In this document: piece by piece, positions 1-64,000 of the stretch
How the letters are laid out: every line of letters begins with the position of its first letter
Numbering within the stretch: position 1 is the first letter of the stretch
From: Haliclona indistincta
Lineage: Eukaryota; Porifera; Demospongiae; Haplosclerida; Chalinidae
Direction of reading: 5' to 3'
Length of the DNA stretch: 64,000 bases
Assembly: GCA_964017065.1 (NCBI GenBank)
Contig: OZ024788.1
Location: forward strand, 6,874,875 to 6,938,874
Notes under the pieces: generated by a model
Databases searched by the model: none
What the model saw: only the letters and a program-made list of their open reading frames with translations
What the model was told of the DNA's origin: nothing
Program-made: the position numbers and the translations under genes

Positions 1-409
1 CTCTAAAAATGAAGCTGTAAATACCAAGTACAGCTGGTTTGACTCTGACAAACTAAATCAATAGCATTGCACATGTGTACAATGGCAGATTCCATGTTGC
101 AAGTACACGTACATGGATATGCAGAGAGCCTCGGGACGAGGCTCAGATGATGTGACCATATGTTGCGAAGTGGTGAAAAAAATGCGCAATTTAGTCTAAG
201 TACACCAGGCCCAGAATGAGTGAGTGATACATCGCAGCAAACAATATTGAATTACTATTATGTTTGAGAATAGTGCCTATGTTCTGATTGATGCATGAAC
301 ACTTCAGGTGCGTCTACGATACACTAGGCAATGCAAGCTTATTGAATTACTGCAAGTGCTCCAGTATAATGTAAACACAATAGCTACTCGTCTTACTGGT
401 AGTGCTAAC

Positions 410-4319
<3,910 letters not shown>

Positions 4320-4541
4320 TGTATGGCAGCAGCGCTGTGAAATTACTGCCGGTTAATTAATCGATATTAATAACCAACGTATCCCCGCCCATTATTCGCT
4401 GTGAACTTCGATATTACAATCAGTGTTGAAATACAAATTTTGCTTGTAACAAATAAAACCAGTGACTATACTAATAAATAGTTAGAGTAGTTTTCGATTA
4501 GATTATCATTCAATTAGATTATAATCATGTTCTTGCTGACT

Positions 4542-5258
4542 TTAGTCAACGAGAACGGACCAATCCTTGTGCTCAGTTCGTCCAAACTGTGAAAGACAAA
4601 ATAAAGAACAGTGATATTAAAATATCCAGCACCCTACAGACTATCTAGTCACTTCATCAATGTACACTGTACATTTAGGCATACACAGTATCATGTGATC
4701 CAGGGTTCCATTTAGGGGGGCCCCCTTGAACTATTCTAATTTCTTGCCCTCTCGACATGTGCTTTGCCCCCTTGCAACAATTTTTATAAATCAAACCCTG
4801 AATAGTGTTCCCATTTGTCACTGTCGCAATGCAAGAAATGGAACCAGTCTTCATGCACCATGTTGCAAACAGGCGCAATTGTTGACCTGAATATCAGTGA
4901 GCTCTTTGTAAAATCGTTTGGCAACTTCGGCACCAGTCTCCATAGTGGGAATGGGGATGTTCTGCAGGAGAGTGAACAGATTTAGCAAACATAGGAAACC
5001 AAGTACACATCAATTTTATTCTAACTCAGAAAATATTACCTCTTCTACGAATTGTATTCTGCTGACAGGGCACACCACACACGCAGTTCCGGCACCAAAT
5101 ATCTCCTTCATCTATGAACATAAAAATAATGAAATTTACTTGAAATAACTATCATACTAACCCGTCCTTCTTGGACTGCTATTTTCACGTCCTTCATTGT
5201 GATAATCCTCTCGACTACTTTGTGAGTTCCCTAAACAAATCAAACCATCACTTACTTT

Positions 5259-5328
<70 letters not shown>

Positions 5329-8214
5329 CCCTATCTCTCAACACACCATCACACTATCATAATATCACACTCACCCAAGTCTTTCCTATCTGCAGTAGGG
5401 AACTTCTAGTCACTCCGGGAAGAATGATACCAGTCAATGGAGGTGTGGCTATCTCTGGTTCTAAAAATAGCAACAAAATAATCATAAGAATTAATTTTTC
5501 CAAAAAGCACACTAACCTCCTTGTTCGTTGATCCAGTGAACAAATATATTCATAGTCCCTACTTCAGTAATCTTTGTGAAAAATTAAGCATTGATTTGTC
5601 ACGTGTAGTGCTAATCACTGTAAATTTTCAAACCTGTTGATCGTCACCATACAACCAGAGCACTTGGTTGCAGCCTTTAGACTCAGCGTACTGCTGAACT
5701 CGAATCGTGGGTCCATAGTTTCTACGGAGAAAGAGGTGATTTCTTTTTCATAATTCATGCACATGTCTCGTCTCACTTAGTTTCTCTCACCTCTCTCTCC
5801 CTCCTCCCCCATCTCTCTCTCTCTCCCTCTCTCTCTCTCTCCTTTCATCTTACCCTCCCATCTTTGAATCTCCTGAGCCTCCTACCCATGCACGCACAAA
5901 CTCTGAACTAGCATAAAGTGAGACTGGATTGAATGTGCCAGTTGCAAAGTACGGTCCAACAGGACATGTTATACAGTATAGACGAGCTTTTTTGCTACGA
6001 GAAACGCCAAGAAACGGCTAGAAGAGAGAAAATCATGAAATACAATAAAAATTTAAATAATCAGTGTACGTATAAAATTATGAGACAAACAGTGTTCTGT
6101 ATTAGTTTCTTTTGATAAGTACAAGCAGATTATGGTTCAAATCTTGAGATGGTATCAAATATTGTGCGTGTCACATGACTACAGTGAGCGCGACCGTGCA
6201 TGCAGACCAAATACAATGAATGGAATGAGGCATTATTGTTGAAGTGATTCATGAATGCAGAAAATTTTGTGAATGAATTTTTTTGCATTTTTCGTGGGTG
6301 CTGTCAAAAAGCACAAAAATATCAAAATTTTGACATCTTGACAAAAACGCGAACATTTTGCATGACAAAAATTTCTATATTAATTTTGACATTATTTGGA
6401 GAAAATTATTAGGGCTCCTGCTCTCATAACAAAACAATACCTCAAATCATTTAGAAATGATATTTCACACAAAATAGGAATACTAGGCCATACTCACGTC
6501 AGTACCAATCAGTGTTGGTCTAATGTACAATGAACAGTCCTTCTCTTTCGGTACCCAGTCTCGATCAACTCTCACTAAATCCTTGATACACTCCAGGAAT
6601 GCCTCTCCATCAAAATTCTATAAATAATAACAAAAATATGCAGAATGCAAGAAGTTAGTAACATTGCATCATCAACTCAAGTCAGTGTATTGTACATGAG
6701 TACCATACAACAATGTACTTTATTGGTTATGTAAAATTCTATGATATATTATTAGCTAAAAGTATGCAACCTCAATGTAAGGATATAGTAGCATTGCATC
6801 ACCATCAATAATAACAAGATTGCATCATTGCCAGATAATGTGATAAGCAACATAATATTCTATTATAAACTACACCATGAGCTGTCATCAAATTCGCAGA
6901 CATACATGTAGAAAAAGAAAAAATAACATGTCTCAGTGAGAGATTAGAAACATCATCAGCGATGGTAAAATTGCTAAGATCAGACAGTGCAATATTGACA
7001 AACAGGATAAAGCATCTATGTGTGTGGGTAACTATGATCTATATGAGTGGGGGATTGCTCACTGGTAGACTAGCCACTTCAGCTGATCTGTTTAAGCGCT
7101 TCATGTTCTCCATCGGACGAAACAGTCGTATTTTTCCGTCCACACAGTGATACGCCTTCATGCCTTCAAAACACTGAGAGAGAAAATGCAAGAAAATGAT
7201 AGAAGTGAAAAATAGGTGGAACTACGAAAATTCATACAAAAGTTCATACAATGCCTGTGTTTCACAGCAGATTTCACTCATTGCACATGAGGTGTAGCTC
7301 TATCACAGAGTATCGGATTTCTAGTATTATTAGCAATCACTAATTTTACTGTTTTTATCATGTGAGGTTATAAATGCTAAATTTAGGTAACGCTAAAATT
7401 TAGCCTTAATGAGATTCATTGTACATAGCTGTGGTTTCGCAGTATAAATGAGCATGAATCTCCTTAAATAACAGCCAATTACTACAATTAGTAATCGCAA
7501 AACGCTAAATCAAGTGGTCGCTAATAATACAAATTTTAAGGTATGAGGTAACCCAAGTTCTGTACACAATGGAAACAGTTGCATAAACATTGACATCAGC
7601 AGCCACCTGTCTAATTATGCACTACTATGAAAGCACTGTTGCGTACCTCAACTCCGTAGTGAAGTGCACTCAGTCCGGGCGAGAGAGAGAAATTCTCAAA
7701 TGGACCGATCTTTGGAACATCCCATCCATCGTCGAGCGACCAGTCGACTGTGAGCATGTGATCTGAAAAGCTCTTTCCAAACACTAGCTTGCTTGATTCA
7801 GGTTTGGGCTGAGGAGACTGCGTGAGTGTCACCTCAATACCCTTGTGCTGTAGAAACAAGATTTTACGCAGTGGTTAATTTTTACATCTTTTAAGATGTG
7901 GTAGACAATACACAAAGTGTGAAAATGCACAAGACTACGTACTGTATTTCATTGTTCAAAACCTGTTGTTATAATATTCATGCATAACAAGTGTTATGTT
8001 ACTTCTGCTGCAGTAAATTTTAGTGTTGCTGTGATGTTTGTCTCCCGCTCACCTTCAGTGATGAAACTTGACGCGTTACCTGCCAGAGCAACTTTGAGGA
8101 CTGCAAATGTAAGAAAGACACGCCCACTCGAATCACCTTTCGCACGCGGGTTTATATTGGCGCGCTCACCTTTTTCGCATGCAGCTTTCTCCAGGCGTAC
8201 CTTACAGCTGCCAT
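4542..8214 (-). CDS. BCAT2: Branched-chain amino acid aminotransferase, mitochondrial-type
   Basis: Thirteen exons: 8214-8170, 8100-8053, 7847-7647, 7173-7063, 6617-6498, 6017-5854, 5721-5634, 5571-5517, 5460-5375, 5230-5162, 5111-5040, 4961-4887, 4586-4542. They total 1179 nt (392 aa), the length of human BCAT2. The enzyme is a PLP fold-type IV aminotransferase for Leu, Ile and Val. Visible motifs are [48 protein letters not shown], the PLP lysine in [30 protein letters not shown], and the redox CxxC in GTACVVCPV. It ends [13 protein letters not shown]. The first two exons encode about 31 residues rich in Arg/Lys with no acidic residue ([15 protein letters not shown] start), consistent with a mitochondrial presequence. 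The frame is intact throughout. It is divergently paired with the YOD1-like gene. The mitochondrial assignment is inference. Confidence 0.95.
5260..5326. repeat. (CA)n microsatellite in BCAT intron 9
   Basis: About 66 bp of uninterrupted CA dinucleotides in the intron between BCAT exons ending at 5230 and starting at 5375. Confidence 0.95.
7312..7550. mobile_element. Probable small inverted-repeat (MITE-like) insertion in BCAT intron 3
   Basis: GTATTATTAGCAATCACT near 7325 is mirrored by the reverse complement of AGTGGTCGCTAATAATAC near 7515-7535. AT-rich sequence with repeated GCTAAAT motifs lies between. The ends cannot be fixed and no target duplication is clear. The rest of this intron shows nothing else. 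Confidence 0.35.
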
Positions 8215-8448
8215 TACTGTTTGGCTGTGCTTCTTGATGCCTGGCTGATGAAATTGCTTTTATACTCTCGTACTTATAAACGAGTAGAGACTGAGAAAAA
8301 TAGGATGATGAAACTCACTCCACCGTACCACTGACCGACCGGAACCGAGGGCTTGTACATCTCCGCCTACTTCCGAATATTTATGGTTGAAAGAGGAAGG
8401 ACATGGTTACTCAAGTTACTGCCACATCAGTGAGCTCACAGTACTCGT
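8215..8448. promoter_or_regulatory. Shared intergenic region between divergent BCAT and YOD1-like genes
   Basis: The two start codons (8214 on -, 8449 on +) are only 234 bp apart and point away from each other, so this segment probably holds a bidirectional promoter and both 5' leaders. I see no clear TATA box or CpG island. Confidence 0.6.
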
Positions 8449-10780
8449 ATGGCGACAAAAGGCGCTTCTCTCGTGAGTTTTACATGACTGTGAAGTGCTC
8501 AACTATCCAGTTCTCTCATGCATAGATATTATAGTCTATGTCTCGTGTAACACTCATCTCTGCCTTTTGATCTCATGCTAGACACTACGCGTTCAATGTC
8601 CTAAAGGCAGATTCATTGTGAACGAGCTAACACTAACCTCCACTCTGAGTAACCTGCAGCAATGCATAGCCGACCTCACTAGTATACCACCTCTACATCA
8701 GAAAAGTGAGTGTGAAACTACTGTCAACAAAAGTGCAGTCTACTGTACTGTACATGTCTTTCTCACATCATACCATCATGCATGCAGTACTCCACGGATA
8801 CCCGCCTGTTGAGATCAACTCATACAAGACCAAGGGTTACCTGAAGGACCTCGGGATTCGTTCAGGTGATACCATCACAGTGGTCGAGTTGAGTGAGCCT
8901 CGTGTCTCGCTGGACCGAGCAGATAGCCTAGGGGAATCCCCTAGTGGATTAGACAATGATGATGTAATAATTATTGGTGAGGAGGGACCCTCTGTGAGAC
9001 AACCTGTTGATGGTCAACTAGCAAGAAAGTGTGTCTATAGAGAGTAGTAAAATTACCGTTATTATCATTCATTTTCTCTTAGAGTAGTACCTGCAGATAA
9101 CTCTTGCTTATTCAGAAGTATAAGGTCAGTATCACTATAGCTGGTGATAATAATAATATTATTAGATTGATCCCAAAGTTTGAAATTTATATAATGAACA
9201 ATAAAATATGTGGGCAAATATTTTATTACGGATCTTTTGTGACACCAGAATTTTGCATTGATAGCGTGCTGATGTACTTTACTGGAAATAATAACATCCA
9301 CATCCTTTTCTCATTTTCCTTCTTCTCTCAGTATTCTTTTAGGCAGTAGTGCAGGCAGTACTGGTGACCTCAGAGATCTTGTTGCTGGTATTGTGCTCTC
9401 TGATCCTCTCCATTACTCTACTGTACTGCTGGGCAGACCAAACACTGAATATGCTAACTGGGTCACCAGAGACGAGTCATGGGGAGGTGTGTGTGTGTGT
9501 GTGTGTGTCGGTGTGCGCGTGTGTGCTCGTTCGTGTGGGTGTGTGGGTGAGTGTGTGTGCGTGTGTGTGTGTGTGTGTTTGCATGTGTGTGTCAGTGTCT
9601 GTCTGTGTACATGTAGATGTCCATTTTTGCTCACATGTATGTTATAATTATAACTCCTTGATAAGGAACTATTCTTGTTGAGGAAAGCTTTGCTCTTTGT
9701 GTGCGTGTCTAATTGCATGTTAGTCTGTGAGTGCCTACTGATATTTGGTGAACTTGTTCAGCAGTGAGTGTGGTCTATTGCACTGTAGGAGCTATTGAGC
9801 TGATGATATTCAGTGAACACTTCAGCACAGAACTGGACGTGGTTGATATTCAGACTCAGAGAATAGACAGATTCGGTGAGATAACAGCAACTGCATTAGT
9901 GGTCTGTCAGCTAGTACTCTAATACAGATTAGAGACAGGTGTGCATGCCTCAGATTAGAGACAGGTGTGCATGCCTGTAAAGCGCTGTGCGAGAGCACAG
10001 CGCTTTAAGAAAATGTAAAGCTTAGAAGCGAAGACAATTCACAATTTCACATGCTGATCCAGTTCTAGATTCTGACTTGAGACGACATAATACCTCTCCA
10101 TAGCATTTGACGTGATGCGTGTGTAAATGATTGTCTTTTTCCTGCATTCTTTATCACAGGTGAAGGTAGACATTACTCTGAGAGAGGGTTCCTGCTCTAT
10201 GATGGTATCCATTATGATCCTCTAGCGCTGGCCTCCTCTACTGGAGCAGTGCTACAAACCTTGTTCCCTGTCTCACAGGAAGGTGTGGTCTTTGAGGCAC
10301 TGGAAATAGCACGAGAGGCCCACCAGGTATGTGAGAATAATTATTAATAAACACAAACATGTACTATAATCAAATACACAAGTGTATGAGCAACAAAAAA
10401 TTTTCCAATTTGGCTTGGAACGGATACTCCCTCATTGTGCAATGCACGGTTGCCCTATGTAACATAAAATGTAACCTCTCTATATTGGACAAGTTCGGCA
10501 AGTCCGTTACATGGAGGTTCAATTTGTATTGTTATGTAGTAAATTGTCAGTTATTAATAGTGTCCGCTATTAGGGGTGTCCGTTAAGAGAGGTTCCACTG
10601 TATGCAATTTTGGCAAAGCTTAGGTTTTGTATTATTCTCATTCATCATCAGGCGAGGCAGTTCACTGATGTCTCTAATTTCACTCTTCGTTGTCTTGTTT
10701 GTGGTACACCACTCAAAGGACAGAATGAGGCTCAGGACCACGCCTCCTCTACTGGACACATTAACTTCGGGGAAGTATAA
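8449..10780 (+). CDS. YOD1: OTU-family deubiquitinase, YOD1/OTU1 type
   Basis: Exons 8449-8472, 8582-8705, 8788-9028, 9083-9124, 9332-9486, 9789-9875, 10160-10326 and 10652-10780 give 969 nt (322 aa; human YOD1 is 348). YOD1 cleaves ubiquitin chains on p97/VCP clients in ER quality control. In order: an N-terminal UBX-like domain ([11 protein letters not shown]...[10 protein letters not shown]); the OTU core with nucleophile Cys in [46 protein letters not shown]; the catalytic His in [10 protein letters not shown]; and a C-terminal C2H2 finger (LRCLVC...HASSTGH) ending INFGEV. The frame is intact. Exon 3 ends at an AA/GTGTGT donor, chosen because it is the only one that joins in phase to the catalytic exon. 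All domains of the family are present. Confidence 0.95.
9487..9600. repeat. (GT)n microsatellite at the YOD1 intron 5 donor
   Basis: An imperfect GT tract starts at the splice donor (9487) itself. Reading frames with Cys-Val runs are artefacts of the repeat. Confidence 0.9.
10470..10602. mobile_element. Truncated pogo/Tigger-type MITE in YOD1 intron 7
   Basis: Contains AACCTCTCTATATTGGACA, TGTCCGTTAAGAGAGG and the right terminus GGTTCCACTG followed by TA. It is the same family as the complete copy at 60334-60502. The left terminus is missing or diverged. Confidence 0.6.
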
Positions 10781-10993
10781 CTCCTTCATCATTAACAAGA
10801 TAATTCATTATTAAAATGTCTAACAGAATAATGACAATACATGAATAAACATACCTCTACTGTTGGCTAAGGAGAAACTATGAGCGTTATAATGAAGCAG
10901 ACTTATAAAGCTATGTCTTTAACTGTGAAATATTTAGGTGTACAAGGTGCATGAGTCACAAACAAACATGAGTAAATTTGTAGATATATCAGA

Positions 10994-12235
10994 TCAAACT
11001 TGACAATGAATGGTCCTTTCAATGCTCGACAGAGGTATATCAACCTGGTGTAAGTTGGGAAACGGATCAGTTATGTTATTTAAATATCGTTCCAATGAAG
11101 GAGAATAGTCGGTAAAGCTTATTTGTGTTATATTAGAATGAAGAAAAACAAGCAGGGATTGGACTTCTACTTGCTGAGGAGAGTAGGGCATTAAATGATC
11201 TACGTCTAGCTTTGTTCCATACCTGCGTAAGTAAGCAGCAGCTAAAAGGTGATGTTTGTGTCCAGATTCCAAACCACACATGGTATAGTCACTCAGAAAC
11301 CCAATCCAGGTTCTGTTTTGCAACATCTCAACAACTGATTCAGCACTAGGTAGTAAATTGTTTGAAGAATATAAACCACAAGCAAAGTAGAAATAGTGTC
11401 GATGATCAGTAATATGAGATTCTTGATGGCCAAACAATAATGCATGTTTGCTCATTTCTTTATATACGACAGTATAGAAAGCTGCCCAAAATTCTTGAAT
11501 AACTTTGTGTGGGAAAGAAAATTTATAGGCGACTGTTCCAGGTTCATCAGCAGGTTGAAAAGACAGTAATCCAAAATTTTCACCACTGGGTAAGTAGGAG
11601 CGAAGCTCCGCTGCAGAGTATTTTATGGTGTCTTCACTGTCATGAGTCATTAAGCTGTCATAAGCTAACCTAGAGACATTAACAATTGCATCAGCAAGGT
11701 CTGAGTTACACAAGCGAAGAGAAGTGAGATCAGTTAATTCAACATTGGAACAGCCTACTATATCGTTTCTCATTATCTCTCGTTCAAAAAATATTGAAAA
11801 TGACTTAATAAATGCCTCAGTTAAACTCGATGGAAACTTTTTGTCTTTCACACTCTCTACAAACATGGTAAGGTGAAGAGGAGAGGTACACAGATGAAAA
11901 ACAGCAGGATGTTTTGTTAAATACTCGAGGAAATGTTTTGCATGCCTCTTGTCAGGAATGTTTTTGGACACAAACTCTTCAATTCCGCTTTTGTCGAAGC
12001 CAACGAGTTCAAATTCCTGATAAAAGCTAGTTCCACTTTTTTCATAGAGTGCTTCAGGTCTAGATAACAATATAACTGTGGCAGTAATAAGTTCTTCACG
12101 ATTAATGATCTTATAAATGTAGTTGCTGGGATCATTGTATGCTGGAGGGTATTCATCTAGACCATCAAATATAATGCAAAGGCTTTTAGCATTTCTAGGA
12201 TTGGACAACAAAAATTCGGATTCTTTGTCTATAAC
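10994..12235 (-). pseudogene. 3' part of the transposon-split CARD-RING-NACHT gene (Walker B to stop)
   Basis: Downstream half of the last exon of the minus-strand gene starting at 38364. It opens with VIDKESEFLLSNPRN and continues SLCIIFDGLDEYPP, the NACHT Walker B with the D-G-x-D-E signature. Then come LLSRPEAL (sensor 1-like Arg), the helical and winged-helix-like part (SPLHLTMFVESV...AYDSL, FSFPHKVIQEFWAAFY) and about 150 further residues. No leucine-rich repeats are present before the stop at 10994-10996. NACHT NTPases power oligomerisation of NLR-type innate sensors. No ATG lies near its start, because the exon begins at the 9-bp target duplication (12227-12235) of the Mutator-like element. 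Translation of this half alone is not expected. Confidence 0.9.
12227..12235. repeat. Left target-site duplication of the Mutator-like element
   Basis: GTCTATAAC, identical to 19338-19346 in direct orientation. Within the NACHT frame (minus strand) it encodes V-I-D. Nine bases is the hallmark target duplication size of Mutator-like elements. Confidence 0.9.
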
Positions 12236-12286
12236 GGGATAGGATAAAACTACACTGTTACAAACATGTTGCCTTCTTTGAAGGGA

Positions 12287-12541
12287 TAAAAGAGTGTAGG
12301 GGGTACACTGTTCTTTTCCTTCTTGTTATTAAGGGAAAAAAGAGTGTGGGGTACACTGTTTGTCTCCATCATAATGATGGAAGAAAAGAGTGTGGGGTAC
12401 ACTGTTTGTCTCCATCTTTGATGGAAGAAAAGAGTGTGGGGTACACTGTTTGTCTCCATCTTTGATGGAAGTAAAGAGTGTGGGGTACACTGTTTGTCTC
12501 CATCATAATGATGGAAGAAAGGAGTGTGGGGTACACTGTTT
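12287..12541. repeat. Left subterminal repeat array of the MULE
   Basis: Six copies of AGAGTGTGGGGTACACTGTT separated by GTCTCCATC...GATGGAAG spacers, 43-50 bp period. Several spacers are themselves palindromic (CCATCATAATGATGG). It is inverted relative to the array at 18944-19286; short open frames across it are artefacts. Confidence 0.93.
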
Positions 12542-12782
12542 GCTGCTGTGCATGTTTCTCTCGCATATGTTTCTCACAGTAACTGCTGTTTAGCAAATTT
12601 AAGGTGTGGATTACTTGAATGGAATTGTGACTCTGGACTAATCTCTGAGGCACGGTGTTAAATTCTTCAGCCTTTGGTTACAAGGTGCTAAATCCTTCAG
12701 CCTTTGGTTATAAGGGCCAAAAGCTGCATTTTAGCATGGATAGCAGCATTTTAGTCAAGATGGCAGCAGTATACTAGAGAGA

Positions 12783-13273
12783 ATGATGGATGAAGGCTCA
12801 AAGAAAATGGACATACTAGATGAAGATGGAAGGATGGATGACAGCAGTATACTAGATGAGGGAAGGATGGATAGCAGCAGCATACTAGATGAGAGAAGGA
12901 TAGATAGCAGCAGCATACTAGATGAAGATGGAATGATGGATAGCAGCATGCTAGATGAAGATGGAATGATGGATAGCAGCAGCATACTACATGAGAGAAT
13001 ACTGAATGAAGACTCAGAGAGATTGATGGATAGCAGCAAATTACTTGATTGTAAAGGTAAGCATTAAAAGGACAATTGAATAATAATTATTATGAAGCTT
13101 GTTCTCTTTAGAAATGTGTGAGAACTGTGGTAGTGAAGCAGACATCTTCTGCAAGCAGTGTGACTTTCATTACTGTACTATGTGTTCTACTGCAAGACAT
13201 AAACATCCTGCAAGAAAAACACATATTCTCACAGTGCTACGCCAAAGAGATTCACTTCCTCTGTCTCATGAAG
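12783..13273 (+). other. N-terminal part: acidic repeat and B-box-like zinc finger
   Basis: Exon 1 encodes about 91 residues made largely of a MDSSSILDE-type repeat (six or more units, visible in the DNA as an imperfect tandem repeat from about 12725). Exon 2 encodes MCENCGSEADIFCKQC, HYCTMC and then ARHKHPARKTH. The Cys/His spacing fits a B-box-type zinc-binding fold, probably for protein interaction. B-box versus another treble-clef finger is a judgement from spacing only. Confidence 0.65.
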
Positions 13274-16200
13274 GTAAGATTACTGGGCTTCAGTTGTGTA
13301 TGTATGATACTATTGCTGTATCGGTGTGATAGAGCCAAGGGGTACTACGTAGAATTTAATGTAGACTGATGATAAAAAATAAAACTGACTTCACTATACA
13401 TTGTACACCGCTCTTTCTCTACAATAATATGTGTCCCATGAAATAAGCATTTGACATCAATGTGATTCTAATTTCCATAATCACAAATTTTTGTGAACTG
13501 TTTTCAATTCACGAATAACATACATTTTAATGTGTAAAGTATTGGCTAGTTAACAGCCAGTACAGTAACTCTCCTGATGTAACCTACTATGTGTGTTGAG
13601 CTTGAAATAATCATTATCCTTCTGATTTGTAGCTGATTTTGACCTCACAATGACTGGATTGCTACTGAAGAAATTCAATCTAACCACCTTCAAAGATTGG
13701 CAGTTAAGGGCAATCAAGGCTCTCGTTGGTGGACAAGATGCTCTTGTAGTACAGCCTACTGGTTCCGGAAAAAGCCTGTGCTATCAGTTTCCAGCAATAT
13801 GGTTGAAGAAGACAACAGTCGTTTTGACTCCAACTATCAGCTTAATGGATGATCAATCAAGTTCATTGTCTTCTAAAGGAATCAAAGCAACGTTTTTGGG
13901 CACAGCACAGCAAGACACGCAGATACCTCACAAATTGCTCGCAGGTGAATATGAGATCGTATTTGTTACTCCAGAGAGTTTCTTTGCTGACAATGGGCAA
14001 CCTAGAGAGCTTTTTAAACAGCTAAACTGCAAAAATAGAATTGGAGTGATAGCCCTTGACGAAGCTCATTTGTTTTCTTCCTGGATTTCATTTCGGTAAG
14101 TTCTATTTATGGTGTCACACTTTTGCATTATAATTGTGTATAATTCATTATTACAGGCCAAAGTATGCACATGTTGCTGAGCTTCATTCTCATTTCACTG
14201 GAATTCCGATCTGTTTTGACTGCTACTGCTACACCTCCTGTACAAGCCAAGCTTCTTAGTCTATTGATCAACCCAGTTAGAGAAATTGCATCAGTAAACA
14301 AGCCAAATGTTGCCTATATTGTGAAGCAACTGCGACCATTGCCTAAAGGTACTAACCATACACTTGCTAGCTCAGCGTTACTGTATAAATGCACACAATA
14401 ATTTATTTCATGGGCTTTTGCATATACTCTTACACACAAAACTATTCTTGTTTAGTTTAGTTAATCCACAAAACATACCCACAAAAATTCTGCATCTAGA
14501 GCTATTTTATGTGTACACAGGTTCTGTAGTTGATGACGACTACGAGTGCAAATTTACACACCTTGCTCATCAAGTGCTACCACACATTCAGAAAAGAAGG
14601 GCAATTGTCTATCTTGATGCTGCTAAGGATGTACCTAGGCTTGCCATTGCGCTTTGTCGTTCTGGCCTAAAATCTTGTGCCTACCATGGGAAGAACATGT
14701 CGACACATGATAAGTTGCGAGCACTTGAGAATTGGAAGAATGGGGAAGTTGAAGTAATGGTTAGCACTTCCGCCTTTGGTCTGGGTATTGATCGTGGAGA
14801 TGTAGAAGCAGTTGTAAAAATTGGTGTTCCAAAATCTATAGAGGATATGGTACAGATGTTTGGTCGAGGTGGAAGAGATGGACGAAATGCTCAAGGTATG
14901 ATCGAACTTAATCTCATAATTAATTAATTGAGCTGTGTATACATAAATTTTAGGAGTATTGTTGTACAGAGAAGATGATTTACAGATGGCTTGCTATTGG
15001 TGCAAGAGCAGTCAAGACCAATGTATTTTGACTCAATTTCAAGACAGCTGGAAGTAAGATTATTCTAGTGATAGCTAGTTATAACTGTTGACATGTACTA
15101 TGCAATAAGTGATTAGTCTGTTAATAGCGTATTAACATTCCGATTTTGTGTACACTTCCAGGTTTGTTTATGCTCATCTAAATGGCAAGTGCAGGAGACA
15201 TGTGATTTTGGAATACTTTGGAGAAGATCCGAGCACAGCATTAGCACCAACAAGCCAGTGCTGTGATATTTGCACCACAAGCCCTCAAGACTTGGTTGAT
15301 GTCCAAAAGCAGATGGAGATAATTGTTAGAGCTATCTTCGAGCTGTGTGCAATCAATGCTACCGGAGAGAAGAAGGTATACATGCATGCTAGAGGTGAAA
15401 GTTAATGCATAAGTCAATTTCTTCTTACAGATTGCTGAGTGGATACGAGGTTCACAGTCAGATCGTATGAAAAAGCTAAAATTGTCTGATTCTCAGACGT
15501 ATGGCTCTGGCATGTTTCTTCAACTATCACTTGATACCTGGAGGCAACTGATTAAGATAGCATGGCTGAATGGCCTTCTCACCCGGACAATGAGTTTGGG
15601 AGTTGCTATAGGAAAACACTACAACATCGCATTTAACACATATCAAGTACGTACCGCAAATACTCACATACTAGTGCAACATACATAGTAGTAATTATAA
15701 CTGATAATTTATGTACATGTACCCTAACTGCATGTCTCTCCTGCTTGTTACATTGTAATCAATTTAGTACTTGTAATTCATACACAATGACAGAGATTGA
15801 GCTACTTTAACAATACATTATTACGGAAACACATGTAAAACTTTAACTGATTGCAGCACATGTAAGGTAGACATGTCAAACAAATAATTCATTTTGCTTT
15901 GTTATTGTTCTTTATAGGTGTCGTCAGAAGGTCAAAACTTCCTTACCACTCCTACTAGTGTTTTGTCACCTAGTCTTGAACTTGGCGCAAGACAATCTGC
16001 TGACCTCTCTTCTGATCTCTCTACTGATTCCTCCACAAAAACAAGAGTTAGTTCCACTTCGACAAAACGAAAATCCAAAGGGACCCAAGCATTACCTATC
16101 ATCCGCACTCTATTGTCACAAAGTGAAAACTGGTTTGAAATCACATCTCCTGATGACTACCAATACCCTGGAGTATTTCAACAAGACCATCCACGAAGAG

Positions 16201-18880
16201 TAGCATTTTGTTCAGATGTAACGTCACTTCCATTTTATGATGCATCCAACGAACACTTCCTTTTCGATGACATCCAATTCGGAAAAGGACACATTCGTGG
16301 AATTCGCACAACTAGCATGAATGTAAATGGGACAGAAGAAGATGTTTGTTACAAGATAGCGCCATGTAAAGGAGTGAAAGTTTGCGGTAATGCTGACTGT
16401 TCTTATGTCACATCGACCAGAGAGAGCAAAGCCTGTCCAAATCATCCTACCATCAACCTCGAACTAACTAAAGATTGTCTAGTGGATTTTTACTATATTT
16501 GGCCGAAGGATTGTGAAGATAAAAGAAGATGGATAGGTGGTCTACTAAGATGCGGCGATATGAGAGATAACAATCTTCATTCGCACCCTCTCAACCCACC
16601 TGCCAAGATTCCAGTGAAGGTAGAGGCCGACATAAGAAGGGCACTAGTTGAAAATCCACGGCTAAAAACCTCTGACATAATGATTGGTATGTACATTAAT
16701 AATAATTGTATCATGCACACTATAAGTATTGTCTTTAACAGGAAAAGGTTTGGCATACATGCCCAGCGCAGCATCGTTGGCAGCAACACACAAAGGCAAA
16801 ATGAAAAACCTAAGACTGTCAACTCTGCGTGACAGTCATGTGGATCCAAAATCTTGCATACTGAAGCTTGAAAAAAGCTTGCTAGAGTATGACAGCACTA
16901 CTAAAGAGAGCATCGGATTACAGGGTAAATTTAGCGTAGTGGTGCTAGTAACATGTTGCCTTAATGTATGTGCATACAGGGGGACATTTTGCCACATACC
17001 AAGAACTTGGTCATCCTTATGTGCAAGATTTTAGTGTTGGTAGAGAGTTTACCTGGGTCCTATGCATGAGCCCTCTTATGGCTAAAGTTCTTGGAAACTC
17101 TGACTTCATTGAAGTGGATGCTACCTTCAAAACTTCTATCGAGCTTGGTAACACAATCAATGTAGTTACATTTGACTATGAGACACTGCAATGTAAGCTA
17201 CAATTAAGCTGACAAAAAGAAACTTATATGTATAATTTTGTTTATACACAGGGATGGTTGTTGCCAGAGTGTGGTTAAACCAACTAGATGCGGCAGCTTA
17301 CACCACATGCTTTACAGTGTTGTTTCGCAAAGTTAAAGAATTATGCCCTACCTTTGTGATAGGAAAGTCTCTAGTAGGAATTGTAGCAGATTGGTCAGAT
17401 ACGCAGATCAAGGGACTAGAAGGTGCCATTGGGGAGGAGACTGTTGCCAATGTGATGAAAGGCTGTCAAGTTAGTTATTAAGTCTGTGTACCAAACATGA
17501 GTTATGATTTGTCTATTTTAAACAAGGTTCACTTCATGAGATCAGTCAAAAGAGTAGGGGAACGGCTCAAGGAATGTTCAGTAGAGTCACGGCAAGTGTT
17601 TGTCAGCCTTGGTTATGCAATATTGGAAGCCAAAACCAAAGAAGAAGTAGACATTTTATTCAAGGCTATGTGTGGAGAAACCGGACTGGAAAGTGCAATT
17701 CACTTAGTGTCAAAAAAACATGAAAAATACGCTACTCAACACAACCCAATGTGGTGGACTACAAGTGCTAAGTGGGTTGAATGGTGGACAAGACCTAAAC
17801 ATTTGAGTGAGTTAGTTTGTTTTATACCAATAATTATTAATTGTCTTACAGAAATGCTGTCGGCTACTTGCGCGGACATGAGTGAGGCTACTTTCCAACA
17901 AATTCCAAATTCAACCAATGCAGTTGAATCGTACAATCGACTGTGCAAAGGCAGTTCACCAGACCCTCTCGAAGTGGCTATGATGACTACTTACAAGCTA
18001 GACATGGCAGCTGCTATGCAGCACTTGGCTGTGCTTAGTGGAATGACAGTAACCTATGAAAGACAAACTCCTGAAGCAAGAAGTGTTCGCTCCAGTGCAC
18101 AAAGCAAAGCCAGGAATAAGAGGAGGTTTACCAAAGCTGTGGATGATGCACAAGGTCCACCTGACAAGATTAGAGATTTTAGTGAGTCCTGTTAACAAGT
18201 TAGAATGCACAAACTAATTGTTTATTCATGTAGCCGACGACAGTGCCACTCCTACACGTAAGCGAAGAAAGACAAAGCCAGAAGCTATGACGAAGACTAC
18301 AGATTTGACAGTGCAATTTGAAATTACGGAGAATGATCTTGAAGCAATAAGAAGAGGAGAAATGCTAAATGATTGCCATATCAATTCGGCTTCAGCGTTA
18401 ATCAAGGAGGCTTTTCCCAAAATCAAAGGTCTACAGAACACTCTAAATGAACAAAGAAAAAATGGTTTTAAGCCTGCTGGTGATGGAAGCATCCAGATCT
18501 TATATTGCGGAGGCGACACAAAGCACTGGGTAACGACATGCTCACTAAACAACACAGTACTCCTGTATGACAGTCTTCCACAAGGTTCAGTACCAGTAGA
18601 ACTGCAAAGACAAATCAAAACCATCTATGGAGAAACTACCAAGGAGGTAGTTTTACCCTTGGTTCAGAAACAAACGAACAAAGTCGATTGTGGATGCTAT
18701 GCCATAGCCTGGGCACTTCATTTGGCCCTTGGAGAGAAACCTGAGAACATGCGGCTAGAAACCAAGTCTATTCGACAACACTTAGAGCAAATTTTGGTCC
18801 AAAAGGAGCTGACACCATTCCCAAACACTGTCAAGAACAGTCGCCGCACACACAACACTACCATTCCACTAACTGTATAA
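12783..18880 (+). CDS. B-box/RecQ helicase/MULE transposase/Ulp1 fusion gene of the MULE (15 exons, one frameshift)
   Basis: Exons: 12783-13056, 13112-13273, 13633-14095, 14157-14348, 14521-14895, 14954-15053, 15162-15375, 15431-15646, 15918-16686, 16742-16924, 16980-17192, 17252-17469, 17527-17806, 17852-18181, 18234-18880. Every junction is GT-AG and phase-compatible. There is no terminator, promoter gap or in-phase stop between the helicase, transposase and protease parts, so they read as one product of about 1545 residues. The total (4636 nt) leaves a remainder of one, which matches the single-nucleotide frameshift I see in exon 4 (about 14210-14215). The start at 12783 is the first ATG of the open Asp/Ser-rich exon and is uncertain. 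Alternative promoters making separate proteins cannot be excluded without transcripts. Confidence 0.82.
13633..15646 (+). other. RecQ-type DNA helicase portion of the MULE gene
   Basis: RecQ order is complete: motif 0 FKDWQLRAIKALV, Walker A VVQPTGSGKSLCYQFPA, motif Ia LTPTISLMDDQ, motif II ALDEAHLFSSW followed by FRPKYAHVAEL, motif III LTATATP, motif V VSTSAFGLGIDRGDVEAVVK and motif VI MFGRGGRDGRN. The RecQ zinc-binding module follows (YWCKSSQDQC, then QCCDIC). RecQ enzymes unwind 3'-5' at recombination intermediates. Between TGIP and LTATAT the frame shifts by one base (about 14210-14215); dropping one T there reconnects the motifs. This copy's helicase is therefore probably non-functional unless the base is a sequencing error. 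Confidence 0.88.
15918..18181 (+). other. MULE DDE transposase portion
   Basis: A Ser-rich linker leads into a possible zinc-binding region (CKGVKVCGNADCSY...CPNH). The MULE catalytic core follows: first Asp in FIEVDATFKTS, second Asp in GIVADWSDTQIKGL, the C-x2-H helix GCQ/VHFMRSVKRV, and the catalytic Glu in the classic STNAVESYNRL context. WWTTSAKWVEWWTRP precedes the last motif. All three acidic residues and the C/H pair are present. It would cut and rejoin element ends in the nucleus. Confidence 0.88.
18234..18880 (+). other. Ulp1/SENP-like C48 cysteine protease portion
   Basis: After a basic RKRRK stretch (possible nuclear signal), the last exon gives a Ulp1-like core: His in TKHWVTTCSL, Asp in VLLYDSL, oxyanion Gln in LVQKQTNK, and nucleophile Cys in VDCGCYAIAWALHLALG. 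The size (about 215 aa with linker) suits a minimal C48 domain. Ulp1-like proteases accompany several eukaryotic transposon groups; here it is fused to the transposase C-terminus. Polyprotein self-cleavage or SUMO removal are both possible. Confidence 0.85.
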
Positions 18881-18943
18881 TTAATTAGATGAATAATGAA
18901 TCTTGATGATCTTAATTTCTTAAAACAATGTAGTGTAATAGAA

Positions 18944-19286
18944 AAACAGTGTACCCCACACTCTTTACTTCCATCAAAGATGGGGATAAACAGTGTACCC
19001 TGCACTCTTTTCTTCCATCAAAGATGGGGATAAACAGTGTACCCCGCACTCTTTTCTTCCATCAAAGATGGGGATAAACAGTGTACCCTACGCTCTTTTT
19101 TTCCATCATTATGATGGAGACAAACAGTGTACCCCGCACTCTTTTCTTCCATCAAAGATGGAGACAAACAGTGTACCCCACACTCTTTTCTTCCATCATT
19201 ATGATGGAGACAAACAGTGTACCCCACACTCTTTTTTCCCTTAATAACAAGAAGGAGAGCAACAGTGTACCCCCTACACTCTTTTA
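18944..19286. repeat. Right subterminal repeat array of the MULE
   Basis: Eight copies of AACAGTGTACCCCACACTCTT with TCCATCAAAGATGG or TCCATCATTATGATGGA spacers, 43-50 bp period. It mirrors the left array; its outermost unit (GTACCCCCTACACTCTTTTA) matches the outermost left unit exactly in inverse. Confidence 0.93.
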
Positions 19287-19337
19287 CTCCATCATTGACG
19301 GAAAATCAGCCAAAACAGTGCAATGTTGTACGGAACC

Positions 19338-19346
19338 GTCTATAAC
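19338..19346. repeat. Right target-site duplication of the Mutator-like element
   Basis: GTCTATAAC, direct copy of 12227-12235. On the minus strand it again reads V-I-D in the NACHT frame. Confidence 0.9.
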
Positions 19347-20191
19347 AGTATTGTTGTTTATGTTAAGAATGTCCACTAAGCTTAAGTTTTGTCCACTAGG
19401 TCGCTCCGTTTTTAAATCCCTCAGTGTAACTCGTAGCAAGAGAGGGCATTTTGTGATTTCTGAGCTCGCCTTTTTGTTAAAGGACCATTCTTTAATGAGG
19501 TGATTAACGAAAGTAGTTTTGCCAATACCTGATTTGCCTTGAATCACAATACGTTGGCCAAGACCTGTATATTCAAAAAACTCATCAAACTGAACTTCAC
19601 TAGGATGAAGAACTTGAGTAGCATCTACTCCAAACTGTAATTCATAAAAGACAGGAGGAACAAATTTCACATTATGCCACGGTTCACGATTTCTGTAATG
19701 GTTTTTTATGATAGCTGCATACCTAAGAAGAGGTTGCGGGATTTGTGGGAAACATTGGCACTGGGATGCATCATGAAGATAGAAATGCAAAAAGGAAACG
19801 AAGAGAATAGCAATTACAACAAAGGCACTGAACATTACATTGGTCATCAACCGATTGCTACTGCATTTATTGTAACGTAGTTGAAATTTCTGAAGCCGAT
19901 TAAGTTTCAAGATCTGGTGATTCTGAAGGTTCCTTACCTCACCCACCCACTCACAGTGATCCTTGCCATGGTATGGGCAGTGAACTTTAACTCCACTGAC
20001 TTTTTGGGAAAAATATCTATCGAAGTGAGCAGTATGGAGGTCAGGCAGAGAATCACGACAAATGCGACAGATATGGTGTCCACATTCGAGCTGAAATGGG
20101 TCAGTGAGTAGATCTTGACAAACAGGACAAAAATAGTCTCTGTCGGGTTGTTCAACAAATTCAAAAATTCTTGGTTTATGTTGACGCAACT
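19338..20191 (-). pseudogene. 5' part of the split last exon: degenerate RING, TM segment, NACHT Walker A
   Basis: The acceptor TTATTGCAG places the exon start at 20191, in phase with the donor at 34986. It encodes CPVCQDLLTDPFQLECGHH.CRIC of a RING finger, but the final C-x2-C pair present in the paralog (CPTC) is missing through an in-frame deletion. The TRAF-type finger is reduced to CPYHGKDHCEWVGEV. A hydrophobic stretch MFSAFVVIAILFVSFLHFYL (about residues 456-480 of the joined protein) is a likely single transmembrane helix. The P-loop IQGKSGIGKTTFVNHLI and LLLRVTLRDL follow. The frame then enters the MULE at V-I-D and stops soon after. Confidence 0.9.
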
Positions 20192-20980
20192 CTGCAATAA
20201 TAACAACCTGTTAATGCAATACTAAATGTATAGAGTTACAGTTACTTGTTTGAAATATGCAATTAAAAGTGCTAAAATATGCAATTAAGGTAGGACCGGT
20301 GTGAAAATTCATCTCTTGGGTTTTTGTTGGTTTTAGAACATATGTTCATTTTAGACTGATAGTAAAATTCCAGCATACAGTTTACAGTAGAGAATTCTTA
20401 TTGGTTCTAACTTCTGGAGATATACCAGGGGCATAACTAGAAATTGGGAAGCGAGGAGGCGCGTGCGATTTTGAAAATTAGCTAATTAATATTCATTAGA
20501 ATGCATCATTTTAACTGTGCATAGTATAGTACATTATTGTGCGTTCGTGCAACTTCACAGTAGTCTGGTGGCGAGCAAGCCAGACCGAGAGACAGCGGTG
20601 TCAGGCAAGACAGCTGTAACCAGGCAAGGTATAGACGTTCATAAACATTTTGGTTGGGGAAAAGCGAGGAGGCAAACGCTTCCTCTGCCTCACGGTAGTT
20701 TCACTTATAATGATATTCACACAACAATGATTATATTCATGAGTGCTATTTGCAACACACAAGTACAGCTAATTTAGGCTTGTGCCGATTATGCTAGCAT
20801 AAATTTTAGCATTTTTTAGGCACGATAAAGCATTGAGCATAATAAAATTATTGCTAGCACAATAGGGCTGTTGCAATTAATTAATATGAAATGATGTCAA
20901 TTTACTTCCAGGTTTGACGTCTAAATTGACGTCAATGACGTCAATTTAGCAGTTGTATTTTCGCCGCCTAAAAGCTCGAA

Positions 20981-22857
20981 ATGGCGCAGTCCGCGGAGCA
21001 ATCGCATCTGTCTGATGTGTTTTATAAGCTCAATGCAAAGCACAAAGCCCGGTATCATGAAAAATATCAATGATAAGAAATGAAGATCCCTATTCGCTGA
21101 AAAAGTCTGACTTATCCAAGGATGCATCTCTACTGTCCTCTCTAAGGTACGCGGTGTACAGTGAGTAGTTCAGTTGGCGCCCAGATTAAGTTAATAACCG
21201 CAGATCTTTCTGTCTATTTCAGCTACCCAGATATCGTGGTGTATTTGCTTTATACCACCAGTTTTGCGACACTAGAGGAGGTGAAAAATTACAAAAGCCC
21301 GCAGAGCTACAAGTACTTCACGTGTGGTTGGATGCTGGAATCTGTGTGGAAGAGATATCCTGAGGAAGAGATCATGCTAGTCATGTGGAAGGTCAGGCAC
21401 AGCTATGCAGCAAACAAGTCACCTCTTCGACCATGGGTACTGATCAATTGCAGTGGAGAAATTCTTGTGGCACACTGCACCTGCATGGCTGGACTCGCTG
21501 AAACCTGCTCCCATGTTGAAGCTCTACTCCACTGGGTGGAAGCTGCTGTCGGGATAAGTTCGAACATTTCCTATACGTACAAAGAGAATGCTTGGATGCC
21601 AGCTCAAACAGAACACATCCCAAGTTTAGAGCTCACTGAGATCAATTTTACACGCCTAGACTCAGCAGCCAATGTTGCAGTACTAGTACAGTGTCAACTA
21701 CAGCTACATCCTTTTGTCATCTGTCGCAGTCTGAAATTGAAAATTTCTTTCAATCGATCTCTCTAGAGCAGCAAAACAAGTCAATAATTCTGTCACTCGT
21801 TCCACCTTACATTGACAGCTTTGCTTGCTCTAGTGATCATCTGCCTCCAGTGCTACAAAGCTTGTACAATCCTGTTTACTTGGTCTATGACTACTCTCAC
21901 CTAGTCGAATTAGCTGAGGAGCAATTCTCATCTGCAGATGTCACTCTTCTAATGGTCAATCATCTGGTTGAAGTTACATTACGCCAATCTAATTCAGCAA
22001 GTTGGTTTCGTTATCGAGCTGAGAGTTACCGCTTCTCGATTCAGGCAAGTCTTACACACAGATCCCCAAAAGTCACCTCTATCACTGCTGAAAAGCATTT
22101 GCTATCCAGAGGTGAACAGATTTAGCACAACAGCAACCAAATGGGGATGTAAACATGAAATCCAAGCATACAAAAAACAGTCGCTAAAATGTCAGTTTCT
22201 CCCACAGGCTTTCATATTCATCCAAAGCACCCATTTCTAGGTGCAACACCCGATGCTCTTGTAAACTGCAAATGCTATGGGTCAGGAACTGTGGAGGTCA
22301 AGTGCCCACTCTGTGCAGAACAGTCATCCTTTGAAGACGCAGATAACACTGGTTCTTTTTGTCTCGAAAAGCAGGCAGATGGCGTGTACTACCAAAAAAA
22401 AACACTCTTTTTTACTACCAGTGCCAGCTACAAATGTTTGTCACAGGATTCATGTATTGTGACTTTGTCGTATGGTCCAGTGATGAACTACACATTGAGC
22501 GTATCACAATTGACAAACAACTCATCCAGGTCGCCTTACCAGTTGCAGAAGGTTTTGTGAAACTGCGTTATTCCAGAGCTATTGGGAAAGTGGTACACCA
22601 GAACACAGCCTCCCCGTGATCTCACACCTTTGCAAACAGAAGAAGATAAAGGGAATTGGAGTACTTGTAAAGAGTGCAAAGGTGGTGAAATTGTTGCTTG
22701 CGACAACAAGTCTTGCTTGACAGTCTGGTTCCACCTTGAGTGTGTAGGACTCACTGCTGTGCCCCGGGGCAAATGGTATTGTCCTACATGTAAGTGTGCT
22801 AAGAAGAAAACTAGTACAAGTAGGATCTGCTGGCTGACTATGCACATGTGGTTGTGA
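20981..22857 (+). pseudogene. Decayed SWIM finger-YqaJ nuclease-PHD protein of transposon origin
   Basis: Fragments in all three frames line up as one gene: start MAQSAEQSHLSDVFYKLNAK at 20981, SWIM finger CTCMAGLAETCSHVEALL, a YqaJ-type (lambda exonuclease-like) core with FLGATPDALV and GTVEVKCPL, YQCQLQMFVTGFMYCDFVVW and ELHIERI, then a PHD finger CKECKGGEIVACDNKSC..WFHLEC ending WYCPTC. I count at least four frame changes (near 21060, 21700, 22000-22190 and 22400-22480). YqaJ genes of this layout are common in cnidarian and sponge genomes and accompany some DNA transposon families. It lies in the large intron 4 of the NACHT gene on the opposite strand. Confidence 0.8.
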
Positions 22858-22903
22858 CACTTGTATTATTGTACATGTTATCATGTACATGTAAGTACAC
22901 ATC

Positions 22904-23456
22904 AGGCCGGTGGAAGCAAATTTTCATTAAATCGCATTATGTACCAAGAAGCCCCGACCGGAAGTCACGTGCGCGAGCCGCCTTCGGCGGCTTATATTAT
23001 CTACACGCGCGCACGTTTAGAAGCACTATAAAGGCTTGTTTGGTGGATTGACAGGTCAGCAAGTTTTGGTGGCTCAGCGGTTTAGTGCGTGGTTCATACG
23101 CTCCGGGTTCGATTACCAATCATGGTGTCTTTTTTTATTATTTTTTTCTCTCCAAAAACTGAAGTTTTTTGTCCATTTACAACGCTCTAGACGATCTTTA
23201 GCAAGGGCAGAAGGCCCGCTTTAGGACGACCTTCTCGACTATTCTTAGGCTTACCAAGGGCCTAAGGCCCAGTTTAGGACACCCTCCCGACTTTGCACAG
23301 TTAGGAGAAGGTTTTTAGGGTTTAGGATTTAGTTGTTAGGCTAATGTTTCCTAGTGTGTGCTCAGACTAGAGTCCATTTTTATCACGTGATTGCCATGGC
23401 AACCAATCGGGGCTTCTCGGTACATAATGCCGTTCATTTTCATTGGACCGGCAACT
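22904..23456. mobile_element. MITE with ~60 bp inverted termini around a tRNA-like core
   Basis: GGCATTATGTACC.AGAAGCCCCGA blocks at 22935-22960 and, inverted, at 23405-23435; the flanking GCCGGT...CATT and TCACGTG blocks are also inverted. About 550 bp in all. Confidence 0.75.
23062..23145 (+). repeat. tRNA-derived SINE-like segment with pol III A and B boxes
   Basis: TGGCTCAGCGG (23070-23080) matches the pol III A box consensus and GGTTCGATTAC (23106-23116) nearly matches the B box, 25 bp apart. A T-rich stretch that could terminate pol III follows (23130-23150). It does not fold as an intact tRNA by eye, so I call it a tRNA-derived element. Confidence 0.6.
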
Positions 23457-23718
23457 AATTAATATTCATATGTATTGCGTATGACTCCGCCCCTTTGCAA
23501 TTTGTTCAATGTTTTGGTCGCGTGTGACGAGAGTCTCTGTCTACGAAACAAGTTTATACTGACTCGTAGAGTAACTATGGCCACAGTTTAGCTCGTGGCA
23601 ACGTTAGGAAAGTGCTTTTGTATAATCGTGGCCCAAAATTATTGGTCCGGCACGTGCCGGGTCTGCCCTGTTGGGTGCGCCGGGCCTGCACATGCTTGTG
23701 ATAATAACTATAATTATT

Positions 23719-24191
23719 TTAGAGTATAGCTCAATGTTATTGACCAATCAGATTTATTAGATCCGATGATCTATTTGCTGTAGAGACCATCCGCGAACGG
23801 ATAGAGTCCATCCGCGAACAGATAGAGTCCTTCCCTGAACAGAGAGACCACAGTTTGCTTAGTCAAAGTGCATTCATAACAAGCCATAAAATTGTTATTA
23901 CAAGCACACATGATGTGAAGCCTTGTACACGTGTGAGCGTGAGTGAGTTCCAGAAACGAACTTGTTGCATCAGAAAGTGACTAGCAGACGCAAAAGCGAT
24001 GGCGGAAGGACGGAAGGAGACGAGACAGAGTACCAGCAAAGTGAAACAAGACAAGGGAAACCGTTTAGCGAAGTACTCTAGCTAAACTCGCCTGTGTTTT
24101 CCAATTGCTGAATTACGGCCGTGTTCTTCACAAAACAATTTGCGCAGCGTCGAAAATTCCTTGTTGGATAGCAATGGTTGCTATACTCTAA
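23719..24191. mobile_element. MITE with TTAGAGTATAGC termini
   Basis: TTAGAGTATAGCTCAATG at 23719 and the inverse of GTTGCTATACTCTAA at 24177-24191. The interior has three short repeats of ATCCGCGAAC.GATAGAGTC around 23785-23850. Confidence 0.65.
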
Positions 24192-24195
24192 GCCA

Positions 24196-24338
24196 GTTAG
24201 AGACCGAGGCCTAGGGATCTACGCGGTATAGAAACCCGCGAGGAAGCCATATAGAACCCGAGCACGTCGCGCTCGGGTTCTATATGGCTTCCTCTCGGCT
24301 TTCTATACTGCGTAGATCCCTAGGCCTCGGTCTCTAAC
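24196..24338. repeat. 143-bp near-perfect hairpin
   Basis: Arms begin GTTAGAGACCGAGGCCTAGG and end with its inverse. The inner arms GGAAGCCATATAGAACCCGA close on a 7-bp loop (ACGTCGC). It sits directly against the next element's left end. Confidence 0.9.
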
Positions 24339-25032
24339 CTATACATCTTTTCGGTGCGAATCACACGTCACTAGGTGCGATGCGGCAAGTAGGCGTTTTC
24401 GCACCGTGGCGTGTAAGTTACACCCCTTGGTGAGAGCGTGTACGGGTTAGCGGGACATGAGTTCCTACTTCCAAGGCCTAGATAGAGCCACCAAAGACTT
24501 GAGCTAGCTGGCTTGGGTTTACAGGACGATCCCTATTTGGTCGCAAGACACATGGTTCTGTTCCAGTGAATGCATTGTCAATAAGAAATCATTCCTTGTT
24601 TGTACAATTACGTGATTTTTTTTTGTTAACTTGTTGACTTTACTGTTTGTTTTTTCAATTATTAATAAACAAAGTCGATCTTACAAGGGAACAACTGAAG
24701 GACAAGAGCTGCACACACAGTTAAAATTCTATCTATGTTTGCACAATCTTGAGAATCATGCTTGCGCTTGGTGGGAGACTATTTGTTTTTAGGAGACCTA
24801 TCACTCGCTCGTACGGACTTCTGAGAGCTTTCTGGACACTTCCACTTCGTGCAAACTTAGTTGCTGCTTCCCTCCCATAAACTAGGTATCTGCACTGTAG
24901 TCGGGCACCGGTACCAAGGACACCAAGATCATCGGCATTATCAAATCCTCTGTCAGCTAACTAAAGATTGAATCACCTTTGTTCAGGAACTCGCTGTGAT
25001 GAGTGATGTGTTTTTATCAGGATTTCGCTAAA

Positions 25033-25431
25033 GGCCTGTCCGCACTGACGCGCGAACCCGGGTTCAACCCAGGTTGAACTCGGATAGATCGCGTCCGCAC
25101 TCGATCTGCAGAGATCCGGTTTTGGCGAATCCGGGTTGAACCCGGGTTAAGCCAACCTACATACGTATGTGGGTTGAACTGGGTTGAAACCGGGTTCGCC
25201 TTGGCACCGCCACGTGTACGCGTGCTAGAGACGTTCCCTGAACGCTCAAGCGCTACTTTGTCAAGAAGCTCTCGTGCTAGTGCTATAAACGCTACCTTGG
25301 ACTGCTGCATGGACCTGACTCGCATCGATCCGGGTCGAGTGCGGACGCAAGCTAACCGAGTTCAACCCGGGTAAGTCGGGTTTGATTTCAACCCGGATTC
25401 GACCCGGGTTGTCAGTGCGAACACGGCTTCA
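25033..25431. mobile_element. Nested inverted-repeat element rich in AACCCGGGTT
   Basis: GTCCGCACTGAC at the left is mirrored by GTCAGTGCGAAC at the right; multiple GAACCCGGGTT/AACCCGGGTTG palindromic units lie inside both arms. No clean target duplication. Confidence 0.65.
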
Positions 25432-25752
25432 GACAAACTGGTCATTGTAGATGTTGCAAAAAATGATTGGACATTACTTTGCCTGTCACCATCTAATTCA
25501 ACCGCTTCATCTTGCCCTTCGGCCTCTTCATCACTTTGCCAAAGCCACTCCGCTGTTCTCCATCACTTTGCCTGTTACCAGCTAATTCAATCTCTCTGTC
25601 CCACCTTTAAACTTATTCATTACTCTGCCCACCTTTGGCTTTCTTTTTCTTGTGAACCTGGACACAATCAGTAGCTCTTCACATTACTTTTTGGTGTCTT
25701 TCTTCTCTTTCTTGAATTTGAGTGTGAGACATCTGTACCTGATCCACTACTG

Positions 25753-26030
25753 CAAGGGGTGGTCACTCCAATTGGTCCTGTACTCACATCCGCGACCGCG
25801 GTCAAGAATTTTGACCGGCCAAAATCGGGCATTGACCGTTGACCGCACCGATTTTACCACTTTGACCAGTGGTAACGAGTAAGCCCCTGGTAATTAGCTA
25901 GCTTGGGCACGTCTTGACCGTTGACTAGAGCGGATTCAGCGAGCCTTGACCATTCCTTTATTTCTGTCTTGACAATTTTGACCGCTGTCGCAGATGTGAG
26001 TACAGGAACAATTGGAGTGACCACCCCTTG
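25753..26030. mobile_element. 278-bp MITE with 5-bp target duplication TACTG
   Basis: Termini CAAGGGGTGGTCACTCCAAT and the exact inverse at 26011-26030; TACTG directly repeated at 25748-25752 and 26031-26035. The interior has multiple TTGACCG motifs on both strands. Confidence 0.85.
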
Positions 26031-26283
26031 TACTGGCTGTGTTGAAGTTGTATTAAATACAAACAGAGTTGGTACACAGTCAACGTGGCCTGCTCTGTTA
26101 TCAGGCTTGCCTATTATAGTAGATATAGTCATAAAATCACGTCATACGCAACAATCTGACATAACAAACATGTAATAAAGTGGCTACCACACAGTCTAGT
26201 GTATTTGAATGGAGTGGATCATGGTATGGATCCATTTTTATGCCGAGGTGTGGGCGGAGCCACGAGGCATACAGTAGTCTGTT

Positions 26284-26314
<31 letters not shown>

Positions 26315-26757
26315 CCGCAATGCGTATCTCAGCAACCGCTTGCTACTAAGCGCTGAAACTTGCAATACAGGTAGATCTCGATAGTTTATGAAAATCAAAT
26401 TTGACAGATTTGCTATTAAAGCCTTTGTTTTGAAGTTATGGCGTGATTTGCTAACCTAAACAGCCGTCTTGAGCGCTCGGGCCTACTTCATAGACAAAAC
26501 TGTCTACAGATGGCTACAGTGCAACTTGAAGGCTTGATCTGTGTTAGTACAGCTCGCGCGACTCCATTGGCAGCAGTGAAACTAGCGAGCGAAAGCGTGT
26601 TTGAGTTCACTTAGCTGCTCGACAGGTGAGCTGGAGCGAGCAGAGCAGTTACAGTCACGCCCAGCTACATTAATCTGTTTGGCTTCAATACAACTTTTGT
26701 ACAACAGCTTGTACAGCTGCTGGATAGCTGCCACTAGCCTGCGCTTCCATAGAACTG

Positions 26758-27440
26758 TTGCTATGATCTGCTGCTTGCCTGCTGCTGCTGCTGCTGCTGG
26801 ATAGCTGCTACTAGTCTGTGCTTCCATAGCACTGTTGCTATGATCTGCTGCTGCTGAATAGCTGCCTCTAGCCTGTGCTTCCATAGTACTGTTGCTATGA
26901 TCTGCTGCTGCTGGATAGCTACCACTAGCCTGCGCTTCGATAGCACTGTTGCTATGATCTGCTGCCTGCTGCTGGATAAGCTGTCACTAGCCTGCACTTC
27001 CATAGCACTGTTGCTAAGATCTGTTGCTACTGGATAGCTGCCACTAGCCTGTGCTTCCATAGCACTGTCACTATGATCTGCTGCTTGCCTGCTGCTGGAT
27101 AGCTGCCACTAGCCTGTGCTTCCATAGCACTGTTGCTATGATCTGCTGCTGCTGAATAGCTGCCTCTAGCCTGTGCTTCCATAGTACTGTTGCTATGATC
27201 TGCTGCTGCTGGATAGCTACCACTAGCCTGCGCTTCGATAGCACTGTTGCTATGATCTGCTGCCTGCTGCTGGATAAGCTGTCACTAGCCTGCACTTCCA
27301 TAGCACTGTTGCTAAGATCTGTTGCTACTGGATAGCTGCCACTAGCCTGTGCTTCCATAGCACTGTCACTATGATCTGCTGCTTGCCTGCTGCTGGATAG
27401 CTGCCACTAGCCTGTGCTTCCATAGCACTGTTGCTATGAT
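26758..27440. repeat. Higher-order tandem repeat, ~310 bp unit of ~60 bp subunits
   Basis: The subunit CTGGATAGCTGCCACTAGCC..TGTGCTTCCATAGCACTG..GCTATGATCTGCTGCTG recurs about every 55-65 bp. A five-subunit block (from about 26758) repeats almost exactly from about 27068 and begins again near 27368. Confidence 0.9.
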
Positions 27441-27929
27441 CTACTGCTTGCCTGTATGTTCCATAGATCTGCTGGTCACTTCTACTGTAGCTTGCATTGC
27501 ATGCTTCTATGACACTGTTTTGATGCTTCCATGGATCTACTGCATTCATGCATACGTGCTGTCATATGCATCTGCTAATTGCATGCTAGCATACATGCTA
27601 CTGCACCGAGGCATCTGCACCTTTGGTGCTTTTTGTCTCCTGTTTTTAGGAAAAGCGGGAAAACGATAAAATACGATGCCTGCTGGCCGACCAAGGCGAT
27701 TAGAGCCACCATAGGCACAACAGCTAGTAACGATCGTCTCTGCCTAAATCACTGCAATGAACACGGTTCTAACCAAGGGGTGTAACTCGCACGTTGAAAT
27801 GGCACGCCTACCGCGCCTGCCGCTTACGTGTGATTCGCACTGAAAAGATGTATACCTATACTTCCTGTTGAGATCAAAGACACCGCCCAGGGGGGTACGA
27901 CAAGCAAATTAAATGACAGACAAGCTAAT

Positions 27930-28327
27930 TGGGGTGAGCCTGAGCGAGCCCCACATTGATGGTGATGTGCGTCCCACGTCGTGGGGAATGTTTGTACATA
28001 TGTATGTATCTGGCCACGTGGTGCGTTTGTCCTCCCAATGTTCCCGAGAAGTCACGTGCGCGTACACATTGACCGCGCCCCATGATGTAATCCCCACGCG
28101 GTGCGATTCAAAACAAGACAGCGCATTGGAGACGCCTGGATCGACTTCTACAAGGTAAGAGTACTGCCAGGAAGCGACAACGAGCAGCAGAGTCACCTGA
28201 TCACAGAGCTCTATGACTGGAGCGACAACGGGAATACAAGAGTAGAGGGCTTACTGTTGTGCATATGTAGAAAAATGGATTGTTCTTGAATTGTGCAGGA
28301 CATAAATCAGCTCAGGCTCGCCCCCAG
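27930..28327. mobile_element. Possible MITE, termini TGGGG(G/T)GAGCCTGAGC
   Basis: TTGGGGTGAGCCTGAGC at about 27930 and the inverse of GCTCAGGCTCGCCCCCA at about 28310-28327. The interior contains a short palindrome CCCACGTCGTGGG near 27970. The ends are short, so confidence is limited. Confidence 0.45.
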
Positions 28328-28341
28328 TATTTTATAAATGT

Positions 28342-28873
28342 ACTACCTTAAGGTGACTATTATTGGCGGGTACAAAATTTAGCGGTTTTTGAAAATAATG
28401 AATTTAGCGGGTATTAATTTTAGCGTTTTGGTCTTCAAGTGATTAATAAACATTAGGCAACCAACACCACCATCAATTGAATTATTGTGCAACACAATGT
28501 CTAATCCAGTTCACTGAAAGAGTCTTCATTAGATTAGGCCAATGCAATGATTCCATCACGAATCTCCGACGATGAGTCAGACCTTGCATCAGAATCGGAC
28601 ACAGAAATAGAAGTTGCTGTCTCTACTGACGTTGAAGATGGAGTAGAGAATAGTTCACGATAGTTACAATACTGTTACGAGCGACACTACTGCGCTAGCA
28701 AGCTAGCGAACGTACCGTGCGTACAGTGTTAATACGCGTGGTTAATTTCTAAATTACTCATCCTATTTATCCGTTTATTCAAATATTGGCTGGTATTTAA
28801 TTTAGCGAAAACAGGTCAATCGCTAAAATTCGCTAAATTAAGTACCCGCTAACAATAGTCGCCTTAAGGTAGT
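28342..28873. mobile_element. MITE with ACTACCTTAAGG termini
   Basis: ACTACCTTAAGGTGACTATT at 28342 and the inverse of CAATAGTCGCCTTAAGGTAGT at the right end. GCGGGTA and TTTAGCG motifs are mirrored further in. It abuts the LTR element. Confidence 0.75.
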
Positions 28874-28887
28874 TTAATATCACGTAA

Positions 28888-29077
28888 TGTAGGAATGTAA
28901 GGCTCTGGAATGTATGCAGGATAGTTTAAACAGTTTGCCATCGCGCTATAGTACATGATATACCCATTGTACCCATTGTCTTCTGTGCTATATAAAGTGC
29001 ATGCTCAAATGCAATAACAGAGTTCCCTTTGCTGGTCAATACATTAGTAGACACCGTTACGGCGTGAGGTCATTACA
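28888..29077 (+). repeat. 5' LTR of the gypsy element
   Basis: Begins TGTAGGAATG and ends GGTCATTACA (TG...CA). It contains a TATATAAAG box around 28989-28998. TCTGGCGACGAGG, a typical primer-binding/leader start, follows at 29078. No second LTR copy is in the window, so the edges rest on structure only. Confidence 0.7.
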
Positions 29078-29097
29078 TCTGGCGACGAGGATAAACT

Positions 29098-29958
29098 ATG
29101 GCGAGTCACGGTTCTCTAGGAGAGTTTCTTGCTGGACAAGATGATTGGCCCACCTGTCTAGAACGTGTCGAGGAGTACTTTGTGGCGAATGATGTTGGTG
29201 GTGATGGCAGCGATGCCAAGAAACGTGCAATTCTCCTCAGTTGTTGTGGAACGGCGACATTCCAGGTGGCGAAGCAGCTGTTCGCTCCCACGAAACTGAA
29301 TACCTGTACTTACAAGCAAGTTGTCGAAAAGCTCACTGGTCACTTTGCTCCTACGCCGACTACAGTCATTCAGCGCTGCAAGTTCAACTCCAGGGTTCGC
29401 ATGCCTGGTGAGAGTGTGTCTACTTATTGTGCAGAATTGCGCAAAATGTCAGAGTTCTGTGACTTCGGAGACTGACTAGAAGACATGCTGAGAGATAGAC
29501 TTGTGTGCGGCATCTCGGACCAACAGATGCAACAACGACTGTTGAGCGAGGAAGGACTCGATTTCAAGAAAGCGTTTGACCTTGCCACTCGTATGGAGGC
29601 GGCGCAGAAGGATACAAAAGAACTTCAACAGAATTCCATTCAACCTGTTAATTCCCTTCGTGACAGTTGTCCCAAGCCCTCACAGAGAGGAACTCCCAGT
29701 CCTTGCTATCGTTGCGGCGGTAAGCATCATTCAAGTAAATGCAAATTCAAAGAAGAATTGTCATTTCTGTGGAAAGAAGGGACATACTTATTTCAAAAGT
29801 CTGTCGGAATCGTCTTGGAGGTCATCGCAAACCTCAGCAGCAGAAGACTCAGCCTACTCACAACGCTCGCTTTGTGGAAGTTAAAGAACCGACTGATAGT
29901 GCTGATGATCCGATTTACTCGACATTCCAGTTGTCAAGCCCCGGAACTGCTCCTCTGA
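29098..29958 (+). pseudogene. gypsy gag polyprotein, frame-broken
   Basis: Opens MASHGSLGEFLAGQDDWPTC and runs through a gag-like capsid region. An in-frame TGA at 29473-29475 interrupts it, and a second segment continues in the same frame (DMLRDRLVCGISDQQMQQRL). Two CCHC zinc knuckles follow: CYRCGGKHHSSKC and, one frame over, CHFCGKKGHTYF with its final Cys replaced. Stop and frameshift show that this copy is dead. Confidence 0.88.
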
Positions 29959-32345
29959 TAGTGACTGTAAATGCTAACAGCGTGGATCTAAAGATGGAGA
30001 TCGATACAGGTGCCTCGGTGTCTGTCATCAGTGAGCAGATGTATTGGACTGTGTGGTCGAGGGAGCAACGCCCTGTCCTACAGCAGTCTACAGCCCAGCT
30101 GAGAACCTACTCAGGAGAATTATTGTGTGTGCTGGGTTCCATAACAGTCTCTGTTTCTTATAGGGATCAGCAGTGTGATCTACCTCTACTGGTGGCGCGT
30201 GGAGTATCAGATGAACTACCGCTACTGGGCAGAGACTGGCTGAGAGTGCTCAAACTGGACAGGAAAGCAGTGTGCACCTAGTGCAAGGACCCTCTAACTC
30301 TATGGATCAGCAGTTGCAGAGTATCCTAAACGAACATTCTGATGTGTTCCGAGATGAATTGGGTCTATAATGCAGAGTGTTAAAGTTTCTCTACAGGTTA
30401 CTGCTGATGCAAAACCTATTTACCAACGTTCTCGCCCTGTTCCATTCGCTCTTCGTTCCAGAGTCGAAGCTGAACTAGACAGATTTGAGAACTGTTGTGT
30501 CATTGAACCTGTGAGCTACTCCGAATGGGCTGCTCCAATAGTCCCCGTCGTGAAGCAGGATGGATCGATCAGGATCTGTAGTGACTTCCGAGTGACGATC
30601 AACTAGGTTGCTCAACGTGACATGTACCCTCTACCCAAGGTGGAAGACCTGCTATCAACTCTAGCTGGAGGGAATACATTCTCTAAGCTTGACCTGAGCC
30701 ATGCGTATCAGCAGATCCAGTTATCAGAAGAATCACGTAAACTCGTGACAATCAATACCAGCAAGGGATTGTTCCAGTACACCCGTCTACCCTTTGGGAT
30801 CTCCGCAGCTCCGTCAATCTTCCAGAGAACCATGGAAAATCTCCTCAAAGGAATTCCTCAAGTAGTCATTTACATCGATGACATTCTGGTGACAGGAAAG
30901 ACTGATGCAGAACACTTGCAGCATCTCAAGGAAGTTCTTGCAAGACTTAAAAAGCCGGCATGAAGCTGACGGAGTCAAAGTGCATGTTTCATGATGGAGA
31001 AGGTTACCTATCTAGGCCATGTGATTTCCCGAGAAGGAATCTACCCAGCAGCTGAGAAAGTACGAGCTGTCTCTGAAGCCCCGATACCTTCTAATGTTAC
31101 TCAACTCAAGTCTTTCCTGGGACTCCTGAACTTCTACTCTCGTTTTTTTACATAACCACTCTACTAAACTGGCACCTCTACACAAGTTGCTTCAAAAGAA
31201 CACTCCATGGAAATGGGAATCTGAACAGCAGGAAGTTTTTGAGATAGCTAAAGCATCTCTCATCTTCAACCTGTCTCACTCATTACGAGTCTTTGGTGGT
31301 ATCATGTGACGCTTCCTCGTATGGGGTTGGTGCTGTGCTTGCACATGAACTGACAGATGGCTCTACTCAGCCTATCGCATATGCCTCTCGATCTTTGTCT
31401 CCGACTGAAAAGAATTACGCCCAAATTGATCGAGAAGGACTAGCAATCATCTTTGCAGTGGTGAAGTTCAGGCAGTATCTGTTGGGGAGGAATTTCACTA
31501 TCAAAACCGATCACAAGCCACTCACTCAGTTATTTTCTCCTGACAGAGCAGTTTCTCCGATAGCGTCTGCACGAATTCAACGGTGGTCTCTCATCCTCTG
31601 TGGGTACGACTACACTATTCAACACAAGTCTGGAGTCACAAACACTGATGCAGATGCTCTAAGCCGTCTACCGCTACCTGATTCACCTAAAGATGTGCCT
31701 CTACCAGGAGAGACTGTCCTACTACTTGAATGTCTACAACAAACTCCAGTCACTGCTCCGCAGATCAAAGAGTGGACCAATAGTGATGTTCTGTTAATGC
31801 AAGTTCAAAACTTCGCAATGAATGGATGGCCAAGCAGTGTGGAGAAGGAGATGCAACCTTATTCTGTACGTCGCACTGAGATCACTGTGCTAGATGGATG
31901 CTTGCTCTGGGGTAGTCGTGCTGTTGTTCCACCTGCCGGACGCTCTCTGATTATGAATGAACTTCATGATACTCACCCTGGCATATCAAGAATGAAGTCT
32001 CTGGCTCGTACCTTTGTTTGGTGGCCCAACATCGATTCTGACATTGAACAGAAAGTTAAATCCTGCGCCCAGTGCCAACAGCATCAGAATGTACCATCCA
32101 AAGTCCCTTTGCATCCTTGGCAATGGCCTGAACGCCCATGGTGTCGTCTGCACATAGATTTTGCTGGACCATGTTTTGGAGACAGATACTTCCTGATTGT
32201 GGTCGACGCACATTCCAAGTGGCTCGACGTGGTTGAAGCTAGACCTACATCGGAGTCTACCATTCTTCGAGTACAAACTATGTTTGCAACTCATGGATTA
32301 CCAGAAATTGTTGTGTCAGATAACGGTCCTGCATTCGTGAGTGAG
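29940..32345 (+). pseudogene. gypsy pol: protease, RT, RNase H, partial integrase
   Basis: Protease MEIDTGASVSVI near 30000; RT with QDGSIRICSDFR, a stop at 30604-30606, FSKLDLSHAYQQI, FQYTRLPFGI and YIDDILV; a stop at 30961-30963 and a frame change before RNase H (SCDASSYGVGAVL, TDHKPLTQLF). Integrase follows with HxxxH-type HDTH-HPGISR, CAQCQ, first Asp in HIDFAGP and second Asp in VVSDNGPAF. The third catalytic Glu region is lost at the truncation. Confidence 0.9.
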
Positions 32346-32550
32346 ATGGCTGATTATCCAGACAACTACCGTTCTTTGACCGTGCAAAAAGGCGAAGTTC
32401 TTGGTGCTGTGCTATATCAGAGATTCTCCGTTTATTTAAAACACGGAGAGCACAACACACGGAAGGCAGAAAATGCACGGAAATGTAATAATCATGTAAT
32501 CGTCATGTGATGACCACCCAATTAAGTGCGGCTTACTATCCCATACTGTA

Positions 32551-33020
32551 TAGTCAACCGGGGCTATTCCGACGCGTTTTGGCGTTACAGTGTTTAGTTC
32601 TCGTTTATACAGTTGTAACTTTGATCACGAACATTGGATCGACCTGGAACTTTTACCGATCGATTCTAGCGCCTATTTTTCACCTAGATCCTCAGAATTT
32701 GAATCAGTTATTTTGCCAAATCGACCTTTTTAGTTAGTGAACCTTCGCGGGGCTATTTCGACAGCAGAATTCTGGCGCCGTTTCTTGATCTCTACAGCGA
32801 CCCACTTACTCGTGGCTGCTCAAGACTAGTATTGTTGTAAAGGAAATTGTCTGCTGAACACGTTGGTTCTTGTTTTAATCATGTGCGTGCTACCATTTTT
32901 ATGCTATAAGCGAAAATAGAAGTAAGGCTAGCGGGACTATTTTGACGATTGAAATCACGTTCCAATTGGATTTGTACTTGGAGTCGGAATAGCCCTGCGT
33001 CGGAATAGCCCGGTTGACTG
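32551..33020. mobile_element. 470-bp pogo-like MITE with TA duplication
   Basis: TAGTCAACCGGGGCTATTCC at the left, inverse of GGAATAGCCCGGTTGACTG at the right, with TA at 32549-32550 and 33021-33022. Extra copies of the GGGCTATTCCGAC motif lie inside both ends. Confidence 0.8.
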
Positions 33021-33831
33021 TAATATCTAATATGGCAGACAGTATCAGTGGACATAAGCTAACTTTATCTAACGCCCCTCTAGCCTCACCTCCAGGCCAC
33101 TCCCCCTGCTGAGGAGATGGCCTAGTACACACTGTTTGCGCATGTGTTTAATTACCCAACAAAACCTGGGTATTCTTAAACTATCGAATATTTGTATCCA
33201 CATACCAACGTGCACGTTTGCTTTCTACAAAGGCGTGGCTGTCAACAAAGCAAGAATGTTATGAAAATAGTTTCACACAAGCACTCACTTACGTGATCTT
33301 TAGTGTATAAGCTTGAAGCAAAACAGCTGTACCTATAGTCGACATCCAGCTATCACGTAAGAGATGTCGGCTGTATATATTTACATTAAATTAATTTCCA
33401 TTAAAATTCATTGATTTATGCCAACGCAGCTTTCCTTTCTTGTTCAACTAAACCTAAGAACTGCTTTAGGATAAAGTTAGCAGTGTAGGCGCCAGGTAAA
33501 CCCAGAAATCCAATCGGAGTATTTGTAGTATCCGTTACAATTCCGTATTCTTCGTCGCTCGCGGACTTTTACCACGTGGTACCATACGTGCACAGTTAAT
33601 TTTACAAATAATTTATAGCTATTTGACAAACGTGCAGACAGTATGTACCAGGCTACTAAACGAGGAAGGAGGGCGTGGTCTGGGGAAGAGGCTAATGCCC
33701 CACCAGCCTACAGCCAGTACTTCTGTTACAATCTGCAACATGCATGATGCAATTTTGCGAGCATACAAGTACATTTGGGCCTTAAAACTTAGTTAAATTT
33801 ATTCATTTTCTGAGTTGCTTCACTCATTAAC

Positions 33832-34930
33832 CCTCGGTGCATGCACGAGGGTTACCGTGGTACTTGCTCTGTCGTTCATTAACCCTCGGCGCATGCGCGA
33901 GGGTTACGGTACTTGCTTTGTCGTTCGGTCGGTCTGTCTGTCTGTCTGTCTCTTCTGCTACAGAGATCAGCGATCGCTTCTACGCGTCAACTAAGGTATG
34001 AACAGGCTAAGCACGACCATGGCTTGCAATGTGACTCGTGGATTTTGCTAAAGTGCTTTCGTTCTTGAGTTATGGCTGGCTCACCTTGCATGACGGCCAT
34101 CTTAGACTTCTCTGACAACAAAGGCGCCCATAGTTGACTACCTAGGTACTTGTAGATTCCATCTAAACAGCAGGACAGCTCTGGGGGTGCGTAGACGTCT
34201 CAAGAAAAAGCCTATCAAAGCCAAGAGCAATGGCTACCTACTCAGTGTTCACGGTCACGCCCACTTGACACACCTTGTCTCGATTGAATTGTGGTCAGCA
34301 CTTTGCTGTCTTCTGGTTACATGTAGCAGTGCAGTTTCAATAGCAAGCAGGTTGGCTTCAGCTGCAAAGCTCCTTCTGCAAACCATAACTAAGGTGCTAA
34401 CTCTACAATGTGCAACACGCCGAGGGTTTCGTGAAATCTGTTCATTCATTCATTCATTCTGTCCATCGAACTGCAGAGACCATCGCTCATTTTTCAAACT
34501 CGGTAAAGGTATGAACAGGCTTAGCACGACAATGGCTTGCAATGTGACTCGTGGATTTTGCTAATGTGCTTTCGTTGTCGAGTTATGTATAGCTGACTCA
34601 CCTTTGCGGCCATCTTGGACCTCTCTGAGAACACAAGCGCCTACAGTTGACTATCTAGATGCTTGTAGACTCCAACTGAACTGCAGGACTGGTCTAAAGT
34701 TGCGTAGACATCTCGAGAAAAGCCTGTCTAAGCTAACAGCAATGTTCACTCAGCTCACGTGACGTGTTCATGGTCACGCCCACTTGGCACACCTTGACCT
34801 TGAGGTCAGCACTTTGTTGCCTTCTGGCTAGCAGTGCAGTTTCAATAGCAAACAGATTGGCTTTAGCTGCAAGCTCCTTCAGCTAACTTACAATGTGCAA
34901 CACGCCGAGGGTTTTGTGAAATCTGTTCAT
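33832..34930. repeat. Two-copy ~500 bp tandem duplication with palindromic CCCTCG boxes
   Basis: GGTATGAACAGGCT.AGCACG at about 33995 and 34507 starts two copies. Both run through TGACTCGTGGATTTTGCTAA to CAACACGCCGAGGGTTT (34413 and 34893). Upstream, AACCCTCGGTGCATGCACGA (about 33828) and AACCCTCGGCGCATGCGCGA (about 33880) are two near-perfect palindromes within a ~50-bp duplication. No coding signal is seen. It is intron 4 of the NACHT gene. Confidence 0.75.
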
Positions 34931-36107
34931 TGATTTTGTGCCACTAACAGCCTACTAATGTAAAATTTCTGGCTACGTCATATACCTGTAACAGAGCATT
35001 CCAACACAAACTCTTCCTCTCCGAAGAATACCTGCAATACTCCCATAGTTTGGAGTGAACCAGCAGTTTCTAACATGGCTGTCTTCAGCTGCTTGACTTT
35101 AGTAGTAGAACACAGCCAGGTGACTGCGATGCAACCAAGTTCAACTTTAGAGAGATGAAGATTGTTACAAGAAAGACCAAACTTATTAACCAGCTTGGTC
35201 AGATCTTGAACGGTTTCTCTACCCCAGTCATTCTCTAGCTTTAGTGTGATTGAAACTTTCCCCAAAGACAGTTTTGAGGATGTGGCAGAAACAGGAAAGA
35301 GTTGTTTAAACTGGCTCACAGTAGCACTGGTCATAAAATTCTGGCGCTGCTGTTCATATTTGTTTACAAGCTGTCTAGTGGTGGCACTGCATAGATGAGA
35401 AACAGACGTGAATGTGACCTACAGCATAGCTAGAGTCCTTACCGGACATCTTTAGGAAATATAGCACAGATACGTTTCAGGTAAAAAATGTTAAATAGCG
35501 ATAATTCCTCCTCTACGAGAGTGTTGAAGTGTGACTGGAAGCTGTGATCATCAACTGCTCTGTGAAACAGTCGTGGCAGGAATTTAACAAACTCCTCTTG
35601 TGCCTTAGAACTTTTAAGAAGCTGCTTTTCATACTTTCGTAGTAACTTAGCGAAAGCAAAGCGCAGCTCAGCTAGTTCTTCCAACAGTGCCTCAGGAACA
35701 ACCACAGAAGTTTCTGAAAATATTATTGAAATTTGTATAATTTTATGCCTAAAATATGACATACCAGTACTACTTGAGACTAACGGCTGCTGTATAGGCA
35801 TGAACGAGTGTGCCAGTTCATCTAAAAAGAGATAAAAATAAAAAGATGCAGCATTCTATACATATATATTTGTACCATGGTTTCAAAGGCGCCGCCCGTG
35901 TATTCCAGTTATACCATGGAAATACAGGATTTCCTGTGGAATAACTAGATATTATTCAGGATTTCGAAATCCATATCAGATATTTCACGGGAAGTCACAT
36001 GACTCCCAGAGGGCAAAAAAGACCATCGAAATGATCTACCTTCCAGAGAGAAGGGGTGAGAGTTGTGAGTCAACCTCACCAGTAAACTACGAAGAGTGCG
36101 CAAGTCG

Positions 36108-36843
36108 CCCTTATTTATCCTTTGTATCACTCTTCGTGGGTTTATCAAAGGCACCGCCAGTGCAATATATTCCATATTGCACTGGTAAACCCAGTTAACC
36201 CGTGCTGGTGTATATACACGCCCGCAGGGGCAGTGCGTACACGCACGAGTGCCAAAATCTTGACCAAGCTACTTGGTCAAATTGCCCACACAGACAGAAG
36301 TGACTGTAGGCGAACATTTAGGTAGAGGATCACTCCTCTACCAGAGGATCACTCCTCTACCAGGTGCTGATCAAAATTTTGCGCGCATAATATACACAAC
36401 TTATATTCTGATACTGGTGGGTACTCATAAACAAAATTATCCATGAATAATGTAAAAATTAATAATAAAATCGCCGCTTCTTCGTGCTGTAGCTTGGCTG
36501 AATCAACCGCTGTAGCTTGGCTGAATCAACCGCCGTAGCTTGGCTAAATGAACCGCTGTAGCTTGGCTGAATCAACCGCTGTAGCTTGGCTGAATCAACC
36601 GCCGTAGCTTGGCTAAATGAACCGCTGTAGCTTGGCTGAATCAACCGCTGTAGCTTGGCTAGATGAACCACTGTAGCTTGGCTAGATGAACCGCTGTAGC
36701 TTGGCTGGATCAACCGCTGTAGCTTGGCTGCATGGATCAACCGCTGTAGCTTAGCTGATTCTCCATCTCCATTTCTCACCTGCACGTGTCTTGTAGCCTA
36801 GTTCTAAGTATAGTACGCCCACAAAGAGTGATACAAATAACTC
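36108..36843. mobile_element. Probable inverted-repeat element around a minisatellite
   Basis: TTATTTATCCTTTGTATCAC (36111) is mirrored by GAGTGATACAAATAA (36826-36840). Inside, TGCAATATATTCCATATTGC forms a short palindrome and the 23-24 bp repeat follows. Confidence 0.5.
36480..36762. repeat. Minisatellite, ~23-24 bp unit, about 12 copies
   Basis: CCGCTGTAGCTTGGCTGAAT units in head-to-tail array with CCGCCGTAG and GGCTAAATGA variants. Uniform contiguous units without spacers rule out a CRISPR-like layout. Confidence 0.93.
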
Positions 36844-36844
36844 A

Positions 36845-36918
36845 AATCACGGTCCCTTTGTGCAATATGCAATATACACTCGTGTATATTGCATACTGCA
36901 CAAAGGGACCGTGATTTA
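36845..36918. repeat. Perfect-type hairpin
   Basis: AAATCACGGTCCCTTTGTGC opens the left arm and its inverse closes the right; the centre is TATACACTCGTGTATA. Confidence 0.9.
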
Positions 36919-36985
36919 ACTATTACATAGAAACCTACAGACATCAGTGGGCATTGTGGTTGCCATGGTACAAGTCGGTATATTA

Positions 36986-37779
36986 TACCATGCCTACCTG
37001 TGGTGTATCATGAATACACTAAGCAATAGCTATTAAGGTGGCGGGTTACCAGAATTAATGATATTCATGACTTTAGCAAGTACCTTTATTTTCTAGCCAT
37101 GGGTATTTGTACAGACGGACTTGCAGAGCGCAGTTTGCTTGTCTATCGATAGTCTTCGACCATACCAAGTTTCAGCCGCGCAGCGTTAGCCATAGCGGAA
37201 AGACGAACCCGCCCGATGACGACCAAGAACGATCGGTCGGGGAGATTTTTCTTAAGTTGTGTGAAGCGTACGAAGCTAAAACTTCTCCAGCAAGCTCTCC
37301 TGCCATCTGTGCAGAATCCGTTGCATGGGTTTCGCCGAGCGATGCTCGTACGCTATTATACAGCGATGCTGCCTGCAGCATACAGCTGTAACATCGCGTA
37401 CGAGCATCGCTCGGCGAAATCCATGCAACGAATTCTGCACAGATGGCAGGAGAGCTTGCTGGAGAAGTTTTAGCTTCGTAAGCTTCACACAACTTAAGAA
37501 AAATCTCCCCGACCGATCGTTCTTGGTCGTCATCGGGCGGGTTCGTCTTTCCCCTATGGCTAACGCTGCGCGGCTGAAACTTGGTATGGTCGAAGACTAT
37601 CGATAGACAAGCAAACTGCGCTCTGCAAGTCTGTCTGTACAAATACCCATGGCTAGAAAATAAAGGTACCTGCTAAAGTCATGAATATCATTAATTCTGG
37701 TAACCAGCCACCTTAATCCCTCGGGATTAATAGTTATTGCTTTGTGTATTCTAGATACACCACGGGTAGGCATGGTATA
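36986..37779. repeat. Older hairpin hosting fold-back element 1
   Basis: ACCATGCCTACCTGTGGTGT on the left and its inverse (ACACCACGGGTAGGCATGGT) at about 37757-37776. The inner arms AATACAC.AAGCAATA meet TTAATCCC/GGGATTAATA. Without the inserted element the centre would be a closed palindrome at TTAA. Confidence 0.75.
37037..37712. mobile_element. Fold-back element 1, 676 bp, TTAA-flanked
   Basis: Two inverted arms of about 320 bp (37037-37353 and 37396-37712), nearly identical, around a 42-bp loop. Termini GGTGGCGGGTTACCAGAATT; TTAA at 37033-37036 and 37713-37716. Arms of this length could form a large cruciform. It lies in intron 1 of the NACHT gene. Open frames in both orientations mirror each other and are not genes. 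Confidence 0.92.
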
Positions 37780-38025
37780 GACCTTTTCTGTGCGAATCGC
37801 ACCCCTCGATGTTACGCCCACTTCAGGAGGGCAAGAGCTGGCAAACAGCGCTATGGCGGCAATCTGGCTACCGTCATCGTAAGTTCAACTATCCAGACGA
37901 CTATCGGAGTGCTTTTTCGGCAATAGCGCTACTTTTGGTAAACCCTTGCCCTCCAGTAGCGCGCGAAAAATGGGAGTATTAATCGACTTCTGAACGAGGC
38001 GCGATTCGCACCGAAAAGGTCTATA
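37776..38025. mobile_element. 250-bp MITE, short relative of the 24340-27854 element
   Basis: TATAGACCTTTTCTGTGCGA at the left, inverse of CGCACCGAAAAGGTCTATA at the right, TA on both sides. It ends only about 48 bp from the donor of the CARD exon. Confidence 0.88.
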
Positions 38026-38364
38026 ACATACACATATAATTATATACACGTCTTGCGACGTTTCTGCCTTACCGCGAAGACGAAACGCAATTTTTTCTTG
38101 ACCTGTTTCTTTCAGTATCCGAACGAAAGTGTAGTAATTGCTGTAGTCTGCGTTCACTGCTCGCTGAAGGTAACCGACGAATGTCTGAGCTTTCTTGTAC
38201 GGGTCAGCCTCAATATAGCATTCTGTTCTCTGATGATCCGTTATGAGATTTTTGCTCAGAGCGTCCGGGAGGAGAGCAGCAGTGTCAATACTGTTCACTA
38301 GGTAGCTAAACAAGTTGTTTAAAGCTTTTGGCTCAGCAGGATTGCTGCCGAAATCAGTAGCCAT

Positions 38365-39347
38365 ATCCAGTAGAGTCTTCTCCCACTGATGCCTGTACGA
38401 GGGCGCGCATGAAAGTAAACAGAACGTGAACAATGATACTTTATGCGCAATCGCGCCCCGTAGTCACGTGAAAACCCACGCAATTGATTGCTTATGCTGA
38501 TAAAGGATATGACTGGATGCAAAATAAATACTAGGTATACTTACAGCATGTATTTGCCTCGCACAGAAATAAAATTCATTAATAATAAAAAATTCATTAA
38601 TAATTAATAATAATAATAATGCATGGTACCAACCAAAAGAAAAGACAAACAACATAAGTTACTAGATTAAATTAGATCGATAGCCACAAATATCTCTTGA
38701 AAACAGAGAGGGATCGATGAAGCAGAGATAATCTGCTGCAGGGACAATCTCATGATCAGCAGGTTCCATAGTTTAACAGTGTCCGGGAAAAAGGAGGAGT
38801 CATAAGCATGAAATGTCTTAGCATTGAGTCAAGAATCATAACCTGTTCTTCAGTTTCTGTAGACAGTCTTTTGTTAGCCCTTTCACGACTTCGAAGGTGT
38901 GAAAGTCTGTTTGCTCTATTAGGAGAGTAAATACAGCGCGGGATTATGTTTTTACCGAGTAGCAGTGGTGTCTCTCTTCAAGTTCACGCTGTCTGCGCTT
39001 CCCCTCCCGCGCCAAAGCCCTGGTTCTTGCTGCAGCATCAGTCACAGTATCGCTGATGAGGGCGGTGCATGGAAAGCGAGATGGGAAGGCGAATCGTCCA
39101 TTTTGTAGTCGAGTTATGAAAGAACGTCGAGTAGTTATGAAAGAACGTGCAATCCCGGGGCCTTGCAATTGCTGCCCTCGCATACAATACTACAGTATGG
39201 GCCTCGCCATATGGACTGATTGCATTCCTAAGCGTGACATATATATATACATATATACAAACATACAATTTCGACACGGTACTCCGCGATTACATGCCTC
39301 GCGCTAAGGCGCTCGGCAATAAACATGCAAGATGGCTGTGCGCCAAT
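38365..39347. other. Region upstream of the CARD-RING-NACHT gene
   Basis: Holds AT-rich sequence (38530-38640, with ATTAATAATAA runs) and a probable LINE remnant. From about 38940 a stretch holds several short open frames that I cannot assign. No other gene is recognised. Confidence 0.5.
38660..38935 (-). pseudogene. Possible non-LTR retrotransposon RT C-terminal remnant
   Basis: The minus strand reads AYDSSFFPDTVKLWNLL, which resembles the NSFFPRTI..WN.LP motif near the C-terminus of many LINE reverse transcriptases. Upstream, in another frame, is LRSRERANKRL. Only about 90 residues are recognisable, and frames are shifted. Confidence 0.4.
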
Positions 39348-39351
39348 TTAA

Positions 39352-40022
39352 GGTGGCGGGTAACCAAAGTTAATGATATTCATGATTTTACTGGGTACTG
39401 TTATTTTCACGACAAGACTGAACTTGGTGGCTGCTTTTTGCACTCAGTCTTACTCGCGCTGTCTCTAGGACCTGATTAATGTAAGTTTCGAGCCTATATG
39501 CTCCCCGCCGTCGCGAAGCTACAAGACCGACCATCGCGAGGAGGTTAGTGCAGTTTTTATCGAGTAGCATGCTAAACGAAGAGCTTACAGCTACATAAGC
39601 ACGCTTACCACCCCAGGATCTAGGACTTCAAGGATGCTTTTTCGATATCTCTCTTTTGTTCGTTAGATACACGATCGAACGCCAAACAATTTGGCGTTCG
39701 ATCGTGTATCTAACGAACAAAAGAGAGATATCGAAAAAGCATCCTTGAAGTCCTAGATCCAGGGGTGGTAAGCGTACTCATGTAGCTGTAAGCTCTTCGT
39801 TTAGCATGCTACTCGATAAAAACTGCACTAACCTCCTCGCGATGGTCGGTCTTGTAGCTTCGCGACGGCGGGGAGCATAGGCTCGAAACTTACATTAATC
39901 CGGTCCTAGAGACAGCGCGAGTAAGACTGAGTGCAAAAAGCAGCCACCAAGTTCAGTCTTGTCGTGAAAATAACAGTACCCAGTAAAATCATGAATATCA
40001 TTAATTTTGGTTACCCGCCACC
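39352..40022. mobile_element. Fold-back element 2, 671 bp, TTAA-flanked
   Basis: Two inverted arms of about 330 bp around a 9-bp loop (AAACAATTT at about 39690). Termini GGTGGCGGGTAACCA match fold-back 1; TTAA at 39348-39351 and 40023-40026. The inner arm sequence differs from fold-back 1, so the family shares termini but not arms. Confidence 0.92.
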
Positions 40023-40026
40023 TTAA

Positions 40027-40430
40027 TGAGTTAATAACTTTGCAAGTAGCTTTATTTTCTGTAAAATGATATTTTTTACAGGCGTGCTCCAGTATGCATT
40101 TTGTTTTGTCTATCGATTAACATTGATTATAGCAAGTTTTAGTCACGATGTGTTAGCTAACGTGGAGCAGTGAGCTCGCCCAATAAAGACCGGTCTGTGG
40201 CTGTTATCTCCAGTTTGGCTAGCTTGCTCGGGAAAGAACTTCATTTACAGCTTACAAATTCCAGCGCGCACAGACGTGTAGAGCGATTTTTCGATACTCC
40301 CTTGCTAACGCTGAAAAACAGCAAGCCTAGACCAGAATTTTTTTTTTAATCTAGGTCGTATTACGGAAATTCGCTCTATACGTCTGTGGGCAAGATGCTG
40401 CTGCGCTTGAAGCGCGGCAATGCTAAAACA
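40027..40430. mobile_element. Diverged relative of the fold-back family
   Basis: GCAAGTAGCTTTATTTTCTG and TTTTGTCTATCGATTA parallel the arm of fold-back 1 (37076-37150). CGCACAGACGTGTAGAGCGA at 40267 is mirrored at about 40370-40392. It starts right after the TTAA of fold-back 2. Confidence 0.5.
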
Positions 40431-40676
40431 TTAATCATGAAAGTAGACCTCACCTAGCGTCTCTAGAAGCATATACAGCGACAAGCGCGACTCAGTTCAC
40501 TCTGCGAGTAAGCATGTTTATTGCGGCCATTTGTTAGGTAGAATGTAGTGTTGCTATTGACGTGACGTCATACATTCCTAACATTAATTCACTCTCTTCG
40601 TGTGGAACACGAGACAAAGCGGAAGTATGACGTTGGGCAATCAAACGTACGTAAGTTGGATACACGTGATGTCTAA

Positions 40677-41297
40677 TACCGAGTTTACACTGTACTGGGG
40701 CCGTGGCGGCGTGGCCCGTGGGAGCACGGCACGGCACGGCACGGCACGGCACGGCACGGCACGGCACGGCACGGTTCTTGCACGTACGCGTTTACACTGC
40801 ACAATATTTTACCGGGCCAAGTCGATTGTAAAAGGCGGAGACTTCGTGACGTGGGAGAATAAAATGGCGACTACCTAGCAACGATAGCTGAAGCGAGTTT
40901 GTATCTGTGCTGGTGCATGTATTGTTGCATTTTTGTTCTGTACAGCTCTTGTCAGAGCTATGTTATGGATTGAGTAACAACGGGCACGCAGCAGTATGCT
41001 GAAGGTACGCAATGCATAACGAACGCTTTGCTGGCGTCCTCTCTTACGTGGTCCTTTCCTTTTCAAGACAGACACACCGAGTATTATTGTTTCTTCAATT
41101 GGCGAAGCCTAGATCACCATAGCAGTGGCTGTAGGTCGATAAAAAACAACCTGGCCCGGCCCGGCCCGCGTTGTTAGCGTTTACACTAGCCATTTTAGCG
41201 CGTTTACATTGGCAAAATAACCGGTTTTACATTAATACATTGGCGTGCCGTGCCGTGCCGGGCTGGCCCGGTTATTTTGTGTAGTGTAAACGCGGTA
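40677..41297. mobile_element. 621-bp Harbinger-like MITE with TAA duplication
   Basis: Termini TACCGAGTTTACACT and the inverse of AGTGTAAACGCGGTA; TAA at 40674-40676 and 41298-41300. A (GGCAC)n run (40727-40776) is mirrored by shorter GTGCC runs at about 41246-41262. A 3-bp TAA/TTA duplication is typical of PIF/Harbinger. Confidence 0.82.
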
Positions 41298-41304
41298 TAA
41301 GATC

Positions 41305-41362
41305 TGCTGTAGCGACCACACCATAACTTCGGGGAAGTATAACTCTTTCATCATTAACAATG
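41305..41362 (+). pseudogene. Fragment of the YOD1 last exon and 3' UTR
   Basis: AACTTCGGGGAAGTATAACT.CTTCATCATTAACAA matches 10763-10799 at all but one position, including the YOD1 stop codon. GACCAC.CC just upstream also matches, after a 16-bp gap. It lies tail-to-tail with the MATH paralog, as YOD1 does with the NACHT paralog. Confidence 0.8.
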
Positions 41363-41565
41363 AAAATTCACTGTATCAAAAAGCAATTCATCAGAACCAG
41401 CAATTTGTGCTCAAAAATTTTACTGAATGATGTTAATAATTACTTTCACTTGAAAAAATAATAAATAGGTGAAAATTGTGTATGACCATTGCTAAAAAGA
41501 AATGAAAAATGGAAAAGAAAGTGATAAGAGGTATGCACAACTATGCTGCCAACTAATATTGCAAA

Positions 41566-44500
41566 CTACTTGTGCAGACGTACTTCTCTGACTCTAAACC
41601 TGAGACAGTCGTCTTGAAGATACTCTGTGTTAGTGACAGGATTGAAGGGAAGAGAAGAGTGAAAGAACACTTCATCACAATTACCCCAGCCATATTGAGA
41701 AATATCTCTCTCGACAACACGAGAGGCGCAGTTAGAATCCGTGTGTTGGTTGAATAGAATAGTGCTCGAGAGGTGCCCCTGGTTTTCTCTCCAGTTAATC
41801 AACTCTACAGTGACTTCTCCTTTAAACGGCCAGTCCAGGTCTCCGTCATGAACTCCTTTCATTAGAAAAACGTAGACAGACACATGGGTCTCTGTATTCT
41901 GCTCACCAATCACACGTACTTGAATAACCATCCTATAGCCATTCGTGTAAAATGGAGGACAATAAAAATCTATGTTCAGTTGCTTGCGTTTGGTGAATTC
42001 AGTCAGTGTGAACTCACACACTGACTGAGTAGCAGTGTGAGGGTCTTGCCAGGATGGAGTCTTGGAGAGGAGAGGGGTGGAGTAGACGGCTACATCAACC
42101 ACTCTAAGATGTAAGCAGTCATCTTGGAGATACTCCGTGTTTGTATCAGGATTACAGAGGAGAGAAGAGTGGGGGATAAAATCAAGTACACCACATGCGC
42201 CACATGAATATCTTCTATCAGTTACACGGGTACGACTGACACAATCATTGAAGTCACTGATAATATCAAAAGAAATTATCCCTCCACGATAATGGTGACT
42301 GTTCTCATTCCAGTTTAACAACTCAATTGTTACATTACCTTCAAAAGGCCATTTCAAGTTGTTGTCATAGTCACCTCTCATTAGGAATGCAAAAATCGAT
42401 ATGTGAGTGCCTTTATAATCATCACCACCATTGGCGTACACTATAAGGCATAACTTGTACCCATGTGGGTGTGAGTAAAACGGAGGACTGTAGCATTTGT
42501 TATTGAGCTGCTTGCGTTTGCTGAATTCAGTCAGTGTGAACACACACACTGACTGGGTAGTAGTCTGCCATAACGGAGTCTTGGAGAGAAGAGGAGTGGA
42601 GTACACGGCTACATCGACCACTTTCAGATGTAAGCAGTCATCGTTGAGATAATCTGTGTCTATCTCAAAATCAAGATTAAAGCGGGTCATCAATGCTCTA
42701 TTTGCATGATAGTCATCTTCACACACACGACTAGTACAGCTTCCATCAGGATCTGTGTATCTATTGAAATCAATGGTAGCCAAGACATTTTGCTTTTCAG
42801 CTTTCCAATTTATAACCTCGAACACAAAACTTCCTTCAAAAGGCCACACTAAGTCTCTATCATTATCACTTTTCACAAGGCGAACATAAACTTCAAGGTG
42901 GCTTTTTTCAACTTTAGGATAAGCATTGGGATAAACCTCGATATAAAATTTATAGCCATTTTCATGAGTAAAAAATGAAGGACTGCTCCACACTGCATTA
43001 GCTTCTATCAAGCTGGTGATATTGGGTATAACAAACTCTAATGGCACTTGATTATACAGGTATTGTGATGACGCTTTAGCAGGAAGAGTGATAGCTACTG
43101 TTTGGTTGGTCTCCTCTAGCACCAGATTGTGCTGCTGTAGTGAGTGTAACTTCATCTCTCTACGAGGTAGCCGAATATAGCAGCCAGTGCTTGGGCAATC
43201 CACTAGCTGGTCACTACACACACTGAGGTGCTGTTGAAGCTCACTTTGTTTCAAAGACCTTACTTGGCAGTTATTAGGGCAGTCTACAGGAGACCATGGA
43301 CATATTGGGTAGTGCTTCTTAGTAACGATAGTGAATGTGTTATAGTAATCGCAATTCTTACAACTGATTAGCCGGTTGGGACAATGAAGGCTTTTGTGAT
43401 CTTTCAATTTCTTTCTGTGAACACAACTATCACAGCCCAAAGGACAAGCAGTAGCACAATTATCCAGGTGGTCATGGAGGTACCTTACCTCCCCAACCCA
43501 CTTACACCCTTCTCTGTGATACATGCAACGTACTTTGAGATTGTTCACCTTTCGCTCAAGGTATTTGTCGAGCCGGGCATTATTGAGTGCATTGACTTCA
43601 CGACATGTAGGACATTCGACCTTTTTCATTTTAAGCAAGCGATCATGACAGCTGCGGCAAAGGTGGTGGCCACAGTCAGGCTGAAATGGCTCAGTGAGCA
43701 GATCTTGACAAACAGGACAGAAGTAATCACTGTCTGGTTCATTTACAAATGCAAACATTCTTGCTTCATGAGAGCAAAATTCTGCAAGTAAAGGTAGTGG
43801 AGAATGTAATCTGTTCAGTGTTGGCTACCATCTAAATGCTCTGTATAATATTATACTACATGTATTCTGAGATTTAAGTTATGTGTACTCAGGCTTCAAT
43901 ACACCATGTACTCGTAGTTATTTCTTATGCATGTACCTTGACCAGATTGAGAGCAATCCAGCACAAGTTCCTCTTGAAGGAATACCTGTAATATTCCTTT
44001 AGTTTGAAGCAAGTCAGCAACAGCATATATGGCTCCTTTGAGCTCTTTTACAACAGTAATAGAGCTTAGCCAGACAACAGCAATGCAACCCTTGTCTGCT
44101 TTTGAGAGATGGAGATAGTTTCCAGGAATACCAAACAGGTTGACTAGATCGGTCAGATCACTGAGTGTGCTGTGACCCCACTTGTTATGAAGCTTTAGTA
44201 GCAAAGAAATCTTTCCAGTTGACAATGTTGTAGGTATAGCCGATGCTGGAAACAGCTTCTTGAATTGATTCACCGTTGTACTTGTCATGAAGTGTTGCCG
44301 CTGTTTTTCATATTTTTCTACAAGCTCCTTAGTAGTAGCACTAAAAATAAGATAGTTGAGAAGACAACTATATAATGATGGTTATCATAGCCACGTCATA
44401 CCAGATATTTTCGGGAAATATGTCACAGATCTGTTTCAAATAGGTGATATTGAAGAGAGAGACTTCTTCTTCCACTAGAGTGTCAAAGTATGACTGGAAA

Positions 44501-45153
44501 TTTCGCTCTGACCCCAATCCTCTGTGTAGCAATCCTGGCAGAGTCTCTACAAACTCTTCCTGTGCCTCAGGACTAATCAGTATCTCTCTCTTGTATCGGC
44601 GCAACAACCTAGCATAGTTTACTCTGAGAGTAGCCAGTTCTTCAAGCAGCAAGTCAGGAACAACAATCTGCTCTTCATGATGCTCTCCTATTTTTAGCAT
44701 TATTTAGATTACATGCCCAACAATGAATGCCTACCTTCAATGTTGGTTGTTGCAATTGCTTGTATCAACCTGGTCGCGTTAGACAATTCATCTATATAAT
44801 GTTATAGAGCAATCATTTCATCATTATTGTCAAAGTGAATGCAGGCACGAACCACGAAGACGAAGAGCCAAGTTGGCATGTCCAGTGTCTTTTAAAAGTT
44901 GCACAAAAATGTGGAATTTTTTGTTGTCACCATTGACTTCCCTTTGCAGATGCTCCAGAAACTTTTCAGTTTTCTTATACAAATTTGCCTCACTAGTGCA
45001 TTCGGTTCTTTGCTGCTCTCTTATCAGTCCTCTGCTGAGTGCGGCAGGAAGGAGAGAAGAAGTGTCCATAGTGTTCACCAGATAACTAAAAGCGAGTTTC
45101 AAGGCTTCAGCTTCCGCCGAGGACGAGTCCGCAGCAATAGTACCAGTAGCCAT
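41566..45153 (-). CDS. CARD-RING-TRAF zinc finger-MATH protein (TRAF-like)
   Basis: Exons 45153-44853, 44791-44735, 44687-44402, 44340-43937 and 43781-41566; 3264 nt, 1087 aa, all in phase. CARD-like domain about 15-100 (LLPAALSRGLIREQQRTECT...LALRLRG). An uncharacterised helical region about 115-350 (VVPDLLLEELATL, GCIAVVWLSS) matches the NACHT paralog. Complete RING about 372-413 (CPVCQDLLTEP...CGHHLCRSC...CPTC). TRAF-type zinc fingers about 430-580 (CMYHREGCKWVGEVRYLHDH). Three MATH-like repeats with YSPPFYSHPHGYKL-, LKWPFEGNVTIELLNW-type signatures about 598-735, 765-900 and 930-1087. It is probably an E3 ligase or adaptor in innate signalling. An N-terminal CARD is not standard for vertebrate TRAFs. 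Confidence 0.9.
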
Positions 45154-45619
45154 TATCTAGATGATGCACGTATCTTAAATGCGTAATTGGGTAGGAGCAT
45201 CGCTAAAGTAGTGTTCGCGGGCGTGCTGGCAGAAGTTCATGTCGAGCTTGTCATAAATCTGTCGAGCCACGCCCTTGTAACAGTGCGCTTGCTCAGTAGG
45301 CATCCAAGAGAATCGATCCTCATGAATATCTGCAAAATATGTACAAGGTAATTTGATCTCTCGCTAGGGTGTTCACTGAGTAAGGAATAGCAATGAAGAA
45401 ATCTGACCTATAATAATAATTTATAATACAATTAATGTGAACCAAGGAGGTAACACGGCAGAATATGCACAGTTGACTGGCTATATCAGACCGTCTGCTG
45501 TACAGTATTGATGCTCATAGGCACCATTATGGATTTAAAATAGAACAAGTGCAGAAGAAATGAATCCTTGCATTATCATTATGATTGTTTTCTCGATGCT
45601 CAAACATGTACTTTTGAGA

Positions 45620-45735
45620 ATTTTTTTCTCAGTGATTAAACATACTCTAACACGTGTCTTCTTGTGTATTTGGCCAGCTAAACAAACTCAATCTTTCATA
45701 TTACATACACGTGCACATTCATTCATGCACATTAT
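45620..45735. repeat. Dispersed repeat, copy 1
   Basis: TCAGTGATTAAACATACTCT...TTGGCCAGCTAAACAAACTC, repeated at 46300-46440 and, more diverged, at 55720-55800. Confidence 0.8.
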
Positions 45736-45761
45736 GATGACTGGCCTAGTATGATAAAAAA

Positions 45762-45801
45762 ACTATAGCCGTGCTACTACATGTAGTAGCACGGCTATAG
45801 T
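45762..45801. repeat. 40-bp perfect palindrome
   Basis: ACTATAGCCGTGCTACTACA meets its exact inverse with no loop. Confidence 0.95.
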
Positions 45802-46299
45802 ATAGCACATGCATTTATGTGGCTTGGTGTGCATTTTCAGTATCAGTATCCTTAGGCTATTGAGAGGCCTAATGCTATGATTATTATTAACAACAGAGCA
45901 ATGAAGCACAACAGAATACAGGAGAATGATAATAAAATGCAGAATGATAAATGCTATATAATAAAATTAACATTAATTGCATGTCATGATTAATTATTAA
46001 AAATAAATTTGAGGTTTAGTTGCTGGTCCAACTTAGGTATGTTCTACCTAAGTTTGATGTGATATGGGTGAAACATTCAGGTCATCAGTTGAGGAGTATA
46101 GTCTGTTTGGTGTAATAGTATATGTAGGTATTCCATATCATTCATGTTAATGAGTAGAGCAAAAATGACACAGTTACGCTATCTTCTTAGATTGTTCCAG
46201 CATGCACCCATAGCTTGGAATGCTAGCAACTGCATGAATATCTGCAAAAATATGCCAGTGCGTGACCATTGTGAATGTGGTTTCTCAGATGTATATTGA

Positions 46300-46440
46300 G
46301 AATGCTTTCTCAGTGATTAAACATACTCTAACATGTGCCTTCTTGTGTATTTGGCCAGCTAAACAAACTCAAGTTATGGCACATCTTTCAAGTCATTTTC
46401 ACATGCTCATGCGTTCATGCACATCATAATGACTGGTATA
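46300..46440. repeat. Dispersed repeat, copy 2
   Basis: Same order of blocks as 45620-45735, including TTGGCCAGCTAAACAAACTC and TCATGCACAT..TAATGACTGG. Confidence 0.8.
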
Positions 46441-46796
46441 ACTATGAGTATGATCCAAAACTACAGTCATGCTACTAGTAACTGTCATTTATGTAGCTCG
46501 GAGTGCATTTTCACTAATTGAAAATTTACAAGAGGCATAATGCGAATTGCAACTTATTGTAGTGAAACCTGAATAAAAAAGATTGTATTATAGTATTATA
46601 CAGTAAAAATATTTGCAGAGTTTTGAAAGAACACAATCCTGTTTTGTCACAATTAATTCTATAATGTTAATTCACAAAATTTTGTACACAATAGAATGTC
46701 CAAATCACTGAGTACTCACTTTTATAGTTCAAAAATAAGGTAACCATGAATCAAACATTTTGTACCTAAAATCGCATACTTGAATTGTGTTATGCA

Positions 46797-46946
46797 CTTG
46801 TTGATGCTGGTACAGTAGACCTTGATGCTGGTATGCTGTTCCTTGATGTGATACAGTAGACCTTGATGCTGGTATGCTGTTCCTTGATGTGATACAGTAG
46901 ACCTTGATGCTGGTATGCTGTTCCTTGATGTGATACAGTAGGCCTT
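46797..46946. repeat. Tandem repeat, 45-bp unit, 3+ copies
   Basis: TTGATGCTGGTATGCTGTTC followed by CTTGATGTGATACAGTAGAC, three near-identical units plus a partial first unit. Confidence 0.93.
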
Positions 46947-47684
46947 GCGTGCACCTGCATCTGAATCAATCTTGACTGCATGTGCACGTGAAATCTCATT
47001 GAGCATTATGCCGGACCATCACTAGCATTCTACAAGATTTTTCTCTATTTCACCGCACTGATACTGTTCTATGACGCTAGTTACACTGTATATAGTAACA
47101 CTAACTGGTGTATAAAAACACCGAGCTAGACAACGAACAGCCTCTTAGCTCTATTTATATTCAGTTGGTGTGATACCGGTAGCTGTACATCACCCGTGCA
47201 GTTCAAAATTTATCGTTATAACACTTTTACAGATATGTAATCAAGTCTACAGCATGCCAGTATAGGCATGTTTGCCATAATGTGTATGCATTGCTAGTCC
47301 CTGCATGTAGCTACTGACCCATTCCATCATCTCAAGTTGCCGCCAGGCTAGATGTCCGCATAATTATGTCATGTACTTTGGTTCGATGACTCACTGAATA
47401 AAATAAACACTTAGAAATAAAGAACATCCTGAGCATACTCTATATGATAGGCACTGCAAAAAGGCCTGCGAATTAACCCATTAAAATTTCTTACTGGCTG
47501 TGCATCCTGGTCCTCTCTTTTTAAATTCTAACCTGCATGGCTTCCATTTTTGAAGGCCTGCATATGAGCCCGCAATTCTATCAGTTTATCAGCTGTGAAT
47601 TATAGAATGATAATAGCAAAACAACGTGCAGGGTTGATCAAGTTTAAGCGCCCTGGCAAAGAGGCTTGTGCCCCATGCATCAAA

Positions 47685-48962
47685 GTACCGCCATAGATAG
47701 TACACATAACGGGATTGGTGACTCCCGTAAATTATCACTGTTTTTACGGCACGTCCGCGTTACAGCGCCGTGTTTGCGCCTGCATATTAAGCTATGGCGG
47801 TACGGTGGGTACAAATGCAGTTCCTGTTCGTGTAAAAGAGACACAAACTCAGCGGCAAGGTACTTGATACTAAGATACTGCTGTAATTGTATCTCTTTAA
47901 TATAGTTCTACTGTCTGTTGTTGAAGCGGTCATCAGCGGCGAGAAGTTTATACCCAGCAGAACTGCTACTGAGTATCACTCTTGCTATTACACACTCAGT
48001 ACATACAACTCTATGCATAGTTAAAGTTGAATAATAAGAAAGTAAATTTGAAAGAATCATCAGCAACTGGTCTAGTCTGCATGCTGTACTAGTACCACTG
48101 ATGATCGAGCTAGCTGACTCGATCAGTACAACATGGTCAACTAGTTGACTAAGGTATAGTCGTAAAATAGCTTGAATTATACAAAGTTGGTCCTGGTTCA
48201 CTGCTGTGTGTGGTGAGTGAGAGCTGTTGGCTGCTGTGAGTGAGGGTTGGCTGTTAGTATTGAAACAGCCAGCTGAAGTGACTTTGACTTTTGGTACTTT
48301 TCAACTGCCTTCTTCGCATCGCCTAAAAATAGCAACAATTATATCTTCATGTGAACCCTCTGATCTTTATTTCAGAGCTACGTAAGACATCTAATGGCAT
48401 AATATAGACCTATCACTAGTATTTGGCTCAAAAATATATTGACTAAAATTATTTGCTTCACCAAAATAGGTACAGGAAATCTGCAACTAAATCAATCATT
48501 TTCCTACATTGATTACTTTATTTTTCAACAAAAAATTCAAGCACAAAGAAGAAAAGTGGCTAAAGGCATACAACAACTCCTTCTCTGTCATTTTTTTCTA
48601 TTCAGTTGTAGAAAGCTTATGTTTGTGCGTGTATATAGGTACAGAAAATTCTGCACTGAAGAGACGCACATTCCAGGTCGATCAAACCCGAGATTTGTGC
48701 TTAATAATAACAGTTTGGTTAGATAAAACAACTCTCTTTAGTTAGACCACTTCTCAATCTGTAAATTTACACTGTGTAATACAGCCTACCTTCTACAAGC
48801 ACTTGTAAGTAGTCTTGTTTTTACAGCTGACTAGCCATTCCTTGCCGTTGTCAGCTGCAACCATGCGGCCAAATATTGTAACGCGGATGCGCCGCGCAGA
48901 ATTGTATTACGTGAATTGTAGTCACCAATCCCGTTATGTTTACTATCTATGGTACCGCACTC
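47685..48962. repeat. Pair of inverted ~60 bp duplicates
   Basis: CCATAGATAGTACACATAAC followed by GGGATTGGTGACT (47690-47722) recurs inverted at about 48922-48954. TCCGCGTTACA is also shared beyond it. The intervening 1.2 kb shows no coding capacity. It may be the remnants of one element or two opposed MITEs. Confidence 0.6.
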
Positions 48963-49178
48963 TCTCATATCATAGCTACTCAAGTTGCATATACTCAACA
49001 CCACTTGTTTATGCATTAATCCTGCAATGTCATGTATGCTTCTGTGAAGGTATGCAGCCGGAAAATGCGCCGACGAGTTAGCGTACGTAAACATTGATTT
49101 TAGTGTGATAAAATCAAATCGCGACTGAAACATTCAGTTTGGAGAAACTTGAAGCAGATTTTATACGCGGCCGCGATC

Positions 49179-52100
49179 ATGCTGTCAGTTGGCCTGGATA
49201 TTAGGCTGTTCCTGCTGTTACCATTGATCGCAAGCTGCACAAATGCAACAGCTCAAAACCTTACTTTCTTGTATTTAACAGGTTTTACCGGATTGTTCCT
49301 TAGCTCCGGGTCGATACCTGCTGTTGAGATGGCGCTGGAGAAGATAAACAGTGATCCATCGTTACTCCCAGAATATAAGTTGCAGTTTGTTGCAAAAGAC
49401 GCACAGGTACATATTAGTATATAACTGAAAATGATTTTTATTGTTGAGAAGTCTATATGCATGTCCGACTGAGTTAGCCTGGTTCACGAGCCATGTAGGC
49501 TGGTCGCCGGGCACTCCCCGCCAGGCTGAGCTCTGCCGCTGGCGCTCAACTTGCCCGGAGTACTTTGCCATTTAATCAGAAGGCTGGCATCGGGAGACAG
49601 TCGGGACAAAATATTTGGAGTTTGCCGGAGTCCCACACGTGTCAGTGCATATACCGTGTAGCGGGAAATTTTCGCGGGAGAATTTTTCGCGAATTACAGG
49701 CTATTCGCAAAAATATATAATCAGCAAAATGTCTTGTTTTTTTTTGTTGAAAAAGATAGGCCAATAGCGCTGATTCGCGAAAATATTATTCGCGAAATGC
49801 TCTATCTCGCGCATTCGCGAAACTTTTCTCCCGCGAAAATTTCCCGCTATACGGTAACTCAAATCATAATAATAATAATTATTTATAGTGCAAGGCAGAA
49901 TACCCCAGGCAAGTCTTTCACCACTAAAGTTGCAATAATTAGTATGGCTGCATGATTAGCTTGTATGCTTCTTCTGTAGCATTTGCGGCATGAGATATTC
50001 AGCGTTTCCTTTTATCCTAACAAAAATAATTATCATCATAATAATAATTATGCAATCTGTTCTCTAGTAAACACATACATGTAGAGCGTTGATTACTTGA
50101 TAGTCTAGTCTACTTCTGCAAGCCACATTATACCCCAGTCTTGTGGTTTATTTTATGAGTGTCCCATTCTTGCTCCGGCCTTACACATGAGTAGGCGCCA
50201 TCTTAATTTGCGGTCATTGCCTAGCAGCAATGATAATATCCAGACATTGTCATGGCATTGTCCTATGATGCGGTCTAAATTTTAGTCCTATCCTCTATAA
50301 TGCATTCATGCAGTTACAGTATTATTTTTATAACAGTGCTCCAGATATCCTTCACTGAGAAGTTTTCTGAACTATGTGCTCAATAATGAAACAACTGTCA
50401 TCGCTATATTTGGTGCTGGATGTACAACAGCCACTGAACCTGTAGCTGAGATATCACCTAGTTTTGGGCTCTCTCAAGTAAGTAATAGCATCATACCGCA
50501 TTGTTGGGTGGTAGTGTTCAGCTGCTAGCATGACATTATTACAAGACACGAGTGTGAAGCATCAGTGCAAACTGTTCTTTGCCTCCACATTGTATTGTTT
50601 TCCTCTACCTGTATTGTTTTTCTCATTTCCTTAATTCTTCATACTGTCATTCAGGTTTCATTCGTAACATCTGGGTCAGTTCTGACCAACTTAGATACAT
50701 TTCCTAACCTAATTCAAGTTCATTCTCCTGAGAGAAATAATATGCCAGGATTGGCTGAAACTGTTAAACAATTCAATTGGACAAGATTGGTAATTTTGAG
50801 TGAGGACAACGTCTTCTTTACCACGGTATGATAATTGTAATACTTTACGGTGATACTTTACCATTTATTTCTGCTTAACAAATTTATAAGACAATATCTC
50901 ATAACTTGGAAATAAGAAATTTGTTTATTCCTAGCACAGTGTCTTCAGATAATCCTATTTGTTTCTTTGTGCGATGCTTGTGAAATTATTCTTGGTCAAC
51001 ACAATTTGAAAAGCCTGCATCATGGTATGAAATAACAGCGTCATGCAACATTTCTGAAAGCGTAGATACACCACACATTAATGATAAATTATTAGACTGT
51101 TAGTAATTGGAATGACTTGTTGGGTTTGCTCGCTCTGGATGGTTATTATTGTTAATGAACATTCTCTACTCATGAATGCAAATTAAATTTTTTATTACAA
51201 CATGTAGAAACAAAAACAGCTTCAGATACTTCTTATGCTTGTCAATACAACAACTGAAGTAATGACATTTGAAGAGAGTTACAGAGGACGATTTGATTTG
51301 AAAAGATTTCAGGTACATATACATACTAATTTAAAGGTTCATGCGGAGCCATGTGCATGCATGGTGACAGTGTCGATTTTGCATACAATATCAGTTTAAC
51401 TACAAAATTCCCATTTCTTTGTACACAAACAGTTAACAACCTGCACCAACTGCTTATTGCACTTATACTCAAGTTGTTGTCAGTATACAATGTATGTGAA
51501 ATTGGTAGTTTAGCTCTATATGTACAGACTTTCTTCATCAAATACAAGCTAGAGTTCAGATGTATTTGTCACACCAATCACTACAACCAGCATGCATCAG
51601 AGCATCATTACCATGTTCTAATACCAGCATGCATCAGAGCATCACTACCATGTTCTAATATTATAGGATGATGGGCATAGGATATTTTTTATCAACAGCT
51701 ATGAAGACATGGCACTGCACATCATCTGTGAGGTTGGTATGGTTCTCAAGACATAAGCATTATGCTACTAATATTTTTACAGGCCTTTAATTTGAAATTA
51801 TTTCCACCTGATTATGTATGGATCCTGTATGGATGGTATCAGGATGAATTTTGGACTAATATAAGTGCATTAAACTTGTCGTGTTCTTCTGAGGACCTGT
51901 ACAAAGTGATTGATAATTCTATTACTACATCACATTTTCCAATAGCTGAGAACAGATCCATGAAAGCCAGCGATGTTGGTGATATTGTAAGTGCCTGTTA
52001 GATATTGACAGATGTAAGATACAAACAGGAGATGTTATGTTATCCGATACAGCATGCTTTCTTTCATCATTAATTAATTTTTAAACTATATTTGCATTTT

Positions 52101-54993
52101 TTCTAGAACTATAATGAATTTCAAACTAAATATCGAGAAAGACTTCAAAATTCTTCATTCAGACATGGTTATTTTGGTCATATTGCCTATGATGCAGCTT
52201 GGGCCTTAGCATTTGGTCTAAACAAAACCATCAGTATGATCAATGAAAATGCATCACTACCTCAAGAGTGCAGTGGCTACGATACACCTCTTGTTTCATC
52301 ACTAATTGATTTTACATATACCAACAGCACCACTGCTTGTCTCATCAGACACAACCTCTTCAATGTCAACTTTACTGGAATATCAGTAAGGCATAGTTTA
52401 ATGCACTAGCCATGCAGCTGTGGGCACTATTGTACTGTGGCATACATTATCAACTTGTTAATTCATTGACTTCTCAGGGTTTGGTTCAATTTGATCAGAA
52501 TGGTACAAGAAAAAACACTCCCGTTCGGATATTGCAGTATAGAAATGGTCAGTCCGCATGCATAATTGCATCCCTTCTTTGAAGCTAATCACATCTCTTC
52601 CTTATTGTCAATGCTGTTTCAATTTATTTTTGATAGGAACACAAGTTCACTTTGCCAGTTATTTTGCATTTTCCGATACTTTCCAATTTCAACCAGGAGA
52701 AAATCGTACTACTGTTTATCCTAGTGAGTTTTAATGATTCTTTGAAAGAATTATTAATTCTCGACAAAACTAGACAAGTAGGCCATCAAGACGGCCTTCC
52801 TTCTAGATCATGTAGTACCGTAAACGATCGCCATATAAAATTCTTTGACTAGATGTTCATTTATAAAAATTAATTTTGTGTGCAACTTGATGATTAAAGT
52901 TCCCATTGAAACTTTAATTCACTAAAATGTTTATGTTTATTGTATAGTTATAACAATTGTGTTAAAAACTTATTAAAAATAGCACAAACTTATCTTTAAT
53001 CTATGCATTATTCAGTTTAGCAAAGTTATTCATTTTATTAATGCTGGTGATGATTAATTTAATGACAATTTTTATCGGCTGTTCTTTGTTTCAGATGGCA
53101 TCCCTAAAGATGGCTCTCCAGTACAAATCATTTTAACTTTTCATCTTGCGCTGGTGATCATCATCTACACATTAACGATTTTAGGGATCGTGTTTGCCAT
53201 CGTCTGCTTTATATTCAATTTGGTATTCAGAAAGAGAAAGTAAGCGTGAACTTATACCATATAGGTGGTAAATGAAGCTCAGAAACCTACTCATGCATTT
53301 TGATTGTTATATGTATGGTCTTTAGAAGTAATGTCCCTCCATCATTGCAGGGTTGTTCGTCTAACAAGCCCAAAACTCAACTACTTCATCATACTAGGAG
53401 CTATCATGATCTATACTGCTGTCATTTTCCGTGTGTTGCCCTCAAATGATGTCATCGTATGGAAGTTCATTTGTACTGTATGTCATTGATTATTCTGTCA
53501 TTGTGAAATAGTCATCCATCACTATACTGCAGGTTCCAGTGTGGCTTGGTAACATAGGGTATACACTAGCCTTTGCTGCCATTTTGTCCAAAATGTGGAG
53601 GATTTATTACATATTCCACAATCCAGCACCAAAGAAGAGGGTACTTATTCCAATAGCTGCATGCACGTGTATATCATATTGCACCTGATGCAGGCTACTT
53701 CAGACTGGCACATGATAATTCTCATCCTCACTATTGCGACTGCATGTAATGGCTGTCATTATTGCTGTTGGGTTTGCCATTCCTCAAGTGCTACCATCTC
53801 CTGTACTATTCAATGATACAGAGCATCACAGTGGATTTAATGTGAGTATATAATAACTACTGAGGCCATGCATGCTGAAGCCTATAAGTTTTACACATAC
53901 ACATACACATGATTTTGTTTTATTTAGGAATCTGATGTATTTTTACAATACAAGGCTTTTCAATGTCTCAGCAGTGCATCTATTCCATGGCAAATTTTCA
54001 TCTTTGTATACCTGGGTGGTCTACATATCATTGCCATCATTTTGGCTGTGCAGACACGTAAAGTGAAAATAAAAGCACTAAATGAAACAAAAGAGGTCAC
54101 GGCCATCATCTACATATCAAGCATCATGCTAGTGTTGCTGATATCAGTATCATTTACAGTGACTCAGTTTAAGAACATCAGTGAAGCTTGCATCTCTACT
54201 GGATTACTCACTATATCAACCAGTTTTCTTATTGCTAACTTTGCTCCTAAGGTAAAATAGATACTATATGCACTGTCTGTTTATGTATCACAGCCTATGC
54301 AAATGTCCTTGATGCCAAGCACTCCTTTTTGTTTTTATTACTGACTGAACAAGTCATCTTGGCGATTTACTGATCCTTTAGCGCTTTGCCAATACACAAC
54401 CTTCATTTAGTTTACATGTATAGGGTGCCTTGTATTGGCACTGTGCATACAATAATGTACATAAGCACAGTGGAGATTTTATACTGTAATCTAGATGTGG
54501 AAGCTGTACAAAAAGCCTATTAACTATGATGAAAAGAACAATTTATCTGAATTGGGTATGAACCAGCACATCAGCGAATATTCCAAAATAGCAATGCTTG
54601 AAACTAAAATTAAGACTTTGGAGTCTCAGTTAAACAATCAATTGGTAAGTATAATGATGCTGCTGTTTATCCCATGTTGTGTACAATCACATTATTAGAA
54701 TAGGTCAAGCTTGTGCGGTGCAGGTGGTACAGTGCTGGATTCACATGCAGAATGATACCAAAGAAACTAGAGAATCATACTATTACCATGCATGCAGCAG
54801 TTGAATGTGTATACTACGGTGCACTCGTATTGCATGTAGATACATGTACATAAGTTATTTTCCCCAAACGATTGAATGTTGTTAGCACTTGCATTAGCTT
54901 TGGATGTATTTAAATCAATGATGTTAACTAATTTAGCAGAACAAAAGCCTCTGGCTCGTGATCAGCTGGACTGCCATCAATCCCAGAAATTGA
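49179..54993 (+). CDS. GABA-B receptor-like class C GPCR, copy A (frameshifted in TM4)
   Basis: Exons 49179-49406, 50337-50477, 50655-50825, 51208-51312, 51667-51732, 51783-51986, 52107-52385, 52478-52547, 52637-52723, 53095-53239, 53351-53477, 53533-53640, 53694-53841, 53928-54251, 54495-54644. A last exon at 54940-54993 is tentative. Signal peptide MLSVGLDIRLFLLLPLIASC; venus-flytrap ligand domain without a Cys-rich linker (FTGLFLSSGSIPAVEMALE, FGAGCTTATEPVAEI, DYVWILYGWYQDEFW); seven helices (VRLTSPKLNYFIILGAI, VPVWLGNIGYTLAFAAILSK, FLIANFAPKMWKLYK); C-terminal coiled coil (MLETKIKTLESQLNNQL). Relative to copy B, TM4 carries 4 extra bases near 53741-53745, which lead to a stop at about 53814. 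This copy is therefore truncated or a young pseudogene, unless it is a sequence error. Confidence 0.88.
49652..49856. mobile_element. 205-bp MITE in GABA-B-like A intron 1
   Basis: TACCGTGTAGCGGGAAATTT and the inverse of AAATTTCCCGCTATACGGTA; the interior is rich in TTCGCGAA palindromes. Confidence 0.85.
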
Positions 54994-56943
54994 CGGGGCT
55001 GCATGCAAAGGCACAAATGCCTCTCTCACACAGCTGATAGAATGAGTGTGTGACGAAGCTGAGGATAAAGTTCAAGTCTTGTTTGATCTGCTGCGAACAT
55101 TTCATGAAGACAAAACTGTTCACAGTTGGACATGCAACGTAGTTCTACATGCTGTGTCTACAGTATGCGATGAAATTCACAACTGATTTTGTGCATTGGG
55201 ATTTGGATTAGCCTTTGTTTAGATTCGTTAGTATAAAAGATAACTTCTGTGTTGTTGTGAGAGATTATAGATAATTAATTTTGGTGGGAGTGACTTTGGC
55301 TGTCAAAATAACTATTTTGGATTTTCGGAACTTTGGTTAGCTGTTTACTATCACGTTTAACTCAATGGCTGGCGAAAACTTGACATTCAAACTAGCAGAA
55401 TAAATACAGCTAAGAATGGGTTTTACTTTGGCGGGTAACACTGTCTGGTTTGTCTTTCAGCAGCTCCGACGGTGCCATGCAGGCGCAATGCTCTTGCTGT
55501 TATTGCAGCAGTAGATAAAACCAAATTTTGCCAAAATTTGAATCATTAAGTCAAAGTATTATTTTGACCCTCCCAAACGACATATAAGAATGACTCAAAG
55601 GCAGCATATGGTCAGTTTTATTTTGAACATTATAATGTTTTTATTTGAACATTATAATGTTTTTATTTGATCATTATGATGTTTTATTTGACCTTTTTCA
55701 AACATATTTTATTTTGAGAATGTTTTCTCTGTGAATAAAACATACTTTAACATGTGTCTCGTTTGGCCAGTTAAACAAACTTGAGAACCTAAAGTAAGAA
55801 CTGAACTCATAATATTGTCTTATGGCACATACTTCACGAGTAAATTATTCTCACTCATAGAACCATTGGACTGCTACTATTATTAGAAAATGTTTGCTAA
55901 CTCTATTCCCAATAGTTAGAAATGGAGTACAAAAATACAGAGGCTAGTATGATGCCGTCACTATCTGCTAATAATAGTAACACAAGGTAAATAGGCAGAA
56001 ATCCTTAAAGTGATGTTTTAAAATGAACACAATTTGTTTTGCCACAATCACATTCTGTTTGTTTAACCATACTATTTCACAATTCACGGTAAACATGCTT
56101 GCATAAAGACAGAAAAACATTAAATACCGTAAAATTTTATGTTATAATGTATCAGAACTTTCAATATTTTTAGGGAGCTTCGCTAATTTGCTAATATGTA
56201 GCTGTGTAGCTATGCAGGTAACTATGAACTATTATGGACTTCCACTGAGACTTGTTGGCTAATCACACTTTCACATGACGGTACGTACATGTAGTGCATT
56301 AGTGCACAACTGCAATAAAGTTCTCACTGCATGGCGGCAGAGCTAAGTGGAAATTTTATCTAAAATTAACCCATGCAGTGTAAAAGCAGTATGATATTAG
56401 CTAGCACGGCTGGCTAGCCTACAATGCAATTAGCATGCAAGACCACACAAGACATTAAGTTTATCGTGAATGATATCCCAGGAAAACTATACTGCATGGT
56501 ATAGTGTACAAGTTATGATGAAGTGGTATCACAAGCGGCGTGAGGAGGACGCAGTCCGATGAAGTAATTGACGGTTATAAAAGGTAAAGGTCCGCATTTG
56601 TCAGTTGCATACACGTCGTCGCAGCAAGCCGCTGATGTGGGGAGTTCCCTGGGCGTGGCTCATATCTTACGAGCAGTGGCTCACGTGTGAGCAAAGCAGG
56701 CGTGGCTCACTGCAAGTGCATGCAATCCCCATCCCGTCTAGTTTCCTTACTTTTGCAAGCACTATTCCATCTTGTTTCTTTCCTTTCCTTGTTTTTTACT
56801 TTTGCAAGTGTCATCCCTACACTTTTCCCTTTTTTATTAAAACTTTTTTATTGATTACGTAACGACACGACGATTCTAATAAACTGCAAATATTTTTATG
56901 CCAGGGCACAATAATAATTTTACGACCAGGCCGCGTTGCAATC
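54994..56943. other. Intergenic region between GABA-B-like copies
   Basis: Contains a stretch at about 55030-55190 that reads CDEAEDKVQVLFDLLRTFHE in one frame. It is possibly an exon remnant but has an in-frame stop just upstream and no recognised family. Also a three-unit AT-rich repeat (55618-55690, CATTATAATGTTTTTATTTG) and the third dispersed-repeat copy (55720-55800). The last ~400 bp presumably hold the promoter of copy B. Confidence 0.45.
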
Positions 56944-59900
56944 ATGCTGTCTGTCGGGAGCTATTGTAGGTTGTTCCTGCTGCTGTCAGTGATTTCAAGC
57001 GCAAGCTGCACAAATTCTACAGGAGATAAAAATCTTACTTTCCTATACTTAACTAGTTTTACAGGATTGTTTCTTACATCCGGTTCGATACCTGCAACCG
57101 AGATGGCGCTGGAGACGATAAACAGTGATCAATCGTTACTCCCAGGATATAACCTGCAGTTTGTTGCAAAAGACTCACAGGTATTGTACGTGTATTACTG
57201 TAAATGCCAATGTCGTGTATTACTCTACGGTGCAGACCCGGTTGTTACTAAGTTGTAGTGTCATAATGTCATAGACGCGTGATTCACGAAAGCGGTAGTC
57301 AACACTGAACCCCAGCTAAGCGGCCTACTACGGCGGCTGGCAAGGCGTCAAATGATTGGGATTTGGGCTATAAAATTGCAATGGAATGCAATTAACAAGC
57401 ATAAGTAGTACTACAGAATGTAACATTGTCATAGCTGACCGTCAACTTTATGATATTCATACACCTAGTTTAGTCAGGCAGATATGTGCGAAATTTGCTG
57501 GTTGAATTGTAGGTTTTATCACAGTCTTCACAGAAGCATGAAACTTGGCAAGGTCACGTATTGATTTAGATAATAGTTTATAAAGCAAATTGATGAAGCC
57601 ATGCACTTCAGATTTGACCTTTGCCGAAATCCAGCAGTTAATTTTAACTATTCGAAAAAATCCGGCATAACAGATCAGAGTTTCATCAAAAGTAGACACA
57701 ATTGGTATCATGTTAAAGCTCGACTTATGAAGTATTTGAAACTTAGCTAATCTGATCAAAAGTTAAAGTCTATTTACTGCAACTAACTGAAGCACCATAG
57801 GTGCAGATGCCTCGGTGGAATTGCATGCATACCAGACACAACAACTACAGCTATTCCATCAGCAGAACATGATTTAATACAATGTACTCCTTATATAAGA
57901 CGAGCTTTAACATGATACCAATTTTGACTACTTATAAAACTGATATGCCGGATTTTTTAATAGTAATTATTAACTGCTATAGATTTTGGTAAAGTCAAAT
58001 CAGAAGTGGATCCACATCTCAAATTGCTGTTATCTATTTTGCAAGCAGCACTTGTTTTTTTATAATAGTGCTCCAGGTCTCCTTCAGTGAGAACATTTCT
58101 GAACTATGTGCTCAATAATGAAACAACTGTCATTGCTATATTTGGTGCTGGATGTACAACAGCCACTGAACCTATAGCCGAGATATTGCCTAGTTTTGGA
58201 CTCTCTCAAGTAAGCAATAACACAATCAGGCAGTAAGTCATTATAGCTATTGTAACTATACTGCCGTACATTAATTTTGCATGACATAATATTGGATGGT
58301 AGCATTGATATGCACCACATCACATGATGAGTGAAAGGAGTGGAGTGTCTGTGAAAACTATCCTTTGTTCCTCTACCAAGTTGCTTGATTTGTACTGTCA
58401 CATGCAGGTCTCATATATATCATCTGGGACAGTTCTGACAAACGTAGATATATTTCCTAACCTAATTCAAGTTCATTCTCCTGAGAGAAATAATATGCCA
58501 GGATTGGCCGAAACTGTTAAACTGTTCAATTGGACAAGACTGGTAATTTTGAGTGAGGACAACGTTTTCTTTACCACGGTATGATAATTGTAATACTTTA
58601 CCACTAGTTCTGCGTAACAAATTTATGAGACAAAATAGCATATCTTGGAAATACATGTAAAAAATTGTTTCTTTCTAGCACAGTGTATTCAGATAGTCCT
58701 ATATGTTTCTTTGTGCATACTTATAAAATTGTCAACATAATTTCAAAAGCCTGTGTGGTATGAAATTATATCATGCAAGTTTTATAACAAAGAGAAATAA
58801 ATGAGTAGCTGTTGAGAAACTAGCCTCTATTACATTTTCTGTGAGCGCAATTTCTTAAAGCATAGACATGCACTGCATTATGCATGTATAAGATTTTAAG
58901 CACATACTCAATATATGAATTGAAAAATTTTGTTATACAGAATCAAAAGCAACTTCAGGAACTTCTTGTGAATACAACAATTAGAGTAATGTCATATGAA
59001 GAGAGTTACAGAGGACCATTTGAATTGGAAGAACTACAGGTAGTGTCTGTTTTTACAGTGTACAGACACAAGTGTAAAAACAAGTCTGTTTTTACACTTG
59101 TGTACAGACACAAGTGTTTTTTTACAGTGTCTGTACAGTGTCAACCAAGAGTACATCACCTAAGAGTATGCAACCGTCAATATACCCCCTAGGACAGCGT
59201 TTGACATTTTCTACGTCGCAAGTTTATACAGCAGAAATGTAGGTTAAACACCGAGGTGGAGGTGTATATGGGAATTTGGACACCGAGGGCGAAGCCCGAG
59301 GTGTGCAAATTCACATATACACCGACAAAGAGGTGTTTAACCTATTTAAACTATGTGCATTGTATGGTGCATTGTATGGCTTGTATGGTGCATTGTATGG
59401 CAACGAGGTGTTTAACTATGTGCATTGTATGGCTTGTATGGTGCATTGTATGGCATTGATGGTGCATTGTATGGCTTTGCTGCAGGTGTATATGGGAATT
59501 TGGACACCTCATTACATCAAAGAGAATTATTCATGTCATAGTTTAAAGCATTAGGGCTGCTTTGCTATTGATATTCACAACAGCTGTAATGATAATCATC
59601 ACTCTGTGGTAATGCTATCATCACTGAGCCTGACTGAGGTTGGCTGGGTTGTGTAAACTTGTGACGTAGAAAATGTCAAACGCCGTCCTAGGGGGTATAT
59701 TGACGGTTGCATACTCTTGGTGTCAACTGTTTATTGCAGCTAGTGTTCTGTCACAAATTATGGCAAACATACATTTCAACTGGTCTAACTCAGTGTAAAC
59801 CCTTTCGTTATCAAATGCAAGGCTAGATGGTCAAACTGCAGTTTATGTTAAGATGCATGCATGCGTCAATTTCCATTATAACACCATGCCGCTACTACAA

Positions 59901-62900
59901 CCATCAGAGAATCCACACACTAATAAGGCAATGCTGTTCTATTTTTACAGAATGATGGGTATAGGATATTTTTTATCAACAGCTATGAAGACATGGCACT
60001 GCATATCATCTGTGAGGTTGGTATGGTTCTCAAGAAATAATTATGATTATAATGATCATTATGTAAACATTTTGCAGGCTTACAGATCAAATTTAGTTCC
60101 ACCAGATTATGTCTGGATCCTGTATGGATGGTATCAGGATGAATTTTGGACTAATATAAGTGCATTAAACTTGTCGTGTTCTTCTGAGGACCTGTACAAA
60201 GTGATTAATAATTCTATTACTACATCACATTATCCAATAGCTGAGAACAGATCCATGAAAGCCAGCGATGTTGGTGATATTGTAAGTATCCAATACTCTT
60301 GACGTACAGGATGTAGGATTGTGAATGTAGCTACAGTAGAACCCCTCTTAGAGGACACCCCTCATCCCTCTATAATGAACACTTACTGAATACCAAATAT
60401 AGCCCACATAATGTATAATAAACCCCTGACCAGAGGACACTCTCTCTATAATGGACAATTTTTATTGGTCCTAATGGTGTCCGCCTTAGAGAGGTTCCAC
60501 TGTATACAAACAGGCTTAGTAACGGCATGGTAACGGCAAGAGGTAAAGGTATAAAAATTTATTCATCTTTGTATGAGATGACAATAATATATGAGATGTA
60601 TGAGATGACATCTTGTTTGAGTTAAGTAGACCAAACCTTGTACAAGAGTGGGATTATGACTAAGAGAATGGGTTAAAAATTGACAACATCGGAAAATTAA
60701 TTTCTATGAAAATAATTTAGCTACATGTATCTCAAGGATAACTTGAAAGCCATATCACCTAGACACCACCGGCCACCGCCATTAGGTATGTATAGGTATG
60801 ACCACAATTTGTAAGGATAAGCAATCACTGATTGTATGACAATGCAGTAGCATTGCATGATCAGACCATCTGTGACTTTATCATGCTTACTCATGGTGTA
60901 TGAATACATTTACATTACAATTAAAATTTTATGCAAAGTGCTATTCGTGGGTGTATCACCCAGGATAGCACTTAAATACACCCAGAAATACCATCAACCT
61001 TTGAGCTACACGTATAATTGTTATAGCTTTAATTATGTATTCATGCAAGAAGTTAGAAGTAGGCATAGTGGTATAGCACAAATAATTATTTTGTCCAATG
61101 CCTTTATGAGTGTTTCTTTTCTCTATAGAGCTATAATGAATTTCAAACTATATATCGAGAAAGACTTCAGACTACATCATTTAGATATGGTTATTTTGGT
61201 CATATTGCCTATGATGCAGCTTGGGCCTTAGCATTTGGTCTAAACAAAACCATCAGTATGATCAATGAAAATGCATCACTACCTCAAGAGTGCAGTGGCT
61301 ACGATACACCTCTTGTTTCATCACTAACCAATTTTACATATACCAACAGCACCACTGCTTGTCTCATCAGACACAACCTCTTCAATGTCAACTTTACTGG
61401 AATATCGGTAAGGCATAGTTTAATGCACTAGCCATGCAGCTGTGGGCACTATTGTACTGTGGCAAACATGATCAACTTGTTAATTCATTGACTTCTCAGG
61501 GTTTGGTTCAATTTGATCAGAATGGTACAAGAAAAAACACTCCCGTTCGGATATTGCAGTATAGAAATGGTCAGTCTGCATGATTGTTTTCTGAGAAATC
61601 ACAGAATTTGGTATAATTATTATACTCACCAGTGCACCCTACTCATACGGGGTACAAGTAGCTATAGGATGTTAATAAAACCACTCGTCCGACTCAAACT
61701 GTTATAGCTTTTTAAAAACATCATTTTCTGTAGGAACTCAAGTACACTTTGCCAGTTACTTTGGACTTTCCGATACTTTCAAATTTCAAACGGGAGAGAA
61801 TATAACAACCGTTTATCCCAGTGAGTTGAACTTTTGCAACAGTTCTCAATGTTAGACCTACATGCATGTATAACCTACTGTAGTAGTATAGTGTATAGTG
61901 CAACAATTGTGTTGATAAGAACATGAGGCTATCATAATAAATTGCTATACAACAGCTCGGTTCAGCGATGAATCGTCTCTACTTTTATTATCTTGGGCTT
62001 CTTTATCCCAAACACAATTGCAGCAGTCTAACAGTAAAGAATGTTGCAATAACAGTTTTAGCACTGAAAGGCAAGGTTGATTTAATGAGTTGTTCTTTGT
62101 TTCAGATGGCATTCCTAATGATGGCTCTCCAGTACAAATCATTTTAACTTTTCATCTTGCGCTGGTGATCATCATCTACACATTAACTTTTTTAGGAATA
62201 GTGTTTGCCATCATCTGCTTTATATTCAATTTGGTGTTCAGAACGAGAAAGTAAGTGCAAAATTATACTGCATGCATGCATGTGCTAGGAATGAGAGTAC
62301 TGCAGTTCAGAAGTATAATAGTAACAAGCCTGATTATTGATTATCACAGATATTATTTGGTGTTCACTAACTGTAAGCATATAAAAGCATCCTAAAGGTA
62401 GCAATACAGGTATACATGTAGACCATCAGAATAGTGTTATCTGGTATGGTTTGTGTACATTATGAGAACTCATAACATCATGCTCAATAATTATAGGGTT
62501 GTTCGTCTAACAAGCCCAAAACTCAACTACTTCATCATACTAGGAGCTATCATGATCTATACTGCTGTCATTTTCCGTGTGTTGCCCTCAAATGATGTCA
62601 TCGTATGGAAGTTCATTTGTACTGTATGTCATTGATTATTCTGTCATTGTGAAATAGTCATCCATCATTATGCTGCAGGTTCCAGTATGGCTTGGTAACA
62701 TAGGGTATACACTAGCCTTTGCTGCCATTTTGTCCAAAATGTGGAGGATTTATTACATATTCCACAATCCAGCACCAAAGAAGAGGGTACTTATTCCAAT
62801 AGCTGCATGCATGTGTATATTATATTGCACCTGATTCAGGCTATTTCAGACTGGCACATGATAATTCTCATCCTCACTATTGCGACTGTAATGGCTGTCA

Positions 62901-63871
62901 TTATTGCTGTTGGGTTTGCCATTCCTCAAGTACTCCCATCTCCTCTACTAGTTGATGATAATGAGCATCGCAGTGGATTTAATGTATGTTGTAGTAGGAC
63001 TTTAGCTCAATAGTTGCATGATGGTGAAGGTTTAGAAACAATAATAACCTGGGAGTGGTGTCATACAATACAGACTTTAGGCAGCATTATTAGCTAAATA
63101 ATTTGTCCCAAATAATTCCTTAAATTCTTTTGATTTATAAGCGCATGACGCATCTATGACGCAACAATTATAAGGTTCAAATTTGATAAGTGCTTCATAC
63201 ACACATAATAAGATTCTTCTGAATTTAAGGGTTCGCTAGCACGGCACTTAACCTGATTCTGTTTATACAGGAATTTGATGTGTTTTTACAATACAAGGCT
63301 TTTCAATGTCTCAGCAGTGCATCTATTCCATGGCAAATATTCATCTTTGCCTACCTGGGTGGTCTACATATCATTGCCATCATACTGGCTGTGCAGACAC
63401 GTAAAGTGAAAATAAAAGCACTAAATGAAACAAAAGAGGTCACGGCCATCATCTACATATCAAGCATCATGCTAGTGTTGCTGATATCAGTATCATTTAC
63501 AGTGACTCAGTTTAAGAACATCAGTGAAGCTTGCATCTCTACTGGATTACTCACTATATCAACCAGTTTTCTTATTGCTAACTTTGCTCCTAAGGTAAGT
63601 ACTATACATGATACTCTACTGTATAGTATCTGCTCAGTTATGAATTATCCACGACACTAAGAGCCTACTTAGATGTCAAGTGCTCCACACAATTTACTTG
63701 TGATTTACTGTAATGTAGATGTGGAAGGTGTACAAAGAACCTAATTATGATGAAAAGAACAATTCATCTCAACTAGATTCGACTCAGCAAATTAGTGAGT
63801 ATTCCAAAATAGCAATGCTTGAAAATAAAATCAAGACATTGGAGTCTCAGTTGAACAAGCAATTGGTTCAT
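56944..63871 (+). CDS. GABA-B receptor-like class C GPCR, copy B (intact to window edge)
   Basis: Exons 56944-57180, 58069-58209, 58408-58578, 58941-59039, 59951-60016, 60078-60281, 61129-61407, 61500-61569, 61734-61820, 62106-62250, 62497-62623, 62679-62786, 62840-62983, 63271-63594, 63719-63871. They give 2355 nt (785 codons) in one frame. Same architecture as copy A: signal peptide (MLSVGSYCRLFLLLSVISS), venus-flytrap domain, seven helices with intact TM4 (DWHMIILILTIATVMAVIIA), long TM5-TM6 loop (VQTRKVKIKALNETKEV) and coiled coil (MLENKIKTLESQLNKQL) ending in a donor, so at least one exon lies beyond 63871. Such receptors couple to G proteins at the plasma membrane. The ligand is not predictable here. 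Exons 6-8 and 10-14 are almost identical to copy A, while introns differ more. Confidence 0.93.
57638..57982. mobile_element. Inverted repeat in GABA-B-like B intron 1
   Basis: Arms of about 90 bp share AAAAAATCCGGCATA and TTGGTATCATGTTAAAGCTC in opposite orientation (57650-57730 and 57890-57975). The minus-strand open frame across it is not supported as a gene. Confidence 0.7.
59162..59717. mobile_element. ~556-bp MITE in GABA-B-like B intron 4
   Basis: AAGAGTATGCAACCGTCAAT and its inverse at the right end; homology continues through CCCCCTAGGAC and TTTGACATTTTCTACGTC, about 60 bp per arm. Inside is a GTGCATTGTATGGCTTGTAT tandem repeat (59350-59475). Confidence 0.88.
60334..60502. mobile_element. 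169-bp pogo/Tigger-type MITE with TA duplication
   Basis: CAGTAGAACCCCTCTTAGAG and the inverse of CTTAGAGAGGTTCCACTG; TA at 60332-60333 and 60503-60504. Complete relative of the fragment in YOD1 intron 7. Confidence 0.88.
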
Positions 63872-64000
63872 GTAAGTACAATACTGTGTACGTCACTGCT
63901 GTCTATTGTAAAATTTTTAACAGACTAGATCAAACTCGAGTGTGGGTGGTACAATGCTGGATTCAGTTGCAGAATGAAGACCAAGAATAATAATAATAAT

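Follow-up and report, generated by a model that had tools for sequence, protein, structure and literature searches.

A probable Mutator-like transposon of the sponge Haliclona indistincta with a RecQ helicase and a transposase in one predicted protein

Positions 12236-19337 of the window, the whole 64,000-nucleotide stretch of Haliclona indistincta DNA analysed here, probably hold a recently active, autonomous cut-and-paste Mutator-like transposon with a single 15-exon gene that would encode a fusion protein of about 1545 amino acids. From N- to C-terminus, the predicted protein comprises a B-box, a RecQ helicase that includes zinc and RQC domains, a Cys/His-rich region that may bind DNA, a DDE/CxxH transposase and a C48 protease. 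We propose that the transposase excises the element and reinserts it through target cuts staggered by 9 nt. The fused RecQ would work on the terminal DNA; its likeliest tasks are to melt the palindromic repeat arrays while the ends are cleaved, or to assist in repairing the gap that excision leaves. The protease would act on host proteins of repair or silencing, editing their SUMO or ubiquitin-like tags, and would not cleave the element's own polyprotein. Transposons of the cut-and-paste type generally rely on the host for unwinding and for gap repair, and the RecQ family guards genome stability in animals.

The borders of the element are exact. Homology between copies stops at precisely 12236 and 19337, and the 9-bp target-site duplication GTCTATAAC abuts both ends, at 12227-12235 and, as an exact match, at 19338-19346, which bears out the structurally complete element of the initial annotation. 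The left inverted-repeat region (12236-12542, + strand) has the tip GGGATAGGATAAAAC followed by palindromic subrepeats of 44-46 nt. Its counterpart on the right (18940-19337, - strand) has the tip GGTTCC (reverse complement) and similar subrepeats, and the two ends pair, for example, over 192 nt at 94% complementarity in units of 44-46 nt. As single-stranded DNA, positions 12290-12542 fold with a z of -9.46. The same genome contains two divergent elements, L063 and L065, with 27-53% amino acid identity, the identical domain order and their own 9-bp duplications, GCACACAGC and AACAAAGAC. In all three families the left end folds better as a single strand than 200 of 200 shuffles, shuffles being the only control in this comparison.

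Eight full-length copies of the window family, about 99% alike, are present in the genome, a similarity that goes far above chance. Over the 6.3 kb that the inverted ends enclose they vary at eight substituted sites and by four small indels, a count that excludes the insertions of copy L014. Exact 9-bp duplications accompany seven of the eight (the exception is L012) and also a copy that is split into two halves. To judge from these sequences, the transposon is recently active. We rejected the split copy as a real rearrangement: its right half starts after a run of Ns and the halves share AATTTCGAG, so it is read as a scaffolding error.

The predicted splicing pattern has 15 exons, all on the + strand, and all 14 introns are GT-AG, with the junctions 15646/15918 and 18181/18234 falling where they had been placed initially. 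Read in the phases of the intact copies, 11 of the 14 introns contain stops in the continuing frame and introns 9, 10 and 13 contain none; intron 13, of 45 nt, could stay in the transcript with the frame intact, and intron 8, of 271 nt, has nine stops. A single open frame of 1545 or 1547 amino acids runs through six of the eight full-length copies in the order B-box, RecQ (motor, zinc, RQC), transposase, Ulp1-like protease. In the window copy, 2 bp that are present in the seven other full copies and in the left half-copy L020 are missing after 14210, in exon 4, and this private deletion puts exons 5-15 into a different frame from exons 1-4 (82 stops). The claim of one predicted polypeptide stands for six sister copies, which are open throughout, but not for the window copy, whose broken frame the initial annotation missed.

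Exon 1 (12783-13056) provides the ATG start and a repetitive MDSSSILDE-type leader (residues 1-92), and exon 2 (13112-13273) a B-box-like zinc finger (residues 94-129), matched by Pfam to an ANCHR-like B-box at E 3.8e-4, under the curated cut-off. The RecQ motor begins in exon 3 (13633-14095) with Walker A (GSGKS) and DEAH, where DEAD matches residues 168-328 (E 7.3e-24) and RecQ/BLM chains are also matched. It continues through motif III (TAT) in exon 4 (14157-14348), the exon of the private deletion, and the second motor domain with GRGGRDG in exon 5 (14521-14895; Helicase_C 384-485, E 1.9e-15), and ends in exon 6 (14954-15053). Exon 7 (15162-15375) carries the RecQ zinc-binding domain (RecQ_Zn_bind 518-561, E 5.2e-5; 24.3 bits against a Pfam cut-off of 25), and exon 8 (15431-15646) the bulk of the RQC winged helix (RQC 566-681, E 5.3e-6). 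With E 2.2e-56 against a solved RecQ, and with RecQ motifs in the DEAH motor and both zinc and RQC domains, the identity of the helicase is certain by sequence, as the initial annotation had it. Motor, zinc and RQC domains are common to BLM and other RecQ helicases; unlike those, the RecQ described here is fused to a transposase, and Pfam detected no HRDC in the element's protein.

The transposase extends from exon 9 (15918-16686), which holds the remainder of RQC, a linker and the Cys/His-rich N-terminal domain of the transposase, through exon 10 (16742-16924) to exon 14. The first catalytic Asp (VDATF, residue 1030) lies in exon 11 (16980-17192), the second (ADWSD, residue 1101) and the start of CxxH in exon 12 (17252-17469), the rest of CxxH and a WWTxPKHL block in exon 13 (17527-17806), and the catalytic Glu (TNAVESYN, residue 1246) in exon 14 (17852-18181). 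This DDE core with CxxH between the second D and E is conserved: D436, D507, C532/H535 and E652 are invariant in the three rows of alignment A1, and the first Asp occurs in 15 of 15 rows that reach the motif.

Membership of the Mutator superfamily, also claimed initially, is partly supported. The putative assignment rests on the 9-bp duplication, on the long inverted ends and on the DDE and CxxH signature with its order of motifs; a target duplication of about 9 bp is the norm for Mutator. On the other side, the Pfam MULE model PF10551 does not match the spliced protein, and the elements are absent from the 85 matches that it finds genome-wide at E up to 10, where exons were read singly. Aligned by hhalign with three MULE domains from this genome, the transposase scored 11.5, and at least 8 of 40 shuffles did better. 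With more sequences the score was 15.4, reached by 2 of 60 shuffles, and only seven columns were aligned, at the D-x-T-F/Y motif, which is little beyond DATF/DATY. A PDB search with the transposase family profile gave no match at E up to 5.

It is possible, if doubtful, that the transposase lies outside Mutator, either in a new DDE superfamily with CxxH or in hAT, P, Kolobok or Dada. CxxH is common to those four and hence not exclusive to Mutator, and the weak showing of PF10551, hhalign and the PDB search would fit such a placement. Exact 9-bp duplications at 10 of the 11 insertions examined across the three families speak against it, since hAT and P make duplications of 8 bp. So does the spacing D-71-D-25-CxxH, which resembles the 63 and 21 of the three MULE domains, and so do matches to Transposase_mut in 2 of 32 members (best E 0.031). 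The available part of one report bears on both sides, in that it describes the C/DxxH motif as common to five superfamilies and gives TTAA, not 9 bp, as the duplication of Kolobok (PMC9587614).

That RecQ, transposase and protease form one predicted polypeptide is supported by the sister copies, by the divergent elements and by uninterrupted open reading frames, and the initial reading of a B-box, a RecQ, a DDE transposase and a Ulp1-like protease in one transposon and one polypeptide is upheld on the same grounds. Alternatively, two or three genes (RecQ; transposase; protease) could lie head to tail, the single frame being an artefact of the gene model. The fairly long intron 8 and its stops would suit this arrangement, and other DNA transposons have separate RecQ genes, such as Kolobok-1_CCri, where RecQ is on the complementary strand according to the accessible text of PMC9587614. 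We consider it improbable. The Pfam RQC match is broken by intron 8 and finished in exon 9, so that it passes over the exon 8/9 join (residue 666) and is complete only across it; the RQC match of the related sequence P0003 (74-176) likewise spans the join, at 159. Alignments to solved RecQ chains end at residues 640-648, short of the join, so the crossing rests on Pfam's model. Upstream of exon 9 there is an in-frame TAG, and its first Met comes only at 16317, codon 133 counted from 0, which leaves the first 133 codons without one. Finally, the join is intron-less in L063, in L065 and in 9 of 33 related open reading frames from public data, each of which crosses it.

One open reading frame crosses the join in each divergent element, of 148 amino acids in L063 and of 339 in L065, the latter with neither RQC nor any other Pfam match. 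L063 is interrupted by stops, including one that lies between the join and the conserved block of the transposase, and L065 apparently has one in-frame TAG, in the RecQ zinc region; among the three families here, intact copies are thus confined to the window family. Two of the public sequences that the profile retrieved, P0001 (1083 aa, E 2.0e-132) and P0002 (1158 aa, E 2.3e-118), carry the RecQ motor and the transposase as far as CxxH in one open reading frame. Relatives were reached only by the three-family profile: in a protein search for which a single sequence's transposase region served as query, none of 7,060 candidates matched at E up to 1e-3, and 87 pattern matches in viral contigs included no relative. 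Relatives with RecQ absent or reversed, a pattern that would tell against the fusion, were limited to truncated pieces (L044, L019, L064 and L021) and included no examined element that retains its 5′ half. The comparison suggests that the helicase fusion is stable and not an accident of the window copy. With RecQ fixed in the transposase chain down to about 30% identity, and with near-identical intact copies at hand, the family offers a testable transposase with its own motor, in which the contribution of RecQ to end cleavage or to post-excision repair can be examined.

Exon 15 (18234-18880) encodes the Ulp1/C48-like cysteine protease and the stop codon. Peptidase_C48 matches have E values of 0.019 and 0.0029, at 15.2 and 17.9 bits against a curated Pfam cut-off of 20.7, and similarity to SENP7 is weak (E 0.24). 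HW, YDSL, Q and DCG follow in order when exon 15 is read by eye, as a putative His-Asp-Gln-Cys pattern. The Ulp1 protease of the initial annotation is kept as a C48-like domain with a score under the Pfam cut-off. Its further suggestion, that this C-terminal protease cleaves the polyprotein so that mature helicase and transposase separate, is weakened, and we hold it to be unlikely. The C48-like domain is found in the window family and in L063, and P0002 opens with a ubiquitin-like segment whose closing GG might be a cut site. However, a Pfam search of P0002 at E up to 1 reports no ubiquitin domain, and L065 keeps the RecQ-transposase join with a Tudor-like end in place of any detectable Ulp1.

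Recent Pack-MULE-style capture of a host RecQ fragment without a role by one Mutator-like element, to which such elements are prone (available part of PMC6446971) and for which this genome is rich in material, was rejected as highly improbable: RecQ sits at a constant position in three families, whose amino acid identity falls to about 30%, and in open reading frames from other DNA, its helicase motifs are retained, and third codon positions are the most divergent in RecQ as in the transposase and C48 parts, within a comparison restricted to stretches chosen for protein similarity.

Precedents exist both for RecQ in DNA transposons (KolobokH, Academ) and for Mutator elements with Ulp1, in plants as well as animals; our literature search found no RecQ combined with a Mutator-like transposase. 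Ulp1-bearing Mutator elements share long inverted ends, Ulp1 beside the transposase and 9-bp duplications with the present element, whose transposase, unlike theirs, is unrecognised by Pfam MULE. The initial annotation knew the Ulp1 combination from plants, which is correct, but it extends to animals: the consulted sections list hydra, lancelet and plants (PMC2836005) and grapevine (PMC2528002), and they mention neither RecQ nor B-box in these elements, whereas the element here has both. Ginger1, in the same portion of PMC2836005, has exchangeable C-terminal domains (Ulp1, OTU, PHD), comparable to the Ulp1 and Tudor-like ends here; its transposase resembles a Gypsy integrase, and no helicase is mentioned there, in contrast to the RecQ of our element. 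KolobokH, of the Kolobok superfamily, is likewise a DDE/CxxH DNA transposon with a RecQ helicase in the same element, reported from fungi only. It differs in its 4-bp TTAA duplications (here 9 bp and not TTAA) and in having RecQ downstream of the transposase domain (here upstream), and the available text does not mention B-box or Ulp1 for it (PMC9587614). Together with KolobokH there are now two kinds of DDE/CxxH transposon that carry RecQ, which suggests repeated recruitment. Academ and AcademH belong to a superfamily other than that of the present element, and Academ presumably differs from it in 3-4 bp duplications and the lack of CxxH. Academ too is a helicase-bearing DNA transposon whose helicase is called RecQ in the accessible part of PMC3627910, and AcademH is cited in that of PMC10799480 as occurring in animals and fungi.

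Tentatively, and as something short of probable, these elements might form a separate transposon lineage, perhaps a superfamily, in which RecQ is built into the transposase and acts on hairpin ends or the gap while the outer modules are exchanged. The helicase could then open palindromic, hairpin-forming ends for the DDE core, or rewind and repair the gap, and the B-box, the ubiquitin-like leader and the Ulp1 or Tudor-like tail would be swapped to manage host SUMO, ubiquitin and chromatin.

RecQ-like sequences are plentiful in the same genome, and the other RecQ families were followed as far as one stretch of 3.2 kb, L066.

The element at 12236-19337 belongs to a near-identical family. When the 144 Mb, 46-contig genome containing the window was searched with the transposase exon, 11 places matched, the window included, and nine of these (window counted) did so over 625 bases or more at 100% (rounded). 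Full-length copies number eight (the window copy and L012, L013, L014, L015, L016, L017 and L018); with the L014 insertions left out, they vary between the inverted ends at 8 substituted sites in 6.3 kb and by indels of 30, 2, 2 and 6 nt. BLAST homology to the fetched copies ends at the two borders, 12236 and 19337, to within a few bases, GTCTATAAC is present on both flanks, and the inverted ends of the window element are arrays of 44-46 nt units. Exact 9-bp duplications surround seven of the eight full copies. The exception, L012, has flanking 9-mers unlike each other (GAAAGAAAT and GTCAGGCTA), perhaps through recombination between copies. A ninth copy lies in two exactly complementary halves, left L020 and right L019, which meet at 16065/16066, have the 9-bp duplication AATTTCGAG in common, and are 1.35 Mb apart on contig C4. 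Because a run of Ns precedes L019, a mistake in scaffolding is the probable cause of this split.

The initial annotation had proposed a single fused gene of fifteen exons. This stands for the family, as these exons form a single frame of 1545 amino acids in L012, L013, L015 and L017 and of 1547 in L016 and L018, leaving six of eight copies intact, but not for the window copy, which has a 2-bp deletion after 14210. Unless that deletion is an assembly error, the window copy cannot make the protein. L014 is interrupted by insertions of ~1.25 kb in RecQ exon 3 and ~0.25 kb in intron 9, as placed by window coordinates. All 14 introns of the intact copies read (L012, L013 and L016) have GT-AG boundaries, and 11 of the 14 contain stops in the continuing frame, with none in introns 9, 10 and 13. 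Intron 13 (window 17807-17851) is 45 nt long, a multiple of three, and stop-free in the intact-copy frame; because of this it may sometimes be left in the message, with splicing going either way.

In the family protein, Pfam recognizes a B-box-like finger, DEAD, Helicase_C, RecQ zinc and RQC domains and a weak C48 protease, and residues 1-666 have their top PDB matches in RecQ and BLM. The exon 8/9 join, where the RecQ side meets the transposase side, falls at residue 666. The Pfam RQC match (566-681) spans it; alignments to solved RecQ chains end at 640-648, short of it. A TAG codon directly precedes exon 9, and the first 133 codons of that exon contain no methionine.

Public data also contain ORFs that run across this join. 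A three-family profile found three proteins among 7,997 candidates scored (P0001, P0002 and P0003); P0001 and P0002 are single ORFs aligning to window-family residues 151-1181 and 94-1137, with helicase domains confirmed by Pfam. A second profile added 30 ORFs among 8,000 scored, for a total of 33, one of which, P0006, is exon 9 of the window family itself. The start of the transposase part is contained in 12 of the 33, and nine cross the join within one ORF (start at or before residue 650, end at or after 720), seven of them beginning at residue 609 or earlier. Ahead of its B-box, P0002 carries a ubiquitin-like leader (residues 1-72) ending in LGLLGG. In PDB this leader matches ubiquitin (E 3.6e-14 to a multi-ubiquitin chain, ~0.02 to single domains), and Pfam found no ubiquitin domain in P0002 at E up to 1. 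Given an Ulp1-type protease, the end of this leader could be a cut site.

Two divergent elements in the window's genome keep the same order of parts. L063, on C4, has 161-nt arms that are 99% complementary, the duplication GCACACAGC, and the window-family order of B-box, RecQ, transposase and C48 at 35-53% amino acid identity. An L063 ORF of 148 amino acids crosses the join, and the tblastn match goes on without an intron or a change of frame; a stop lies ahead of the conserved transposase block, and the element is degenerate. L065, on C1, has near-perfect inverted ends and the duplication AACAAAGAC; its B-box, RecQ and transposase are 27-37% identical to those of the window family. A single L065 ORF of 339 amino acids, in which Pfam names no domain, begins in the RQC region and extends far into the transposase; one in-frame TAG seems to lie in the RecQ zinc region. 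Pfam detected no C48 in the L065 tail, where a Tudor-like C-terminal segment (L065:6274-6450; best Pfam E 4.5e-4, below cut-off) takes the place of Ulp1. A second place on C1 matches the L065 exon at 389 of its 971 bases. GGGTTGGTAG is common to one L063 end and both L065 ends, and GATAAAACTACACT occurs in the window-family left end as well as that of L063.

When the window family is compared with L063, codon positions 1, 2 and 3 differ by 45, 34 and 61% for RecQ (469 codons), 45, 35 and 65% for the transposase (645 codons) and 51, 36 and 71% for C48 (93 codons), and in L065 the positions rank alike for RecQ and transposase. Third positions differ most, and all three parts look to be under constraint, within the stretches alike as protein that were counted. 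Relatives without RecQ, the check set against the fusion, appeared among the fetched relatives only as pieces (L064, L044, L019 and L021). L064 is a truncated L063 relative whose 7 kb show no RecQ match; L044 (C8 near 1.44 Mb) has the 3′ part, and its exon 3 and exon 9 matches are both absent; L011/L021 is a fragment matching over 105 bases at 84%. Since 52 of 156 candidates were scored in the transposase search, the listed relatives are a lower bound.

The assignment to MULE is only partly upheld. The 9-bp duplication and the D, D, CxxH and E residues conserved in the family alignment speak for it, but Pfam MULE has no match in the protein and the elements are not among its 85 genome matches, and the hhalign comparison was unconvincing. 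Transposase_mut matches two of 32 members (best E 0.031). The family's D-D spacing is 71 residues and its D-C spacing 25, where three MULE domains from this genome have 63 and 21. Given the usual target-duplication lengths of hAT, P, Dada and Mutator, Mutator fits the 9-bp duplication best among five C/DxxH superfamilies. These five are listed in PMC9587614. The transposase is best called Mutator-like rather than a proven Mutator member.

In the mechanism we propose, the element would be transcribed from its left end and spliced, and a single nuclear protein would bind the subrepeats, cut, and insert with a 9-nt stagger. Short palindromes make up the ends. When the left end is folded as single-stranded DNA, its z-scores are -9.46 (window), -5.91 (L063) and -4.01 (L065), and none of 200 shuffles was as stable in each of the three. 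Since RecQ enzymes unwind such folded structures, the RecQ fused here may hold the ends open, or aid copying back of the gap. The earlier suggestion that the protease cuts the polyprotein is less likely, because L065 retains the RecQ-transposase fusion with no protease detected. For transposons with Ulp1 and OTU domains, it has been suggested that these act via the ubiquitin/SUMO pathway on post-transposition repair (PMC2836005).

Among the matches listed in open-licence full-text literature, we found no report of RecQ together with a Mutator-like transposase. A prior description is possible, the search having covered open-licence papers. By term search, helicase, Ulp1 and sponge are absent from the main text of a survey of Mutator across eukaryotes (PMC6446971). 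The genome holds at least 125 RecQ-like matches (120 of 334 candidates scored), including several multi-copy families beyond the window element at ~36-44% amino acid identity (for example C5:2058795, C1:1445064 and C4:8518806). In one copy, L066, RecQ is followed by an ORF resembling a host gene, with no recognizable transposase within 3.2 kb downstream.

Twelve loci located by their ends were checked; 11 lacked a coding match, the remaining one being L044, and several of the 11 have a single end only. L055, L058, L061/L062 and L053, elements ~1.3-1.7 kb in length, have inverted ends related to these, lack coding matches and are likely non-autonomous passengers.

The window element sits in a minus-strand RING-NACHT gene (NLR-like; window 10994-20210), which it splits. 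The RING and first part of NACHT lie on one flank, over the Pfam cut-off, and the last part of NACHT lies on the other at 24.7 bits, slightly below the cut-off of 26.7; joining the flanks with a single duplication retained gives an open NACHT frame. Nearby, plus-strand ORFs at 21146-22857 encode a YqaJ-like recombinase domain and a PHD finger, perhaps a second mobile element or a captured gene.
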